A stretch of DNA of 64,000 nucleotides, taken from positions 124,001 to 188,000 of the forward strand of contig JABCZH010000009.1 of assembly GCA_013289795.1 (NCBI GenBank), given 5' to 3'. The notes beneath the pieces were generated by a model. The model made no database searches. It was not told the DNA's origin and worked only from the letters and a program-made list of their open reading frames with translations. The stretch is from Acidobacteriota bacterium. GTDB lineage: Bacteria; Acidobacteriota; Terriglobia; Terriglobales; Acidobacteriaceae. The translations under genes were made by a program, and so were the position numbers. This document shows positions 1-64,000 of the stretch, one piece after another (position 1 is the first letter of the stretch; each line of letters opens with the position of its first letter).

Positions 1-1
1 G

Positions 2-349
2 GAATTCGTAGGCCGTTTGCCGGTAGTAGGCGTCCTGGAAGACCTGGATGAGTTTGCACTGATTGAGATCCTCACTCGGCCCAAGAACGCTATCGTCAAG
101 CAATATCAGAGGTTGTTCGAGTTTGAGAATGTGCGCCTGAAGTTCAGCGACGAAGCCTTGAAGGCAGTGTCCCGGCAGGCTATGGCACGCAAGGTCGGCG
201 CTCGCGGGCTGCGCATGATCCTGGAAGAATTGATGCTCGAATTGATGTACCATTTACCTAGCCAGAAAAAGGTGAAGGAATTCGAAGTGACACGAGAAAT
301 GGTGGAGAAGCGCAATGTTTCTCTCGCCATGATGGAAAAAGCAGGATAA
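2..349 (+). CDS. clpX: ATP-dependent Clp protease ATP-binding subunit ClpX, C-terminal part (5' end outside window)
   Basis: The reading frame is open from base 2 and begins with EFVGRLPVV, the sensor-2-proximal region of ClpX, so the first codon lies before the window. ClpX is the AAA+ unfoldase that feeds substrates to the ClpP peptidase in the cytosol. What is visible is the last ~115 residues: the [12 protein letters not shown] stretch, [14 protein letters not shown], and the GARGLR sensor-2 segment whose arginine contacts nucleotide, followed by the usual short C-terminal tail. The gene ends 74 bases before lon in the same orientation, the clpX-lon order seen in many bacteria. The AAA+ Walker motifs and zinc-binding domain are not in view. 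Confidence 0.95.
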
Positions 350-423
350 GCTGCTACTTCTGGCTGACTAGCCAGAGCAGACCTGAGATAATAAAGACTG
401 GCTCGACCCAAGAGCCGGTCAGA

Positions 424-2847
424 ATGCTGTTCGGAGACCCGGTGACCACATCGAAAGAAAAGTTCGAAACTAAGAAGCTGCCCATGATGCCCATCCGGGA
501 TGTGGTTATCTTCCCTTACATGATGACCCCGTTCGTGGTAGGCCGGGACTCGAGCGTGCGCGCACTGGAAGAGGCGCTGGCTGCCGACAAGAAGATTTTC
601 CTGGCGACGCAGCACGACGCCGGTGTGGACGAGCCTAAACCCAACGAGATTTATCAGGTCGGCACCGTCGTCAACATCGTGCAGAGTCTCAAGCTGCCCG
701 ACGGCAACATCAAGGTCCTGGTGGCAGGCATTGAGCGCGGCAAGGTCCTGCAAGTCACCGAGACCGAGGGGTTCATGCAGGCCTCGGTACGGCTGGCGCG
801 GTATACGGTCGAGACCAACCCGCAGATCGAAGCCGGCATGCAGCGGGTGACAGCGCTGTTTGAGCAGTACGTGAAACTCTGCCAGTCGCTCAATTACGAA
901 ACCATGATCGCGGCGGTACGTATGGAAGATCCGGCCAAGCTCACCGACACGATCGCTGCCAACCTCCAGCTCTCCATCGAAGAGAAGCAAGAACTGCTGG
1001 AGATTTTCGATCCTGCTGAGCGCTTGAGTCGAATCGGCGACGTGCTCGATATCGAGATTGAGAAATTAAACATGGACCGCACCATCCAGTCGCGGGTAAA
1101 GCGACAGATGGAACGGGCGCAAAAAGAGTATTACCTCAACGAGAAGATCAAGGCCATCCAGAAAGAGTTGGGCCGCGGCGAGAAGAGCGAGTTTGACGAA
1201 CTGAAAAAGAAGATCGAAGCCTCCGGCATGCCCAAGGAAGTGCGTGACAAGGCCATCCAGGAACTGAAGAAGCTCGAGGCCATGCCGCCGATGTCAGCAG
1301 AGTCCACCGTGTCCCGCAATTATCTGGACTGGCTGCTGGCGGTGCCGTGGAAGAAGCGCTCGAAGGAAATCCGCAATATCACCAGAGCTGAGAAGACCCT
1401 GAACGAAGATCATTATGGGTTGGAGAAGATCAAAGAACGCATCCTTGAATTTCTCGCCGTCCGGCAGTTAGTGAAGAATCCAAAAGGCTCGATTCTATGC
1501 TTCGTCGGACCGCCGGGAGTGGGCAAGACTTCGCTGGGCATGTCGATTGCCAAGGCCACCGGCCGCAAGTTTGTACGCATGTCTCTAGGCGGAGTGCGGG
1601 ACGAAGCCGAAGTTCGTGGCCATCGCCGGACCTACATTGGAGCATTACCGGGCCAGATCATCCAGATGATGAAGAAAGCCGGAACCAAGAACCCGGTGTT
1701 CATGCTGGATGAAGTGGACAAGATGTCGATGGATTTCCGCGGAGATCCTTCGGCGGCGCTGCTCGAAGTGCTCGATCCGGAACAGAATTTCATGTTCGTA
1801 GACCACTATCTGGACGTGGAATACGATCTTTCGCAGGTCTTCTTCATTGCCACGGCAAACGTGATGCACACCATTCCTCCGGCATTGCAGGACCGCATGG
1901 AAGTGTTGCGGCTGCACGGCTACACCGAGCCGGAGAAGGTCGAGATCGCGAAGCAGTTCCTAGTGAAAAAGCAAATGACCCAGGCGGGGCTGACGGACAA
2001 GAACGTCAAGTTCTCCGACGACGCCATCCGATCCCTGATTCGTTCCTACACACGCGAAGCTGGCGTACGCAATCTGGAGCGGGAAATCGGGAACGTCTGC
2101 CGAAAAGTGGCGCGAAAAGTGGTGAAGGAAGGCGAAGACTACAACGTCGCCATCAGCGATGAAAACGTGAATGATTTCCTGGGTGTGATCAAGTTCCGCG
2201 ACAGCCTGGCGCACGAGCGCAGTGAAGTCGGTTTGGTTACCGGTCTGGCTTGGACCGAAGTCGGCGGCTCCATCCTTAGCACGGAGGCCACAGTAGTTGA
2301 CGGCAAAGGCAAGCTGACGCTGACCGGCAAGCTGGGCGACGTGATGCAGGAATCGGCACAGGCCGCGATGTCCTACGTGCGCTCACGCGCGCAGCGCCTG
2401 GGACTGCCTCGCGACTTCTACCGCAGTCTCGACATTCACGTCCATGTTCCGGAAGGCGCTATTCCTAAAGACGGGCCTTCGGCCGGAATCACCATCGCCA
2501 CCGCCATCGCCAGCGCATTGAGCAAAATTCCGGTGCGCCGCGATCTCGCCATGACCGGAGAAATCACGCTACGCGGGAAGGTATTGCCCATCGGCGGATT
2601 GAAAGAGAAGTTGCTGGCGGCGCATCGCGCGGGATTGTTTGAAGTCATTCTGCCGCTGGAGAACGAGAAAGATGTGGCGGAAGTTCCGGAAAATCTTCGC
2701 AACGAGATGAAGCTGCACTTCGTGGACACCATGGATCAGGTGCTTGCGGTCGCGCTGGAACGCCCATTGCCCGAGTTCAACGAAGAAACCACCCAACCCA
2801 TCACGCAACTCCCGCCGCCGGTAGAAGGGCCTACGGCGCATCAGTAG
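424..2847 (+). CDS. lon: ATP-dependent Lon protease
   Basis: This is a full-length LonA of 807 residues (E. coli Lon is 784). The N-terminal substrate-recognition domain (about residues 15-210) starts at [17 protein letters not shown] coiled-coil region follows, then the AAA+ module with Walker A GPPGVGKT at residues 362-369 and Walker [10 protein letters not shown]. The C-terminal protease domain has the serine-lysine dyad: Ser686 in KDGPSAG and Lys729 in GGLKEK. Lon degrades misfolded and short-lived regulatory proteins in the cytosol. The C-terminal tail after about residue 785 is proline- and threonine-rich and looks disordered. The ATG at 424 is used; a GTG at 442 is a possible alternative. 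It follows clpX closely, so heat-shock-type co-regulation is plausible but no CIRCE-like site was seen. Confidence 0.97.
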
Positions 2848-2872
2848 GCGGTTGAAGATACCCCAGTTCTGC

Positions 2873-2902
2873 TTGACACCACGCTGCCCGCACCCTTAGA
2901 TT
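2873..2902 (+). promoter_or_regulatory. candidate sigma-70-type promoter for the dCTP-deaminase-family gene
   Basis: A perfect TTGACA lies at 2873-2878 and TAGATT (4 of 6 matches to TATAAT) at 2897-2902, spaced by 18 bases. It is in the gap after lon, about 70 bases before the ATG at 2973. The -35 match is strong and the -10 only moderate; transcription from here is inferred. Confidence 0.45.
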
Positions 2903-2972
2903 GAGAGCACTTTCCAGCCGCTGAAGCCGCCCAGCAAAGCCATTTTCTGAAAAGCAGGAGTATTCTGAAACC

Positions 2973-4154
2973 ATGTCCAGTGCCGAGTTGAGAAAGGGCG
3001 ATGTCGGCTTATTTCCCGAGCCAGCCGACCACCTGCCGGAAAACCGAAAAGACGGAATCCTTCCCTATCAGACCATCAAGGAATTGATCGATACCGGTCG
3101 GGTGGTTGGAAGTCCGGCCATTCCTGACGAAAACATTCAGCCGGCGAGTTTGGACCTGCGTCTGGGAGACATTGCCCATCGCGTACGGGCGAGTTTTCTG
3201 CCCGGCCCGAATGGCACAGTCGAAGAGAAAATCAAAGAACTGCGGATGGCGCGCGTCGACCTCACCGGCGCAGCGGTCTTCGAAAAAGACTGCGTCTACA
3301 TCGTGCCGTTAATCGAAGAGGTGTACCTGCCCGACCACATTTCCGGAAAGGCCAACCCCAAGAGCACGACTGGCCGCCTGGATATTTTCACCCGACTGAT
3401 TACCGATCACGGAGTCGAATTCGACCGTGTGCCGGCGGGTTACAAGGGCAGACTCTATGCAGAAATTGTTTCCCGCACCTTCACGGTCGCGATTCGAGCG
3501 GGAATGCGGCTGAGCCAGCTTCGCTTTGTGCGCGGCAATCCGGACGACTCCCATGATCGTGAGATTAAGAAGCTCGATCAAAAGCAGACCCTGGTTTACA
3601 TGGACGAGGACAACCCGGTAAAAGCGCGACTTGATCGCGGCCTGAGAGTGACTGTCAACCTGGAGGCCAGCGAGAAAGGTGAGGTCATCGCGTACAAGGC
3701 GCGCCGGAATGCTCCAGTGATCGAACTGAACCGGATCAACTACTATTCGCCCGAGGAATTCTGGGAAGTGCGTCATGAGAGCGCCAGCAAATCGCTGATT
3801 CTCGAGCCGGGGGATTTCTACATTCTGGCTTCGCGGGAGCGGGTGCGAGTTCCTGCGGAGTTTGCCGCTGAGATGGTTCCCTTCGATCCCTCAGACGGCG
3901 AATTTCGAATTCACTATGCGGGCTTTTTCGATCCCGGCTTCGGATACGGTTCCAGTGACATCAAGGGCACACGCGCGGTGCTTGAAGTGCGCGCCCACGA
4001 GGTTCCGTTCCTGATGGAGCACGGACAAATGGTGGGGCGGCTGAATTACATGCCGCTGTTGGCGAAGCCCGACAAGATTTACGGCCTCGGAATCGGGTCG
4101 TCGTACCAGCAGCAGGCGCTGACCTTGAGCAAGCAGTTCCGGAGGGAGGGGTAG
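2973..4154 (+). CDS. 2'-deoxycytidine 5'-triphosphate deaminase family protein (long, double-domain form)
   Basis: At 393 residues this is about twice the length of ordinary Dcd (about 190). It matches the long DCD family (Pfam PF06559 as I recall it), in which two dUTPase-like folds are fused. The first half contains NIQPASLDLRLGD (about residues 55-67) and the GKANPKSTTGRLDIFTRLI segment. The second half contains FDPGFGYG and the LEVRAHEVPF/GQMVGRLNY strands typical of the trimeric dUTPase fold. The expected reaction is deamination of dCTP to dUTP in thymidylate synthesis, but the activity of the long form is inferred from family membership. A GCAGGAG ribosome-binding site precedes the ATG by about 11 bases. 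Confidence 0.85.
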   Translation: MSSAELRKGDVGLFPEPADHLPENRKDGILPYQTIKELIDTGRVVGSPAIPDENIQPASLDLRLGDIAHRVRASFLPGPNGTVEEKIKELRMARVDLTGAAVFEKDCVYIVPLIEEVYLPDHISGKANPKSTTGRLDIFTRLITDHGVEFDRVPAGYKGRLYAEIVSRTFTVAIRAGMRLSQLRFVRGNPDDSHDREIKKLDQKQTLVYMDEDNPVKARLDRGLRVTVNLEASEKGEVIAYKARRNAPVIELNRINYYSPEEFWEVRHESASKSLILEPGDFYILASRERVRVPAEFAAEMVPFDPSDGEFRIHYAGFFDPGFGYGSSDIKGTRAVLEVRAHEVPFLMEHGQMVGRLNYMPLLAKPDKIYGLGIGSSYQQQALTLSKQFRREG

Positions 4155-4350
4155 TGATTTTCCTCAACCCGGCGCCTCCCACCCCTAAGTCCCTGTAGAT
4201 CAGGAAGCTGCCAGCCAGCAACATCGTTAGGATGCCGGGGTTTATATCTATGGTCGCATGTACCGCTGTAATGGTGCATGACATCCGCGTAACCCGTAGC
4301 ATCGAAGCATGACCGGGAAAGCCAAGGGCGCTCCGGCAAGGAGAAAATAT

Positions 4351-5463
4351 ATGGGAATTAATCGTTCTGTTCGCTTATCCGCAATCGGGGCGCTGCTGGC
4401 GCTGACGCTGCTGGTCCCCGTTTCGTCATTTGCCGGAGTGTTCATCTCGGTCGGCTTTGGACCGCCTGCGTTGCCGGTCTATGTGCAACCTCCATGTCCG
4501 GCAGTCGGGTATATCTGGACACCTGGATATTGGAACTATGGTCCTGACGGCTATTTCTGGGTTCCAGGCACCTGGGTGGCGGCACCGCAGCCCGGTTTGC
4601 TTTGGACACCCGGGTATTGGGGCTGGGGGGGCGACGCTTTTATCTTCCATGCTGGCTACTGGGGTCCAACGATCGGCTTCTACGGAGGCATTAATTACAG
4701 CTACGGCTATGGCGGCGTGGGATACCAGGGCGGCTACTGGAGGAATGGCGGGTTCTTTTACAACCGCAGTGTGAACAACGTGAGCACGACGAACGTGACC
4801 AACGTGTACAACACCACGGTGGTAAACAACACCACGGTGAACCACGTGTCGTACAACGGCGGAACTGGGGGCATAACCGCGCAGCCGACAGCGGCCGAAC
4901 AGGCAGCGGCCCGCGAGAAACATATCGCACCCACGGCTATGCAAACCCAGCACGAGACTGCGGCGGCCAGCAACCGCCAGCTATTGGCATCGGTGAATCA
5001 CGGGCGGCCCGCAATTGCGGCGACAGCAAAGCCGGGAGAGTTTAGTGGTCGCGGCGTGGTAGCTGCCAAAGCAGCCGGCGCCCCCTACAAAGCTCCCGCT
5101 GTGGTGGCGAAGGCCAACAACGCGGTTCCGAAGCCCGGAAACGGAAACAATGTCGCCCGCCCGGGAACGACAGCGCACGGGACGGCGGCAGCGCAAAACA
5201 ACGTGCCTCGTCCGCCGCAGACAGCGAACAGGGGATACACGCCCAAGGTAGAGAAGACGTCCGGGGCAGCGGCGGTGCCACACCCCATGAACACAACCGC
5301 GGCTCGCCAGCCCGCGCCTCGACCGGATGTAGCGCCTCACGTGGCGACACCTCATGCTTCCGCGCCACCTCGACCACAGAACGCGGCACGGCCGGCGCCT
5401 CCAGCTAACCGAGCCCCGGAACCTCGGGGAGAGGGTCATCAGAAGGGGCGGTCGCAACGTTAG
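4351..5463 (+). CDS. exported YXWGXW-repeat protein with low-complexity C-terminal half
   Basis: I start at the ATG at 4351 because AAGGAG (4338-4343) sits 7 bases upstream and the protein then opens with a clean signal peptide (MGINRSVRLSAIGALLALTLL..., cut near SSFAG). A longer frame from 4309 has no such support. The mature N-terminal ~120 residues are dominated by repeats around Trp, Tyr, Gly and Pro (YIWTPGYWNYGPDGYFWVPG, LLWTPGYWGWGG), the YXWGXW-repeat family. Then come an Asn/Thr/Val stretch (VNNVSTTNVTNVYN) and a long Ala/Pro/Arg-rich tail with no recognisable domain. Likely secreted or envelope-associated; function unknown. A strong terminator follows 21 bases after the stop. Confidence 0.85.
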   Translation: MGINRSVRLSAIGALLALTLLVPVSSFAGVFISVGFGPPALPVYVQPPCPAVGYIWTPGYWNYGPDGYFWVPGTWVAAPQPGLLWTPGYWGWGGDAFIFHAGYWGPTIGFYGGINYSYGYGGVGYQGGYWRNGGFFYNRSVNNVSTTNVTNVYNTTVVNNTTVNHVSYNGGTGGITAQPTAAEQAAAREKHIAPTAMQTQHETAAASNRQLLASVNHGRPAIAATAKPGEFSGRGVVAAKAAGAPYKAPAVVAKANNAVPKPGNGNNVARPGTTAHGTAAAQNNVPRPPQTANRGYTPKVEKTSGAAAVPHPMNTTAARQPAPRPDVAPHVATPHASAPPRPQNAARPAPPANRAPEPRGEGHQKGRSQR

Positions 5464-5484
5464 CAAGTCGGCGGTATGAACTTG

Positions 5485-5520
5485 ACGGCCGGTAGCAGCT
5501 GCTACCGGCCGTTTTGTCTT
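5485..5520 (+). terminator. Rho-independent terminator after the YXWGXW gene
   Basis: Bases 5485-5512 form a perfect 28-base palindrome (ACGGCCGGTAGCAG and its complement) followed by TTTTGTCTT. The hairpin is GC-rich and directly behind the stop codon at 5463. Confidence 0.85.
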
Positions 5521-5614
5521 GGTGCTGCAACGGTGCAGAGGGATCGTCGTTTCTCCAGGCCTACGCTCGTAATGACGATGGGTGACGAGATACAATCGTT
5601 CTTCGGAGCTCGGC

Positions 5615-5848
5615 ATGGAACCAATCTCTCAACTCAGTTCCAAGCCTTCCCTTAAGGGCACGGCCGGCCTGGTGGTTGCGATCGGTGTGGTCGCCGTCCT
5701 GCTGATTGCGCTTCCTGCCTATCGATGGTTTTTCCTCATCAGCCTGGGCATTGGATTGGCGGTGGCAGGAATTCTCTTCTTGTGGCACAGGTTCAGGCCG
5801 ATCCAGGAAAAAGATGTAGAGAACAAGAAACCGCTGGGGCTGGGGTAA
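5615..5848 (+). CDS. small two-helix membrane protein of unknown function
   Basis: The 77-residue product starts MEPISQL at the ATG at 5615, preceded by GGAG at 5605-5608 (6-base spacing). An upstream in-frame ATG at 5582 has no ribosome-binding site. Two hydrophobic segments (about residues 15-33 and 38-56) are separated by a short polar turn; the tail HRFRPIQEKDVENKK is charged and probably cytoplasmic. No domain is recognised. A TACAAT hexamer at 5591-5596 could be a -10 box. It lies 52 bases before engB in the same direction and could be co-transcribed. Confidence 0.6.
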   Translation: MEPISQLSSKPSLKGTAGLVVAIGVVAVLLIALPAYRWFFLISLGIGLAVAGILFLWHRFRPIQEKDVENKKPLGLG

Positions 5849-5900
5849 ACCTCATCTCATCTCCCTTGCAACTTTGCATTCAAACACTGCACACTGATTT

Positions 5901-6491
5901 ATGCGTGTTCTCGCCCGGTTCATGATGGCGGTCACCGACGCCGCTCACTTCCCTGCTCCGTCGTTCCCCGAAATCGCGTTTCTCGGGCGGTCGAATGTGG
6001 GGAAATCCAGCGTGATCAATTCGCTGGTGGGCGCGAAGCTGGCGAAGACCAGCTCCACCCCGGGACGAACCCGCAGCGTCAATTTCTATGAGCTGCGTTG
6101 GCCGGGTAAACCGCAGCCGGAAATGATCTTCACCGATCTGCCGGGTTATGGGTACGCCAAAATATCGCGCGAAATCTCCAGCCAGTGGCCCAGTTTCATC
6201 GAGCCGTACTTGAAAGAGCGGCCCTGCCTGGCCTTGTGTCTGGTATTGATCGACGTTAATGTGCCGCCGCAGGAAAGCGACCGGCAGTTATTGGAATTTC
6301 TGGCTGCCAGTGGCCGTCCCTTCGCGGTCGTCGCCACTAAGAGTGACAAGCTCTCAGGCAATCAGCTGAACAACTCCCTGCGAACCCTGACCGAGGCGCT
6401 GCCGGCAGCGACAATCGTTCCCTATTCGGCCCGCACCGGCGCCGGACAGAGCGAACTCTGGCACCAGATCCGGGAAGCCGTGCGCGCCTGA
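5901..6491 (+). CDS. engB: ribosome biogenesis GTP-binding protein EngB/YsxC
   Basis: A small GTPase of 196 residues, the usual size for EngB/YihA/YsxC, needed for assembly of the 50S subunit. The G1 loop is GRSNVGKS at residues 29-36. Switch region SSTPGRTRSVNFY (G2), DLPGYGYAK (G3), ATKSDK (G4) and YSARTG (G5) are all present, so it should bind and hydrolyse GTP. Start at the ATG at 5901; the short Met-Met stretch at residues 8-9 offers a later alternative. Confidence 0.95.
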   Translation: MRVLARFMMAVTDAAHFPAPSFPEIAFLGRSNVGKSSVINSLVGAKLAKTSSTPGRTRSVNFYELRWPGKPQPEMIFTDLPGYGYAKISREISSQWPSFIEPYLKERPCLALCLVLIDVNVPPQESDRQLLEFLAASGRPFAVVATKSDKLSGNQLNNSLRTLTEALPAATIVPYSARTGAGQSELWHQIREAVRA

Positions 6492-6533
6492 AAGACTTGT
6501 CAATCGGAGCTTATCCGCTATCATTAGGCATCC

Positions 6534-7475
6534 ATGTCCTCATACTTGATCACAGGAATTGCCGGGTTTATCGGATCGACATTGGCGCGGGGAGTTCTAG
6601 CGCATGGGAACCAGGTACGCGGAATTGACAACCTGTCCACCGGCAAGCGGGAGAACATCGCCGAGATCCGCGACCGGATTGACTTGCGTGAAGTTGACCT
6701 CCTGGATCTGAAGAGCGTGCAGGAGGCCTGCCGGGACATGGATTATGTTTTCCACGAAGCTGCGATCCCGTCGGTCCCACGGTCGGTGGTGGACCCCCTC
6801 GAGAGCAATCGCGCCAACATTGATGCCACTGCCAACCTGCTGGTGGCGGCTCGCGACGCCAAAGTGAAACGCGTGGTCTATGCAGCTTCATCGTCCGCCT
6901 ACGGCGATACGCCCACGTTGCCAAAGCGCGAAGACATGCTCCCAAGCCCGATCTCGCCATATGCCGTGGCCAAATTGACCGGCGAGTATTACATGACTTC
7001 ATTTTGGCGTTGTTACGGGCTGGAAACTGTGTCTCTGCGCTACTTCAATATTTTCGGCCCACGACAGGACCCAGCCTCTCCGTACTCCGGGGTTTTGGCC
7101 AAGTTCATCACGCAAATGCTTAAGGGGCAGCAGCCGGTGATTTTCGGCGATGGCCGGCAGAGCCGCGACTTCACCCATGTGGAAAATGTGGTCAACGCCA
7201 ATTTGCTGGCCTGCCAGGCTCCGGCGAGCGAAGCCGCAGGCCGGACGTTCAACGTCGCCACCGCGATGCGGATCGACTTGAACGAAACTTTCCGCGTGCT
7301 CAAGAAACTCACGGGATACACTGGCGAGGTGAAGTACGAGGCGGAACGGGCCGGAGATGTGAAGCACTCGCTGGCCGATTTGACACTGGCAAGGAAACAT
7401 CTGGGATACGCGCCCACTGTGGGCTTCGAAGAAGGCTTGCAGCGCACCGTTGAGTGGTACCGCGGCCAGGCTTGA
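6534..7475 (+). CDS. NAD-dependent epimerase/dehydratase, UDP-GlcNAc 4-epimerase (WbpP/Gne)-like
   Basis: An extended short-chain dehydrogenase of 313 residues. The Rossmann motif GIAGFIG lies at about residues 8-14, the SSSAYG serine motif near 120 and the catalytic YAVAK near 145. The segments GIDNLSTGKREN, HEAAIPSVPRSV and FGPRQDP are typical of the WbpP/UDP-GlcNAc or UDP-glucose 4-epimerase group, which makes sugar nucleotides for polysaccharide or LPS. The exact substrate cannot be read from sequence. A UDP-sugar 6-dehydrogenase at 21130 could act in the same pathway (WbpO/WbpP-type), but the genes are 14 kb apart. Confidence 0.85.
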   Translation: MSSYLITGIAGFIGSTLARGVLAHGNQVRGIDNLSTGKRENIAEIRDRIDLREVDLLDLKSVQEACRDMDYVFHEAAIPSVPRSVVDPLESNRANIDATANLLVAARDAKVKRVVYAASSSAYGDTPTLPKREDMLPSPISPYAVAKLTGEYYMTSFWRCYGLETVSLRYFNIFGPRQDPASPYSGVLAKFITQMLKGQQPVIFGDGRQSRDFTHVENVVNANLLACQAPASEAAGRTFNVATAMRIDLNETFRVLKKLTGYTGEVKYEAERAGDVKHSLADLTLARKHLGYAPTVGFEEGLQRTVEWYRGQA

Positions 7476-7532
7476 GCCCTGCATTACCTTGGTGATCTGT
7501 GGTCTGGTAACCCGGCGGACTAGAGTGGACGG

Positions 7533-8198
7533 ATGACGCTTTCGTCCCTGCTGGTTTCCCGCGACTGGTCTGAAGTCAGCGTATTGGAATGCATTCTGGG
7601 CGGCCTCCACATTGGTGTTGACGTAGAACCGGAACCAAAACGAGCGCGCGCCAAGCTGGCGCGAACCAAGGTGGACGCCTTGATCGTCGATTGCGATCTG
7701 GCGGGCACCGCAGACTTCCTGCACCAACTCAACCACGACTTGAGCACCGTCCCCTTGGTAATCATAAGCAGCGCGAATACCCGCGATCGCTTCAAAGGCA
7801 GCGATGCAACATTCGTGTTTGAAAAACCGATCTCGGTGGAGCAGGCGGTGCACACGCTTTCCGCGGCGCGGAACATGATTCTGGATGGCAGGCTCCGCTA
7901 CCACCGCCACACTCTGGATCTTCCGGTCTATGTTCATCTCGCCTCTAAGAAGCGCGTGAAAGCCAGTCTGCTGAATCTCAGTCAGGGAGGCGTCGCGGTG
8001 CGGCCATGTCGTCCCACGCCACTCACGGGAGCGGTAAGAGTTGATTTTGAGCTTCCCGGAGCCAGGGCGGGATTCAAAGTGCAAGGGGACGTGGTGTGGA
8101 ACAAGCAGGGCAATACGGGAATTCGCTTTGCTGAAATGACCCGCCGCATGAACCGCGATTTGCAGCTCTGGCTGGCGCGGCAGTATTTGACGCACTAA
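7533..8198 (+). CDS. PilZ-domain protein with a degenerate receiver-like N-terminus
   Basis: 221 residues. The N-terminal ~115 residues resemble a response-regulator receiver (VDALIVDCDL at the position of the phosphorylated strand; VPLVIISSAN; FEKPIS for the conserved lysine). The acidic pair at the start is not intact, so phosphorylation is doubtful. The C-terminal half is a PilZ domain with RYHRH (RxxxR) and NLSQGG (D/NxSxxG), the c-di-GMP-binding signature. A cytosolic c-di-GMP effector is inferred. It converges tail to tail with another PilZ gene (8218-8988), 19 bases apart. Confidence 0.8.
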   Translation: MTLSSLLVSRDWSEVSVLECILGGLHIGVDVEPEPKRARAKLARTKVDALIVDCDLAGTADFLHQLNHDLSTVPLVIISSANTRDRFKGSDATFVFEKPISVEQAVHTLSAARNMILDGRLRYHRHTLDLPVYVHLASKKRVKASLLNLSQGGVAVRPCRPTPLTGAVRVDFELPGARAGFKVQGDVVWNKQGNTGIRFAEMTRRMNRDLQLWLARQYLTH

Positions 8199-8217
8199 TC
8201 ACGCTCGTTCTGGCTGC

Positions 8218-8988
8218 CTATCGAAATCGGGGCTGATCTTCTCCCTTCGACACCCACCTGGCCGACCCACGTTCCGCCAGCTCTGCTAGACGCCTTCCCG
8301 GCGTAGTTCCAAACCAAACGGAAAACAAAAACCCGTAGAGCAGCCCGAAGATGCCGCAGACCCCGAAGAGCAACGCGACGGCGATTGGCCACGAGGGGAG
8401 AACGTCGGTCAGAGTCAGTGACAGCACACTGAACAGCAGCACGGCGCACAGCAGAGCCAATCCGTCCACCAGCCGGGTGAAACCGTGCGTAGAAACCGGC
8501 AGCCACAATAGCCGAAGGGGACGGGGCGGAGCCGCCCGTCGCCTATCCAGCTGAATCGTGGGCCGGGAGGTATCAGAGAATAGTAACTCGGCCGCTGTGT
8601 TTCCCTGCAGCCGTTGAGCATCGGCAAGAAGCTGGGTGAACAACCACTCCTTCAGCAAACGCGCAAAGCGCGGAGAGAGTTCCAGAAATTCGATGCCGGC
8701 CTGGCCCGTGGAATCAATCCAGGCCACGCGGCCCTCGGCTTCGAAGTGCAGGCGCGGATCGGCCAAATCCACCCGCAGATGCACCGGCTGATCGGAGAGA
8801 AGCGGAGCGACAACGCGAGCGGCCATCCCGGACTCGCCAACGTCCAGAAGGATGCCTCCATTGCTCGAGTCCACCTTGACGTAGGCCAGATTGCGGAGCT
8901 TCTGCCGGTGATGACGCCGACGATTCGGCGCAGCAAGGGTTTCAACCGAGGCAGAGCCAGCCTGGTGGGAGCGCGACCACATGCTCAA
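8218..8988 (-). CDS. PilZ-domain protein with C-terminal RDD-like membrane segment
   Basis: 256 residues. Residues ~20-125 form a PilZ domain: NRRRHHRQKLR supplies the arginine motif and DVGESGMA the D/NxSxxG-like motif. The C-terminal ~90 residues contain RLVDGLAL, two transmembrane helices and FGTTPGRRL, matching the R-D and TPGKRL signatures of the RDD membrane family, though only part of a typical RDD domain is present. This suggests a membrane-anchored c-di-GMP sensor. The N-terminal segment ends with the phrase IEFLELSPRFARLLKEWLF, nearly the same as in the PilZ protein at 18451, so the two PilZ units are paralogues. Confidence 0.78.
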   Translation of the reverse strand: MSMWSRSHQAGSASVETLAAPNRRRHHRQKLRNLAYVKVDSSNGGILLDVGESGMAARVVAPLLSDQPVHLRVDLADPRLHFEAEGRVAWIDSTGQAGIEFLELSPRFARLLKEWLFTQLLADAQRLQGNTAAELLFSDTSRPTIQLDRRRAAPPRPLRLLWLPVSTHGFTRLVDGLALLCAVLLFSVLSLTLTDVLPSWPIAVALLFGVCGIFGLLYGFLFSVWFGTTPGRRLAELAERGSARWVSKGEDQPRFR

Positions 8989-9068
8989 ATCTTAGCGTTT
9001 GCAGAGAGCAGCGCCTCAGTACCCCTGATGGTTCACCGACCAGGTCAACAGGATGATTGGAAGCAAGA

Positions 9069-9392
9069 TCAAGCCGTGCGGCGCGGTTTGGGTTCGGATT
9101 GCGGTGTGACGCGGCCGAGGTTCCAGGCGATGAGGTGGGTCAGATCGTAATTGTAGGGGCCGTAGGCGCGAAAATCCTTCTCATTGAACAGGCGCTTGAT
9201 ACCGCAGCTCAGGCAGACCTGGTAGGAATGATCCTGGGCACGGACCGGCCAACTCATCTTTCCGTGCCAGCAGCCGCGGAAAACTACTACACCGATGCCA
9301 GCCAAACTGGTAGCCAACAGTCCCAGCGGCCACCACCGACCCGACGTCTTGCACGCTTCACTCACCCGCCACAACCCTGTAAGTCCTACCAA
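9069..9392 (-). CDS. small membrane-anchored hypothetical protein with a CxxC motif
   Basis: 107 residues. One hydrophobic helix (about residues 22-40, WWPLGLLATSLAGIGVVVF) is followed by a soluble part with CLSCGIKRLFNEKDFRAYGP and YNYDLTHLIAWNLGR. The single CxxC followed by basic and aromatic residues could be half a zinc knuckle. The composition is protein-like and it fills a gap otherwise empty, but there is no family assignment. A competing plus-strand frame over the same bases looks like a shadow. Confidence 0.5.
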   Translation of the reverse strand: MVGLTGLWRVSEACKTSGRWWPLGLLATSLAGIGVVVFRGCWHGKMSWPVRAQDHSYQVCLSCGIKRLFNEKDFRAYGPYNYDLTHLIAWNLGRVTPQSEPKPRRTA

Positions 9393-9678
9393 CTACACAG
9401 GATATTCCCATTTCAAATGCCGTGCAATGGTCCGGAACTGGTTGAATCCGAAACACTTACTTACGAAAGAGCAGGGCGCACGTTCCCACCTTCGTGCCCG
9501 GCGGATATATTGCGGTTGCGCCCAGCCGTCTGTAAGTTACAAATTGAGGTGGTGTCGAGAAGGCGGGGACAGCCCGAGAGAACCTTTCGTCATCAGACGA
9601 TCGGGCTGAACTGGCAAATTGTCTTTATTCTTGATTCTTGCCTGATTAGGATGGGTTTTCCGAACGGGGATTGCCGTA

Positions 9679-11922
9679 ATGAGTGCGAGTCCGAAAGCGA
9701 CGTTGGATGGCGACGCGAGTGTAGTCACTTTGAACTCGAGCTCCTTGCACGCCGCGCCTCCTGCAACCTCAAGCGGTGAAGCCCTGCAAGCTCTGCTGGC
9801 TTTTTCCGCCCTGCATCAGCAGATCCGCCAACGCCATGTGCACGAAAACAACGCCGACGCGGGTTCCAGTTCAACGGATCGCTGGCAGTTGGAGCATTTC
9901 GTCCTGGATGAAGTTCTGCAACTGGTGGCGGAGCGCGCTTTGGCGATCACGGGCGCGGACGGAGCAGCCATTGCGCTGGCCGAGGGGGACGCGATCATCT
10001 GTCGCGCCGTTGCGGGAAAGGTAACCCCCGATGCAGGGGTGCGGCTCGATCCAAACTCTGGATTTTCCGGGGAGTGTCTGTCGTCGGGGCAGGTAGTCCG
10101 TTGCGATGATTCGGAAGCCGATCCGCGGGTCAATGCCGCGGCTTGTCGGGCTCTGGGCACGCGCTCCATGGTGGCAGTACCGCTCCCTGCAAAGCAGACG
10201 AACATCGGTCTGTTGGAGGCATTCTCCAGCGAGCCTTACGGATTTAATGACAGCGACGTCCGCAGCTTGAGCCTTCTGGCGGAATTGATTCTCGCCGCGC
10301 TACGACCGGAAGAGGAAGACCGTCTGGCAGAAATCTCGCGGCGAGTGGTGACGCCGGCGGCGGTCGCGGAGAGTGCTCTGGATCAACCGGCGGAGCGTCA
10401 CTCTGAAGTAGAGCACTCGGAGCCCATTGCTCAGTTGAAAGACCCGGAGCCAGTGGTGAAGGCTGATGCGGTCGAAGCGGAGGTTATTCTGCCGCTGGCC
10501 GCAGTCCAGGAATATGGAACGATGGTGAAGGCCCGTCCGGGCCTGGCAGTGGTCGTGGCCATGGTCGTGATCGCGGTCGCGCTAGGAACAGGGCTATGGT
10601 GGAACCTTCGCCGCCACACGGGTCCGATGGCTTCGACGCCGCAGAAGGCCGATCCGGCGCGAACGAGCTTTGCGTCACCGATACAGATGCCAACCACCAC
10701 TACAGCCGCAGCGCCGATTGCGGAAGCAGAGGAGCCTGACCTGGAAGCAAGCGCGCAAGAAGCCTCCAGCACACCAGCTCCGGGTGAGAGGCCTGAAGTG
10801 ACCGGCGTTCGGCACTGGTCGTCGGGAGACTCGAGCACGGTCGTCATCGATCTGCAAGACCAGGTGCAGTATGAGGCACATCGGCTTTCGCATCCGGAGC
10901 GAATCTATGTGGACCTGCCCGACACGCGGTTGGTGGCCTCGCTCTTCAACAAAACGATTGACGTGGGCGATAGCTTGCTACAGCGAGTGCGCGTGGCCCA
11001 ACCCACCCATGGTGTGACCCGCGTAGTGCTCGAGACCAAAGGGGCGTCAAATTTCTCCGTCAGTCTGGAACCGAATCCCTATCGTCTGGTGATTGAAGTG
11101 AGGACGATTGGATCCGAACCGAAGCCACGGGCGAGGGTTGAGCTGTTTGGTCCGATGGATCGTGTGCAATCCCCACTTTTCGCAGACAAAGCGAGGAACG
11201 TGGCACCCAACCCCAGTTTGCAATCCGAGCCGAAGCTGCGCATCGTGCTCGACGCCGGACACGGCGGATGGGACCTGGGAACCGTTGGGCGAAAAGGCCT
11301 GCTGGAAAAAGACCTGGTACTCGACATTGTGGAACGACTGGGAAAGCTGGTGGAAAAGAGACTGGCCGCGTCCGTTATTTATACTCGTATGGACGACAAC
11401 TACGTCGCGCTGGAAAAGCGCGCCGAGGTCGCTAATCTGGCGAAGGCAAGTCTGTTCCTATCGGTCCACGCTAACTACAGCGACTTCCCTTCCGCGCGCG
11501 GCGTGGAAACCTATTACACCAATACTTATTCATCGATACGGGCCCGGACTCGGGAGAACAATGGCGAGGAGACGACGACCTCCGCTGTCGATTGGACAAA
11601 TGTCGATATCCGGGAAAAAGTTCACGAATCGCGACGGCTGGCGGCCAGCATTCAGCGAGCGCTCTACGGCACCTTGTCAACCACCAATCCCGGGCTGCCC
11701 AATCGCGGCGTGAAGCGGGCACAGTACGTGGTGCTGACAGGAACTTCCATGCCCGCGGTTCTTGCCGAAGTTTCTTTCGTCAGCAGCCCAACTGACGAGA
11801 ACAACTTGCAGAGTTCAAGCTACCGCCAGCGCATTGCAGAAGCTCTGTATCAAGGGGTTGCTCACTACACCGAGGAAAGCCGGGTGAAGATGGCCAGCGC
11901 GGAGAAGCCAGCGGGCCAGTAG
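9679..11922 (+). CDS. transmembrane GAF - AMIN - N-acetylmuramoyl-L-alanine amidase (Amidase_3) fusion
   Basis: 747 residues. Residues ~65-215 form a GAF domain (SGFSGECLSSG, RCDDSEADPRV, LGTRSMVAVPL). A single transmembrane helix lies at about 285-306. An AMIN domain (about 375-475, RIYVDLPDTRL, RVVLETKG) and an Amidase_3 zinc domain follow from about 518. Zinc ligands are visible as His528 (DAGHGG), Glu543 and His597 (SVHANYSD), and the catalytic Glu697 lies in LAEVSFVSS. AMIN-amidases cleave the peptide stem from peptidoglycan during cell separation. With the GAF in the cytosol and the amidase in the periplasm, the protein could connect an internal signal to wall cleavage; that is inference. 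Start ATG at 9679 has GGGGAT about 8 bases upstream. Confidence 0.9.
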   Translation: MSASPKATLDGDASVVTLNSSSLHAAPPATSSGEALQALLAFSALHQQIRQRHVHENNADAGSSSTDRWQLEHFVLDEVLQLVAERALAITGADGAAIALAEGDAIICRAVAGKVTPDAGVRLDPNSGFSGECLSSGQVVRCDDSEADPRVNAAACRALGTRSMVAVPLPAKQTNIGLLEAFSSEPYGFNDSDVRSLSLLAELILAALRPEEEDRLAEISRRVVTPAAVAESALDQPAERHSEVEHSEPIAQLKDPEPVVKADAVEAEVILPLAAVQEYGTMVKARPGLAVVVAMVVIAVALGTGLWWNLRRHTGPMASTPQKADPARTSFASPIQMPTTTTAAAPIAEAEEPDLEASAQEASSTPAPGERPEVTGVRHWSSGDSSTVVIDLQDQVQYEAHRLSHPERIYVDLPDTRLVASLFNKTIDVGDSLLQRVRVAQPTHGVTRVVLETKGASNFSVSLEPNPYRLVIEVRTIGSEPKPRARVELFGPMDRVQSPLFADKARNVAPNPSLQSEPKLRIVLDAGHGGWDLGTVGRKGLLEKDLVLDIVERLGKLVEKRLAASVIYTRMDDNYVALEKRAEVANLAKASLFLSVHANYSDFPSARGVETYYTNTYSSIRARTRENNGEETTTSAVDWTNVDIREKVHESRRLAASIQRALYGTLSTTNPGLPNRGVKRAQYVVLTGTSMPAVLAEVSFVSSPTDENNLQSSSYRQRIAEALYQGVAHYTEESRVKMASAEKPAGQ

Positions 11923-12121
11923 GTGGCGGACTCAAGTCCAAAGAACTTCAACCACGCCGCGGATCGTCACCGATGAACACGATCGAGCCCTGATCCGTGG
12001 CCGTTTCGCTGCTGTTCCCGCTTGTCTCCGCCAGCGGAGCCTTTCAAACCTCTGACCTTAAGGTTGGCTTAAGGTTCGCCTTGTATGATCCCTTCGACCC
12101 TCCCCTCATCTGTTATGGGTT

Positions 12122-12541
12122 ATGGAAGTTGTTCTTAACATACTGTGGTTGGTGCTCTGCAACCTGGCTGCCTGGTGCTGGCTGCGACGTTGGCGGCAAG
12201 GCAGTAGGTCGTGGAGTGTCGGAGTCCAGCTATCCACGCTAGCCTGCGCGCTGGTGCTGCTTTTCCCTGTGGTTTCCGCTACCGACGACCTTTACGCGGC
12301 TCAACTCCCCTGTGAGACTTCGATTACGCAGAAAAACTCCAGGGGGGCTTTGAGTGGAAAGTTTTCCTCCCCTCAGATCGATCATCGCGCCTGCTCGGCG
12401 GCCTTGACGCGAACCGCGCCGCTGTCCCCTGGCCTTTGTGTGGGTTTCATGGCTGAAAACCACGCGCCGCTTGTTTGCCCGCCTCAGCGATCACATCCGG
12501 CACAAGATCGTGCCCCGCCATCGCGTCTGCTTTTTCTCTAA
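12122..12541 (+). CDS. small membrane protein, hypothetical
   Basis: 139 residues with two hydrophobic N-terminal segments (MEVVLNILWLVLCNLAAWCWL and LSTLACALVLLFPVVSATDD) and a soluble tail. The pattern of two helices followed by FPVVSATDDLYAAQ resembles short membrane proteins I associate with Acidobacteria, but no function is known. The C-terminal ~60 residues are of lower quality. There is no strong ribosome-binding site. It is not obviously in an operon. Confidence 0.5.
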   Translation: MEVVLNILWLVLCNLAAWCWLRRWRQGSRSWSVGVQLSTLACALVLLFPVVSATDDLYAAQLPCETSITQKNSRGALSGKFSSPQIDHRACSAALTRTAPLSPGLCVGFMAENHAPLVCPPQRSHPAQDRAPPSRLLFL

Positions 12542-12714
12542 GCCACCAGAAGGTCTTTAGGCCCATGACTTCTCGCTCACTGCATTGGTGAGTGCGAACT
12601 CCGGCGAGCGAAACCCTCCCATATTCCTGGCCTATTGACGCTTTGGCCGATCAAATTCAAGAAGCCCAGCGGTCAGGAATTGTTTCACATCACGACGTGG
12701 GTGAAAGCAGGACT

Positions 12715-12828
12715 ATGGAGAGCTTCATGACCAAGAAAGAGTTATTTTCAGTGCTACGGTCCATTCTGGCAATTGTTCTCCTCGCCGGACTCGGGTTTTT
12801 CGTTGTCATGATGGCGGTCAAGCGATAA
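12715..12828 (+). CDS. very small single-helix membrane peptide
   Basis: A 37-residue product from the ATG at 12715, or 33 residues from the ATG at 12727 (preceded by GGAGAG). It is basic at the N-terminus (MTKKELFSVLRS) and then a single hydrophobic helix (ILAIVLLAGLGFFVVMMAV) ending KR. The longer frame from 12592 has an unlikely N-terminus. It ends 12 bases before the convergent kinase gene. Plausible small membrane protein, unknown role. Confidence 0.45.
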   Translation: MESFMTKKELFSVLRSILAIVLLAGLGFFVVMMAVKR

Positions 12829-12840
12829 CGTCACGCCGCC

Positions 12841-14289
12841 TCACCGAGATGCCGGCAGTACCACTGTCATTCGCGTACCCCTGCCGGGAGTGCTGTCCGC
12901 TGTGATCATCCCGCCGTAGGCTTCCACCAGAGCTTTCACGATAGCCAGGCCGAGGCCGAAGCCCCCAGTAGCCCGATTGCGGGAAGGATCTCCGCGGTAG
13001 AAACGCTCGAAAATGTGCGGTAAATGAGCCGGGTCAATTCCAGCACCATGATCCTCAAAAATGATCTGCGCCCCGCCAGTGTTCCCCCATGAAACTGCGA
13101 CTTCAACCGATCCACCCGGCGGGCTGTACCGCACCGCATTCTCCAGCAGGTTGATCCAGATCAGTTGAAGGTCGTCGGGATCAGCCCTAAAGGGCACTGG
13201 GCCATTCTTCGAGAGCTGAACTGTTGTGTTGCGACCGTCAGCCAGTGGGCGAATCCGTTCGATCGCGTCTTCGCAGGTCGCAGTGATGTCAATGACCTCC
13301 AAGTCACGACGCAAAGCACCCCGCGCCCATTGTTCCGCGCGGGCGAGCCGCAGGATCCATTGCAGAAGCTGGTCCAAACGTTCCAGATCCTCGAGTGAGT
13401 GTTCGATTCCGGCCCGGTATTCCTCCAAGGTGCGCGGCCGTTGCAGCAGTGATTGCAGTGTGGATTTCAACACTGCTACAGGAGTCTTCAGTTCGTGTGC
13501 GCTGTTACCCAGAAATTCGCGTTGCTGGTCAAAAGAGTGGCGCAGCCGATCCAGCATGGTCTTCATCGATTCCGTCAGTGGGCGCAGTTCTTTGACATGC
13601 TGAACGTCTTCCGGCAAACGCAACTCCCAGTTCTGGGTCGACACCAGCGCAGCTCTCTCGGCCAGTTCTTGCAGCGGCAGGAGTCCGCGGCGAACACCCC
13701 ACAGCGCCAGGGGAATGGTTACTGCAAGCAGCAAAAGACTCGAGATGGCGATATAGAAACCCGAGTGCTGAACCTGCTGGTCCAACCGGGTGGTTGGCGA
13801 GGCATATACGATGGTCAGCGTTTGCGGGTGAAACGCACTGCCTTCCTCGCGATCCAGCACCGGAACCCGAAACAACCGCAGACCACGATAGCCAATGCTG
13901 GCCCTTTGGAAAGACCAATGGTCAGGGCCGTTGAGAGGAATCTCGAAACCAGCGGGCCAATTCGCCGAACGGGTCAGAAGCCCCGATTGTTCGGTCCAGA
14001 CCGCGTACCAATCGGGCCGGGAGGGATCAACCGAAGGGGGCACGAGAGAGCCATCGAAGTAGAGGGTGCCGTTGGCAGCTTCAGTGTATCTCACCAGTGC
14101 GGCCACGCTCATCGCGTGTGCCTGGATGTGGTTATCGAGCGTCGACAACATCTGCCGGCGCGTGTACAGGATTCCCGTAACCAACAGCCCGGCCGCCAGC
14201 AGCGTCTGGGAGAGCACCACAATCGTGATCAGCCAGCGCTTGATCGAACTGCGATTTGTACCCCCATCTGCCACGTTTATCCCATCCAC
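12841..14289 (-). CDS. OmpR/CusS-type sensor histidine kinase
   Basis: 482 residues. A transmembrane helix at about 18-42, a periplasmic sensor region to about 180, a second helix, a HAMP linker, HisKA with the phospho-acceptor His265 in SAHELKTPV, and HATPase_c with N box (NLLENAVRYS), DHGAGI and GFGLGLAIV. The GTG start directly follows the TGA of the response regulator gene (14290), so the two are translationally coupled; the kinase is the second gene. The periplasmic region has no recognised ligand domain, so the signal is unknown. Confidence 0.92.
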   Translation of the reverse strand: MDGINVADGGTNRSSIKRWLITIVVLSQTLLAAGLLVTGILYTRRQMLSTLDNHIQAHAMSVAALVRYTEAANGTLYFDGSLVPPSVDPSRPDWYAVWTEQSGLLTRSANWPAGFEIPLNGPDHWSFQRASIGYRGLRLFRVPVLDREEGSAFHPQTLTIVYASPTTRLDQQVQHSGFYIAISSLLLLAVTIPLALWGVRRGLLPLQELAERAALVSTQNWELRLPEDVQHVKELRPLTESMKTMLDRLRHSFDQQREFLGNSAHELKTPVAVLKSTLQSLLQRPRTLEEYRAGIEHSLEDLERLDQLLQWILRLARAEQWARGALRRDLEVIDITATCEDAIERIRPLADGRNTTVQLSKNGPVPFRADPDDLQLIWINLLENAVRYSPPGGSVEVAVSWGNTGGAQIIFEDHGAGIDPAHLPHIFERFYRGDPSRNRATGGFGLGLAIVKALVEAYGGMITADSTPGRGTRMTVVLPASR

Positions 14290-14961
14290 TCAATCCTGCA
14301 AAATGTAACCCTGTCCGCGGAGCGTGTGAATCAATTGGTGGGTTGAACCATCATCCAGCTTGCGCCGCAGACCGGAAATGTACACTTCGATGACATTGCT
14401 GAATTTCTCCCAGTTGTAATCGTAGAGATGCTCCAGAAGTTCAGTTTTTGAGACGACCGCTTTGGGACGGTGGGCCAGATACTCCAACACGCGATATTCC
14501 ATCGCGGTGAGGCTGATGGGGCGCCCTCCCCGCCGCACACTGCGATCCACCGTGTTCAGTTCCAAGTCGCCGACCACGAGCACCGGCGACGGGTGCCCCT
14601 TGCCGCGACGGATAAGCGCCTTGGTGCGCGCCAGGAGTTCGCCCAGGTCGAAAGGCTTGGTCAGGTAGTCGTCCGCGCCGGCATTCAGGAGCGCTACCAC
14701 CGATTCCTTCTCATCGCGCACGGTCACTACAAGAACAGGCGCACGCTGGCCGGCATGGCGCATGCGGCGGAGTAATTGGAGTCCACCCATTTGCGGCAGC
14801 ATGAGGTCGAGCAACACCGCGTCGTAATCGTTGGACTCCGCCATGAACAGTCCTTCCTGACCGTCATGGGCAACATCGACCGCGTACCCCGCGCTCTCAC
14901 GGAGGCTCCGCGCGACATTTTCCGCCAACCGCGGCTCGTCTTCAATGACAAGGACACGCAA
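14290..14961 (-). CDS. OmpR-family DNA-binding response regulator
   Basis: Receiver domain (LRVLVIEDEP, phosphorylated Asp in AVLLDLMLP, Lys in LTKPF) followed by a winged-helix DNA-binding domain (SLTAMEYRVLEYLAHRP, YISGLRRKLD). I prefer the TTG at 14961, giving 223 residues: a GGAGG box (14969-14973) lies 7 bases upstream of it, whereas the more upstream TTG at 14967 is only 1 base from that box. It forms an operon with the downstream kinase. Regulated genes cannot be told from the window. Confidence 0.92.
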   Translation of the reverse strand: MRVLVIEDEPRLAENVARSLRESAGYAVDVAHDGQEGLFMAESNDYDAVLLDLMLPQMGGLQLLRRMRHAGQRAPVLVVTVRDEKESVVALLNAGADDYLTKPFDLGELLARTKALIRRGKGHPSPVLVVGDLELNTVDRSVRRGGRPISLTAMEYRVLEYLAHRPKAVVSKTELLEHLYDYNWEKFSNVIEVYISGLRRKLDDGSTHQLIHTLRGQGYILQD

Positions 14962-15087
14962 GCTCAAGCCTCCGGTGTTTGCCGGTTCAGCATAGCAGTT
15001 CCGCCCATCTCGATGGGCCTGAATCCTCTTGGAAGTCCCGTCTTAAACCCGGCAGCAGCAGCACGCTCACGACATCTGGCGATGCAA

Positions 15088-17196
15088 CTACTTGGCAGAC
15101 ACACCGCCATATTTCTGCAACCACTTTAATTCTTCTCGAACTTTGATCTTGCCGTGCCATGGATTCTTACCCAGGTCGTGGCCTTCTCCGGGAAAGATGA
15201 GCAACGAACTGGGCACGCCCAGGTTGTGCAGAGCTCGGTCCAGCAAATATGCTTCCGCCACGGCTACACGGATGTCATCGGAACCGGCCACGATGAGCGT
15301 CGGAGTACGGACCTTGTCGATCTGAAAGATTGCGGCTTCATCCTGATAACGCTGTGGAGCCTCCCACGGCAGCCCGCCGAGGTCGAAAGCATCGTCAAAG
15401 CTGGTGTCGTCGTTGCCCCAGTTGGCAACGTTCTCCACCGCGCCCGCGCCGGTGACGGCGGCTTTGAAGCGCGTAGTTTGGGTGATCAGCCAGTTGGTCA
15501 TATAGCCGCCGTAGCTGTAGCCGCCGACCGCGAGATGCGCGGGGTCAGCGATGCCGTCTTTCACCACTGCATCCACCCCTTCCAGAATGTCCTTGCCGGG
15601 CCGCGAGACGATCTGCGGCACCATCTGCTCAAGGAACTTGTCGCCGTAGCCGCAGCTACCGCGATAATTGGGCTGGAACACAACCCACCCCTGCGTCGCT
15701 GCCATACGCTCCCAGCGATACCAATCGGCCTGGAAGTGATTGCCGTCGGTATCATCCACGTCGTCCGGGCCGCCATGAATCAAAACCAACATAGGCAGGT
15801 TGCGGACTTCAAACTTTCCCGGGGGATAGAGCAGCATGCCCTCGACGCTGGTACCGTCATCCGCCGTCCAGCGATAGGGTTTCCCCTTGGGCAGATCGCG
15901 CTCGGTGAATAACTTGTTGAATGCGGTAACGGGCCGGGCGTCTGGAAGGGTTGCCATGCTTTCAGCGATATACACTTCGTTGGGTTTGTCGAGAGAGGAA
16001 TAAACGAACGCAATGCGTGGCGAGTGCGCGGCGGTGGCGATTCTTTCATAAGTGCCCGGCCATCCGGCCTGTTTGGAAAAAGGTGCAGACGACTTGGTTT
16101 GGGCATAGAGCTGCACTTCTGTACCTAACCGCGCGGCGGCTACGGCGCCGCCGTCGGGAGTTACTGCATACGCGCCGACTGCGCCCTCGAAATCGGTTGC
16201 CCAGCGTTTGATTTCTCCGGTGTCAGCGTCAGCCCAGTAGAGGCGGGTTTGAGTGTCGTGATATTTCCCTTCTACGGAGCCGTATTCCACTTGAAAGAAA
16301 ATGTGCTGGCTGTCGGCAGCCCAGTGCATGCCCTGTTCCAAGGCCTGGTTCCGCGTCACCTGGCGCGGCGGACGATCAGGAGACGCATTGAGCAAGTCCA
16401 CCGCATAGATCTCGAATTCCTCAATTTTTTCTTCGCGCTGAGATATCGAATCGGTCAGGAGGGCCAGGCGGCGGCCATCGGGCGAAGCTTCAAGACTGTG
16501 AATCCGCAACGGCAGGCTGGCAAGAGCGCGGGCTCCGGGGCTTGCGCCGGCGGCGTCATCTGATTTATCGCGCGAGGTCCCCCGAGCCGCGTGGCGGGCC
16601 AGAGCGCCAGCAAGGTCAAGGCTGAAAATCATGTCGCCGCGTTCGGCGGCGCGGTACTGGATGACATCCTTCCATTCCTTCTTGTAGCCATCATTCTGTT
16701 CACGCGTCCAGGGGACGCGGGTGGCGAAGTAAAGTGTGCGGGACTCGGACGACCAGGCAAAGGCGTGAACGCTTTCGTCTCCCCTGGTTAAGGGGAAGGC
16801 TTCGCCTCCGGAAGGTGAGATCAGATAGAGCTGGGTCGCACCTTCTCCCGATTCGTCGCCCGAATCGCCGGCAGTCTTTCGTTCGGATAGAAAAGCGATC
16901 CAGCGGCCGTCGGGAGACCACCGCGGAGTACTGTCGTGACCGGACTGCGTCAGTTGCGTGAGCTTACCATTCGCGTCATCGCGATAGAGCCAGAGGTCGT
17001 CGCGATAGATGTTCTGGTTCCAGTCCGCTCGCTCGGTGACAAATAGCAGTGACCGCCCATCGGGAGAAAGCTGCAAGCCGGAAATATCGACTGAGTCTAA
17101 GAACTCGTCGAGCGTCAGCTTGGGCTTGTCGGCCGCATGGGTACAAGTTGCGATGAGGACGAAGAGTGTGGCACGGAGAAGATTTTGGTTGGACAT
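15088..17196 (-). CDS. exported S9-family prolyl oligopeptidase / acylaminoacyl-peptidase-like
   Basis: 702 residues beginning with a signal peptide (LLRATLFVLIATCTHA). The first ~400 residues have WD40-like beta-propeller repeats (SPDGRSLLFVTER, SPDGRWIAFLSER) that gate the active site in this family. The C-terminal alpha/beta hydrolase has catalytic Ser561 in GYSYGGYM, Asp640/641 in GSDDIR and His673 in GEGHDLG. Likely role: peptide degradation in the periplasm or outside the cell. It is monocistronic by spacing. Confidence 0.93.
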   Translation of the reverse strand: MSNQNLLRATLFVLIATCTHAADKPKLTLDEFLDSVDISGLQLSPDGRSLLFVTERADWNQNIYRDDLWLYRDDANGKLTQLTQSGHDSTPRWSPDGRWIAFLSERKTAGDSGDESGEGATQLYLISPSGGEAFPLTRGDESVHAFAWSSESRTLYFATRVPWTREQNDGYKKEWKDVIQYRAAERGDMIFSLDLAGALARHAARGTSRDKSDDAAGASPGARALASLPLRIHSLEASPDGRRLALLTDSISQREEKIEEFEIYAVDLLNASPDRPPRQVTRNQALEQGMHWAADSQHIFFQVEYGSVEGKYHDTQTRLYWADADTGEIKRWATDFEGAVGAYAVTPDGGAVAAARLGTEVQLYAQTKSSAPFSKQAGWPGTYERIATAAHSPRIAFVYSSLDKPNEVYIAESMATLPDARPVTAFNKLFTERDLPKGKPYRWTADDGTSVEGMLLYPPGKFEVRNLPMLVLIHGGPDDVDDTDGNHFQADWYRWERMAATQGWVVFQPNYRGSCGYGDKFLEQMVPQIVSRPGKDILEGVDAVVKDGIADPAHLAVGGYSYGGYMTNWLITQTTRFKAAVTGAGAVENVANWGNDDTSFDDAFDLGGLPWEAPQRYQDEAAIFQIDKVRTPTLIVAGSDDIRVAVAEAYLLDRALHNLGVPSSLLIFPGEGHDLGKNPWHGKIKVREELKWLQKYGGVSAK

Positions 17197-17301
17197 GGGT
17201 CGAAACAGAGGTATATCGCGGCCGGGCGGGGGTTGTAAATAGCGGAAACGGGGCTATTGATGGGCAGCACGGAATGTGCCCCAGCAAGGCCTGCATATTC
17301 C

Positions 17302-18438
17302 CTAATTGAGGATGTTCACCAGACCTGAACGGCGTGGCTGAAAAGGACGATCGGTGATTTGACCTTCGAAGCGGGGCGCCCAGCGGCCGGGGAGCGCGGT
17401 CGCGCAAGACGGACAACACCCCTCCGGCGTGAGGCGGTAGCCTTCCACGAAGTAACTATGCCGGCGGATGAGCGTGTCGCCGCAATGCTGACATCGGGTG
17501 TTCTCATGTTCGCCGACCATTCCAGGCAAGTTGCCTGCATAAACGTAGCGCAAGCCGGCCTTCTTACCGATCTCAGCTGCGCGTAGCAGATCTGCCGGGC
17601 GCGTGTTGTCCGGATCCTCCATTTTGTAATCTTTGTGAAAGGCGGTCACATGCCAGGGGATGTCCGGAGAAACGCCGGCAAGAAACTCAGTTAACCCATG
17701 CAATTCATCTTCGGAGTCGTTGAAGCCGGGAATCAGCAGCGTGACGATTTCCAGCCAGACGCCCATCTGGTGCAGGCTGCGGATGGTTTCGAGAATCGGC
17801 CCAATGCGTCCGCCTAGTTGGTGATAGTGGCGGTCGTCAAAGCTCTTGAGATCGACTTTGTAGAGATCAATCCAGGGACGCAGATATTCGAGCACTTGCG
17901 GTGTGCCATTGCCGTTCGAGACGAAGCCAGTCACCAATCCCGCGGCTTTGGCTTCCTTGAAGACGGCCACTGCCCATTCGGCGGTGATGAGCGGCTCGTT
18001 GTAAGTGCTGACCAGGACTTTGGCACCTTGACGCAGCGCGTCCTGCACCAGCGCCTCGGGTGTGGCTTCGAGTGGAGGAGAAACCGCATCGGGATCGCGC
18101 AGGGCTTGCGAGGTGACCCAGTTCTGACAGTAACCGCAGTGCAGATCGCATCCCAGCATGCCGAAGCTGTAGGCCAACGCGCCGGGGTAGGCGTGAAAGA
18201 ACGGTTTCTTCTCGATGGGATCGCACTGCACGCCGCCGACATAGCCCCAGGGTACATAGAGAGTCCCACCCTGGTTGTAGCGCACCTTGCAGACACCGGG
18301 CTGGCCTTCGAGAATGGGGCAACAATGTCCGCAGGCGTAACAGCGCACGCGATTGCGGTCCAGCTTCTCGTAAAGATCACCTTCGCGGACGTGCTGGTAA
18401 ACGATGTCGCGCAGGGTAGGCACAGGAAGGCTCTGCAC
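17302..18438 (-). CDS. amrS: AmmeMemoRadiSam system radical SAM enzyme
   Basis: 378 residues. The radical SAM [4Fe-4S] cysteines are Cys97, Cys101 and Cys104 (GCDLHCGYC). The N-terminal CYACGHCCPILEGQPGVCKVR and the C-terminal CQHCG...CPSC pair are characteristic of AmrS, usually found with an AMMECR1 and a MEMO-like protein. Neither partner is in this window. The start is a GTG with AAGG about 10 bases upstream. The reaction is not settled for the family; cofactor or RNA modification has been suggested. Confidence 0.9.
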   Translation of the reverse strand: MQSLPVPTLRDIVYQHVREGDLYEKLDRNRVRCYACGHCCPILEGQPGVCKVRYNQGGTLYVPWGYVGGVQCDPIEKKPFFHAYPGALAYSFGMLGCDLHCGYCQNWVTSQALRDPDAVSPPLEATPEALVQDALRQGAKVLVSTYNEPLITAEWAVAVFKEAKAAGLVTGFVSNGNGTPQVLEYLRPWIDLYKVDLKSFDDRHYHQLGGRIGPILETIRSLHQMGVWLEIVTLLIPGFNDSEDELHGLTEFLAGVSPDIPWHVTAFHKDYKMEDPDNTRPADLLRAAEIGKKAGLRYVYAGNLPGMVGEHENTRCQHCGDTLIRRHSYFVEGYRLTPEGCCPSCATALPGRWAPRFEGQITDRPFQPRRSGLVNILN

Positions 18439-18450
18439 TAATTCTAAACC

Positions 18451-20010
18451 TTATTCATGGGAGTCCTTAGTGGCCTGCGGATGCAGCGTCATCCACATAT
18501 GGGCCTCCTTCTGACCCATGGCGATCTGACCGGCGCTGAGACGGGAAGCGAGCAGCGCGACGCGAGCCTTGCTGGCTTCATCTCCCCCAGCCTGTGCCAG
18601 CAGGGACCAGAAATACGCCCGTGTGGGATCGGCGGGCACACCGCGACCCGCCCAGTAGCAGTCACCCAACATGGCCTGAGCCGCAACGTTGCCCCGCTCG
18701 GCCGCCAGGGAGAACCAACGCACCGCCTGCCCGTAGTCCTGGGGAACTTGGTCGCCGGTCGAGTAGCGCATCCCGATGTCAAACTGGGCCGCGGGGTCGC
18801 CGGCAGCAGCCAGTCTTTGCAGGGCCGCCAGCTTGGATGCCACAGGCGCCGGCAGCGTGGCTGCTTGCGGGTCCGAAACAGCAGCCCCAGAAGTGCCGCG
18901 ACCGTTCAAAGTCCAACGTTGCGCCGCCCAAGGCAAGACAAACAGAACCGTCAATGCGATGCCAATGAGGAGAAGAACGGGTGAGCGGGAAAGGCGCGGA
19001 ATGGGAAGGTCGGCCGGAGTCTCCACCGGAAATTCGTCGTCAACACTGACTGTGGACTCGGGGGAAGAGACCGATTCCGGGAGGCTGGCGCGTAGCACCG
19101 CTGCGGAAACGACTTCGGTCAAGCGCTGTAAAACCAACTCGTGGTCGGATTGAAAAATATGTGACTGGGGAGAAAAAACTTCGATGAGTCCGACGACCTC
19201 GCCCTGCGAGCGGATAGGGGCGGCGATCATGGAGCGGATGCCGAGAGCGCAGCAGCTTTCGCGGTCAACCCGCGGATCAGTTTCGGAGTCGTCACATCGT
19301 AACAAGATCCCAGAGCGCACACACTCCCCGGAAAAGCCCGCGCCCACTCGCAGCCGCGCACCCACCGGAGGCGCATTCGGACCAGCCGTGGCCCGGCAAA
19401 TCATGTCCGCGCCTTCGGCCAGACCAATGGCAGCTGCGGTCGACGGCGTGAAAGCCTGCGAGCGGCGCGCGATCAGTTGCAACGCGGCGTCCAGGTCAGG
19501 TCCGAGCGATTCCACTTCCTTTCTTACCGCGGCCAATGCGATGAGAACGGAGGTATGGTCGGGTTCGATTTCTCCCCACCGATCTGGTTGCTCCGCGATC
19601 CCGGCTTCGGCGGCCTGATCAGCGCAGCCCGCAAGCGCATCGGCGAACAGCCACTTCTTGAGAGCGTGGAGCGACTCCGGTGAGAGCTCGAGAAACTGGA
19701 TGCCGGCGCGCCCGGATGCGCGATCCGACCAGATCACAGTTCCGGAGGTTTGTACCGAAGCATCGGTCTCCGGGAGATCAAGAAATAAAGTCTCATCGCT
19801 ACCGACTTCGAGCGGTGATGCGGTCTGGATCGCCATACCATCTTCGCTGAGATCGATGATCTCGGAGAGGTCAGGAGTTGGCTGCAGAGCGGGGTTCAAT
19901 CCAACATAGGCGGGAAGGTGAAGTTTGTGCCGCACACGGCGGCGGCGCTCTGCCTGGGAATGAGAGGCTGGCTGGCCAATCTCCGCCGGATTGGGCCCAA
20001 GGGTCGGCAT
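18451..20010 (-). CDS. PilZ - GAF - transmembrane - Sel1-repeat protein
   Basis: 519 residues. PilZ domain at about 20-125 (RRRRVRHKLHLPAYV, DLSEDGMAI), GAF domain at about 165-310 (GAGFSGECVRSG, RCDDSETDPRV, LGIRSMIAAPI), one transmembrane helix at about 345-365 and two Sel1-type repeats at about 405-480 (AQFDIGMRYSTGDQVPQDY, AQAMLGDCYWAGRGVPADP). The cytosolic part would bind c-di-GMP and perhaps a small ligand, and the Sel1 repeats would offer a periplasmic protein-binding surface. The combination is unusual; function inferred only. It ends 12 bases from the start of the AmrS gene on the same strand, so the two may share a transcript. Confidence 0.85.
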   Translation of the reverse strand: MPTLGPNPAEIGQPASHSQAERRRRVRHKLHLPAYVGLNPALQPTPDLSEIIDLSEDGMAIQTASPLEVGSDETLFLDLPETDASVQTSGTVIWSDRASGRAGIQFLELSPESLHALKKWLFADALAGCADQAAEAGIAEQPDRWGEIEPDHTSVLIALAAVRKEVESLGPDLDAALQLIARRSQAFTPSTAAAIGLAEGADMICRATAGPNAPPVGARLRVGAGFSGECVRSGILLRCDDSETDPRVDRESCCALGIRSMIAAPIRSQGEVVGLIEVFSPQSHIFQSDHELVLQRLTEVVSAAVLRASLPESVSSPESTVSVDDEFPVETPADLPIPRLSRSPVLLLIGIALTVLFVLPWAAQRWTLNGRGTSGAAVSDPQAATLPAPVASKLAALQRLAAAGDPAAQFDIGMRYSTGDQVPQDYGQAVRWFSLAAERGNVAAQAMLGDCYWAGRGVPADPTRAYFWSLLAQAGGDEASKARVALLASRLSAGQIAMGQKEAHMWMTLHPQATKDSHE

Positions 20011-20116
20011 ACTGCTGTTGGGTACATCTTACTCCAAGGGTCAAAAAAGGTCTGACGGAGGACAAGGGTTCTTGATCGGCAAGACGCAAAGTCTTCGCGG
20101 CCAAGAAGACCGGTTC

Positions 20117-20929
20117 TCAGTCCCCAGTTCGCAGATTCGACAACCGTGAAATGGCCGCGACCATCATGCTGGAGAGCAGTTGCATGGTGGCGACGTCACG
20201 GTGGTCGAAGGCGTTAGGAGCAGCCGAGAGGACCTCGAAAACGCCGAGGGTGCGGCGGAAGTGGCGCAGCGGCGCCACAAGGATAGAGCGCACACCCAAC
20301 CGGCGGCAGCTCGCCAGGTCAACGCAGGGATTTCTTTCCGCATCATGACACAGAACCACCTCGCCAGTGCGGACACAGTCGGCAGAGATTCCGGAATCGG
20401 TTTGCAGGCGTACGCCGAGGTCGGGTGCGGTGCGGCCGGTGCGAGCGCGGCACACAATCTCGTCGCCGTGGCGCAGGGCAATGGCAGCGCCGGTAGCTCC
20501 CGTCAAAGACTGTGCACGCTCGGCAATCACGCTGATAGCAGGTTCGAGGTCAATCTCCCCGGGATGGATCTCCCGCTCATGCGCACGCGCGATGGCCGGC
20601 AGTGCATGTGATCCCCCGGCGCGGGCATGGCTGCGCGAAGGCGCAAGGGCGGCAAAAGACACGGGCAGGTGAGTATCAGAATTGGAGGTAGGAACGGTAC
20701 GCAGCAATTCGCGCACCAGGCGGTCGAGTTCAGCATCTGCGATGAGGTGTGCCGTTTGCTGCCCGCGCAGCGATCCCCCCAGCACTCGCGACAAGCTCAG
20801 CACCGCACGGCTGCCGCAGGCGAGACAACAAGGGGTGTTGTTCTTGCTGATCAACTCACATTCGACACAAAACACCGCAGTTTGCAGCTCGATGAAACTG
20901 ATGTCCTGCCCAGTGAGTTGTTCTCGCAT
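20117..20929 (-). CDS. zinc-ribbon - GAF domain protein
   Basis: Start taken at the Met of MREQLTGQDISFIELQ (20929), because the extra residues from 20965 look non-coding. An N-terminal four-cysteine knuckle (CVEC...CLAC, about residues 20-38) is followed by a linker and a GAF domain from about residue 115 (GISADCVRTGEVVLCHDAERNPCVD, LGVRSILVAPL). The GAF is a clear paralogue of those at 9679 and 18451. Soluble, probably cytosolic; no output domain is visible. It is 106 bases upstream of the PilZ-GAF-Sel1 gene in the same orientation. Confidence 0.75.
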   Translation of the reverse strand: MREQLTGQDISFIELQTAVFCVECELISKNNTPCCLACGSRAVLSLSRVLGGSLRGQQTAHLIADAELDRLVRELLRTVPTSNSDTHLPVSFAALAPSRSHARAGGSHALPAIARAHEREIHPGEIDLEPAISVIAERAQSLTGATGAAIALRHGDEIVCRARTGRTAPDLGVRLQTDSGISADCVRTGEVVLCHDAERNPCVDLASCRRLGVRSILVAPLRHFRRTLGVFEVLSAAPNAFDHRDVATMQLLSSMMVAAISRLSNLRTGD

Positions 20930-21098
20930 CGTCGCGCTTGGCCCTCCAGCGGCGCAGCAAAGCAAGAAAACTAAATGGCACGCGGGAAGCCAGAAAGTGG
21001 CCGGGCTGGTTCAGGCTGTGGATAACCGGGCGCTACAGCCAAGCCCCGCATGGCATTACTGGCGGGTGTTCCGCTTGACCAACACGGTGGCCGCCACA

Positions 21099-21107
21099 TG
21101 CTAAAAT
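21099..21107 (+). promoter_or_regulatory. possible extended -10 element before the UDP-sugar dehydrogenase
   Basis: TGCTAAAAT at 21099-21107 fits TGnTANAAT, 22 bases before the ATG at 21130. A TTGACC at 21075 is 21 bases away, too far for a normal -35. Confidence 0.3.
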
Positions 21108-21129
21108 TCAATAGCAGGCCAAATATTTA

Positions 21130-22494
21130 ATGATGACCGCCACGCCTACTACTTCTACCAACTTGTTTTCCGCCCTAAAGAGCAAGATTGAAGAGAAACG
21201 CTCTGGAGTTGCGATTATCGGCTTGGGTTATGTCGGCCTGCCCTTGGCCTTGCTCTACACCGAACAGAGATTTCCCGTCACTGGGTTTGACATAGATCAG
21301 CGGAAGGTAGCCACCCTGGATCAGGGCGGTTCGTATATTTTCCGTATTCCGGCCACTGATATTCAGGCAGCAAAGGCCCAGGGCTTCAGCGCCACCGCTG
21401 ATTATTCCCGGCTGCAGCAGATGGACGCGATCATTATTTGCGTCCCCACGCCGCTCAATGAGTATCACGAACCCGATCTGAGTTACATCACGGAAACCGC
21501 CAAGGCCATCGCTCCGCATTTGCGCGCCGGACATCTGGTAATTCTTGAGAGCACGACTTATCCCGGCACCACGGAAGAAATCCTGATTCCGATTCTGGAG
21601 AAGGGCAACCGGCAGGGACTGAAGGCTTCGCGCGGCGGCAATTCCGACGAGGCAGAGTTCTACGTCGCGTTCTCTCCTGAACGCGAGGATCCGGGCAACA
21701 CCTCGGTGGCGCGGTGCGACATCCCCAAGGTGGTGGGAGGACTGGATGCCAGGGCGTCCGATCTGTCAGCCGCGCTGTACGGCGCGATTTTCAATCGCGT
21801 GGTGAGAGTTTCCTCGCCGGCGGCGGCGGAAATGACCAAGCTGCTGGAGAACATTTACCGCTGCGTGAACATCGCACTGGTGAATGAACTCAAGTTGTTG
21901 TCACTGCGAATGGGAATCGATATCTGGGAGGTCATCGAAGCGGCATCCACCAAACCCTTTGGTTTCCAGCCGTTCTATCCCGGCCCTGGCCTGGGCGGTC
22001 ACTGCATTCCCGTGGATCCTTTTTATCTTTCCTGGAAGGCCAAGGAGTGGGACTTCCGCACCCGCTTCATCGAACTAGCGGGCGAGATCAATACCAACAT
22101 GCCGTACCACGTGCTTGAATCCGTGGTCCGGGCGCTGAACCAGCACAAGAAGGCAGTGAATGGCTCGCGGGTGTTGGTGCTGGGAGTGGCTTATAAAAAG
22201 GACATCGACGATCTGCGCGAGTCGCCGGCACTGGCCATTATTGAATTGCTGCAGAAGGAAGGCGCTCAAGTCAGCTACAACGACCCCTACTTCCCCACTG
22301 TCGGCAAGGGACGCAAGTACGACCTGCAAATGAAGTGCGCGCCGCTCGACAATCTTGCACAGTATGACTGCGCGCTGATCGTGACCGACCACTCTAACTA
22401 CGACTATGCCCGCATCGTGCGCGACTCACAACTCGTGGTAGATACGCGCAATGCCACGCGGGGCATTAAGAGCCCGAAGATCGTGCGCTGCTAG
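21130..22494 (+). CDS. nucleotide-sugar dehydrogenase (UDP-N-acetyl-hexosamine 6-dehydrogenase type)
   Basis: 454 residues. N-terminal NAD-binding domain with GLGYVGLPLALL (about 28-39), the central CVPTPL and ESTTYPGTT motifs, the catalytic cysteine in GLGGHCIPVDPFYL (about residue 293) and a C-terminal UDP-binding domain (VAYKKDIDDLRESPA). It oxidises the C6 hydroxyl of a UDP-sugar to the carboxylate with two NAD. The sequence looks like the WbpA/WbpO/TviB group rather than plain UDP-glucose dehydrogenase; substrate not certain. Likely supplies uronic-acid-type sugars for surface polysaccharide. Confidence 0.92.
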   Translation: MMTATPTTSTNLFSALKSKIEEKRSGVAIIGLGYVGLPLALLYTEQRFPVTGFDIDQRKVATLDQGGSYIFRIPATDIQAAKAQGFSATADYSRLQQMDAIIICVPTPLNEYHEPDLSYITETAKAIAPHLRAGHLVILESTTYPGTTEEILIPILEKGNRQGLKASRGGNSDEAEFYVAFSPEREDPGNTSVARCDIPKVVGGLDARASDLSAALYGAIFNRVVRVSSPAAAEMTKLLENIYRCVNIALVNELKLLSLRMGIDIWEVIEAASTKPFGFQPFYPGPGLGGHCIPVDPFYLSWKAKEWDFRTRFIELAGEINTNMPYHVLESVVRALNQHKKAVNGSRVLVLGVAYKKDIDDLRESPALAIIELLQKEGAQVSYNDPYFPTVGKGRKYDLQMKCAPLDNLAQYDCALIVTDHSNYDYARIVRDSQLVVDTRNATRGIKSPKIVRC

Positions 22495-22586
22495 TGTCCG
22501 AGACCGGAAAGAGACAGGGGCAGGTGTGGGAAAGATGCAGCGGCAGCCATGCCGCTGGTGTGGGTGGGTAAGGGCTTGCCGTAAAC

Positions 22587-22754
22587 TTACTGGTTAATTG
22601 AGCTGGCCACTTGCGAGAACACGTTATTGGCATTGGATCCGATCAACCGGATGGTGCCCACAACGATCACCAGAATGACGGCCAACATCACCGCGTACTC
22701 GGCAACGTCCTGACCCTGTTCGTCGAACCAGATTTGTCGCAAAAATCTTGTCAC
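22587..22754 (-). CDS. Flp-type class IVb pilin
   Basis: I choose the GTG at 22754: GAGGAGG (22761-22767) lies 6 bases upstream. This gives 55 residues instead of the 80 of the longest frame. The sequence DEQGQDVAEYAVML has the Flp prepilin cleavage pattern Gly before xxxxEY, followed by a 20-residue hydrophobic stalk (AVILVIVVGTIRLIG) and a short tail (NANNVFSQVASSINQ). Flp pilins assemble into Tad pili for adhesion. No tad/cpa secretion genes are in the window, so this is an orphan pilin. Confidence 0.88.
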   Translation of the reverse strand: MTRFLRQIWFDEQGQDVAEYAVMLAVILVIVVGTIRLIGSNANNVFSQVASSINQ

Positions 22755-22899
22755 TGACGGCCTCCTCGCGAATCGAGCCGCAAGCTCAAAACCCCAATCC
22801 CCCGCAGCACCAATCACGGGGCACACCAATTGTGTGATTTGGTAGTTTGATCGTAATGCGTCCTTCGCGCCACGGCAATAGCCCAGACGGGTCGCGGAA

Positions 22900-22915
22900 T
22901 AGCACGAAAGTGCTA
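22900..22915. repeat. perfect 6-bp hairpin with GAAA loop downstream of the NarL-type regulator
   Basis: TAGCAC-GAAA-GTGCTA at 22900-22915, seven bases from the 3' end of the regulator gene. No U-tract follows on either strand, so it could be an RNA-stability element or chance. Confidence 0.3.
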
Positions 22916-22921
22916 TGTCTT

Positions 22922-23605
22922 CTAAGAGATAGGCTTCAAAGGCAAAGATTGATTGACGGCAAACAGCGCCAGTTCCAGGCGTGTCGAAACCCCCAGCTTG
23001 TCGAAGATGTTGCTGAGATGGTGCTTGACGGTATCCTCGCTGATCTTGAAATACTCCGCGATCTCCTTGTTGGAGTAGCCCGCCACCACGGCCGAAACGA
23101 TTTCCAGTTCCCGCGGGGTGAGTCCAAATTTCTTCTTCCGCGCGTCTTCGCCGGAAGACTGGACGAGGTTGCGGAGGTACTGCACCAGGTTGGAGACGCT
23201 CTCACGTCCCACCCAGTATTCCCCAGCCATCACCGTATGAATCGCCTTGAGGAGCAACTGAGTGGCAGAGTCCTTTAAGACCACGCCGCGAGCGCCCAAC
23301 TGCAACGCTTCCACGATTTGATTCTTCTCTGCCGCAGCGGTGAGCAGGATGACACGTACTCCGATCGAGCCAGTGCCGGTGCTCATCTCGCGCAGAGCTT
23401 CCAGACCAGGGTGGCGAGGCATCGCCAGATCGAGCAACAGGATGTCGGGCTTAAGCTGCCGCGCGAGTTTGACGGCTTCCGCTCCGTCAGAGGCCTCGCC
23501 AATCACCTTCAGGTCGGGTTCGGTTTCCAGAAGCCGCCGCAAGCCATCCCGGAAGATAGGGTGGTCATCGGCAATCACGATCCGAGTGGGTCTTTTATCA
23601 TCCAT
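22922..23605 (-). CDS. NarL/LuxR-family response regulator
   Basis: 227 residues. Receiver domain with phospho-acceptor Asp59 (DILLLDLAMP), acidic pocket ADDHP and Lys in LKDS. The C-terminal LuxR helix-turn-helix has LTPRELEIVSAVVAGYSNKEIA and SEDTVKHHLSNIFDKLGV. Its first 8 bases overlap the end of the upstream kinase gene (23598-25427), so the two form a coupled pair. Confidence 0.93.
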   Translation of the reverse strand: MDDKRPTRIVIADDHPIFRDGLRRLLETEPDLKVIGEASDGAEAVKLARQLKPDILLLDLAMPRHPGLEALREMSTGTGSIGVRVILLTAAAEKNQIVEALQLGARGVVLKDSATQLLLKAIHTVMAGEYWVGRESVSNLVQYLRNLVQSSGEDARKKKFGLTPRELEIVSAVVAGYSNKEIAEYFKISEDTVKHHLSNIFDKLGVSTRLELALFAVNQSLPLKPIS

Positions 23606-25427
23606 GAATAGCGCCTTGATGTTGAGGGATTGTAATCTCCAGGCGGGAACCCTGGCCCGGGTTTGATTCTATCGTGAGTTCCCCTTCAATTAAACGGACG
23701 CGTTCCTTGATGACCAACGGGCCCTTCCCCAGGTCGTCGAGCTGCTGCTGGGAAAACCGTCCGGAAAAAGGAAAACCCTGGCCATCATCTTCAATGACAA
23801 TCTTCCACCCGCTCCCGCCGGCCCCGAGGCGGACACCGACCTGGCGTGCCTGGCTGTGCTTGCGTACATTCACCAGGGCCTCCTGCACGATGCGGGCCAG
23901 CTCACGGCACACCGGCTGCGGCATGTCGAGTTCCTCCAAATCGGAAGTGAAGCGGGCGATGATCCCGGTTTCGCGTTGGAAGCGTTCCACAGTATCGTGG
24001 ATCACGCCGAGAATTTTTTTCGAGTCCACATCCAGCGTCTTCATCTGCTGCATGAGTTCCCGCAACTTGAGGACTTCTTCCCGTAACAAGGCCTGAATGC
24101 GGCCCAACTCTTTCGGCACCACGTCCGGCTTGGTGGCAGATTGCCGGCGCAGCACATCCACTTGCATTTCCACGGCGATCAAAGATTGTACCGCACCATC
24201 ATGCAGCTCGCGGGCAAAGCGAGCTCGTTCCACTGCCCCGGCGCGCAAACGCAGGCGGCGCAGCAAAAGCACGTTGTAAACCGCGGGGCCCACCTGGTTC
24301 ACCAGTTCCTGTAGGAAGCGCAATTCCTCCTCGGTCTCCCCCGTGAGCTTGGGATCCAGCAGGAAGATCCGCCCCTTCCACTCCTGTCCGAAAACGAAAG
24401 AAACCATCATGGCGCTCTGGAACTCATGCTTCCGGGCCAGGGGATGGAGGAATTCGGGACTCACATTCTCGATCCTCGTCTCTTCCTCATCCAGTGCCAG
24501 CAGGGCATAGCGTTGGCTTCCCTCCGCACCATTGCGTTCGGCATAGCACGCGACGGTCGGAGCCTCCTTCAGATAAATCTGGCGGTCGCTGTCGGAGGGA
24601 TCCAGCCAGTGGAAAGCCGAGCTGTGGTCCCCATTGCTCAATTCGCCGATGTACACCCTATAGCTGCTCATTTCCTGCGAGGCAATCACCAACAGCCGGG
24701 CGCGGTACATGGAGAGCATTTCGCTGGCAATCTCATGTAGAGTGCCCACAACACCGGACTCCACTCGCGCCTTTCCCAGAGTGCGCGCGATCACGGCTTT
24801 TTCTGCTCGAAGCTGCTTTTGCTGTTCGGCGAGATAGCCCAGCAGGAAGCCCAGTACCAAAAGATAAATCGAGCGCATGAACAGACCCTTGGGCTCAAAG
24901 GATGTGGGATCAATGCGGAAGGGAGGTAACCGGTATCGGGCAGCGAGGCTGGTGATCCATGACATGAGGCCCCAACGGAAACCTAGGGCTTGAAGCCACA
25001 GCAAGGACACTTCGGCAGCCGCGGTACCGACCGTCTCCCAGAGGCCCCAGCGATAAGCCGCCGCGGCCAGGACGAACACGAAAAATAGAAAGAATGGATT
25101 GTTCTGGCCGCTGGCAAAAACCGAAATCAGGGCGGGCCAAACGATGTCAGCACTATGCACCAGCACGCGGAAGGCAGGGGTCGATTGCTGCCTCCGCCGC
25201 AGGAAAATGATGATGATTACGCCTTGGGCCAGATAGAAGGCCAGCAAAGCGAAGGCCCAGAGCGAAAAACGAATCTCACCCGGATCCATCCAGATGGCGA
25301 CCAGCGCCGAAACTGCCAGGAACACCCGTGCGCTGGCCAGCCAACGCTCAATCCGGCGAATTTCGCCGGGCCCCATGGGGGCCCGTAGTCTCCAAAGGAA
25401 CCGATCTCGAACTGCTCGAAATGGCAA
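23598..25427 (-). CDS. NarX/DesK-type membrane sensor kinase with GAF-like domain
   Basis: Up to 609 residues. About six transmembrane helices lie in the first ~190 residues, then a GAF-like region (about 210-385), HisKA_3 with the phospho-His in FARELHDGAVQS, and HATPase_c with RIVQEALVNVRKHSQA and DDGQGFP. The TTG at 25427 is the furthest start; an ATG at 25376 (MGPGEIRR) is a reasonable alternative that removes 17 residues. It phosphorylates the regulator encoded directly downstream. Signal unknown; the N-terminal integral-membrane domain is probably the sensor. Confidence 0.9.
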   Translation of the reverse strand: MPFRAVRDRFLWRLRAPMGPGEIRRIERWLASARVFLAVSALVAIWMDPGEIRFSLWAFALLAFYLAQGVIIIIFLRRRQQSTPAFRVLVHSADIVWPALISVFASGQNNPFFLFFVFVLAAAAYRWGLWETVGTAAAEVSLLWLQALGFRWGLMSWITSLAARYRLPPFRIDPTSFEPKGLFMRSIYLLVLGFLLGYLAEQQKQLRAEKAVIARTLGKARVESGVVGTLHEIASEMLSMYRARLLVIASQEMSSYRVYIGELSNGDHSSAFHWLDPSDSDRQIYLKEAPTVACYAERNGAEGSQRYALLALDEEETRIENVSPEFLHPLARKHEFQSAMMVSFVFGQEWKGRIFLLDPKLTGETEEELRFLQELVNQVGPAVYNVLLLRRLRLRAGAVERARFARELHDGAVQSLIAVEMQVDVLRRQSATKPDVVPKELGRIQALLREEVLKLRELMQQMKTLDVDSKKILGVIHDTVERFQRETGIIARFTSDLEELDMPQPVCRELARIVQEALVNVRKHSQARQVGVRLGAGGSGWKIVIEDDGQGFPFSGRFSQQQLDDLGKGPLVIKERVRLIEGELTIESNPGQGSRLEITIPQHQGAIHG

Positions 25428-25608
25428 CGGAGCCCGTCCCGTCTTGAGAAGTGGTGCAACGATTGTTATTTATTATGCGACCGGAGAGCAAGCGAAAGTT
25501 CGGGCGGCCCGGTGCCTGACCCGTGCGCGCCCTCCGGGAGCAACCCGATGGTGCGAGGTTACCCAAGTAACTTTCGTCGCTGTCTCCTGACTCTACAATG
25601 ACAAGCGT

Positions 25609-27387
25609 ATGTCTAGGCGCTACAAGCTGTGGATTTTCACGGCCTCGGCCCTGCTGTGCACTCAGGCGGTGGCATCACTGGTGCTGCCTAATGGCTTTGC
25701 CCTGGTTGCGCTAACTGACCTTAGCCAACTGTTGTTGCTGCTGTCAGGAACCGTTGCCTTGCTTCTGGCAACGCTGGCTAACCACGGTCGCGCCCGAATG
25801 TTCTGGGCAATGATGATGCTGGGTATAGCTTTCTGGTTCGCCTACCAGGGGCTGTGGTGTTACTTCGAATTGTTCCTGCGGACGGACGTCCCCACTCCTT
25901 TCGCCGGCGACGTAGTCATGTTCCTGCACCTGGTTCCGATGACTGCAGCCCTGGCGATGCAGCCTCAGGTGGAACAAGACCATCGCACCACGCGCCTGGG
26001 ATCGCTCGACTTTTCCATGCTGCTGATCTGGTGGCTGTATCTGTATGTCGTCACCGTGATCCCCTGGCAGTATGTCTACCGGAACGAGACGCTCTACGAA
26101 CACAATCTGAATGTCCTGTACCTGATCGAGAAGATAGTGCTCCTGGGCGGATTGGCCATGCTGTGGGTCCGCACCCGCCATTCCTGGAGGACCGTCTATG
26201 CCAGCTGGTTCGGCTGCACTTTGACCTACAGCCTAAGTTCCTATCTGGCGAACTGGGCCATCGAACGAGGGGCATATTTCTCCGGCAGCGTTTACGATGT
26301 GCCACTGGCGGCATCCATGGCATGGGTGACATGGATTGGACTAGGGGCGCTCGAATCCGCGCCTCAACAAGAGCCGTCGGGCAACACCAACGGCCACGGA
26401 GTTTGGGTGGCGCGGGTAGGCATGATTACGGTTTCTTCGCTGCCCTTGTTCGCAGCCTGGTCGGTGTTCGACGTGAGCACTCCCCAACCTGTGCGCATGT
26501 TCCGACTGTTTGTCACGCTGGCCAGCATGCTGGTTTTGGGCACCATGGTGTTTTTGAAGCAGCACCTGCTGGATCGGGAATTGCTCCGCCTGTTGCAGGC
26601 CTCCCAGCGTTCTTTTGACGACCTCAGGCGGGTGCAAGCGCAACTCGTGCAGTCAGAAAAGCTGGCATCCCTGGGACAGCTGGTGGGAGGTGCGGCCCAT
26701 GAATTAAACAATCCCCTAACGGCAATGCTGGGCTACTCGGAATTGCTGACTGCCACTACCCTGAACGGCGAACAGCGCTCCCTGGCGCAGAAAATCGAAC
26801 ACCAGATTCGCCGCACCCGGACGCTGGTCTCCAGCCTGCTGAGTTTTGCCAAGCAGGTCCCAGCCGAGAAGACCTCACTCGATGTCAACGCCATGGTGCT
26901 GACCGCGGTCAAGCTCTATCCCCCGCAACTGCGGACCGCAAGCGTTCAGGTACACACCCATCTCGCCAAAGATCTTCCCCGAGTCATGGGTGACTCGAAC
27001 CAACTTTTGCAGGTATGCCTGCACATCACCAACAATGCTCTTCATGCCATGGCTGAGACCGGCGGATCGCTCACGGTAAGCACCCGAGCCAGCAATGGCA
27101 CCGTGGTGATCGAGTTTGTGGACAATGGACCGGGCCTGCAGGAGCCGGACCGAGTATTTGATCCTTTTTATACGACGCGTCCGGTGGGACAGGGTGCAGG
27201 GTTGGGACTGAGCGTCTGCTACGGCATCATTCAGGAACACCAGGGGACAATCCTCTGCCAGAACCGCCCCGAGGGTGGGGCCAAGTTCCGGATCGAACTG
27301 CCGGTCGCGCTACGCCGCGATTCATCACACAAAGGGCTCCCAGCATCGCCCTCACCGCCGCGGGCCAAGTCCGCTGGCATTTCTTAA
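25609..27387 (+). CDS. orphan multi-pass membrane histidine kinase
   Basis: 592 residues. Seven or eight predicted transmembrane segments within residues 1-330, a short coiled-coil, HisKA with the phospho-His in GGAAHELNNPLTAMLGYSE, and HATPase_c with NNALHAMAE, DNGPGL and GAGLGLSVCYGI. The HELNNPL motif is of the NtrB-like kinase group. No regulator gene is adjacent on its strand. Its stop codon overlaps that of rlmN on the other strand (shared TTAA at 27384-27387). Confidence 0.9.
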   Translation: MSRRYKLWIFTASALLCTQAVASLVLPNGFALVALTDLSQLLLLLSGTVALLLATLANHGRARMFWAMMMLGIAFWFAYQGLWCYFELFLRTDVPTPFAGDVVMFLHLVPMTAALAMQPQVEQDHRTTRLGSLDFSMLLIWWLYLYVVTVIPWQYVYRNETLYEHNLNVLYLIEKIVLLGGLAMLWVRTRHSWRTVYASWFGCTLTYSLSSYLANWAIERGAYFSGSVYDVPLAASMAWVTWIGLGALESAPQQEPSGNTNGHGVWVARVGMITVSSLPLFAAWSVFDVSTPQPVRMFRLFVTLASMLVLGTMVFLKQHLLDRELLRLLQASQRSFDDLRRVQAQLVQSEKLASLGQLVGGAAHELNNPLTAMLGYSELLTATTLNGEQRSLAQKIEHQIRRTRTLVSSLLSFAKQVPAEKTSLDVNAMVLTAVKLYPPQLRTASVQVHTHLAKDLPRVMGDSNQLLQVCLHITNNALHAMAETGGSLTVSTRASNGTVVIEFVDNGPGLQEPDRVFDPFYTTRPVGQGAGLGLSVCYGIIQEHQGTILCQNRPEGGAKFRIELPVALRRDSSHKGLPASPSPPRAKSAGIS

Positions 27388-28505
27388 GCAACCTCGGATT
27401 CGAGAGTGCGTTTCAACTGGCCACAAGCCGCGTAAATGTCGCGCCCGCGTGGGCGGCGGACAAACGCGGGAACACCGGCCGCTCTTAGGATCTCCTTAAA
27501 TTCTGAAACGCGCGCATCTGCGGGAGTTTGAAATGCGACTCCCGGCCCAGGATTAAATGCGATCAGGTTGATCTTGGCGCGCAAGCCGCGAACTAATTCC
27601 ACGACTTCGCGGGCGTTCTGCGCACCGTCGTTGATTCCATCCAGCAGAACATACTCGAAGGTGACCTTCTCCCGGTTTTTCAGTGGAAAAGCGCGGGCAG
27701 CAGCCATCAAGTGTTCGAGATTCCATTTGTGATTGATCGGCATCAGGCGAGTGCGCAACTCGTCATTCGATGCGTTGAGAGATATTGCCAGCTTCGGCCG
27801 GATCACCTCAGCGCCAAAATCGTAGATGCGGGGCACGATCCCAGCCGTGGAAACCGTCATGCGTGATTCCGCGATGCCAACGCCTTCGACCAGGAGGCGC
27901 GCAGCCTTCATGAAATTGTCATAGTTCAAGAAAGGCTCGCCCATGCCCATGAACACGATGTTCACACGCGCCTGTGGCGGCGAAATTCGCTGATCGTTCA
28001 ATACCGCACAAACCTGACCAACGATCTCTCCCGCGGTGAGGTTGCGCTTCAGACCGAGCAGCGCTGTCAGACAAAACTGGCAATCCACAGCGCACCCCGC
28101 CTGACTGGAAACGCAGATTGTGCTGCGGTCCCATGCGCGGCGAGTGTCATCGGCTTGATTTCCAGCTTCGCTGCCATCGCCAGCTTCGCCGTTGTCACCT
28201 TCGGGCATCCAGACCGTCTCTACGGTCTGGCCGTCGGCGAATTCCATCAGGTAGCGAATCGTGCCATCGCTGGAGGCAAACTTTCTTGCAACCACCGGCA
28301 AGCCCACGGCATGGCCGTCTTGGGATAGCCGAGCGCGGAACTCCTGCGAGAGAGTAGAGATTTGCTCCAGGCCCTGAATTCTCTGGGCGTAGAGGGCCTC
28401 GAACAGTTGCCGGCCGCGGTAGGCGGGCTGGCCGGACTCCTCCGCCACTTGCGTAAGCTCTTGCAGCGTAAGGCCCAATAACGTGGTTTGTTTGAGTTCA
28501 GCCAT
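27384..28505 (-). CDS. rlmN: 23S rRNA (adenine-2503-C2)-methyltransferase RlmN
   Basis: Start set at the ATG at 28505 (MAELKQTTLL), 373 residues; the extra 32 residues of the longest frame are unlike RlmN. Radical SAM cysteines are Cys138, Cys142 and Cys145 (GCAVDCQFC); the conserved C-terminal methyl-accepting Cys is in YAACGQL, and the other essential Cys is in CVSSQAGC or nearby. It methylates A2503 of 23S rRNA and some tRNAs at A37. A small insertion rich in Gly, Asp and Glu (about residues 105-128, EAGDGSEAGNQADD) precedes the cluster motif and is not usual in the family. Confidence 0.94.
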   Translation of the reverse strand: MAELKQTTLLGLTLQELTQVAEESGQPAYRGRQLFEALYAQRIQGLEQISTLSQEFRARLSQDGHAVGLPVVARKFASSDGTIRYLMEFADGQTVETVWMPEGDNGEAGDGSEAGNQADDTRRAWDRSTICVSSQAGCAVDCQFCLTALLGLKRNLTAGEIVGQVCAVLNDQRISPPQARVNIVFMGMGEPFLNYDNFMKAARLLVEGVGIAESRMTVSTAGIVPRIYDFGAEVIRPKLAISLNASNDELRTRLMPINHKWNLEHLMAAARAFPLKNREKVTFEYVLLDGINDGAQNAREVVELVRGLRAKINLIAFNPGPGVAFQTPADARVSEFKEILRAAGVPAFVRRPRGRDIYAACGQLKRTLESEVA

Positions 28506-28698
28506 GCATCTAAAGGGTGTTCCCTTTTGATTGTAGAGGAGTCTAAGGGGAGAAAGACCGAGAAACCCGGCAATAGCATCGCAACCAGCTTCTAACACCA
28601 TGATTCTAAGCGGTTAAGCCGTTTCCACTGGACGACGCGCCGGTGTGTAACAATTGATTGAGCTTTGTCCCCGATAAGCCCGTCGGGAAAAAGAACCT

Positions 28699-29976
28699 AT
28701 GGTCGAAGAAATCCGCAACATTCATCGCGAGGTACTACCCAACGGGCTGACCATCATCACTGAACAGATGCAGCACATCCGTTCAGTCTCGATTGGGATT
28801 TGGATCAAGAGCGGATCGCGCGATGAGGATCCGCAATGGAATGGCATCTCGCACTTCATCGAGCACATGGTGTTCAAAGGCACGAAGCACCGTTCGGCCG
28901 AGGACATTGCCCGCCAGGTCGACTCGATAGGCGGAGGCATGGATGCCTTCACCGCCAAGGAGTGCATCTGCTTCAACGTCAAAGTGCTCGATGAGCACCT
29001 TCCCATTGCGCTGGACGTTCTCAGTGATTTGGTCCTGAACCCGGTGTTTGCTCCCGAGGACATCGGCCGTGAGCGCGGCGTGATTCTGGAGGAGATCAAA
29101 ATGGACGAGGACAGCCCCGACTATCTTGTCCATGAAATCTTCACCCAGAACTTCTGGAAAGACCATCCGCTGGGAAAGCCTATCCTAGGCACCAAGATGA
29201 CGGTGAAGAAGTTCGAGCGCGACCCCATGCTGGACTTCTATGCCCAGCGGTTCGCGCCCGGCAATGTGATCATCTGTGCCGCCGGCAATCTGAAGCACGA
29301 GCAGTTTGTGGAGTTGGTGGCGAAGCATTTCCAGCACATGAAGCCAGTAAAGAACGGCTTTCATAGCCCGCAGCCAGAGATTGTGCCGCGCATCATCATG
29401 CGCAACAAGAAGTCACTGGAGCAGGTACAGATTTGCGTGGGCGTACCATCACATCCCATTGCCCACGAGAGGCGTCACGCTTCTTACATTTTGAACACCC
29501 TGCTGGGCGGAGGAATGAGTTCACGTTTGTTCCAGAATATTCGTGAGCGGCAGGGACTGGCGTACGCCATCTACAGCGATCTGAGCCCTTATCGTGATAC
29601 CGGATGCCTCTCGGTATACGCCGGCACTTCACGGGAGTCCGCTGCCAAGGTGGTGCAGTGCATTGTGTCCGAATTCCGTAAGTTGAAGTCGGAATCCGTG
29701 CCGGCAGAGGAACTGCGCCGCTCCAAGGACCAGTTGAAAGGCAGTCTGATGTTGTCGCTGGAATCCTCCACGGCGCGCATGTCGAACCTGGCCCGACAGG
29801 AGATGTACTTCGACCATTTCTACGGGATGGACGAACTATTGGAGAAAATCGAAAGCGTCACCGCCGACGAACTGCAGGCCCTGGCCAACGAGTTCTTCCA
29901 TACCGACTCCGTCGCCGTCACTGTGCTCGGAAACCTGAATGGGTTGAAGCTGACCCGGGACCAACTGGCCTGCTGA
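28699..29976 (+). CDS. M16-family zinc metallopeptidase (processing-peptidase-like)
   Basis: 425 residues, the size of single M16B subunits. The inverted zinc motif is HFIEH, residues 52-56, with catalytic Glu55; the downstream zinc Glu lies in RGVILEEIKM. The C-terminal domain has the Arg/Tyr substrate motif (GGGMSSRLFQNIRERQGLAYAI). Homologues such as PqqL, YmxG and the mitochondrial processing peptidase cut unfolded peptides inside their clamshell. The full active site suggests an active subunit by itself; cytosolic because no signal peptide is present. It is divergent from rlmN. Confidence 0.93.
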   Translation: MVEEIRNIHREVLPNGLTIITEQMQHIRSVSIGIWIKSGSRDEDPQWNGISHFIEHMVFKGTKHRSAEDIARQVDSIGGGMDAFTAKECICFNVKVLDEHLPIALDVLSDLVLNPVFAPEDIGRERGVILEEIKMDEDSPDYLVHEIFTQNFWKDHPLGKPILGTKMTVKKFERDPMLDFYAQRFAPGNVIICAAGNLKHEQFVELVAKHFQHMKPVKNGFHSPQPEIVPRIIMRNKKSLEQVQICVGVPSHPIAHERRHASYILNTLLGGGMSSRLFQNIRERQGLAYAIYSDLSPYRDTGCLSVYAGTSRESAAKVVQCIVSEFRKLKSESVPAEELRRSKDQLKGSLMLSLESSTARMSNLARQEMYFDHFYGMDELLEKIESVTADELQALANEFFHTDSVAVTVLGNLNGLKLTRDQLAC

Positions 29977-30092
29977 AACCCCGGTTCACCCGAACCGGGT
30001 TAACCCCGCCCAGACGACCCAACCGACAGTAGCATTCCCGGGCGTTTCAAGGCATACTTTAGGACGATCAGGCCTGCCGGGAAGGTTTGCCT

Positions 30093-30905
30093 ATGCCCAT
30101 TACCCTGAAAGACGACAGCAACCTCGAAGCGCAGAGCGCTCTGCCGGTGGTCAGGACCGACCTGAAGCAGCGGCGCCGCATGCTGCTGGCGATGGCAGTT
30201 CTGCTGATCGCAGTGGTGATCGTCTTCATCAAAGACCGCGAACTGTGGTTCTCATCCAACTCCGATTCGGACTCCAGCAATCAGAGCGTTCAGAACGCCA
30301 CGCCAAGTCCACCAGGCCCGATTCCGTCCATTCCAGTTGCGGAGACCAGCGCGCCCCCCGCTGCTCCCGCCGCCACCAAGAAGCGGCCAACTCCGCGGGT
30401 CTCGTCGGCGCCAGACAAAACTCAAGCCGCTCCGATGATCTCGGCTACGGACCGCGCCGTACTGCCCCCGCTGGAAGTTGAGGTAGTCGCTGGGAACCAA
30501 CGTCAAACCCTGGCGGCTACGAACAGTTCGGTCAAAGTGGACATGCAACCCAGCACCGATGCGGGCACTGGCCAGGTCAGTGCATCGGCACCCGCTCCAG
30601 ACGACAGCTCCGACGCGCACGTCAGCCTGTCCCCGAGTACGACCGCGAGAGTTACGCACTCAGTGCAGCCGAATTATCCGCTGCTGGCCAAGCAAATGAA
30701 GGTTCAGGGCGCGGTGGTGCTCCAGGCGCTGATTGACAAGACCGGGCACATACAGGACTTGCACGTGGTCAGCGGACCCACCATTCTCGCCGCCGCCGCC
30801 CGCGAGGCGGTGAAGCAGTGGCACTTCAAACCGTACTTTCAAGCAGGTCAACCGGTGGAGACTGAGGCGCGCATCACGGTGAATTTCACGATCTCGACTT
30901 ACTAG
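30093..30905 (+). CDS. TonB-like energy-transducing protein
   Basis: Start moved to the ATG at 30093, since GGAAGG (30079-30085) lies 7 bases upstream; the TTG at 30087 is less likely. 270 residues: short cytosolic N-terminus, one transmembrane helix (about 31-50, MLLAMAVLLIAVVIVFI), a Pro/Ala/Ser-rich periplasmic spacer, and a C-terminal TonB domain (about 185-270: VQPNYPLLAKQMKVQGAVVL, AAREAVKQWHFKPYFQAG). It should pass proton-motive energy to TonB-dependent outer-membrane receptors such as the one at 40474. No exbB/exbD is alongside. Confidence 0.88.
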   Translation: MPITLKDDSNLEAQSALPVVRTDLKQRRRMLLAMAVLLIAVVIVFIKDRELWFSSNSDSDSSNQSVQNATPSPPGPIPSIPVAETSAPPAAPAATKKRPTPRVSSAPDKTQAAPMISATDRAVLPPLEVEVVAGNQRQTLAATNSSVKVDMQPSTDAGTGQVSASAPAPDDSSDAHVSLSPSTTARVTHSVQPNYPLLAKQMKVQGAVVLQALIDKTGHIQDLHVVSGPTILAAAAREAVKQWHFKPYFQAGQPVETEARITVNFTISTY

Positions 30906-30976
30906 TAACCCCGCCGTTCAGGTCGGAAGTCCCCCCAACCCCGCGCGTCGGAAAACTTGGCCCCAAAAATTAACGA

Positions 30977-31006
30977 GCGTCCCGACTCTTTCGAGTCACT
31001 GGACGC
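30977..31006 (-). terminator. hairpin followed by a T-run on the minus strand
   Basis: Two stacked stems (GCGTCC with GGACGC, and GACTC with GAGTC) close a four-base loop that reads GAAA on the minus strand. On that strand CTCGTTAA and then TTTTT follow, so it is terminator-like for leftward transcription; the U-run starts 7 bases late. There is no obvious leftward gene to terminate, so a structured RNA is an alternative. Confidence 0.35.
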
Positions 31007-31240
31007 CCGGGCAGCCCTCCCCCAGAACTGCTCACTTATGACCTTAAGTGCAGTGACACTTTTTGTGAATAGCCCGTCCGTGCCAGTATGACCCACGGTC
31101 GTGCTATGGGGCAGGGAAACAGCTCGGCTAGCTGCTATAACACCGCCATTTTCCGCCAAGAGTGGGTCGCTGAGTGAAATCGCTGTTTACGACAGTTGAG
31201 AACTTCTGGTTCGTGGAAGCTCCCAGTTAACTTACGGTAT

Positions 31241-31342
31241 TTATTTGGCCGCCACCAATCTGTGCGGAGCGTCGGCGATTTGTGCCTTCACTTTTCGCAG
31301 GGTCTCGCGAGTCTCGCAGACCTCAGCTTGCAGACCTTTCAT
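31241..31342 (-). CDS. possible 33-residue small protein
   Basis: ATG at 31342 to TAA at 31241. The peptide MKGLQAEVCETRETLRKVKA... is amphipathic, charged and helix-like, unlike random translation of GC-rich DNA. An AAAGAG upstream could act as a weak ribosome-binding site. No homologue is known to me. Confidence 0.2.
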   Translation of the reverse strand: MKGLQAEVCETRETLRKVKAQIADAPHRLVAAK

Positions 31343-31412
31343 TGCGGCGCTCTTTAACCGTGGTAGAGTTGTTCACATCCCCCTGGAGCGGTGAGCGATT
31401 AAAGTAATTACG

Positions 31413-31766
31413 GTGGAAAACCTTTCAAAATCGTGGCGGGATTGTTTACGCCACTCCATCGCCGTTCGGATGGGCCCCAGGGGTGATGGTCCGATAATGA
31501 GCGGTCATGACTCGCTGACGAAGCGACTCTGCCAGGTCTCACCATACGCTGGCCGCATCGAGCCGATCATCGATCTGATGCCGGAGATCATGGAGCGGAA
31601 CGACCAACTCCGCCCTTTATGGACCGCGTGGCGACAAAATGCGACGCCCGATCTGGCGCCGCGGCAATATTTCAGTCGGCGCGAAATTAAGGTGCTTTGC
31701 GATTTTATGGAGTACCTGTATTTCGCGAGCGATGCGTTTGCGCGCTCGGCCCGGAGTGGCCGGTGA
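31413..31766 (+). CDS. small protein translationally coupled to a GMC oxidoreductase
   Basis: 117 residues from GTG at 31413; an ATG at 31497 (MSGHDSLTKRL) gives 89 residues and has GGGGTG upstream. No signal peptide, no domain recognised. The product is rich in Arg and aromatic residues (RQYFSRREIKVLCDFMEYLYF). Its TGA overlaps the GTG start of the GMC gene (GTGA at 31763-31766), so the two are probably made together. By position it recalls the small subunits that accompany some membrane GMC dehydrogenases, but I see no sequence match. Confidence 0.6.
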   Translation: MENLSKSWRDCLRHSIAVRMGPRGDGPIMSGHDSLTKRLCQVSPYAGRIEPIIDLMPEIMERNDQLRPLWTAWRQNATPDLAPRQYFSRREIKVLCDFMEYLYFASDAFARSARSGR

Positions 31767-33394
31767 CGCTTCGCGCGAAGTTCTGCGTGATCGGTACGGG
31801 CGCCGGCGGAGGCATCCTTGCCTACCGTCTGGCAAAGGCGGGCGCCGATGTGCTGGTCATCAACTCAGGGCGTATTCCAGCGCAATCAGAATTTGAAAAC
31901 GAGCTGAGCCCCGAACAAAAAGGCCATTTTGAAATAGGGCCTCATACCACTTTCCCAGTCAGGCCGGAAATTTCTATTGTTCATCCGCTCCTCGCGGACG
32001 CCGTTAGCCGGAGCTCCATAGAAGGTCCGCGGGAAGGGGGATTCCATCACTACCAAATTCACCACGTCAACGGATTGCAGAACCTCTGGAACGGAATCTG
32101 CCTGAGGTATTCAGAAGACGATTTTGCCAACCGTAATCCATACAGTGAGGACTGCCGATGGCCGATTTCTCTAAGCGATCTTGCCCATCACTATTCTGAG
32201 GTCGAGCGGCTCGCGCTGGTGGTGGGTAAGCAAAACGGGTTGCGTCAATTTCCGGACGGATCTTTTCTCGCGCCGCGCAGCGCCAGACAAATTGACCGAC
32301 TTTTCATCGACAGCAACGCCGGCTCGCTCGGCCCAGATCTTTTCTTTTTGGAGAACAGGAAATCGGTCGATCTGCGGCCGGATTCCACGCAGAAGTGCGT
32401 GGCCTGCGGCAATTGCGGGCGCGGGTGCCGTTCCGGCAGCGTCTACAAATTCTCCACGCATCTTCTGCCGGAGATAAGAACGCTGCGGAACTTTCGGCTG
32501 CTCGAACATACCAGGGCCATCAAAGTCGCCGCGGTCGAGTCTGACCGTGCGGAGGGATTCTCGATCTCCCATGTTGTGGCGATCGATGAACGCGCCGCGC
32601 AGATTATCGAGATTGAAGCGGACGTGGTCATCGTTTGTGCGGGGGCAATCGAATCGCCGCGACTGCTGCTGAACTCGTTCGCCGACGACCGGAGCAAAGC
32701 CGAGCAGGTGGGCGAGTTCTTGCAGGACAGCCCGCGTGCGGTCGTCGGTACCAGTTTCTTCCGATTGTGGTTCAGGCCGGCGAACGAAGACCGCGGTTAT
32801 GGCGATCACATACTGCTGGGCGGCCAGATCAAGGATTCCCAAGGGAAACGCATTCCATTCGTGGGCCAATTCTGGTCGGATTTCATGAAGGCTCCGTATT
32901 ATCTGGCCGAAATGCCCCGGTTGCCCCGATTTATGGTGGAAGCTATTTCGCGGCAAGTTTATAAGAGCACGGCGACGCTGGTGTTGTTCAGCCCGGCCGT
33001 TCCGCAGAGAAAGAACAAGGTCGCTTTGTCCGATCGGGTAGATCACTTCGGACAACGTCAGGCGCGTATTGATTACGAAACGTCAGAGATCGAGGCCGAC
33101 CACAACCGGCGGCTCGCCACGCTGGGCCGACGAATGCTGAGGAAAGCCAGCGGTTACATCACGGATGACGTCGGGTCTCCTCCGGGATCAGGCATTCATT
33201 ACGTGGGCACTTGCCGAATGGCGGCGGACCCGAGAGGCGGCGTGGTGGACAAGGACCTGAAGTATTTCAAGAGTAAGAACCTTTATGTCTGTGACGGCAG
33301 CGTGATACCGGTTCTCAGCGAGAAGCATCCCACGCTGACGATCATGGTGCTCGCCGATCGTCTGGCGGAGCGCTTGATCAAGACCTACGTCTAA
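31763..33394 (+). CDS. GMC-family FAD oxidoreductase with a CxxCxxCxxxC motif
   Basis: Start set at GTG 31763: GGAG lies 6 bases upstream and the product then opens with a beta strand and the FAD motif GTGAGGGILAYRLAKAG. 543 residues. The C-terminal GMC domain has the active-site HYVGTCRM and the FAD-closing CDGSVIPVLSEKHPTLTIM. In the middle is CVACGNCGRGC (Cys212, 215, 218, 222), spacing of a 4Fe-4S site or a structural motif that recurs in some GMC proteins. It probably oxidises an alcohol or sugar; substrate unknown. Followed after 9 bases by an aldo/keto reductase. Confidence 0.85.
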   Translation: MTLRAKFCVIGTGAGGGILAYRLAKAGADVLVINSGRIPAQSEFENELSPEQKGHFEIGPHTTFPVRPEISIVHPLLADAVSRSSIEGPREGGFHHYQIHHVNGLQNLWNGICLRYSEDDFANRNPYSEDCRWPISLSDLAHHYSEVERLALVVGKQNGLRQFPDGSFLAPRSARQIDRLFIDSNAGSLGPDLFFLENRKSVDLRPDSTQKCVACGNCGRGCRSGSVYKFSTHLLPEIRTLRNFRLLEHTRAIKVAAVESDRAEGFSISHVVAIDERAAQIIEIEADVVIVCAGAIESPRLLLNSFADDRSKAEQVGEFLQDSPRAVVGTSFFRLWFRPANEDRGYGDHILLGGQIKDSQGKRIPFVGQFWSDFMKAPYYLAEMPRLPRFMVEAISRQVYKSTATLVLFSPAVPQRKNKVALSDRVDHFGQRQARIDYETSEIEADHNRRLATLGRRMLRKASGYITDDVGSPPGSGIHYVGTCRMAADPRGGVVDKDLKYFKSKNLYVCDGSVIPVLSEKHPTLTIMVLADRLAERLIKTYV

Positions 33395-33403
33395 CGCAGC
33401 GAC

Positions 33404-34318
33404 ATGAAATCCGAAATATCAAGAATCGTTCTCGGCACCGATTGGATGATTGCCGTGCCGAATCTCGCGTCCTGGAATGTCGCTCCGACAAAGCGCGCGG
33501 ATGCCATCCTGAGCCGCGCCCTGGAAATGAGCATCAACTCGTTCGATACGGCCAGGATGTACTGGAGCGAAGGGGTGATCGGGCGCTTCGTCAGGAAACA
33601 CTCGTTGGGGCGCAGCGCGTTTCGGATCATCTCGAAGGGCGGACACCCGAGCCTTTTCGGGAGAACGATGACGCGGAAAAAGCTGTTGCGGCAACTGGAC
33701 AATTCGTTACGGGCGCTTGGCACCGAATACATCGACGTCTATCTGTTGCACTATGACGATCCGAGAATTCCCGCGCAGGCGATTGCCCAATGGAGCGTTG
33801 AACTCTTGAGATCGGGGAAGGTCCAGAATGTCGGATACTCCAACGTCTCTCTCGCCAGGCTGAAGGAGTTGCGGGCGTATTTGCGGGAAGCGAACGTCGT
33901 GCCGTGGGTGAGCAATGAGTTCAACGCGATCCCAGGCGAGGATGGGGCGCGGTGGAAGGGTGCGCAGAACATTTCCCGCGACGAAACGTATGTGGACTAT
34001 CTTCGCGAAACCGGTATTCCTTTCCTGGCTTACTCACCGCTGGGGCGTGGGGGCCTAAAGAATTGCATGGACCGCCGCATGGCGGAACGCAAGCCGGAGG
34101 ACGAGCGAAGGATAAGTCGTCTGATATCTCTCTCCGAGAAGTATGGGGTTTCGCTGCCGGTCATCGCGCTCAATTACGTATTGAAAACGGCGCCGAATTT
34201 TCACGCGGTCGTGGGGACGTCAAAATTAGATCACCTGAATGAAGACATGCGCGCCCTGACACTCCAAATGAGCGACGACGACCGCGACTACTTGGCATTC
34301 CCTCCATGCTCTTGCTGA
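33404..34318 (+). CDS. aldo/keto reductase
   Basis: 304 residues with a (beta/alpha)8 AKR fold. The catalytic tetrad is visible: Asp in SFDTARMY, Tyr in ARMYW, Lys in IISKGG and His in LLHYDD. NADPH-binding elements near the C-terminus (AVVGTSKLDHLNEDM) are typical. It lacks a signal peptide. The GMC gene ends 9 bases before, so the two redox enzymes likely share an operon and possibly a sugar or polyol pathway. A perfect hairpin follows. Confidence 0.88.
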   Translation: MKSEISRIVLGTDWMIAVPNLASWNVAPTKRADAILSRALEMSINSFDTARMYWSEGVIGRFVRKHSLGRSAFRIISKGGHPSLFGRTMTRKKLLRQLDNSLRALGTEYIDVYLLHYDDPRIPAQAIAQWSVELLRSGKVQNVGYSNVSLARLKELRAYLREANVVPWVSNEFNAIPGEDGARWKGAQNISRDETYVDYLRETGIPFLAYSPLGRGGLKNCMDRRMAERKPEDERRISRLISLSEKYGVSLPVIALNYVLKTAPNFHAVVGTSKLDHLNEDMRALTLQMSDDDRDYLAFPPCSC

Positions 34319-34323
34319 AGCGG

Positions 34324-34348
34324 CGAAGGACCGGTTACCGGTCCTTCG
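34324..34348 (+). terminator. perfect hairpin after the aldo/keto reductase
   Basis: CGAAGGACCGG-TTA-CCGGTCCTTCG, an 11-bp stem with a 3-base loop, starting 6 bases after the stop codon. No T-run follows, so termination is only suggested by position. Confidence 0.45.
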
Positions 34349-34399
34349 TCAACGAAACACTCAAGGTTGCTGGTTGGTGAATATCTATCCTCGCCATGG

Positions 34400-34422
34400 C
34401 ACTCATTGAGGATCAATGAGTG
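34400..34422. repeat. perfect 10-bp inverted repeat, possible operator
   Basis: CACTCATTGA-GGA-TCAATGAGTG. It lies between the AKR hairpin and the FG-GAP gene, about 95 bases before the latter's ATG. It could be a regulator site or second hairpin. Confidence 0.4.
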
Positions 34423-34516
34423 ATAACGCCTGATTACACCAACTATGCCGTCTGCCTAAAGTGGGCCTTCGCGTGTTCTTTGAGATATAATGTTTTGCGC
34501 TGCCTCACGAGGTTCT

Positions 34517-35869
34517 ATGCGCGCAGTGCGACTCTTCACCTCTTTTCTTTTGTTCTCGTTTCCCACATTTGCAATCGGCAGCGCCGCCGCTCAAGCCGGT
34601 CCGTACTCTCCCAAGCCGCCGCTTTCAGCATGGGATAGCATTTCTGGAGCGTTAGGGCGCGCGAGCGCCAGTCATGCTGTGATTGACCCGGTCACGCAGC
34701 TCGCTGAGCTTACCGCCTCGGACGGCGGCTTTAACAATTTCCTGGGCACTTCGGTTGCCGTCGCCGGCAACACGGTGGTTGTTGGGCCGGCATCGGATAA
34801 CGGTCCATTCCATGGAGCTGCCTACGTGTTCGTGAAGCCCCCCACGGGATGGAGCAATATGACCCAGACCGCCGAATTGACTGCCTCCGACGGCATGTCT
34901 GATGACGAACTCGGCCGCTCCGTGTCCATTAGCGTCGACGGAAACACCATTGTCTCTGGAGCGCCATTCCATACCAACTCGGATAATTCTCTTGGCGCTG
35001 TTTACGTGTGGGTAAAGCCGGCTACTGGCTGGACGAATGCAACCGAAACCGCCAAGCTTATTGCATCTGATGGCAGCCAGTACTCCGAATATCTCGGGTT
35101 ATCGGTTTCCATCAGCGCTGACACCGTGGTAGTGGGAGCCCCTGGCTGGGGCACCCAAAACGTAAGCGGGGAAGGAGCGCTCTACGTTTATGTGAAACCA
35201 CAGGGTGGCTGGGTGAGCGCCACAGAAACTGCCAGGTTGACGGTCGCCGGGGCTGGAGCGGCAGATGATCTGGGTGAGTCCTTGGGCATCAGTGGCTCTA
35301 CCATCGTGGGCGGCGCCCCCGGCGCCAGCGCCACATACGTGTTCGTTGAGCCCGCCGGCGGCTGGAGAACCACCTCCACACCCAGCGCGAAGTTGAGCGC
35401 CACAGGAATTGGCGGTGCGGTCGCGATCAACGGGAACATAGTTGCCGCCGGTTCACCGAATCTTACCGTCGGCTCGAATCACGAACAGGGAGCCGCATTC
35501 ATCTTTGTCAAACCGCCTAGTGGCTGGAGGTCGACCTCAAATTTCAACGCTGAGTTGACCGCTTCGAACGGCATGACCGGAGACCAGTTTGGCTCTTCCG
35601 TAACCGTTGCTGGGCAAGGCGATGGCGTAGTCAGTGGCGCTGTTGGCGGCAATGCTGCGCAAGGCACTGCTTACCTTTTCCTCAAACCAAAGAACGGTTG
35701 GAAGACAACTTCCAAGTTTGCCGCGGAGTTCAACGCCTCCGATGGGCAGTCTGGCTACGGCTTTGGCTCAGCCGTCAACACCGACGGTCGCATGCTCGTC
35801 GTCGGGTCCCCAGGCTGGTTCGGACCCTTCGGCGATCAGCAGGGCTCCGCCTATATTTTCGGTCGGTAG
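34517..35869 (+). CDS. exported FG-GAP repeat protein
   Basis: Start taken at the ATG at 34517 (MRAVRLFTS) because ACGAGG lies about 6 bases upstream and a signal peptide follows (cut near AAAQA); 450 residues. At least seven repeats of about 55 residues run through the mature part. Each has AELTASDG...LG.SVSIS..TVVVGAP........GAAYVFVKPP.GW, which is the FG-GAP beta-propeller pattern. Such proteins are extracellular and often bind ligands or cell surfaces. The near-identical repeat wording argues for recent internal duplication. Monocistronic. Confidence 0.87.
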   Translation: MRAVRLFTSFLLFSFPTFAIGSAAAQAGPYSPKPPLSAWDSISGALGRASASHAVIDPVTQLAELTASDGGFNNFLGTSVAVAGNTVVVGPASDNGPFHGAAYVFVKPPTGWSNMTQTAELTASDGMSDDELGRSVSISVDGNTIVSGAPFHTNSDNSLGAVYVWVKPATGWTNATETAKLIASDGSQYSEYLGLSVSISADTVVVGAPGWGTQNVSGEGALYVYVKPQGGWVSATETARLTVAGAGAADDLGESLGISGSTIVGGAPGASATYVFVEPAGGWRTTSTPSAKLSATGIGGAVAINGNIVAAGSPNLTVGSNHEQGAAFIFVKPPSGWRSTSNFNAELTASNGMTGDQFGSSVTVAGQGDGVVSGAVGGNAAQGTAYLFLKPKNGWKTTSKFAAEFNASDGQSGYGFGSAVNTDGRMLVVGSPGWFGPFGDQQGSAYIFGR

Positions 35870-36066
35870 GAGCAAGTTTCGTCAGTGCCCACCTCTTGAC
35901 GTGGTGCCTCAAGCAACTGCTCTCGATCGACTGTCGATCGGATCGTGCCCAAGCAATTTGGGGGGCAATCGGGGACCCAGATTGTGCGTCCGAGACCAGC
36001 GTGGCGTAACATCGCCATTTCACTCGTTGACTGAGTCGTGAGTGATCACGTAGTTCCAGCCCGGAC

Positions 36067-37071
36067 CTAGCCGGTGCCAGCGACCGACTCAGGTGCCGGT
36101 GCCACCCCCACCCGATTCCGGCCCTCAGCCTTGGCGGCATAGAGGGCGGTGTCAGCGGCACGCAATAACTGCTCGCTGCCCCGCGGGCTCTCGCCATCGT
36201 CGCAACCGGAAGCAATGCCAATGCTAAGGGTAACGGCCAGGGAACCAGCACTGGTCTCAAACTTGGCCTCGGCGATCGAACGGCGCAGGCGCTCCGCGCC
36301 GGCGGCGAGGTCGGCGGGCTTGCATCCCGGAACGATTACCAGAAATTCTTCTCCACCGTAGCGGCCCACCGAATCGTAGGTGCGCACTCCCTCCGCCAGA
36401 CGGCGCCCCACCTCCTTCAACACTGTATCCCCCACCAGGTGGCCGTAGGTGTCGTTGACTTTCTTGAAGTGGTCAACGTCGGCCATCATCACTCCCAGAG
36501 GCTGGCTTGATCTTTGCTGGCGTTTGATTTCGTTTTTCAGAAAACCGATGATGGCCCCGCGGTTCCAGAGCGCGGTCAGAGCGTCGTGCGCAGATTCATA
36601 TTGCAATGTATCGTGAGCGCGGATGAGAGCAGCCTGCAACTCCAGAATGCGCTTGCCGGCGCGAACCCGTGCCCGCAATTCGTCTACGTCAAAAGGCTTG
36701 GTCAGGTAGTCATCCGCGCCCGCATCCAGGCCTGCGACCACGTCTTCGCGGTCATCCTTTGCGGTCAGCAATAGCACATAGCAATAAGGGCCGTGTTCGC
36801 GCCCGCGGATTTTGCGGCAGACTTCAATCCCATCCATGTCCGGCATCATCCAGTCGAGAACAGCCATGGGCGGCGCCGTGGGTTGCTGCAACGCTTCCCA
36901 TGCATCGACGCCGTTCTTTACGGCGGTTACGCGGTAGCTCCACTTTTGAAACCAGCTCTGAAGGATCCGGAGAAAGATGGGATCATCCTCGGCCACCAGA
37001 ACGGAATCGAGATTGGACTCCGGCTCGCCGGAATTCGGCATCGAAATGGCCGGATCGTTGAGTTGTTTCAC
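36067..37071 (-). CDS. response regulator with GGDEF output (diguanylate cyclase)
   Basis: 334 residues, GTG start overlapping the TGA of the upstream kinase gene (GTGA at 37068-37071). Receiver domain (about 23-140) with phospho-acceptor Asp73 in [12 protein letters not shown] and Lys in LTKPFD. A short helix links to GGDEF, with active-site GGEEF at residues 239-243. The allosteric I-site RxxD is intact (Arg230-Asp233, RTYD), so an active, feedback-inhibited cyclase making c-di-GMP is expected. It is the last gene of the TonB receptor-YfiR-kinase operon. Confidence 0.93.
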
Positions 37072-39806
37072 CCTTGCACCACTGTGGCCTGTTGCATCGC
37101 GGAGATCAGACTTGCCATTTCTTTTTGGAGTTGTTCGAATACCGTTGGCGCTTGCGCGAGTTCACGGTCGCGACCCATGGTTTCCAGTTGTTTCGCCATT
37201 TGGGAAACATTGGCCGCTCCCAGATAACCGCTTTCTCCCTTCAAGCTGTGGGCAGCGCGGGACACGGCCTCGGAATCGTTCTGCTCCACCGCTTCTTGCA
37301 GCGTGGTCATCAGTTTGGGTGACTCTTCCAGAAAGATCCGGCAGATGTCCTGCAACAATTCTTCGTCGTCTTCGACTCGCTCGAGGGCGGCCGCTCTGTC
37401 CCAAGCGCCGGTAACCACAGGCGGGGCCGCGGTGCGTAGGTCCACCGCCACTCCGGCAAGAGCTTGCTGGATATCGCTGAAACGCAGCGGCTTGGTGATG
37501 TAACCATCCATGCCGGCTGCCAGACACTGCTCGCGATCTCCCTTCATGGCGTGGGCGGTCATGGCGAAAATTGGCAGATGGGTGCCGCTGCGCTTTTCGC
37601 TTTCGCGGATTGCCGCAGTGGCCGCCAAACCATCCATTTCAGGCATTTGCACGTCCATGAAGACTAGGTCGAACTTGCCGTTGGCCGCCAGCGATACGGC
37701 CTCGCGTCCGTTATGGGCCATAGTGGGCGCGTGGCCCATCTTTTCCAGAACACGAACGATCACGGCTTCATTCACCGGATTGTCCTCAGCCACCAGCACC
37801 TGCAAACGTCGTGGAGCCTCACGCAAGCTGTGGCGAGTGACCAAGGAAGCGGTCGCTCCTGCCTCCGCGCGTTTACCGAGGGCGGTCAACAGCGCAGCCA
37901 GCAGATCGTCCTTGAGCACGGGCTTGAGCAGGTAGGCAGCGATCCCCAATTCGCGGCAGCGAGCTCCCTCGCCGGGCTGGCCAGACGATGTCAGCATAAG
38001 AATGTCCGGTCCCGCCAAACTGGAATCGTGCTGGATGGCGGCCGCGAACTCGAATCCATCCATCCCCGGCATGCGGCCATCTGTCAAGATGACCCGAAAC
38101 GGTTCTCCCCGGGCCTGGGCGGCTTTCAACGCGGCCAGGGCTTCTACGCCACCGGCAGCATCGGTGGGGCGCATTCTCCATTGCAACGCCATGCCATGCA
38201 AAATTCGGCGGTTGGTATCGTTGTCATCCACCACCAGAACGGGCACATCCTTGAGTTCTTGCGGAAGGGCGGGCACTCCCGCCGCTTTGGGCTGAGCCAC
38301 GCCGACCTGCGCAGTAAAGCGGAAGGTGCTGCCTTTACCCATCTCGCTCTCCACCCATATTTTTCCACCCATCATTTCCACCAGGCGGGAGGTGATGGCA
38401 AGACCCAGACCGGTCCCGCCGTACTTGCGGGTGACACTGGTGTCGGCTTGCGCGAATGCCTGGAAGATTACCTCCCGTTTGTCATCAGGAATGCCGACCC
38501 CGCTGTCGCTTACCTGGAAGTGGAGTTCGGCGCGAGCCTCGGCCTGCGGGTGAGATTCGATCTCCACCAGAACCTGCCCCTTGTCGGTAAACTTGATGGC
38601 ATTGCCCACCAGATTGGTCAAGATTTGCCGCAGCCTGCCGGGGTCGCCGGTGAGGTGGGAAGGAACATCGGGGCTGACATCGTAGGCCAGTTCCAGGTTT
38701 TTTTGGTGAGCCCGCAGCGCCATGGTCTTCATGATCTCCCCGACGCACGCCTCCAGGTTGAACTCGATACTTTCAAGCTCGAGTTTGCCCGCTTCCACTT
38801 TGGAGAAATCCAGGATGTCGTTGATCACGCTTAACAGGGCCTCGCTGGACGACTTCACGAGAAGCAGGTACCCGCGCTGTTCCTGGTTGAGTTCGGTATC
38901 CAGGGTAAGCTCAGTCATTCCCATAATGCCGTTGATCGGAGTGCGGATTTCGTGGCTCATATTGGCCAGAAATTCACTTTTCGCCCGGCTGGCGGATTCC
39001 GCAGCATCCCTGGCCGTCACCATCTGCACGTTCAAGGTCATCAGGTCGGCCGTCCGGCGAGCGACTTCCTCTTCTAGCGTGTCACGATGGCGCTGCAGTT
39101 CTTCGTCCCGGCCTTCGATTTGCGAGAGCATTTCGTTGAAGCCGGTCATGAGCAGGCCGACTTCATCACTACCGGTGACGGGGAGTCGCAATGCGTAGTT
39201 CTGCTGCGCGGAGACTTCCCGCGTTGCTTGCAACAGATCGAGGATGGGGTCGGAAATCAGTCGTTGCAACCGGGACGCCATTAGCAAGGCCGCGCCGCAG
39301 GAAACCACCAGCACAAAGCCGATCACCAGGGGATAGGCTCGCAAGCGGGCTTGCATCTCCGAGAAATCCGATTCCACATAAACAGTCCCGATCGTCTCCT
39401 TGCCGAGACGAACCGGCCGGAACTGCAGCAGGCGCCCGTTTTCAAAGAAGCTCCCTTCCTTCCGCGGTGGCGGAGGCAAGAACTTTTCGGTGTCTCCGCC
39501 GCGGTCGTAGGTGGCGAACGCCTGACCTTCAGCGGTATAGAGACAGGCGGCGGTAACGTGAGGCTGAGTGTGTAGCGATCGCAACACTTCTTTTGCCGCC
39601 TGCGCGTCATGAAAGGTCAGAGCGGCGGTGCTGTTCTCCGCCACCATGTTCGCCAAAGTAGATGTGTCATTCACCATCCCCCGCCGCAACTCGACAATGT
39701 CGTAGACGACGATGGCAACGCAGGCCAGCAACAATGTCAACCCGCTGATGGCCATGATGAGCACCATCAGCTTCCGTGCGATCGACATGTTTTGTACCCA
39801 GCTCAC
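37068..39806 (-). CDS. hybrid sensor kinase: periplasmic CHASE8-like - HAMP - HisKA - HATPase - REC - REC - Hpt
   Basis: 912 residues. Transmembrane helices at about 12-35 and 158-178 flank a periplasmic region of the kind found in YfiN ([22 protein letters not shown]). Then HAMP, HisKA with His285 ([15 protein letters not shown]), HATPase_c ([18 protein letters not shown]), a first receiver with Asp576 ([13 protein letters not shown]), a second with Asp718 ([12 protein letters not shown]), and Hpt with His853 ([14 protein letters not shown]). This is a complete BarA-type phosphorelay. GTG start overlaps the TAG of YfiR by one base; an ATG at residue 7 is an alternative. The likely final acceptor is the GGDEF regulator downstream. 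Confidence 0.93.
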
Positions 39807-40426
39807 TAGTTTCCTTCACGCTCGCCATTCAGCACGACCTTGGCCACAGTCAGCAGCCGGGCGCTGATCTTCAGATGGGCTTGTTCTGCCGCCTTGAGGT
39901 TGATTTCGAAGCGCACCCGGCCGTCATCCAGCACAAAGTTGATCACTCCTCCCAGGATGGCGAAGCCCGGGGCGTCTCCCACGGTGAGTACGCTTGAGCC
40001 CTTAAGACCCAGCAGGATCGCCCGCAAGTGTGGCGTCTCCGAAGCCGCGATGAACAATATCTGGCAGGCTCGCGCCTGAGGCACTCCATCGGGATGGGCA
40101 ATCTCGATGCGGTGACCGTTTACGATCTTGTCCACAATCACCTGTTCAAAGTCGCGGCCGAAGGGATCCTGGCCGAGAACACAAATTTGCAACGCCGAAT
40201 CGGCGCTGGGAAAGGCGTCGGTGGGCCATTCCACGAACCTTGCGAAGTTGAACAGGAACGCAGCCTTTACCTGATACTCAGTGGCCGACTGAGCCTGTGC
40301 CCCTGCCGCCAGCAAACATAGGAGGACACCGATCAGAGACCGTCTCCAGCGCGACGTAACGCCTCGCTCAAGCGTGACAGGACAACGCCCCGTGCGGACG
40401 ACCGACCCTGGCTTGGCATGGTTCAA
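39806..40426 (-). CDS. YfiR-family (DUF4154) periplasmic protein
   Basis: I prefer the TTG at 40426 (LNHAKPGS): AAAGGAG lies 8 bases upstream. A TTG at 40477 overlapping the receptor stop is the longer choice. About 206 residues. After a hydrophobic signal segment ([17 protein letters not shown]), the mature part has the YfiR hallmark ([19 protein letters not shown]), [19 protein letters not shown] and [23 protein letters not shown]. YfiR binds and represses the periplasmic domain of the diguanylate cyclase YfiN; here it would instead restrain the kinase encoded next. Confidence 0.9.
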
Positions 40427-40473
40427 TGTCCCGTCTCCTTTAAGACAACTCCCGTCTGAGAGTCGATAAATCT

Positions 40474-42519
40474 TCAAAACCTGCCGGTGATCTTGACCCG
40501 GAAACTTCTTCCATCCTGCTGAATCGCATCTTGCACGTCCTCAGGGCGTCCGGGATCGAAGTACTTCTTATCGAAAATGTTGTAGATACTGGTGGATAGG
40601 TCCAGGTGCTTCCCCAGCGCATGTCCCAGCAAGGTCAAATTGAACACGGAGAAGCCGCCGATGGTATTGCCCAGCAGAGTCAGGACTGGACTGGTGTACT
40701 GTGCATCCAGACTGGCGAACAGCCGCTGCTGCACCACCGGGACGCTCAAGTTCAACTTGGCCAGGTGCGGCGGAGAATTAGCCAGCACCCGGTGGGTAAC
40801 CGGCAGTGTCACATCGGTATAGCTGTAACTTGCCTCACCTTGCACGTCGGCCCAGTGGCCATCCAACTCCACTTCCACGCCGGTCGCATTCGCTTTTTCG
40901 GAGTTGAGATACACCGATTGACCATCGCTCGGAACCGTCTCCAGCGAAATTAGGTTGCTAATCCAGTTGCGGAAAACACTGCCCGATAGCGTGACATGTT
41001 GGCCAAGCCTCTGCTCCGCCACTCCTTCGAGGCTGCGAATCGTCTCCGGCTTCAGCTTCAGATTGTCGTCGTAGAACGGCCCGAAGCCGGGCGTGACTTC
41101 GAAGGGTTCGGGAGCACGGAAGGCCGTGCCGTACAGCAGCTTCAAGGTAGTCGGGTGGAAGAGGTGGTAGATCAACCCCAGACGCGGGTTAGTGGTGCCG
41201 CCAAAGTTTGAGTAATGATCATAGCGCAGCCCTGCGCTCAAGGTCAGTTTGGAGGTGATGGCGAAATCATCCTGCCCATATACGGCCCAGATCACTGAGG
41301 TTGCTGGCTCCATAGTGAAGATGTCGCCAATGGGAGTGAAGTTCCCCTGGTCTTGGCGCAAATTGTCGGTGATCTCGGTGCCCAAAGTGATTTTGTGCTT
41401 GTCCAACAGAGTTCGGCTTAGCTTCACTTCGCTGTCCCACCAGTTTCCGCGGAACGAATATGTGTCCACTGTGGTGGATCCGTCGGGCATGCCGGTGGCG
41501 AATGCGAGCGGCGCTTGCAGCCGGGCCTGGTCATAGGAGGTCCGGGCCGCCAATTCCCACTTCTCGCCAATCGCATGTCGATAGCTGAGGTCGAAGTATT
41601 GATGGTCATCGACATTGCGGGTGCGCGGGTCGTTGAACAGGGTACCGAAGTATCCGGTGGGGACTCCCCGATCCCGTGCGCTGAACAATCCTTGCAAGGT
41701 GAGACCACGGAAACTGATCGTCGCCAGGATATGTTGATAGCTCTCGTAGTCTGTGTTCCGCGTAATCCCGAAATTAGTGGTGGGGCTGTCGAACTGGGGA
41801 TAAAACAGGGTTTGTCCCTGACTGTTGTAGAACGTGCCGGACACCAGCATGTCGATCCCTTTGTATTGCCCACCATAACTGGCTCGTCCCGCGTAGGTGC
41901 CAAAACTGGCGGGTTCAAACGAGAGTTCCACGCCTTTCAGTTGCGGCGGCTTGCGAGTGATTACATTGATTACAGCAAAGAATGCCTGAGCGCCGTAGAG
42001 CGAAGAGCTGGGACCACGGATGATTTCCACACGTTCAATCAGGTCCACGTCAACCGGGAACTCCGAACCTAAGAAAGCCTGACCGAGAATGTTGCCGTTG
42101 ATGCGATGGCCGTCGATCAACACCAGGATGCGGCTGTTCCAGTCACCTAAGCGTCCAAAGCCACGCACTCCCACGAAGCTGTAATCGTGGTCATACGTGA
42201 TGTAGAAGCCACGCACACTCTGCAGAATGTCGGCCAGAGTGCGGTAGCCATATTTCTGTATTTCGTCCGAGGTGATGACCGTAACTGAGGCAGGCGCGTC
42301 GCTGGCGCTCTGCATGTGCTTGGAGGCGCTATAAACCTGAATATTTGCCAACTCCTCCAGGCTCGCTTCTCCCAGGTTCGGTGGGGATTGCTGGGCAAGA
42401 CCGCTCCCGGTCAGTAGGGCAAGGGTCAGTAAGCTCCCGTACCAGCCTCGGTGTCGTCGCGCGTGCTGAATGAAACTGAGACAAATCGCCACGTCGACGG
42501 CGTAGCTCAGCCTCGGCAT
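40474..42519 (-). CDS. TonB-dependent outer-membrane receptor
   Basis: Start at the ATG at 42519 (MPRLSYAVDV) with GGAGGAG directly upstream, giving 681 residues; the frame extends to 42552 without such a site. Signal peptide to about AQQ, then a plug domain (DAPASVTVITSDEIQKYGYRTLADILQSVRG, RVEIIRGPSSSLYG) and a 22-strand barrel ending NIFDKKYFDPGRPEDV...VKITGRF with the C-terminal Phe of outer-membrane proteins. Ligand unknown; the overall sequence fits the vitamin-B12/colicin-type receptors. It opens the operon with YfiR, the hybrid kinase and the GGDEF regulator. Confidence 0.92.
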   Translation of the reverse strand: MPRLSYAVDVAICLSFIQHARRHRGWYGSLLTLALLTGSGLAQQSPPNLGEASLEELANIQVYSASKHMQSASDAPASVTVITSDEIQKYGYRTLADILQSVRGFYITYDHDYSFVGVRGFGRLGDWNSRILVLIDGHRINGNILGQAFLGSEFPVDVDLIERVEIIRGPSSSLYGAQAFFAVINVITRKPPQLKGVELSFEPASFGTYAGRASYGGQYKGIDMLVSGTFYNSQGQTLFYPQFDSPTTNFGITRNTDYESYQHILATISFRGLTLQGLFSARDRGVPTGYFGTLFNDPRTRNVDDHQYFDLSYRHAIGEKWELAARTSYDQARLQAPLAFATGMPDGSTTVDTYSFRGNWWDSEVKLSRTLLDKHKITLGTEITDNLRQDQGNFTPIGDIFTMEPATSVIWAVYGQDDFAITSKLTLSAGLRYDHYSNFGGTTNPRLGLIYHLFHPTTLKLLYGTAFRAPEPFEVTPGFGPFYDDNLKLKPETIRSLEGVAEQRLGQHVTLSGSVFRNWISNLISLETVPSDGQSVYLNSEKANATGVEVELDGHWADVQGEASYSYTDVTLPVTHRVLANSPPHLAKLNLSVPVVQQRLFASLDAQYTSPVLTLLGNTIGGFSVFNLTLLGHALGKHLDLSTSIYNIFDKKYFDPGRPEDVQDAIQQDGRSFRVKITGRF

Positions 42520-42708
42520 AGTCTCTCCTCCTCTTCGAAGGTCCACCGCCATCGTTTCTAACGCCTGGCGAGGCCCTCTACTTTCTTTCGGCGAGGCGAG
42601 AGCTCTTCTTTACTTCGGAGACGTTACCGGCCCTCGTTTCACGGGGCGTGCGGGTTGAAGTAAGGCCTCTCGGCTGACGATGAAACCTTTGGTCGTCGAG
42701 GCGCAGTC

Positions 42709-43710
42709 ATGTCTGAAGTTCGGGATCCAGATGTCATCTTGGCGGTCTTGGATGCCCTACCCATGGGTGTCTACATTGCCGATCAAAATGGGACGATCCT
42801 GTTTTGGAACCAGAGCGCAGAACGCATCACCGGGCACAAACGCTACGAGGTCATCGGACACTCTCGCCGGGAAAACATATTGGTACAGTGCAATGAGCGC
42901 AGCTGCCCGATGTGCGGGGAGAGCTGTCCGTTTCATCAGACGGAGGTGGATGGGAGCGAACATGAGCAGCGGCTCTTCTTGCGCCACAAGAGTGGCCATC
43001 CAGTGCCGGTACTGTTCCGAATCACGCCGGTCTCCGGCCGCAGTGGTGTGGCGCGACATGTGGCCGGGAGTTTTCACGAGCCGCGGGCGGCAGCAGGCCC
43101 GGCACGGGAGCGTCGCACCCCAGTCCCTTCGATTTGTCTGGACGAGAGTACCGGCGTCGCCAATCACGGTTTTATCGAATTCCATCTGCGGGAAAATCTT
43201 GCCGGCCTCGTCGAGTACCATGTGCCCTTCGGCATCATGTGTCTGCAGTTGGACCATTTCGATCACCTGCGCTCCGCCTATGGCAGGCAAGCCACGGACT
43301 CCATGCTGAGAGTGGTGGCCGAGACTCTACGCAACGGCCTGCGCCCCAGCGATATGGTCGGGCATTGGGGCGAGGACCAATTTCTGGCACTCTTGCCGAA
43401 TTGTGGCGCGCGCGGTGCGGAGAAAGACAGTGAGCGGGGGCAAAAACTTGTGGCTGGAGCCGGCATTCATTGGTGGGGAGAACAATTGTCGATCGTGACC
43501 TCCATCGGATACGCCGGTGCGGAGGCCGTGGACACGGTGGAATCGCTGGTGGAGCGGGCGCAACGTTCGCTGAAACCCGCCTCCCCCCCAAGACGGCCGT
43601 CGCCGGAGCGGGCGCATTGGCCGGCAGGCAAAGCTCTGGGAAATAGATTCCTATGTTCGCCATTATTGGCATTGTCGTTGTCTTCGGATGCGTGCTCGCC
43701 GGGTACTTGA
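42709..43710 (+). CDS. PAS domain with degenerate GGDEF domain, probable c-di-GMP receptor
   Basis: 333 residues. PAS domain at about 5-120 (LPMGVYIADQNGTILFWNQSAERITG) with a cysteine cluster CNERSCPMCGESCPFH at its end. A second domain at about 140-290 is a GGDEF fold, but the signature reads GEDQF (221-225) in place of GGDEF, so catalysis is unlikely. The I-site is kept (Arg212-Asp215, RPSD), pointing to c-di-GMP binding. The last 58 bases overlap the start of motA; residues after about 305 are low-quality and may not matter. Confidence 0.8.
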   Translation: MSEVRDPDVILAVLDALPMGVYIADQNGTILFWNQSAERITGHKRYEVIGHSRRENILVQCNERSCPMCGESCPFHQTEVDGSEHEQRLFLRHKSGHPVPVLFRITPVSGRSGVARHVAGSFHEPRAAAGPARERRTPVPSICLDESTGVANHGFIEFHLRENLAGLVEYHVPFGIMCLQLDHFDHLRSAYGRQATDSMLRVVAETLRNGLRPSDMVGHWGEDQFLALLPNCGARGAEKDSERGQKLVAGAGIHWWGEQLSIVTSIGYAGAEAVDTVESLVERAQRSLKPASPPRRPSPERAHWPAGKALGNRFLCSPLLALSLSSDACSPGT

Positions 43711-44540
43711 TGGAACACGGACCTCTGCTGGTACTGATGCAGCCCGCTGAGTTGGTGATCATCGGAGGCGCTGCCCTCGGCACCGTGCTGATCGCTAACC
43801 CGCTCCACATCCTCAAACAAATTGTGGGAGGAATCGCCGGAGTCTTCGCGGGATCAAAATTCACCAAGCAACGCTATCTCGATTCCCTGAGGATGACCTA
43901 TGAACTCCTCAACAAAGCCCGCCGGGAAGGATTGATGACTCTCGAAAACGACGTCGAAGCGCCGGACAAGAGTCCGATTCTGTCGAAGTATGCCTTCTTC
44001 ATAAAGGACCATCACACCTGCGACTATTTTTGTGACACGCTGCGCATGGCCATCAGCGGCGTGGAAGCCTTTGATCTCGACCAACTCCTGGACTTGGACC
44101 TGGAGGTCCACCACAACTCCGCTAATCTGCCGATTTCTTCATTGAGCACCATGGCTGATTCCCTGCCCGGATTAGGCATCGTAGCGGCGGTGCTGGGCGT
44201 GGTCATCACCATGGGAGCGTTGGGCGGCCCGCCGGAGGAAATCGGACATAAGGTGGCGGCGGCGCTGGTTGGCACTTTCCTGGGAATTCTGCTGTGTTAC
44301 GGACTGGTCGGACCGATTGCGTCCAACATGGGAAAGATCGCTGAAGAAGAGTCGGCCTATCTGCATGTCTTGCGGGTAGTGATGATTTCCTTCCTCAAAG
44401 GCTCAGCCCCCATTATGGCGGTGGAGTTTGCCCGGCGGGCGATTCCCGGGCACGTTCGTCCTTCGTTTAAGGAAGTGGAGACGCTCTGCCGCGGCGGAGG
44501 CGCTGAAGCGACGCCGGTTGCGGCCGCGGCATCCGCCTAG
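43653..44540 (+). CDS. motA: flagellar motor stator protein MotA
   Basis: 295 residues with four transmembrane helices (two at the N-terminus, two around 155-215) and a large cytosolic loop between. MFAIIGIVVVFGCVLAGYLMEHG, SLPGLGIVAAVLGVVITMG, HKVAAALVGTFLGILLCYGLVGPIASNM and PSFKEVE are typical MotA. With MotB it forms the proton channel that drives the flagellar motor. It overlaps the PAS-GGDEF gene upstream. No other flagellar genes are in the window. Confidence 0.93.
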   Translation: MFAIIGIVVVFGCVLAGYLMEHGPLLVLMQPAELVIIGGAALGTVLIANPLHILKQIVGGIAGVFAGSKFTKQRYLDSLRMTYELLNKARREGLMTLENDVEAPDKSPILSKYAFFIKDHHTCDYFCDTLRMAISGVEAFDLDQLLDLDLEVHHNSANLPISSLSTMADSLPGLGIVAAVLGVVITMGALGGPPEEIGHKVAAALVGTFLGILLCYGLVGPIASNMGKIAEEESAYLHVLRVVMISFLKGSAPIMAVEFARRAIPGHVRPSFKEVETLCRGGGAEATPVAAAASA

Positions 44541-44554
44541 GCGGGAAAGGACTC

Positions 44555-45352
44555 ATGGAAGGCGCACGCCCCATCATCATCATCAAGAAAAAGGGCGGCC
44601 ACGGCGGCCATCACGGCGGCGCCTGGAAAGTCGCCTACGCGGATTTTGTCACCGCCATGATGGCGCTGTTCATCGTGCTCTGGCTGTTGAACAGCAGCAA
44701 GAAGATCCAGGAGGCGGTAGGCGGATACTTCCGGGACCCCATGGGATCGGCGAAGAACGCGGGCACAAACCAGACCGGAACAGGCGTAAGCCTGCCGATC
44801 TCGAAAGACGACATGCCCAAGCTGAAAGAGGAACTGGAAAAGCGCATTCGTCAGATGACTAACTTCGACAAGCTGAAGAACCAAATCGAAGTGACGATAA
44901 CCCCTGAAGGGTTGCGCATCGAACTGATTGAAACGGAGACCGGGACTTTCTTCAAGCTCGGCAGCGCTGGGCCGACGGAGAATGGGAAACAACTGCTGTC
45001 GTTGCTGGCCGCTGAGCTGGGCAAACTTCCCAATCACGTGTCTATTGAAGGCCATACCGACGCCAAACCATACCTGGGGAAATCCGGCTACAGCAATTGG
45101 GAACTTTCCGCCGACCGCGCCAATGCTGCGCGCCGCCTGATGCAACAAAACGGCATGGGAGAAAATCAGGTGTCCCAGGTTCGCGGCTACGCCGACCAGC
45201 TGCTGCGCACACCCGACGACCCGCTCAACGCATCCAACCGGCGAATCTCAGTCATCGTGCAGAACATGGACGTAAGGCCGGAAGATGCGGAAAAGGCCGC
45301 CGATCCCGCGAAAGCAGGCACGCCCCCGGGTGAGACCGCCAACCACCATTAA
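44555..45352 (+). CDS. motB: flagellar motor stator protein MotB
   Basis: 265 residues, 14 bases behind motA with GGGAAAGG upstream. Basic cytosolic N-terminus (KKKGGHGGHHGG), one transmembrane helix with the proton-binding Asp30 (YADFVTAMMALFIVLWLL), a plug/linker, and an OmpA-like peptidoglycan-binding domain (about 130-245; IEGHTDAKPYLGKSGYSNWELSADRA, ASNRRISVIV). Anchors the stator to the cell wall. Confidence 0.94.
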   Translation: MEGARPIIIIKKKGGHGGHHGGAWKVAYADFVTAMMALFIVLWLLNSSKKIQEAVGGYFRDPMGSAKNAGTNQTGTGVSLPISKDDMPKLKEELEKRIRQMTNFDKLKNQIEVTITPEGLRIELIETETGTFFKLGSAGPTENGKQLLSLLAAELGKLPNHVSIEGHTDAKPYLGKSGYSNWELSADRANAARRLMQQNGMGENQVSQVRGYADQLLRTPDDPLNASNRRISVIVQNMDVRPEDAEKAADPAKAGTPPGETANHH

Positions 45353-45475
45353 GAGCAGTCATTTCGGACAGGTCTTGACCAGGACAGAACCCAGCTCCAA
45401 CTTCGTCATCAGTTCCTGTGCATTCTTCCGCTACAATATCCCGTTTGACCTATCTGCCAGGGGGAAGATGATCTC

Positions 45476-46663
45476 GTGATTATCGGCGTGCCCAAGGAAA
45501 CCTATCCCGGCGAGCGCCGTGTGGCTTTGGTGCCCGTGGTAATTCCGAATCTGGCGAAAGCTGGGTTTCAAGTCGTGGTGGAAGCGGGAGCTGGAGAACA
45601 AGCCGGCTACCCAGACGCTCTCTATATCGACAAGGGGGCAAGAATCCTGCCTGACCGTGCCGCCGTGTTCTCCGGCGCCGACATCGTGGCGCAGGTTCTG
45701 TGTTACGGCTCCAACGACGTTGCCGGAAAAACTGACCTGCCGTTGATGCGCCCCGGACAGGTTCTCATTGGCTTTCTGCGGCCACTGGGTTCAGCCGACA
45801 TCTTGCAGCAGGTCGCCCAGACCGGCGTGACCTCGTTCTCCGTAGAACTGATGCCGCGAACCACGCGAGCACAGAGCATGGATGCGCTCTCCTCAATGGG
45901 TACGATCTGCGGGTACAAAGCGGTGCTGATTGCCGCCGACGTCCTGCCCAGAATTTTCCCCATGATGACCACCGCTGCCGGGACGGTCACCCCGGCACGC
46001 GTCCTGATCATTGGCGTCGGAGTGGCAGGATTGCAAGCGATCGCCACAGCTCGCCGTCTTGGGGCTGTAGTGTCGGCTTACGACATGCGGCCCGCGGCGA
46101 AAGAGCAGGTACAAAGCTTGGGAGGCCGATTTGTCGAACTGCCGATCGAAGCCAAGAATGCGCAGGACGCCCGCGGCTACGGCACCGCGCAGGATGAAGC
46201 CTTCTACGCCAAACAGCGCGAACTTCTGGGCCGTGTGATTGCGGAAAGCGATGTGGTCATCACCACCGCCGTTGTCCCCGGCAAGAAAGCTCCAGTACTG
46301 GTGACCGCAGAGATGGTCAAAGGCATGGCGCCAGGCTCGGTGATGTTCGATTTGGCGGCCGAGCGGGGCGGCAATTGCGAGTTGACCCGCGCCGGCGAAA
46401 CCATCGTGGCTTATGGTGTCACCATCATTGGCCGCATCAACGTGGCATCCGAAGTTCCTTATCATGCCAGCCAGATGTATGCCCGTAACCTCACGTCGTT
46501 TCTGTTGAACTTGGTAAAGGATGGCAAGATGCGGCCTGCTTCCGAAGATGAAATTATTCGGGAGACGCTGTTGACGCGTGATGGTGAAATCGTGAACGCG
46601 CGAGTCCGGGAGTTCTTTGCGCTGCCGAACTGGCCGCACAAGGGACGAAGTGATCTTAGGTAG
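45476..46663 (+). CDS. pntAA: NAD(P) transhydrogenase subunit alpha, part 1 (NAD-binding domain I)
   Basis: 395 residues from GTG at 45476 with AGGGGGA upstream. N-terminal alanine dehydrogenase/PNT domain (MIIGVPKETYPGERRVALVP) and NAD-binding fold (VLIIGVGVAGLQAIATARRLGA), MFDLAAERGGNCE. It lacks the membrane helices of full PntA, which are in the next gene, so alpha is split as in many bacteria other than E. coli. Part of the membrane enzyme that uses proton-motive force to reduce NADP with NADH. Confidence 0.95.
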   Translation: MIIGVPKETYPGERRVALVPVVIPNLAKAGFQVVVEAGAGEQAGYPDALYIDKGARILPDRAAVFSGADIVAQVLCYGSNDVAGKTDLPLMRPGQVLIGFLRPLGSADILQQVAQTGVTSFSVELMPRTTRAQSMDALSSMGTICGYKAVLIAADVLPRIFPMMTTAAGTVTPARVLIIGVGVAGLQAIATARRLGAVVSAYDMRPAAKEQVQSLGGRFVELPIEAKNAQDARGYGTAQDEAFYAKQRELLGRVIAESDVVITTAVVPGKKAPVLVTAEMVKGMAPGSVMFDLAAERGGNCELTRAGETIVAYGVTIIGRINVASEVPYHASQMYARNLTSFLLNLVKDGKMRPASEDEIIRETLLTRDGEIVNARVREFFALPNWPHKGRSDLR

Positions 46664-46705
46664 AAATGCAGGCAGAAGACTCCGCCTGCGGGAGGCACAA
46701 GCACA

Positions 46706-47002
46706 ATGAGTTCGGCATTGTTGAACGGCCTATTCGTCTTCATGCTGGCGGGCTTCATCGGATTTGAAATCATCAAGCGTGTCTCGCCGCTGCTCCATAC
46801 CCCTCTCATGTCGCTGACCAATGCGCTGGACGCGATCGCCGTGGTCGGTGCCATCGTGCTGGTGGGTGAGCACAAAAGCAATCTGTCATTCATCCTCGGA
46901 GTTCTGGCGGTGATCGCGGCCACCAGCAACGTGGTGGGCGGCTTTCTGATCACCGATCGCATGCTCAAGATGTTCAAGACCAGCCGTCCCACAAAACCAT
47001 GA
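46706..47002 (+). CDS. pntAB: NAD(P) transhydrogenase subunit alpha, part 2 (membrane domain)
   Basis: 98 residues, three transmembrane helices (LLNGLFVFMLAGFIGFEII, ALDAIAVVGAIVLVG, FILGVLAVIAATSNVVGGFLIT). Corresponds to the C-terminal membrane part of PntA. Overlaps the start of pntB by four bases (ATGA). Confidence 0.94.
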   Translation: MSSALLNGLFVFMLAGFIGFEIIKRVSPLLHTPLMSLTNALDAIAVVGAIVLVGEHKSNLSFILGVLAVIAATSNVVGGFLITDRMLKMFKTSRPTKP

Positions 47003-48393
47003 CCGATCTCGCGGGTAATCAACTCCTTCTTGAGATTGTTTATCTCATCGCCAGCGCCCTTTTCATTCTGTCGCTGAAGTGGATGAGTTCGCCGCGCACT
47101 GCCCGCCATGGAATTTGGGCCGGCGAATTGGGGATGTTGTTGGCCATCGGCGGGACCCTGCTCCACCACGGCATCGTGGACTACAAGTGGATCGTCATCG
47201 CCCTGGTGATCGGATCTGGGATTGGCGTCCCCCTCGGATTTGTTCACATGACCGCGGTCCCGCAGCGGACCGCGTTGAGCCACGCTTTTGGGGCGCTTTG
47301 CGTGACCCTGGTGGGCACAGCAGAATTCTATTTGCGCACTCCCAATGTTCCACCCTTCATGATGTCGGTGCTGTCGATGGAGGTGATTCTCGGCTCACTG
47401 ACTTTTACTGGCAGCCTGATGGCCGCCGGTAAGCTACAGGAACTGCTGCCCCAGCGCCCAATCACCTACAAAGGACAGAACTTCGTCAATCTTTTCTTTC
47501 TCGCCATCGCAATCGGATTGGCGGTTTATCTGGTGCTGCATCCGGGCGCGCGGCAGGTGTTCCCGTTCATGGTGGTAATTCCCTTGATTTTCGGCGTGCT
47601 CATGATTATCCCCATCGGCGGCGCGGATATGCCGACGGTGATCTCTCTTCTGAATTCTTATGCCGGCCTGTCCGCCGCTGCTATGGGATTCGTGCTCGAC
47701 AGCAAGCTGCTCATCATCGCCGGCGCCCTCGACGGATCTTCCGGCTTCATTCTTTCCGTCATTATGTCGAAGGCCATGAACCGGTCGTTCACCAATGTCC
47801 TGTTCGGCGCCTTCGGACAGGTGCAAGCTGCGGCAGCGGGAGGCAAAGAAGAGAAGACCGTCCGCAGTGCCACTGCCGAGGAAGCCGCAGGCATTCTGGC
47901 GGCTGCGAACACGGTGGTCATCGTTCCCGGTTACGGCATGGCGGTTGCGCAAGCGCAACACAAGGTTCGCGAACTCTACGATGCCCTCACCAAGCGCGGC
48001 GTAAACGTGCGCTTCGCGATTCACCCCGTGGCTGGACGCATGCCCGGCCACATGAACGTGCTGCTGGCCGAGGCCGACATTCCTTATGACAAGCTAATCG
48101 AGATGGACGACATCAACGGTGATTTTCCCCAAACGGATGTCGCTCTGGTGATCGGCGCCAATGACGTCACTAACCCCGCTGCCCGCACCGACCAGTCCAG
48201 CCCCATTTTCGGCATGCCGATTCTCGACGTGGACAAGGCCCGCACCGTGATGGTCATCAAGCGCAGCATGAGTCCGGGCTTCGCCGGCATTGACAATCCG
48301 CTCTACTACCTCGACCACACTCTCATGCTGTTCGGCGACGCCAAGGCTTTTGTGAACAGCATCGTCCACGAGTTGGCGGGCAATGCCCACTAA
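46999..48393 (+). CDS. pntB: NAD(P) transhydrogenase subunit beta
   Basis: 464 residues. About nine transmembrane helices in the first 270 residues, then the NADP-binding domain III (VVIVPGYGMAVAQAQHKVRELYDAL, GRMPGHMNVLLAEADIPYD, VALVIGANDVTNPAAR, FGDAK). Catalyses proton-coupled hydride transfer with the two alpha parts; supplies NADPH. Confidence 0.96.
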   Translation: MTDLAGNQLLLEIVYLIASALFILSLKWMSSPRTARHGIWAGELGMLLAIGGTLLHHGIVDYKWIVIALVIGSGIGVPLGFVHMTAVPQRTALSHAFGALCVTLVGTAEFYLRTPNVPPFMMSVLSMEVILGSLTFTGSLMAAGKLQELLPQRPITYKGQNFVNLFFLAIAIGLAVYLVLHPGARQVFPFMVVIPLIFGVLMIIPIGGADMPTVISLLNSYAGLSAAAMGFVLDSKLLIIAGALDGSSGFILSVIMSKAMNRSFTNVLFGAFGQVQAAAAGGKEEKTVRSATAEEAAGILAAANTVVIVPGYGMAVAQAQHKVRELYDALTKRGVNVRFAIHPVAGRMPGHMNVLLAEADIPYDKLIEMDDINGDFPQTDVALVIGANDVTNPAARTDQSSPIFGMPILDVDKARTVMVIKRSMSPGFAGIDNPLYYLDHTLMLFGDAKAFVNSIVHELAGNAH

Positions 48394-48599
48394 CCAATGC
48401 CGGAAGAATCTGGCCCCCGGCCCAGGCAGAACTGACGGCGGTCAAAAACATCGAAACTCACAGCCTGCCGCCTCAATTCATCCAGCTTTAACACTCGCGT
48501 CAAACTGCCGCCACATCGCCGGTCTAGTCTAAAGTTTCCTCGGCTGAATGACTTTTTGTCGAACGGAGCCCTCATACTGGCCGAAGGACGGAGGAAGAG

Positions 48600-50207
48600 A
48601 TGTTCGAGAAACTGAGAGCGTCAGCCGCCCCCAGGAAAATGTTGGCTTCTTTGACAGCATTGACGATTGGCCTGGGACCGAGTGTTACGCCCGCCTACGC
48701 CGCTTCGAGGCCGGCGACCGCCACACCCATTCAGCACCTGGTTGTGATTTTCCAGGAGAACGTTTCGTTCGATCATTATTTTGGGACCTATCCCAACGCC
48801 ACCAACCCGGCCGGAGAGCCCATGTTCCATGCCCGGCCAGGAACTCCGAGTGTGAATGGCCTCAGCAACGCGCTGTTGACCAACAATCCCAACCTGAACC
48901 CGGCGAACGGCACTGGCGCCACCAACCCCTTCCGTTTGGATCGTTCACAGGCGTGGACTGCCGATCAGAATCATGACTACACGGCAGAGCAGCAGTCCTT
49001 CGACATGGGCGCCATGGACCTGTTTCCGGAGTTCGTGGGCAGCCCCGGACCGCCACCGCAGGGTGGGGGAATACTGAATACCAATGGCCTGAACTTGGGC
49101 TACTTTGACGGAAACACCGTAACTGCGTTCTGGAATTACGCTCAACACTTTGCCATGAATGACAATTCCTACAGCACCACTTTTGGTCCCTCGACACCGG
49201 GCGTCATCAACCTGGTTTCCGGCCAGACTAACGGTGTGACTACCGGAACCGGCGGCACAGTGGATGGCGGAGCCGGATCGCTGACCGTGATCGGCGACCC
49301 CGACCCGCTCGGCGACCTTTGCTCGGGCAGCAGCCAGGTGCAACTGGGTGGAAAGAACATCGGCGACCTGTTGAACGCAGCCGGCGTGAGCTGGGGATCG
49401 TTCATGGGCGGCTTCAACCTGAATATCAAGAACTCCAACGGGACCACTGGCTGCAGCCGAAGCTCGACCAGCGCGATCTCTGGCACCACTAACGATTACA
49501 TCCCTCACCATTCTTTCTTCGGGTACTGGGCTTCCACGGCCAATCCCAACCATACCCGGCCGAAATCCATCTCTGAGATCGGGAACAACGGCCCGGCCAA
49601 CCACAACTACGACATCGATGACTTTGTCCATGCTGTGCAGGCAGGCAATTTCCCAGCAGTGAGCTTCATCAAGAACATCGGGATTCAGGATGGGCACGCT
49701 GGCTATTCCGATCCTCTGGATGAACAGACCGCAGTGGTCAAGCTGGTGAACTTCCTCGAAGAGCAACCCACCTGGAGCAGCACTGCGGTGGTTATTCTCT
49801 ACGATGACTCAGACGGCTGGTATGACCACCAGATGAGTCCGATTGCAAATCAGTCCACCGGATCGGCCGACGCGCTCACCGGACCTGGTGCTTGCGGCAC
49901 GGGCGGCCAGTCCTTGCCTGGCATCAACTCCAACAATCCACACGCCCTGGGCCGTTGCGGCTACGGTCCCCGGCAACCCCTGATCGTGGTTTCACCGTGG
50001 GCGCTGGAGAACGCAGTTGACCACACGATCACGGACCAGACTTCAATCCTCCGTTTCGTCGAAGACAACTGGCTCAGTGGACAGAGAATCGGAGGCGGCT
50101 CGTTTGACGGCATCGCCAGCTCCATCAGCCAGATGTTCAACTTCAGCCAAATCAGGAGCGATGGAACTCTGATCCTCAACCCCTCGACCGGAGAACAGAT
50201 TCCGTAG
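48600..50207 (+). CDS. exported phosphoesterase, phospholipase C / acid phosphatase AcpA family
   Basis: 535 residues with a signal peptide (SLTALTIGLGPSVTPAYA). The start of the mature part, PIQHLVVIFQENVSFDHYFGTYP, has the metal-binding Glu-Asn and catalytic region of the family; HDYTAEQQSFDMG, FAMNDNSY, VVILYDDSDGWYDHQMSP and RQPLIVVSPWA continue the alkaline-phosphatase superfamily core. The usual nucleophile position near FGPSTPG reads STPG. Substrate is an extracellular phosphate ester or phospholipid, not certain. Strong ribosome-binding site (GGAGGAAG). Followed by a terminator. Confidence 0.88.
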   Translation: MFEKLRASAAPRKMLASLTALTIGLGPSVTPAYAASRPATATPIQHLVVIFQENVSFDHYFGTYPNATNPAGEPMFHARPGTPSVNGLSNALLTNNPNLNPANGTGATNPFRLDRSQAWTADQNHDYTAEQQSFDMGAMDLFPEFVGSPGPPPQGGGILNTNGLNLGYFDGNTVTAFWNYAQHFAMNDNSYSTTFGPSTPGVINLVSGQTNGVTTGTGGTVDGGAGSLTVIGDPDPLGDLCSGSSQVQLGGKNIGDLLNAAGVSWGSFMGGFNLNIKNSNGTTGCSRSSTSAISGTTNDYIPHHSFFGYWASTANPNHTRPKSISEIGNNGPANHNYDIDDFVHAVQAGNFPAVSFIKNIGIQDGHAGYSDPLDEQTAVVKLVNFLEEQPTWSSTAVVILYDDSDGWYDHQMSPIANQSTGSADALTGPGACGTGGQSLPGINSNNPHALGRCGYGPRQPLIVVSPWALENAVDHTITDQTSILRFVEDNWLSGQRIGGGSFDGIASSISQMFNFSQIRSDGTLILNPSTGEQIP

Positions 50208-50230
50208 TCGGGTGAAGTGATAGTGAAGAG

Positions 50231-50266
50231 AGGCACGCGAGCGTCAAGTTCGCGTGCCTTGTTTTT
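50231..50266 (+). terminator. Rho-independent terminator after the phosphoesterase gene
   Basis: AGGCACGCGA pairs with TCGCGTGCCT (10 bp) around a 9-base loop, directly followed by TGTTTTT. Excellent match. It shows that the next gene does not begin at the earliest frame start (50254), which would lie inside this hairpin. Confidence 0.88.
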
Positions 50267-50325
50267 GGTATCGTGGGTTGGCTAGTGCCGTTTGGCCCCG
50301 CGCTTTTCAGAGAAAGGTTAGCCAG

Positions 50326-51924
50326 TTGGCAATAACACGGAGAAGGTTCCTCCAACAAAGCGGAATTGCAGCGGCGGCTGTGATGATGCCGCAGGTCACG
50401 CATCGCGTGCCGCCAAAGCCGGTCAGGCCGGTGCTGGACCCAAGCACTCTGGCGGCGTTCGTAGATACTCTTCCGATTCCCGGCATTGTCCGTTCCACCG
50501 AACTGCGGCCCAGTCCCGACGGTCCTAAATTGAGGATCCCCTACTATCGCCTGGCCATGCGGCAGTTTCAGGCCAAGATCCATCGCGACATGAAACCCAC
50601 TCGGCTCTGGGGTTTCGGGTCATCGTCTCCGGGACCGACGCTGGAAACCGAGAGCGGCAAGGGAATGCTGGTGGAGTGGGCGAATGAGCTGCCACGGGAG
50701 CATTTTCTACCCATCGATCACAGTATCCACGGTGCGGAGTCTGACAAGCCGGATGTCCGCAGCGTGGTTCATTTGCATGGCGCGAAGGTGCCGCCGGAAA
50801 GTGATGGCTATCCCGAGAACTGGTATGTGCCGGGAAAGTCCGCGACCTATTATTATCCCAATCAGCAGGATGCAGCGCTGCTCTGGTATCACGATCACAC
50901 GCTGGGAGTTAACCGGCTGAATGTGCTGGCCGGGCTGTTCGGCCTGTTCGTCGTGCGCGATCCGGTGGAGGAGGCGCTCAACCTGCCGCGGGGCAAGTAT
51001 GAAGTGCCGCTGGTGCTGTGCGACCGCATGTTCGATCTGGATGGGCAACTTTACTATCCAGTGGCACAGAACTCGACGAACCCCTGGGTGTCGGAGTTCC
51101 GGGGCAATGCCATTCTGGCCAATGGCAAACTGTTGCCATATCTGGATGTGGAGCCGCGGAAATACCGCTTCCGAGTTCTGAACGCAGCGAATGGCAGGTT
51201 CTTTCGTCTCGCGCTGACCAACGGACAGACGCTTCAGCAAATTGGAACTGATCAAGGATTGCTGCCGGCACCGGTGGCGCTGAAGCAGGTCGTATTAGCT
51301 CCGGCCGAGAGGGCGGACCTGGTGCTGGATTTCAGCGATCATGCCGGTGAACAGATTGTCCTGAAAAATGACTTCGCGCAGCCGGTCATGCAGTTCCGCG
51401 TGTCTCGCACCAAGGTAAGCGACTCCAGCTCGCTACCCGCAGCCTTGAGGCCTGTCCCGAGGATTGCGGAGTCGGAAGTGGTGAAGACCCGCGATCTGAG
51501 GCTGGGAGAGATCAACGACCTGAGAGGCGAGTCTGTCGCTGTTTTGTTGAACGATGCTCACTGGAATATGCCGGTGACTGAGAATCCAGTTTTGAATTCG
51601 GTGGAAATCTGGAACCTGATGAATGTGACCGACGATGTGCATCCCATTCATCTTCACTTGGTCCGTTTCCAGATACTCGATCGACGGCGGTTTGACGCGT
51701 TCGCGTATCAGAACCGGGGCGTTCTTAAGTACTGGGGCGACGCCATTCCGCCGGAACCGGGTGAAACGGGCTGGAAAGACACGGTGCGGGCCGATCCTGG
51801 AATGGTCACGCGCATCATCATGCGATTCGAGGGATTCGCCGGACGCTACGTCTGGCATTGCCACATTCTGGAGCATGAAGACAATGAGATGATGCGGCCG
51901 TACGACGTCATTGCCGGGCGCTGA
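50326..51924 (+). CDS. Tat-exported multicopper oxidase (CotA/bilirubin-oxidase-like)
   Basis: Start chosen at the TTG at 50326: AGAAAGG lies 8 bases upstream and the protein then opens with a twin-arginine signal (ITRRRFLQQSGIAAAA); 532 residues. Three cupredoxin domains are expected. Copper sites are visible: VVHLHGAK (His149, His151), LLWYHDHTLG, VHPIHLHLVRF and WHCHILEHEDNEMM with the type-1 Cys, His and Met. The IPPEPGETGWKDTV stretch fits CotA-type laccases. Oxidises phenols or metals with oxygen in the periplasm; substrate unknown. Confidence 0.92.
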   Translation: MAITRRRFLQQSGIAAAAVMMPQVTHRVPPKPVRPVLDPSTLAAFVDTLPIPGIVRSTELRPSPDGPKLRIPYYRLAMRQFQAKIHRDMKPTRLWGFGSSSPGPTLETESGKGMLVEWANELPREHFLPIDHSIHGAESDKPDVRSVVHLHGAKVPPESDGYPENWYVPGKSATYYYPNQQDAALLWYHDHTLGVNRLNVLAGLFGLFVVRDPVEEALNLPRGKYEVPLVLCDRMFDLDGQLYYPVAQNSTNPWVSEFRGNAILANGKLLPYLDVEPRKYRFRVLNAANGRFFRLALTNGQTLQQIGTDQGLLPAPVALKQVVLAPAERADLVLDFSDHAGEQIVLKNDFAQPVMQFRVSRTKVSDSSSLPAALRPVPRIAESEVVKTRDLRLGEINDLRGESVAVLLNDAHWNMPVTENPVLNSVEIWNLMNVTDDVHPIHLHLVRFQILDRRRFDAFAYQNRGVLKYWGDAIPPEPGETGWKDTVRADPGMVTRIIMRFEGFAGRYVWHCHILEHEDNEMMRPYDVIAGR

Positions 51925-51977
51925 CGAGGCGTCCTCCCGATCCAGCATCCTAATCTGCGGTCCGGTCAGGTCCGGGT

Positions 51978-52066
51978 CTTTGCGTTCTTTGCGAGTCCTT
52001 AGCGCACTTTGCGGTTAACGCCTTTAACCACAAAGGACGCAAAGCTCATTCGCAAAGATCGCAAAG
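51978..52066. repeat. imperfect inverted repeat of CGCAAAG-type intergenic sequence
   Basis: The left arm (CTTTGCGTTCTTTGCGAG...) and the right arm (...CGCAAAGATCGCAAAG) of about 43 bases are imperfect complements, centred near CCTTTAACCACAAAGGACGC. A related half-copy is at 62891-62936. It can form a long hairpin in RNA from the multicopper-oxidase side. Confidence 0.6.
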
Positions 52067-52193
52067 AAAATCAGGCCGCGAGGTAGGGCTGCTACCACCC
52101 CCGTAGGTTGCTTCGTCAATAGTTGAGGCGGTAGCATCGAGCCTATGCAGCGGGGGCACTTTCCTGACCCAAGCTGCAAGGAGTCGTCGAATC

Positions 52194-53765
52194 ATGGCTC
52201 TCGATGTAGCACGAAGAACGCTGCAATCCAGAAACGAAGCTCCGGCGGATTTGAATCCCGAGAGAGATCTGCCTCCCGGCTTCCTTCTATTCCTACTGCC
52301 ATTGCACAAACAGTTCACACCCTGGCAGCAAGTGCTGGTGGCGATGCGCAATCAAGTATTGCAGACGTCGCTCCGAGGAAAACCTCCGAATTACTTGCCG
52401 GCTTCGCCTGCAACAACGACCAATTGGAAGATTGAACTGCCGGACTGGTGCGCCGATCAGCGCAATCAGATGACCGGGCCTGCCGACGATGCGGAACTGA
52501 CGGTGAAGCTGCTGAACTCCGGTTCTCCGGGGGTGATGCTTGATCTGGAAGACTCGATGGCCAACGAATGGTCGCACACCCTTCTGGGAATCAAGACCAT
52601 CCTCGCGGCTTACAAATATGATCTGGGGTACTACGACAAGAAGCGGCAGAAAGAAGTTAAGGTGCAGCGCTCGAAGACCGTGACCTGGGTGCGTCCGCGT
52701 GGCTTGCACATAAGTCAGGGCGGAGTAATCAAGAACGAGTTAATGTCGGCGTCGTTGTTTGACCTGGCGCTGCTCTGGTATCAACTGGATCCCGCCGTGC
52801 TGCCACACAATTTCTCGGTTTACATTCCGAAGAGCGAGTCGGCTGAGGAAGCCTCGTGGTGGCGCGACCTGTTTCAGGCGCTGGCCAAGTCGAAGGGGCT
52901 GCCGGCGAATTACATCAAGTGCATGGCGCTGGTGGAGGCGCATCCGCTGGCCTACCAGATGGAGGAGTTTCTCTTCAATCTCAGAGATCACTGTCTGGGA
53001 TTGAATCTCGGACGCTGGGATTACATGGCGTCACTGATTCACTTCATGCTGGGAGATCCGAAATGGATTTTGCCGAACCGCAACACCATCCCTCATGATG
53101 TGGCGTTCTTTCAGAACTTCCGCACATTGATGCCGGAGCTTTGTCACAAGCATGGAGCGCTGGCGATTGGCGGCATGACCGCGCTTTTCCCCAGCCGCAC
53201 GGACAAGGAGTTGAACGAGCGCGCGTTAAAGGGCCTCAGAGAAGATAAGAAGAACGAAGCCAATTCCCTAATGGACGGAGCGTGGACGGGGCATCCTGAC
53301 CAAAACGAGATCGCAGTCGCTCAGTTCCCCGAGCCGAATCAAATAGACAAACGGCCGAAGTTGCCGAGCCCGCATCCTGATCTTCGGCCGGTGCCGGAAG
53401 GCGTGGGCAAGATCACGCTCGCCGGAACTCGCGCCGCTGTGCGTACTGTCATTCGTTATCGCAACGGCGTGCTCAACGGCAAAGGCGCGAGCCTGCTCGA
53501 CGGTTACATGGAGGACCTGGCGACGGATCGCATTTACCGGCTGATGATTGCGCAGCGAGTGAAACATAAGGTGAAGGTTGCCGGGGATGATGGGGACGTT
53601 GTGGAACACACTCCGCAGTTGGTGACGAAATTGTTTGATGAAGAACTTTCAAAGATTCAACGTGACTTGCCGAAGGAGATTGCTGGCAATGAGGCGGCTA
53701 CCCTTCCCGAAGCACGACGGCTTGCGGAAGAAATGATTGTGCAGGGGCACCACTCGCCGGTGTAG
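52194..53765 (+). CDS. malate synthase (divergent A-type)
   Basis: 523 residues, similar to malate synthase A (about 530). Hallmarks: PGVMLDLEDSMANEW, TWVRPRGLH with the catalytic Arg, EAHPLAYQMEEFLFNLRDHCLGLNLGRWDY for the Mg-binding Glu and Asp, MDGAWTGHPDQ, and MEDLATDRIYR for the catalytic Asp. It condenses glyoxylate with acetyl-CoA to malate. Wording in several motifs departs from textbook MSA. Isocitrate lyase is not in the window. ATG with AAGGAG about 10 bases upstream. Confidence 0.88.
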   Translation: MALDVARRTLQSRNEAPADLNPERDLPPGFLLFLLPLHKQFTPWQQVLVAMRNQVLQTSLRGKPPNYLPASPATTTNWKIELPDWCADQRNQMTGPADDAELTVKLLNSGSPGVMLDLEDSMANEWSHTLLGIKTILAAYKYDLGYYDKKRQKEVKVQRSKTVTWVRPRGLHISQGGVIKNELMSASLFDLALLWYQLDPAVLPHNFSVYIPKSESAEEASWWRDLFQALAKSKGLPANYIKCMALVEAHPLAYQMEEFLFNLRDHCLGLNLGRWDYMASLIHFMLGDPKWILPNRNTIPHDVAFFQNFRTLMPELCHKHGALAIGGMTALFPSRTDKELNERALKGLREDKKNEANSLMDGAWTGHPDQNEIAVAQFPEPNQIDKRPKLPSPHPDLRPVPEGVGKITLAGTRAAVRTVIRYRNGVLNGKGASLLDGYMEDLATDRIYRLMIAQRVKHKVKVAGDDGDVVEHTPQLVTKLFDEELSKIQRDLPKEIAGNEAATLPEARRLAEEMIVQGHHSPV

Positions 53766-53936
53766 GGTGTGGCCGTAGAAGCCGGAATCCGCTATTGACG
53801 CCCGGTGCCCGCGGGAGGACAATGGTTGCGTCTGGCGGGCCACATTGCGCTCCCCTTGCGGTCAATAGCCGGGCAGAGCCCCGTTTCTCTCGCGTGAGTA
53901 GGCCGCGATTCGATTTCGCACCACGGAGGTTCCCCA

Positions 53937-55505
53937 ATGACGACACTAAATAGGTGGAAGATGGGCGGGCTTTTATTTGCGCTTTATGCCTGGATCGTGG
54001 GGGCCGCCGTCGGCCAGACGTATCAGACGCTGGCAACTTTCGACGGAACTAACGGTGCCACCCCCAACAGCACTCCTCTCGTGCAAGGAGCGGACGGCAA
54101 TTTTTACGGCACGGCATTTCACGGGGGCCTGGGCGACGGCGGGTACGGAGGTTGCCCGGACAGTTCGGGCTTCGGTTGCGGCACGGCATTCAGGATTACA
54201 CCTCAGGGATCACTCACCGTGGTCTACAACTTCCCCTGTAATCAAGCCAACTGCACTGACGGAGTCAACCCAACCGGAAACTTGATTTTGGGTATTGACG
54301 GGAACTTCTACGGAACAACGTCCCGTGGTGGTATCAACAATAGTTGTGTTTACGGATGTGGCACATTCTTCAGAATTACGCCCGCCGGTAAGCTCACAAC
54401 GCTGCACAGCTTTTGTGCTCTGGGCTCCACCTGCCCTGACTGAGCCTCGCCTAACGTGATTATCCAGGCGAGCGACGGGAACTTTTATGGGACAACCGAC
54501 AGCGGCGGCATCAACGTTCCCCTTTGTGAGGGCGGCGGCATCGCCTTTGCCCCAGGTTGCGGAACAGTATTTAAGATAACGCCGTCGGGTAAATTGACGA
54601 CCCTGTACCGATTTTGCAGTTTCCCCAACTGCGCTGATGGCCAGTTTCCGATCGGAGGCGTCATCGAAGCCGCCGACGGAAACTTCTATGGGATGACCAC
54701 ATTCGGTGGGAACGAAAGCTGTAGCTACACGGACGCCTGTGGCACCGTGTTCAAAATCAGTCCGTCCGGTGACCTGACAACTCTATACACTTTCTGCGTC
54801 CAGACTAACTGCACCGACGGTGTCCAGCCTGCTGGCGCTCTGGTTCAAGCATCGGGAACAACCTTCTACGGCACAACGACGGATGGCGGTGCAAACAGCG
54901 CCGGCACCGTCTTTAAGATTACTCGTACTGGAGAGTTTACGTCGCTGCACAGTTTCGATTATTCCCAGGACGGCTCGCAGCCTTTGGCGGGACTGACGGT
55001 GGCGAAAGACGGGCGTTTTTACGGAACCACCTGCTGTGGGGGGAGTGGAGGCAACTCTTCCTACGGAACCATTTTCAGAATCACCGCAAGAGGCACGTTA
55101 ACGACGCTGTACAGCTTGAGCGCTGGGGACGGCGACACCCCTGGTGGCCTGCTACAAGCCACCAATGGAGTTTTCTACGGCAGTACGGAGTACGGTGGTG
55201 ATGGCATCTGTCACAACCAGCCACCAAGTAGTTGTGGCACGATATTCAGCTTTTCGGTGGGTCTGCGCCCGTTCGTCACCTTCGTCCACGCCGCAGGCAA
55301 AGTCGGCCAGACAGGCGGCATTCTCGGCCAAGGTTTCAGCGGAACCACCAGCGTCTCGCTCAATGGAGTCCGGGCGAGCTTTATGGTTGTTTCCGACACG
55401 TTCATACGTGCCACTGTTCCGCGCGGCGCAACAACAGGATATGTAACCGTGATTACGCCGAGCGGTACATTGACCAGCAACGTGCCGTTCCACGTAATCA
55501 AGTAA
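53937..55505 (+). pseudogene. exported GloVer-repeat protein with IPT/TIG domain, interrupted by one in-frame TGA
   Basis: The frame from ATG 53937 codes for a signal peptide (LLFALYAWIVGAAVG) and about three repeats, then meets TGA at 54441-54443. The same frame continues to 55505 with at least six more repeats (ADGNFYGTT..GG......GTVFKITPSGKLTTLYSFC...NCTDG) and a C-terminal IPT/TIG domain (FVTFVHAAGKVGQTGGILGQGF). In the other repeats the codon at this position is Gly after Asp (CTDG), so GGA to TGA, one base, accounts for the stop. Either a natural nonsense mutation or a sequencing error. Downstream restart at 54456 (GTG) would lack a signal peptide. Confidence 0.85.
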
Positions 55506-55650
55506 CGGCTGCGTGCTCAAGACGGTAGGGGTTTCTTTAGTCACTTCTGATTCGTCACCAGACTTTGTTATTGTTTACACTTGGGGCAGGTCGCCCCGTC
55601 CTCTCCCGCTTTTTCGCGGTGCGCTCTGTGCTTGATTCCAGTGAGAACGC

Positions 55651-56658
55651 GTGCACGAAACCGACACATCACGGCCGGAGTTGCAGGAGATTCTGGATAA
55701 GCCCATCCGCGATCTGGGCTTGAAAATTGAAGGCTCCCCGCTGGAGCGATTCGTGCAGCAGCTATACAAGGAACTCGATCAAAAGCGCCTGGTGAAGTTT
55801 CGCCCGGCGTGTTATCTCACCGATGAGTGGGGTTGTCCCTCGGGAGAACCGGTGATCGGCATTCCGTTCTATCTGGCCGACGCCAAGCTGGCACAGCTCG
55901 AAAAGGAAACCAACGATCTCGAGGACTCGCGAGAGACGATGATGTACCTGCGGCACGAAGCCGGTCACGCATTCAACTATGCGTATAAGCTGCATCGCAC
56001 GCCGGAGTGGAAGCAACTCTTTGGACCGTTCCGGCGTCCCTATCACGATAACTATCGCCCGGTCCCGTTCTCGCGAAATTATGTGCGCTATCTGGCTGGC
56101 TGGTACGCGCAGAAACATCCGGACGAAGATTTCGCCGAAACCTTTGCAGTCTGGCTGACCCCGCGCTCGGCATGGCGGAAACGTTATCGCGGCTGGGGCG
56201 CGCTGGCCAAGCTGCGCTACATGAATCGCATCGCGCGCGAGTTGGGACACACCGACCCGGTCCGCCGCCGTGGTGTGACCGATGTAACGGTCGACGAGAT
56301 GGAAATGACCGTTGCCGAGTTCTACCGGCGCAATGGCGAAGAAGTCGCGCTGGGAGACCTCGCGCTCGACACCGATCTGCGGGACATTTTTAACGTATCC
56401 AAGCGGCGCAAGCGCGCCGCTCCGGCGCAACAGTTTCTGCATCAGCACCGCAAGACGGTGGTGGACAAGGTGGCATATTGGACAGGGGCACAGCGGCCAC
56501 TGATCAAACAACTGGTGGAAATGATTGAGAAGCGAATCGGTGAGCTCAAGTTGTTCGCCGATCCGCAGCGTGAAGCGGAACACCTGATTCAAGTCACGGT
56601 GTATGCCACGGCCCTGGCCATGAATTACATGGCCAGGGGAAAGTTCGTGCACCCGTGA
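55651..56658 (+). CDS. putative zinc-binding metallopeptidase
   Basis: 335 residues, GTG start. The HExxH motif is HEAGH at residues 102-106 and the third ligand is Glu163 in DEDFAETFAVWL; this matches the putative zinc-binding metallopeptidase family, whose substrate is not known. No signal peptide, so cytosolic. A positively charged C-terminal region (RRKRAAPAQQ) and a four-helix-like end follow. It precedes an ATP-grasp gene by 16 bases, and a two-gene unit is likely. Confidence 0.85.
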   Translation: MHETDTSRPELQEILDKPIRDLGLKIEGSPLERFVQQLYKELDQKRLVKFRPACYLTDEWGCPSGEPVIGIPFYLADAKLAQLEKETNDLEDSRETMMYLRHEAGHAFNYAYKLHRTPEWKQLFGPFRRPYHDNYRPVPFSRNYVRYLAGWYAQKHPDEDFAETFAVWLTPRSAWRKRYRGWGALAKLRYMNRIARELGHTDPVRRRGVTDVTVDEMEMTVAEFYRRNGEEVALGDLALDTDLRDIFNVSKRRKRAAPAQQFLHQHRKTVVDKVAYWTGAQRPLIKQLVEMIEKRIGELKLFADPQREAEHLIQVTVYATALAMNYMARGKFVHP

Positions 56659-56674
56659 GAAGCTGGGGGCCAAA

Positions 56675-57757
56675 ATGACCGGCGCAAAGCTGAAAGTTGC
56701 GGTGCTGTACGACGTCTGGGAAGACGAAGCAGCCGCGGCCGAAGCGGCCGAGGAGAAGGCATCCTCAAAGAAGAAAAAGAAGAAGAAAAAACCGCAGAGC
56801 AAGAGCAAGCGAGAGAAAGAAGACCGCGAAGAGATCTTCGAAGCGCTGGAAAAACTGGGACATGAACCGTTTTATCAAGTCCTGGATGGGACCCAACCCT
56901 GTCTCACAGCCTTGGCCAAGTGTGGATCCGACCTGGTGTTCAATCTGACGGAAGCCTTTGCCGGCGACGACACCAAAGAGATGAATGTCGCCGCCTACAT
57001 GGACCTGCTGGGGATCCGCTACACCGGCGGCGGACCGCATGCGCATTTTCTGGCTCAGGACAAAGCGACAGCCAAGAAAATGTTTGCGTTTCACGGCATC
57101 AAGACGCCTTTCTTTGCAACCGCCTACCGTGGACGCATCGAACATGCGCACGATGTATCGTTCCCGCTGATCGTGAAGCCGCTGTGGGAGGACGGGTCGA
57201 TCGGCATCGATGCGGAATCCGTGGTGAGCAGCGTAAAAGAGCTGATGGAGCGGGTGGAGTACATCCAGAATGAGTTTGATTCGCCGGCGCTGATCGAGGA
57301 ATACATTGAAGGCCGCGAAATGTACGTGGGAGTTCTGGGCAGCTATGAGAAGGCTCAGGCGCTGCCGCTGGTGGAGTTGGATTTGTCGCGGCTGCCGGAA
57401 GGCACTCCGAAGATTGCCAGCTACGATGTGAAATTCGAGAAAGACACCCAGGCACACAAGCTGACTAAATCCTATCTAGTCGACGACCTGGATGAGAAGA
57501 CCACCGCCCGTGTGCAGGAAGTTGGCCTCGCTGCCTACCAGGCGGTCAAGTTGCGCGACTACGGGCGCATCGACATGCGGCTGACGCCGAAGGGCGAGGT
57601 TTACGTGATTGAGGCCAATCCAAACCCGTGGCTATCGAGTAAGCAGGAGTTCGCCATGGCAGCCAAAGCGTCGGGGCGCTCGTACACCGATCTCATCGGC
57701 GAGATTGTGGAACTGGCAATGGCGAGATATGCCGCGAACACCGAGAATGCGACCTAG
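56675..57757 (+). CDS. D-alanine-D-alanine-ligase-like ATP-grasp protein with Lys-rich insertion
   Basis: 360 residues. The N-terminal domain VAVLYDVWEDE is followed by an unusual 30-residue insertion rich in Ala, Glu and then Lys (about residues 16-47, including eight lysines in a row). Substrate lid, ATP-grasp fold (FPLIVKPLWEDGSIGID, ALIEEYIEGREMYVGVLG) and metal site (GRIDMRLTPKGEVYVIEANPNPW) are intact. It should join a carboxylate to an amine using ATP. Whether it is a true D-Ala ligase is doubtful because of its partner peptidase and C-terminal context. Confidence 0.85.
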   Translation: MTGAKLKVAVLYDVWEDEAAAAEAAEEKASSKKKKKKKKPQSKSKREKEDREEIFEALEKLGHEPFYQVLDGTQPCLTALAKCGSDLVFNLTEAFAGDDTKEMNVAAYMDLLGIRYTGGGPHAHFLAQDKATAKKMFAFHGIKTPFFATAYRGRIEHAHDVSFPLIVKPLWEDGSIGIDAESVVSSVKELMERVEYIQNEFDSPALIEEYIEGREMYVGVLGSYEKAQALPLVELDLSRLPEGTPKIASYDVKFEKDTQAHKLTKSYLVDDLDEKTTARVQEVGLAAYQAVKLRDYGRIDMRLTPKGEVYVIEANPNPWLSSKQEFAMAAKASGRSYTDLIGEIVELAMARYAANTENAT

Positions 57758-58067
57758 GCAGACCTTTGCAGATGCGCTGGGAACGTCACCGCGCGCTTCT
57801 TAATCAACTCCGCAATCCGATGTTTCACGTAGCCATCCTCGGTGAGGTGCGCCGAAGCGCTGTCTTCCAACTTGTGCAGCACCATCCGATCAATGGGACG
57901 GCGACTGGCGAAATCCGGGTCCATGGTTGAGCAGAATCTGCAATCACGGCCGCTGCGGCTATCGGTGTGCTCGGCCTGGCGATGAAAAAGATCCATTGGG
58001 GGCTGGTCTCCTTGGATATCTACGGCACATGGAAAGAGCCATATATACATGAAGGGGGGAGAGATGA
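57758..58067. other. about 310 bases without a convincing gene, left flank of the transposon
   Basis: Only a minus-strand frame (57754-58098) covers it, and its start lies inside the terminal repeat of the transposon. The second half (RMVLHKLEDSASAHLTEDGY...) is somewhat protein-like and might be a remnant, but frame joining across the insertion gives no recognisable sequence. Confidence 0.5.
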
Positions 58068-58076
58068 GCAACTTGA
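58068..58076. repeat. left target-site duplication
   Basis: GCAACTTGA, identical to 60207-60215 on the other side of the element. Confidence 0.85.
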
Positions 58077-58100
58077 GGTAATTATCCCTTGTCACCAAGG
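58077..58100. repeat. left terminal inverted repeat
   Basis: Starts GGTAATTATCCCTTG and matches the complement of 60183-60206 at 23 of 24 bases (T against A at position 16). Confidence 0.88.
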
Positions 58101-58245
58101 ACGTACAAAAATCGGGCCGGGAACCAGCGAAAACACTAGGGAGAACCCAAAGTCACAGGTTGTGGAAAAGTGGGGAGTAATCTAGCGATTTTTGAGCCAG
58201 CATGATAGTCATGGAGCGTGGACGAAAGCAAAAATCAGGGTTGTC

Positions 58246-58563
58246 TTAGTTTAGTGGGCCTTTTGGAATCCATTCTTTCAGAAGCCGCAATGCCTCGCCT
58301 TGGTCTGAAGCAAGCATATCGACTATCTGAGGAAGTTTGGCCAGAAGGGCTTGATACGATTCTCGGCTCGCAGCATTTATCCTCGGCATCATCGTCGGTC
58401 GCGCCTTCGCTACGATGTCTTCCGTCTCCGTCTCGTTAAAACCTTTAGCCTTACAGGCAGCGGCAAAAAGTGTTTGGTAAAGCATTAACTCGCGCTGCAA
58501 GACTTCGGCTGTGTCAACGAATGCTTCCAGAAGCTTAGTGAGTGTGTCCTTGTCGATCTCCAT
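58246..58563 (-). CDS. transposon passenger: hypothetical helical protein
   Basis: 105 residues, ATG 58563. Soluble, mostly alpha-helical, Ala/Leu/Glu-rich (MEIDKDTLTKLLEAFVDTAEVLQREL). Not recognised. It lies 11 bases behind the SieB-like gene, so probably co-expressed with it, and could be its partner. Confidence 0.65.
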   Translation of the reverse strand: MEIDKDTLTKLLEAFVDTAEVLQRELMLYQTLFAAACKAKGFNETETEDIVAKARPTMMPRINAASRESYQALLAKLPQIVDMLASDQGEALRLLKEWIPKGPLN

Positions 58564-58574
58564 AACGCCGCGAA

Positions 58575-59090
58575 TTATACGCTCACTCCTTCGCCTGAAA
58601 TGATTTCGTTGTCAATGGAATAAAGACGGGGGTGCTTTCTGAAATAACGAAATGCCCACGATTTGATCGTGAAAAAAGAATCGCCGCGTTTTACTTTGAG
58701 ATTATTCGTATTTGGGACTTCCGCTACTTCGAGCACCCCGAGTCGCACTAACGCGACAGCAGCGGGCGCACTGGAAATGAGTCCAGTGGTTCTCTGATTC
58801 CATTTCATAAAAGAGAGGATCACGCGCCTCTCATCTCCAGGTAAGTCTTGAAAATGTCGAAGCAGAGAAATTCTACGAGCAAACCATTGTAGGACTATTC
58901 CTAAGAGATAAGATGCGGCAAAGATGAAGCAGCCCCACTCCATCGTCCTATGCGCTTTAATCCAGACATCGGTATCCGAGTAAGGGGCAAAGAGAGCGAT
59001 GGCCGAGAGCAAGACAACCGAAACCATGAGCTTCCACGGATTCTTGAAAATTCCTAATACCGTTTGTAGTAATTGAATCCAAGGATTCAT
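58575..59090 (-). CDS. transposon passenger: SieB-like superinfection exclusion protein
   Basis: 171 residues, ATG 59090 with GCGGGA upstream. Two transmembrane helices (about residues 20-37 and 52-70) are followed by a basic soluble domain with FFTIKSWAFRYFRKHPRLY. The helix arrangement, the size, and this I..WA..Y..KHP ending resemble SieB of lambdoid phages, which blocks superinfection by other phages. The match is by eye and partial. Part of the IS1595-type element. Confidence 0.55.
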   Translation of the reverse strand: MNPWIQLLQTVLGIFKNPWKLMVSVVLLSAIALFAPYSDTDVWIKAHRTMEWGCFIFAASYLLGIVLQWFARRISLLRHFQDLPGDERRVILSFMKWNQRTTGLISSAPAAVALVRLGVLEVAEVPNTNNLKVKRGDSFFTIKSWAFRYFRKHPRLYSIDNEIISGEGVSV

Positions 59091-59097
59091 TCCCGCT

Positions 59098-59125
59098 TTG
59101 ACCGCGGGCGAACTCCTGCTATGAT
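59098..59125 (+). promoter_or_regulatory. strong candidate promoter inside the transposon, directed into the transposase 3' end
   Basis: TTGACC at 59098-59103 and TATGAT at 59120-59125, spaced 16 bases, with an extended -10 (TGC before TATGAT). It points rightward, away from the SieB-like gene and toward the end of the leftward transposase gene. Confidence 0.5.
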
Positions 59126-59159
59126 TCGCTTGGAGTCGCCCGACGCCTCCACTTGTGAA

Positions 59160-59366
59160 ATGGCTCCTCGCTCCAAACCGTCCAAGGCAGTGAGCGAACA
59201 GCCTCCATTCACCGAGTCAGATTTTTTTACTCTTGTAAAGCGGGCGTGCGAGACACCATCTCGCTCGCCCGTTCCAACAAAGCGCAGAAAATCAGGTTCC
59301 CGGAGTCCCGTCGGTTATACCGGAAAGAGTACTCGTCCAAGTAGGACTGCAAATATTTCTGACTGA
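59160..59366 (+). CDS. possible small protein overlapping the transposase 3' end
   Basis: 68 residues from ATG 59160, 34 bases behind the promoter at 59098. The first ~35 residues (MAPRSKPSKAVSEQPPFTESDFFTLV) look like a real N-terminus, while the rest is antisense to the transposase gene and of low complexity. Short proteins with a similar FTE-DF motif occur by IS1595 elements in my recollection. Could be an antisense RNA only. Confidence 0.3.
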   Translation: MAPRSKPSKAVSEQPPFTESDFFTLVKRACETPSRSPVPTKRRKSGSRSPVGYTGKSTRPSRTANISD

Positions 59367-60159
59367 CGGAGTGGTACACGCCGCCGATTCCACGCTTCAC
59401 CAAACTCCAGAATCCTTCGATGGTGTTGGTGTGCACGTCACCAGAGACGTAGATTTTCGCGCTGTGATTGATGCGCCGATGCAGGTATCCCATGCCTTCG
59501 ACTTGCGGCAGTTGCGTGTAGATCGCGGCTTCGTCGGTGAAGATCATGGTTTCTGGCAGCACGCATTCCTTGACCAGTTCGGTCGCGGTCGCTCTCGTTA
59601 GATCGTTGGTTGCTCGGGCCATAATCTTGCCCTTGCGCTCCACGATGCCGAATACCGAACTGAGTTTGTTCAGATCGCCGCGCAGTCGTCTGCCGGATTC
59701 ATTCTTCCGCCGTCCGCCTTGATACATCTCATCCATTTCGACTTCCCCGCCGAGCTTCACCGATTCCCCCATGAGCTTGCGGATTTGATGGAACATGCGC
59801 CACGCGGTTTTGTAAGTGACGCCTGTCTCGCGTTGTATCTGCTTCGCGGAGATTCCGCAACGAGTGGAACCCATGAGGTACATAGCGTAGAACCACAAGC
59901 GCAGCGACGTGCTGGTTTTCTCGAAGATAGTTCCGGCGAGCGGGAAGATGTGATTGCCGCACTCGGCGCAAGCATAGGCCGTGCGTCCCTTGACGCGGTA
60001 GTGCTTGCGTGGCGCGTCGCACTTCTCACAGAAGGTGACGCCGCCGGGGAAGCGTTGCTCCTTGATCTGCTCTAAGCAGGCGTCGTCATCGGGGAAACGG
60101 CGGTGGAATTGCTCAACGGTGTAGCGGAGTTCCTTGGGAATGGTCTGTCGGCGGTTCAT
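59227..60159 (-). CDS. IS1595-family (ISXO2-like) transposase
   Basis: 310 residues. N-terminal zinc ribbon (CEKC...CAECG), helix-turn-helix (SAKQIQRETGVTYKTAWRMF) and DDE-type catalytic domain: Asp in EVEMDEMYQGG, Asp in MIFTDEAAIY and Glu in HTNTIEGFWSLVKRG. The C-terminus (SYLDEYSFRYNRR) is typical of the family. Intact, so potentially active. ATG start 60159, 48 bases inside the right terminal repeat. Confidence 0.93.
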   Translation of the reverse strand: MNRRQTIPKELRYTVEQFHRRFPDDDACLEQIKEQRFPGGVTFCEKCDAPRKHYRVKGRTAYACAECGNHIFPLAGTIFEKTSTSLRLWFYAMYLMGSTRCGISAKQIQRETGVTYKTAWRMFHQIRKLMGESVKLGGEVEMDEMYQGGRRKNESGRRLRGDLNKLSSVFGIVERKGKIMARATNDLTRATATELVKECVLPETMIFTDEAAIYTQLPQVEGMGYLHRRINHSAKIYVSGDVHTNTIEGFWSLVKRGIGGVYHSVSQKYLQSYLDEYSFRYNRRDSGNLIFCALLERASEMVSRTPALQE

Positions 60160-60182
60160 GCAAACAGTATGCCATTTGTTCT

Positions 60183-60206
60183 CCTTGGTGTCAAGGGATA
60201 ATTACC
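60183..60206. repeat. right terminal inverted repeat
   Basis: Ends GGGATAATTACC, complement of the left repeat with one mismatch. Confidence 0.88.
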
Positions 60207-60215
60207 GCAACTTGA
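60207..60215. repeat. right target-site duplication
   Basis: GCAACTTGA, second copy of 58068-58076. Confidence 0.85.
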
Positions 60216-60416
60216 TGACTTGTGGAACCCTGTGGAAAAGCTTGCCGCTCCCTTTTCCTTGCTCCGCCGATTGTGCGGACCCGTACAGGTCATCCCAGTA
60301 ACGAACAACAAACAGCGGCCAACAGCGCAGTTTGTCTATTGTTATCAAACGGTTACCGGCGGTCGCGTGGCAGAAGAATTGCCGGACAACACTGGGTGTC
60401 GTCCAAGGAGTGAAGG

Positions 60417-62876
60417 ATGCACTCGCTCACGCAGGACTTTCGCTACGGGTTGCGGGTTTTGGCAAAGGCGCCGGGATTCGCCGCAGTCGCGGTCGTGACT
60501 CTGGCACTGGGAATTGGCGCAAACACAGCAATCTTCAGCATTGTGAACACGGTGTTGCTGCGTCCCTTGCCCTTTCAAGATTCGCAACGGCTGGTGTCTC
60601 TAGGGAATTTCGATACCCGGCGCACTCCCGCGATTCCGCAGGGAGCCGTGTCCTATCCCGACGCCATGGATGTCCGGGCTCGTAATCATTCTTTCCAGGA
60701 AGTATCTGTCTATAACGACAACGACTCTACCTTGACCGGGATCGGCGAACCGCTGCACGTGAACATTGAAAACGTGTCGGCCAACACCTTCCGCTTGCTG
60801 GGAACACAGCCCTCAGTGGGCCGCGTTTTTCTGGATTCAGAAGACGCCCCCGGCCATCACGTGGTCATCCTAAGTGACAGCTTTTGGCGGACCCATTTCA
60901 ATGCCGACCGCAATATAATCGGACGAGCCGTGAATCTCACTGGCCGGGCCTATACCGTGGTGGGAGTGATGCCGCCGGGCTTCCAGTTCCCGGTACGGGC
61001 GGAAGCGCGTGACCTTTGGCTGACGTTCTCGCGCCAGTCCGAGGTTGACGATCCCACAGACAAGCCCCTCACCGAGCAACGTGGCAACCATTCCCTGACC
61101 ATGATCGCGCGGCTCAAACCAGAAGTCACACTGGCCCAAGCCAATGCTGATTTGGCTTCCATTTCGCATGCTTTGTCGGCGGAGTATCCGGCCAGCAATT
61201 CGTATGAGGGCATGGGGGCTAGATCGGAACTCGATTCTGTTGTCGGGGACACTCAAGAACCGCTGTTGATTCTTTTTGGAGCCGTGGGTTTGGTGCTGCT
61301 CATTGCTTGCGCCAACGTCGCCAATTTAATGTTGGCGCGCAGTATGACCAGGGCACGTGAGATTGCCATTCGCGCCGCCCTGGGGGCGAGCCGAGGCAGC
61401 ATTGTGCGCCAGTTGATTGCGGAATCGTTGCTGCTTTCACTCACCGGCGCGGTGCTTGGAGTGGGCGCGGCGGCATGGGCGCTCTCGGCCATCTTGCGGT
61501 TTTATCCAACCAATTTACCGCGGGCAGCAGAAATTGCAATCGACTATCGCGTTCTGCTATTCACGGTGGGACTAGCGATCGTGACCGGCATTGTGTTTGG
61601 CCTGGTGCCCGCTTTGCAGGTTTCGAAACCAAACCTGACCGATGCCATACGCGAAGGTGGACGCGGCACCACAGCCGGGGCAGCCAATAACCGGCTGCGT
61701 TCCGGGTTGGTGATCGCGGAGACGGCGCTGGGCATCGTGCTGCTCGCGGGTGCCGGTCTGCTCATCCGCAGCCTGAATCGTTTAGCTCATACCGATCTGG
61801 GGTTCAATCCGGAACACGTGCTGACCGCCACATTCGATCTCTCCGAGACCCGCTACAATCCCGATCAGCAAGATCAGTTTATCCGCGAGTTGTTCACCCG
61901 CATTCGAGCATTGCCGGGAGTCGCCAGCGCGGCGGGCGCGATGCCACTGCCGCTCTACGATGATCGCTGGAGCGTTTCTTTCAACCTGCTTGATCATCCA
62001 GTTCCCGAGGCCAACCAACCCAACGCCGGTATTTATAACGTCGTGCCGGGTTTCTTTGAAACCATGCAGATCCCGCTGCTGCGTGGCCGCACTTTCGATG
62101 AGCGCGACCAGCGTAACTCGACGCCCGTCATGATCGTCACCCAGGAATTTGTGAAGAAGTTCTTTCCCAACGAGGACCCCATCGGCAAGCGAGTTGAAAT
62201 TGGCGCCGGAGAAGGCACTGCCCGGGCGCGGTACAAGACCAGGGAGATTATCGGCGTAGTCGGCGATATCCGAACCAGCAAAGTCAGCGCTGCCCCGCCA
62301 CCCGCGTACTACGTTCCGCTGCCGCAGCTCATGTGGGGACCGCCGATCATGGTAATTCGTTCGGCAATGGCTCCTGGGGCAGTGGAGACCGAGGTACGCA
62401 AGCTGCTGGCCGCAATGGATCCCGACGCACCACTCTACAAAGTGCAGACGATGGAAGACTACCTGGCGCTCGACCTCGGCCGGGCCCGCTTCCAAACTAT
62501 GTTGCTGGGTTTGTTTGCAGGAATTGCGTTGCTGCTCACCGCCGTCGGCTTGTATGGAGTGATGAGCTTCAGCGTATTGCAACGCACCCACGAAATCGGT
62601 ATCCGCGTGGCCCTGGGAGCGGGCCGGGCCAACGTGTTGCGCATGGTGCTCAGCAAAAGCCTGGCTCTCACGGGCATCGGCTTGGCGATCGGAATGATCG
62701 GCGCCAGCATGCTCACCCGACTGCTGGCGAACTTGCTGTACGAAGTAAAGCCAACCGACCCGGCGACGCTGCTGGCAGTTTCGGTCGTGCTAATAGCCGT
62801 GAGTGCGCTCGCCAGCTACATCCCGGCGCGCCGGGCGGCAAAGGTAGATCCCATGGTGGCGTTGCGGTATGAGTAG
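60417..62876 (+). CDS. acidobacterial duplicated orphan permease (ADOP), ABC permease
   Basis: 819 residues. The opening [47 protein letters not shown] is the ADOP signature. Two MacB-type periplasmic domains alternate with two FtsX permease modules of four helices each; the first FtsX block is around 280-415 and the second is near the end ([31 protein letters not shown]). No ATPase gene is next to it, as usual in these orphan permeases. Likely exports a peptide or lipid. AAGG ribosome-binding site. Strong taxonomic pointer. Confidence 0.94.
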
Positions 62877-62890
62877 CGGCTAAACCAACA

Positions 62891-62936
62891 CCTTTAAACG
62901 CAAAGGTCGCAAAGAACTGCCGCGGAGATCGCAAAG
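62891..62936. repeat. second copy (half) of the CGCAAAG-type intergenic repeat
   Basis: CCTTTAAACGCAAAGGTCGCAAAG...GATCGCAAAG, close to the right arm of the repeat at 51978-52066. It lies between the ADOP gene and purU, which converge. Confidence 0.6.
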
Positions 62937-62956
62937 CAAATCCCATATGTGCGACC

Positions 62957-63811
62957 TTAGTTGAACACCACCGTCTTATTCCCATAAAGCAGAACGCGAT
63001 TCTCAATGTGCCAGCGCACGCCGCGCGAAAGCACAACTTTCTCCAGGTCGCGGCCTTTCTGCAGCAAATCATCCAGCGAATCGCGGTGTGAGATGCGGAT
63101 GACGTCCTGCTCGATGATCGGCCCGTCGTCGAGCACTTCCGTCACATAGTGACTGGTCGCGCCGATCAGTTTCACGCCTCGCGTGAAGGCCTGGTGGTAG
63201 GGCTTGGCACCGACAAAGGCCGGCAGAAACGAATGATGGATATTGATGATGCGCTGCGGAAAACGCTGCACGAAATCGTTGGACAGGACTTGCATGTAGC
63301 GCGCGAGCACCAGGAAGTCAAAGTTGTTTTGCGTGATGAGGTCGAGGATCCGGCTCTCAGCTTCGGCTTTGTTGTCTTTGGTGACCGGAACGACGACAAA
63401 CGGCACGCGGTAAAACTCGGCAATCGGCTGATTGTCGGGATGATTCGAGATGATTAGCGGAATGTCGCATACCAGTTCGCCGCTCTTGTGGCGATACAGC
63501 AAATCCACCAGGCAATGATCGTACTTGGAGACGAGAATGATCATCCGCGGACGGTAATCCGAGCGCGCCAGGCGCCACTGCATCTCGAACTTCTCAGCTA
63601 TGGGAGAAAAGTGCTTGGAGAAGTCGGCGAGAGGAATATCGAAGTTCGCAGGATCGAATTCCACCCGCATAAGGAAAAGATTCGAACCTTCGTCGGCATG
63701 CTCGTCAGCGTGAAGAATGTTGCCGTCGTGGCGAAAGACAAAATCAGAGATAGCAGCGACCAACCCTTTGCGGTCCGGGCAGGAAAGGAGCAGGATGGCG
63801 GAGGGTTTCAC
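62957..63811 (-). CDS. purU: formyltetrahydrofolate deformylase
   Basis: 284 residues with a GTG start overlapping the TGA of the upstream gene. N-terminal ACT domain (ILLLSCPDRKGLVAAISDFV) and C-terminal formyltransferase fold with the catalytic Asn and His in INIHHSFLPAFVGA and Asp in EVLDDGPIIEQD. Hydrolyses 10-formyl-THF to THF and formate, feeding purine synthesis. Confidence 0.95.
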   Translation of the reverse strand: MKPSAILLLSCPDRKGLVAAISDFVFRHDGNILHADEHADEGSNLFLMRVEFDPANFDIPLADFSKHFSPIAEKFEMQWRLARSDYRPRMIILVSKYDHCLVDLLYRHKSGELVCDIPLIISNHPDNQPIAEFYRVPFVVVPVTKDNKAEAESRILDLITQNNFDFLVLARYMQVLSNDFVQRFPQRIINIHHSFLPAFVGAKPYHQAFTRGVKLIGATSHYVTEVLDDGPIIEQDVIRISHRDSLDDLLQKGRDLEKVVLSRGVRWHIENRVLLYGNKTVVFN

Positions 63812-64000
63812 AGCAGTGCCACGATTCGACGCGCGACGCCGACAAAGTGAGGGCGACGTTTGTTCATCTCATCATCGCTGAACGGTCCGAATTGCTCACT
63901 CCACACATTAGCTACAACGTCCGCAATCTGGTTCTCTGTCCAGGCCACGTTTTCGGTCTTCCGAAGGCCATCTATCCCGGATTCAATCAGGGCGACTTCT
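63808..64000 (-). CDS. hypothetical small protein, C-terminal part (5' end outside window)
   Basis: The minus-strand frame is open from the window edge to TGA at 63808 and ends ...FVGVARRIVALL. About 63 residues are visible (ENVAWTENQIADVVANVWSEQF and others), protein-like in composition. The stop overlaps the purU start by four bases (GTGA), so the two are coupled. Not recognised. Confidence 0.6.
   Translation of the reverse strand, partial: EVALIESGIDGLRKTENVAWTENQIADVVANVWSEQFGPFSDDEMNKRRPHFVGVARRIVALL

Follow-up and report, generated by a model that had tools for sequence, protein, structure and literature searches.

A likely SieB-family passenger gene in an IS1595-family transposon of an Acidobacteriota genome, and the cargo slot of related elements

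A 64,000-nucleotide stretch of an Acidobacteriota genome (hereafter the window) contains a small IS1595-family element, in which the transposase gene is accompanied by two passenger ORFs. A preliminary description of the locus noted a resemblance of one passenger to SieB, which has been studied so far as a gene of lambdoid prophages. The locus thus raises the question of whether the element is a mobile phage-resistance unit. That passenger genes occur in the IS1595 family is already established; such elements were reportedly treated as 'transporter IS' by Siguier, Gagnevin and Chandler in 2009.

Anatomy of the element

The element spans positions 58077-60206 of the window (~2.1 kb), with intact ends, a target duplication and a transposase. 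Its features are as follows:

58068..58076, left copy of the 9-bp target-site duplication, GCAACTTGA (from the sequence)
58077..58101, + strand, cargo-side terminal inverted repeat, GGTAATTATCCCTTGTCACCAAGGA (from the sequence); the -35-like TTGACA is lost at this side
58246..58563, - strand, second passenger, an ATG ORF of 105 aa, predicted soluble
58575..59090, - strand, first passenger, likely SieB-family protein of 171 aa (PF14163, AF2 model, Foldseek, IS-borne relatives)
59025..59027, - strand, ATG codon of Met22 within the SieB-like gene, close to the P22 Esc-start column, with GGAAG 4 nt ahead; a speculative start
59227..60159, - strand, IS1595-family transposase of 310 aa, with zinc ribbon and ISXO2-like DDE domain (PF12760, PF12762, NF033547)
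60166..60194, - strand, promoter-like site of the transposase: TTGACA (within the terminal repeat), 17 nt, TG-CATACT
60182..60206, - strand, transposase-side terminal inverted repeat, GGTAATTATCCCTTGACACCAAGGA as read on the - strand (from the sequence)
60207..60215, right copy of the target-site duplication, GCAACTTGA (from the sequence)

The ends are inverted repeats of the form GGTAATTATCCCTTG[A/T]CACCAAGGA, identical at 24 of 25 positions; the inverted ends given in the preliminary description were correct, and their length is to be amended from 24 bp to 25 bp with one mismatch. A search with 17 bp of the end, allowing up to 3 mismatches, returned 2 sites in the 64-kb window, which are exactly the two ends (0.06 matches expected from shuffled windows). 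The flanking duplication is perfect and has the length of 9 bp given earlier. The transposase frame contains no stops, and its matches to PF12762 (127 bits, 7.1e-37), PF12760 (zinc ribbon, 35.7 bits) and NF033547 (194.5 bits, 2.1e-57) all exceed the cut-offs. Both passenger ORFs lie on the same strand as the transposase, and the 105-aa ORF starts 11 nt past the stop codon of the SieB-like gene. The earlier account of a complete IS1595-family element with an intact transposase and two passengers is therefore borne out. The intact frame and ends suggest that the element could be active in transposition.

The element is present in one copy in the 4.67-Mb assembly, which contains two further matches to IS1595-type transposases, including a fragment. 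Its neighbours, identified by eye, are genes for an ATP-grasp protein and an ADOP-type permease, and no prophage genes were seen adjoining the element. The ATP-grasp gene (window 56675-57757) appears D-Ala-D-Ala ligase-like by eye, and several consecutive lysine codons (KKKKKKKK) lie close to its start. In the search for an empty site, the two flanks matched relatives separately, and no relative spanned the junction. The cargo looks foreign, because its GC content is 49%, compared with 56% for the transposase and 58% for the window.

The passenger genes and their relatives

The 171-aa passenger matched the Pfam SieB family (PF14163) with 26.2 bits (E 6.8e-6), a marginal score barely above the curated cut-off of 26. 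The profile thereby confirms a resemblance that had previously been noted by eye. It gave no match of note in PADLOC, PHROGs or NCBIfam. Because the PF14163 score is marginal, independent support was sought. Hydropathy analysis showed hydrophobic segments at residues 21-39 and 53-71, and in an AF2 model (9-row alignment, mean pLDDT 79) two short helices at the N-terminus are followed by a long third one and a small alpha/beta domain, in agreement with the earlier designation as a two-helix membrane protein and with the two N-terminal helices of P22 SieB. The C-terminal domain is winged-helix-like in the model, and a fold search of the PDB returned only weak MarR-like winged-helix matches.

The best Foldseek match in a viral structure library was Q38660 of phage P22 (195 aa), with a probability of 1.00 but an E value of 0.02. 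Q38660 derives from the P22 N operon, where the stretch around sieB contains a single ORF of 120 aa or more, namely the sieB frame (annotated length 192 aa); Q38660 is probably SieB of P22, the two lengths differing by three residues. Alignment with P22 SieB showed shared blocks at the N-terminus (MN..W), just past helix 1 (P.S....WI..H) and within the C-terminal domain (L..GI). Identity to relatives is 22-30%. In PF14163, P22 SieB scored 101 bits, and two relatives from genomes of the class, carried by other IS1595-family elements, scored 38.8 bits (178 aa) and 75 bits (203 aa). With the window protein as the query, these two IS-borne proteins ranked at the top of a small set (E about 1e-12 and 2e-9). 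Taken together, the profile, predicted fold, P22 alignment and better-scoring relatives make membership of the SieB family likely, though not certain. A tblastn search of phage and plasmid records found no relatives of the SieB-like protein, and neither passenger was found in the viral contigs searched.

The 105-aa ORF contains no hydrophobic segment. It had no family match in Pfam, PADLOC, PHROGs or NCBIfam, and no relatives in 200 genomes of the order, phages, plasmids or viral contigs. We regard it as probably, not surely, a gene, because 39 of 5000 shuffled versions of the stretch contained an ATG ORF of this length. A SieB gene outside any IS (L114:3887-4829, genome G787) is followed 4 nt on by a 119-aa ORF, which bears no evident likeness to the 105-aa ORF.

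In P22, Esc starts at Met25 within sieB. Met22 of the window protein lies near the corresponding alignment column, preceded by GGAAG, and a Met is present in the Esc-start region of all three IS-borne copies (the window and genomes G036 and G488), with a strong GGAGG in G488. From these start-site features, the IS-borne genes may encode an Esc-like product.

The two other IS-borne copies lie in elements with clear boundaries. In G036 (L091:3269-5691), 30-bp ends and a perfect 8-bp duplication (CTTAAGGT) enclose an IS1595 transposase and a SieB gene. In G488 (L105:450-3814), the ends are 26 bp, the 8-bp duplication (AGCACGCT) is perfect, and an IS1595 transposase is present together with a PIN protein, its partner and a SieB gene. 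The two transposases are 35-41% identical to that of the window and to each other, and the ends of the three elements are unrelated; the three SieB-bearing elements therefore belong to separate lineages. A partner resembling the 105-aa ORF is absent beside the other two IS-borne SieB genes.

The frequency of this association was estimated from the 13 genomes with SieB hits, which amount to about 67 Mb and have 37 matches to IS1595 transposases. The probability of a SieB gene lying by chance within 3.5 kb of an IS1595 transposase is about 0.4%. Among the genomes of the class, 2 of the 12 SieB hits other than that of the window lie inside delineated IS1595-family elements, as against about 0.05 expected near one (Poisson P about 0.001). 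In a tree of SieB proteins, the window and G036 proteins pair with support of 95/95, and the IS-borne trio was recovered in 71% of bootstraps; the three may share one origin or represent separate captures. Two further loci were considered and rejected. In G610, a SieB fragment adjoins an IS1595 transposase, but an IS end probably lies between them. In G042 (L007), the SieB gene has no IS beside it; its neighbour is, by eye, a gene for an OLD-like ATPase.

The cargo slot of related elements

Both ends and a target duplication were delineated for 46 elements (45 relatives and the window element), of which 44 are longer than 1.7 kb. When the window element was aligned to relatives by BLASTN, the matches started at the transposase-side end and covered part or all of the transposase (positions 1 to 999 at most); none fell in the cargo. 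Close transposase relatives thus have in common about 1 kb (end and transposase), followed downstream by unrelated DNA. This shows one cargo slot downstream of the transposase, whose contents are exchangeable between close relatives. The preliminary description had proposed looking for the same element elsewhere, and had named unrelated passengers across copies, together with the lack of a SieB-family match, as evidence against its reading. Close copies do carry unrelated passengers, and the SieB-family match was obtained; we do not count the former as a refutation, because swappable cargo is part of the design of this group.

A -35-like TTGAC is present at the transposase-side end in 46 of 46 elements and at the cargo-side end in 5 of 46, indicating that the two ends are functionally unlike. 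This distribution is in line with a transposase promoter inside the terminal repeat. Target duplications in the relatives are mostly 8 bp (n = 33), less often 9 bp (n = 11), and in a single case 7 bp. Those sharing the 9-bp duplication of the window element (L011-L014, L017, L020, L021, L042, L044, L050 and L087) include many of its nearest relatives.

Most of the cargo in the relatives has no recognised function. Among the recognisable genes are a zeta toxin (L018, by its sequence), MazF/PemK (L048), RelA/SpoT corresponding to the PADLOC candidate PDC-S33 (L041:2841-4112, 5.8e-124), a PDC-S42 match (L045:7044-7958, 9.6e-96) in an element that also contains an N6/N4 methylase, and a trypsin-like protein matching PDC-S45 (L040:5867-6994, 1e-11), with a second trypsin-like protein named by eye in L125. 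Members of the 8xMP and DUF3800 families also occur. Near relatives of the window transposase (L011, L014, L016/L017) are associated with small two-helix membrane proteins. A PIN-domain gene with a partner of 270-310 aa is the cargo in three elements (L038:2779-4108, L105:1226-2733 and L126:1284-2757), the PIN assignment being confirmed by Pfam for L105 and made by eye for L038 and L126; L105 contains both the PIN pair and a SieB gene.

The commonest cargo is an unannotated family found at 19 loci in several phyla (L022, L026, L027, L030, L037, L039, L042, L044, L046 with two copies, L048, L050, L052-L055, L060, L063, L071 and L087), with the motifs H-N-[LIM]-R-[SA]-[AS]-[LM]-D-H and D-K-H-[RQ]. 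It had no Pfam or PADLOC match. Its model is helical and weakly HEPN-like, and R-x4-H is present; the motif and the weak fold matches are a hint that the family is HEPN-like. The large ORFs that flank these elements, taken as a comparison (n = 79), matched 142 Pfam families, of which those shown are mostly metabolic or housekeeping. The cargo sets contained spurious ORFs, and 'defence-leaning' is used here as a description of the slot, not as a statistic.

Function of the cargo and comparison with known systems

The best explanation, in which we place middling confidence, is that this IS1595-family 'transporter IS', with its SieB-family gene and small partner, may act as a mobile phage-exclusion unit. 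SieB of P22 shuts down macromolecular synthesis partway through an infection by related phages (PMC10883804), and Esc, an in-frame product of the sieB gene, inhibits SieB (PMC10002423, PMC3224144). By analogy, the SieB-like protein would reside in the inner membrane through its two N-terminal helices, with the C-terminal domain in the cytoplasm, and would halt cellular macromolecular synthesis midway through infection by a susceptible phage. The infection would then abort, so that the population, and the transposon with it, would survive. Self-restraint might be provided, speculatively, by a shorter Esc-like product from Met22 or by the 105-aa partner. In favour of an exclusion unit, we count the toxin and defence-candidate families in the cargo of relatives, set against flanking host ORFs that are mostly housekeeping. 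Against it count the marginal Pfam score, the low identity, the lack of a notable PADLOC, PHROGs or NCBIfam match, the largely unrecognised cargo of relatives, and the partner, an orphan not conserved with other SieB genes. The different cargo of the closest transposase relatives also counts against it, and would be compatible with a mainly self-serving or neutral slot.

Alternatively, the SieB-like protein could be a toxin held in check by the 105-aa partner or by an Esc-like product from an internal start, and would then act mainly to retain the transposon in the genome or in the population, not to block phages. Inhibition of P22 SieB by its own in-frame product, the closely spaced two-gene layout, the Met shared by all three IS-borne copies and the toxin-type cargo of relatives (zeta, MazF, PIN, RelA/SpoT) are consistent with such addiction. 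Yet the 105-aa ORF has no similarity to known antitoxins, the other two IS-borne SieB genes lack it, and an internal Met is common in hydrophobic stretches; on balance, we consider this account unlikely.

We likewise think it improbable that the passenger is a chance acquisition maintained without selection, a small membrane protein that has the SieB fold but serves some other role or none. The marginal profile score, the unrelated slot contents of the nearest relatives and the single copy in the genome would suit passive cargo, but the reading frames are intact, and SieB genes recur in three IS1595-family elements with unrelated ends, well above the expected number. An IS that merely landed beside a SieB gene of the host or of an older prophage, as the G610 arrangement might suggest, is very improbable and is refuted for the window, because inverted ends and perfect duplications enclose the SieB gene there, as in G036 and G488, and no prophage genes were seen beside the window element.

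More broadly, the widespread IS1595-family group with GGTAATTATCCC ends, found in Acidobacteriota, Chloroflexota, Actinomycetota and others, might work as a one-slot shuttle, in which individual genes for phage defence or toxins (SieB, RelA/SpoT, zeta, MazF, PIN pairs and the candidate HEPN-like family) have been loaded time and again downstream of the transposase. We put this forward tentatively, somewhat short of an even chance. If true, IS elements of about 2 kb would be the smallest mobile defence islands, and could be mined for new defence systems. The elements are short, recognisable by their ends (GGYAANTATCCC) and mostly contain one or two cargo genes, offering a simple filter for new defence or toxin genes. 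Transposons of this kind may thus be small vehicles by which phage resistance spreads.

The literature searched, which did not cover the 2009 IS1595 and tISCpe8 papers, contained no IS1595 elements with defence cargo, and within it the SieB cargo and the toxin- and defence-leaning slot appear new. Transporter IS of the IS1595 family include tISCpe8, a lincomycin-resistance element, and MTnSag1 (both cited in PMC5704250). The window element resembles these in its DDE transposase with zinc ribbon, inverted ends, target duplication and passenger beside the transposase. It differs in its cargo, since the passengers named in the literature covered are resistance or mobilisation genes, whereas the window element carries a SieB-family gene; its subclade also differs in its 9-bp duplication from the mostly 8-bp IS1595 relatives measured here. 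IS66-family tIS elements, such as ISPa75 with fosZ (PMC12888890), similarly place a passenger gene downstream of a DDE transposase, but the transposase family is another and the cargo confers drug resistance. The PADLOC candidates PDC-S33, PDC-S42 and PDC-S45 are cargo of related IS1595-group elements; they are absent from the window cargo, and are themselves candidates only.

The window protein shares with P22 and lambda SieB the family profile, length, two N-terminal hydrophobic helices, a C-terminal domain and an internal Met near the Esc start. The sequences are about 20% identical, and the window copy has no known antisense control region and is followed by a 105-aa partner. SieB in P22 and lambda is a lambdoid prophage gene, whereas in the window it is the cargo of a bacterial transposon. 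Its likely presence on separate IS1595-family transposons would provide a second, prophage-free route by which phage exclusion may spread in Acidobacteriota.
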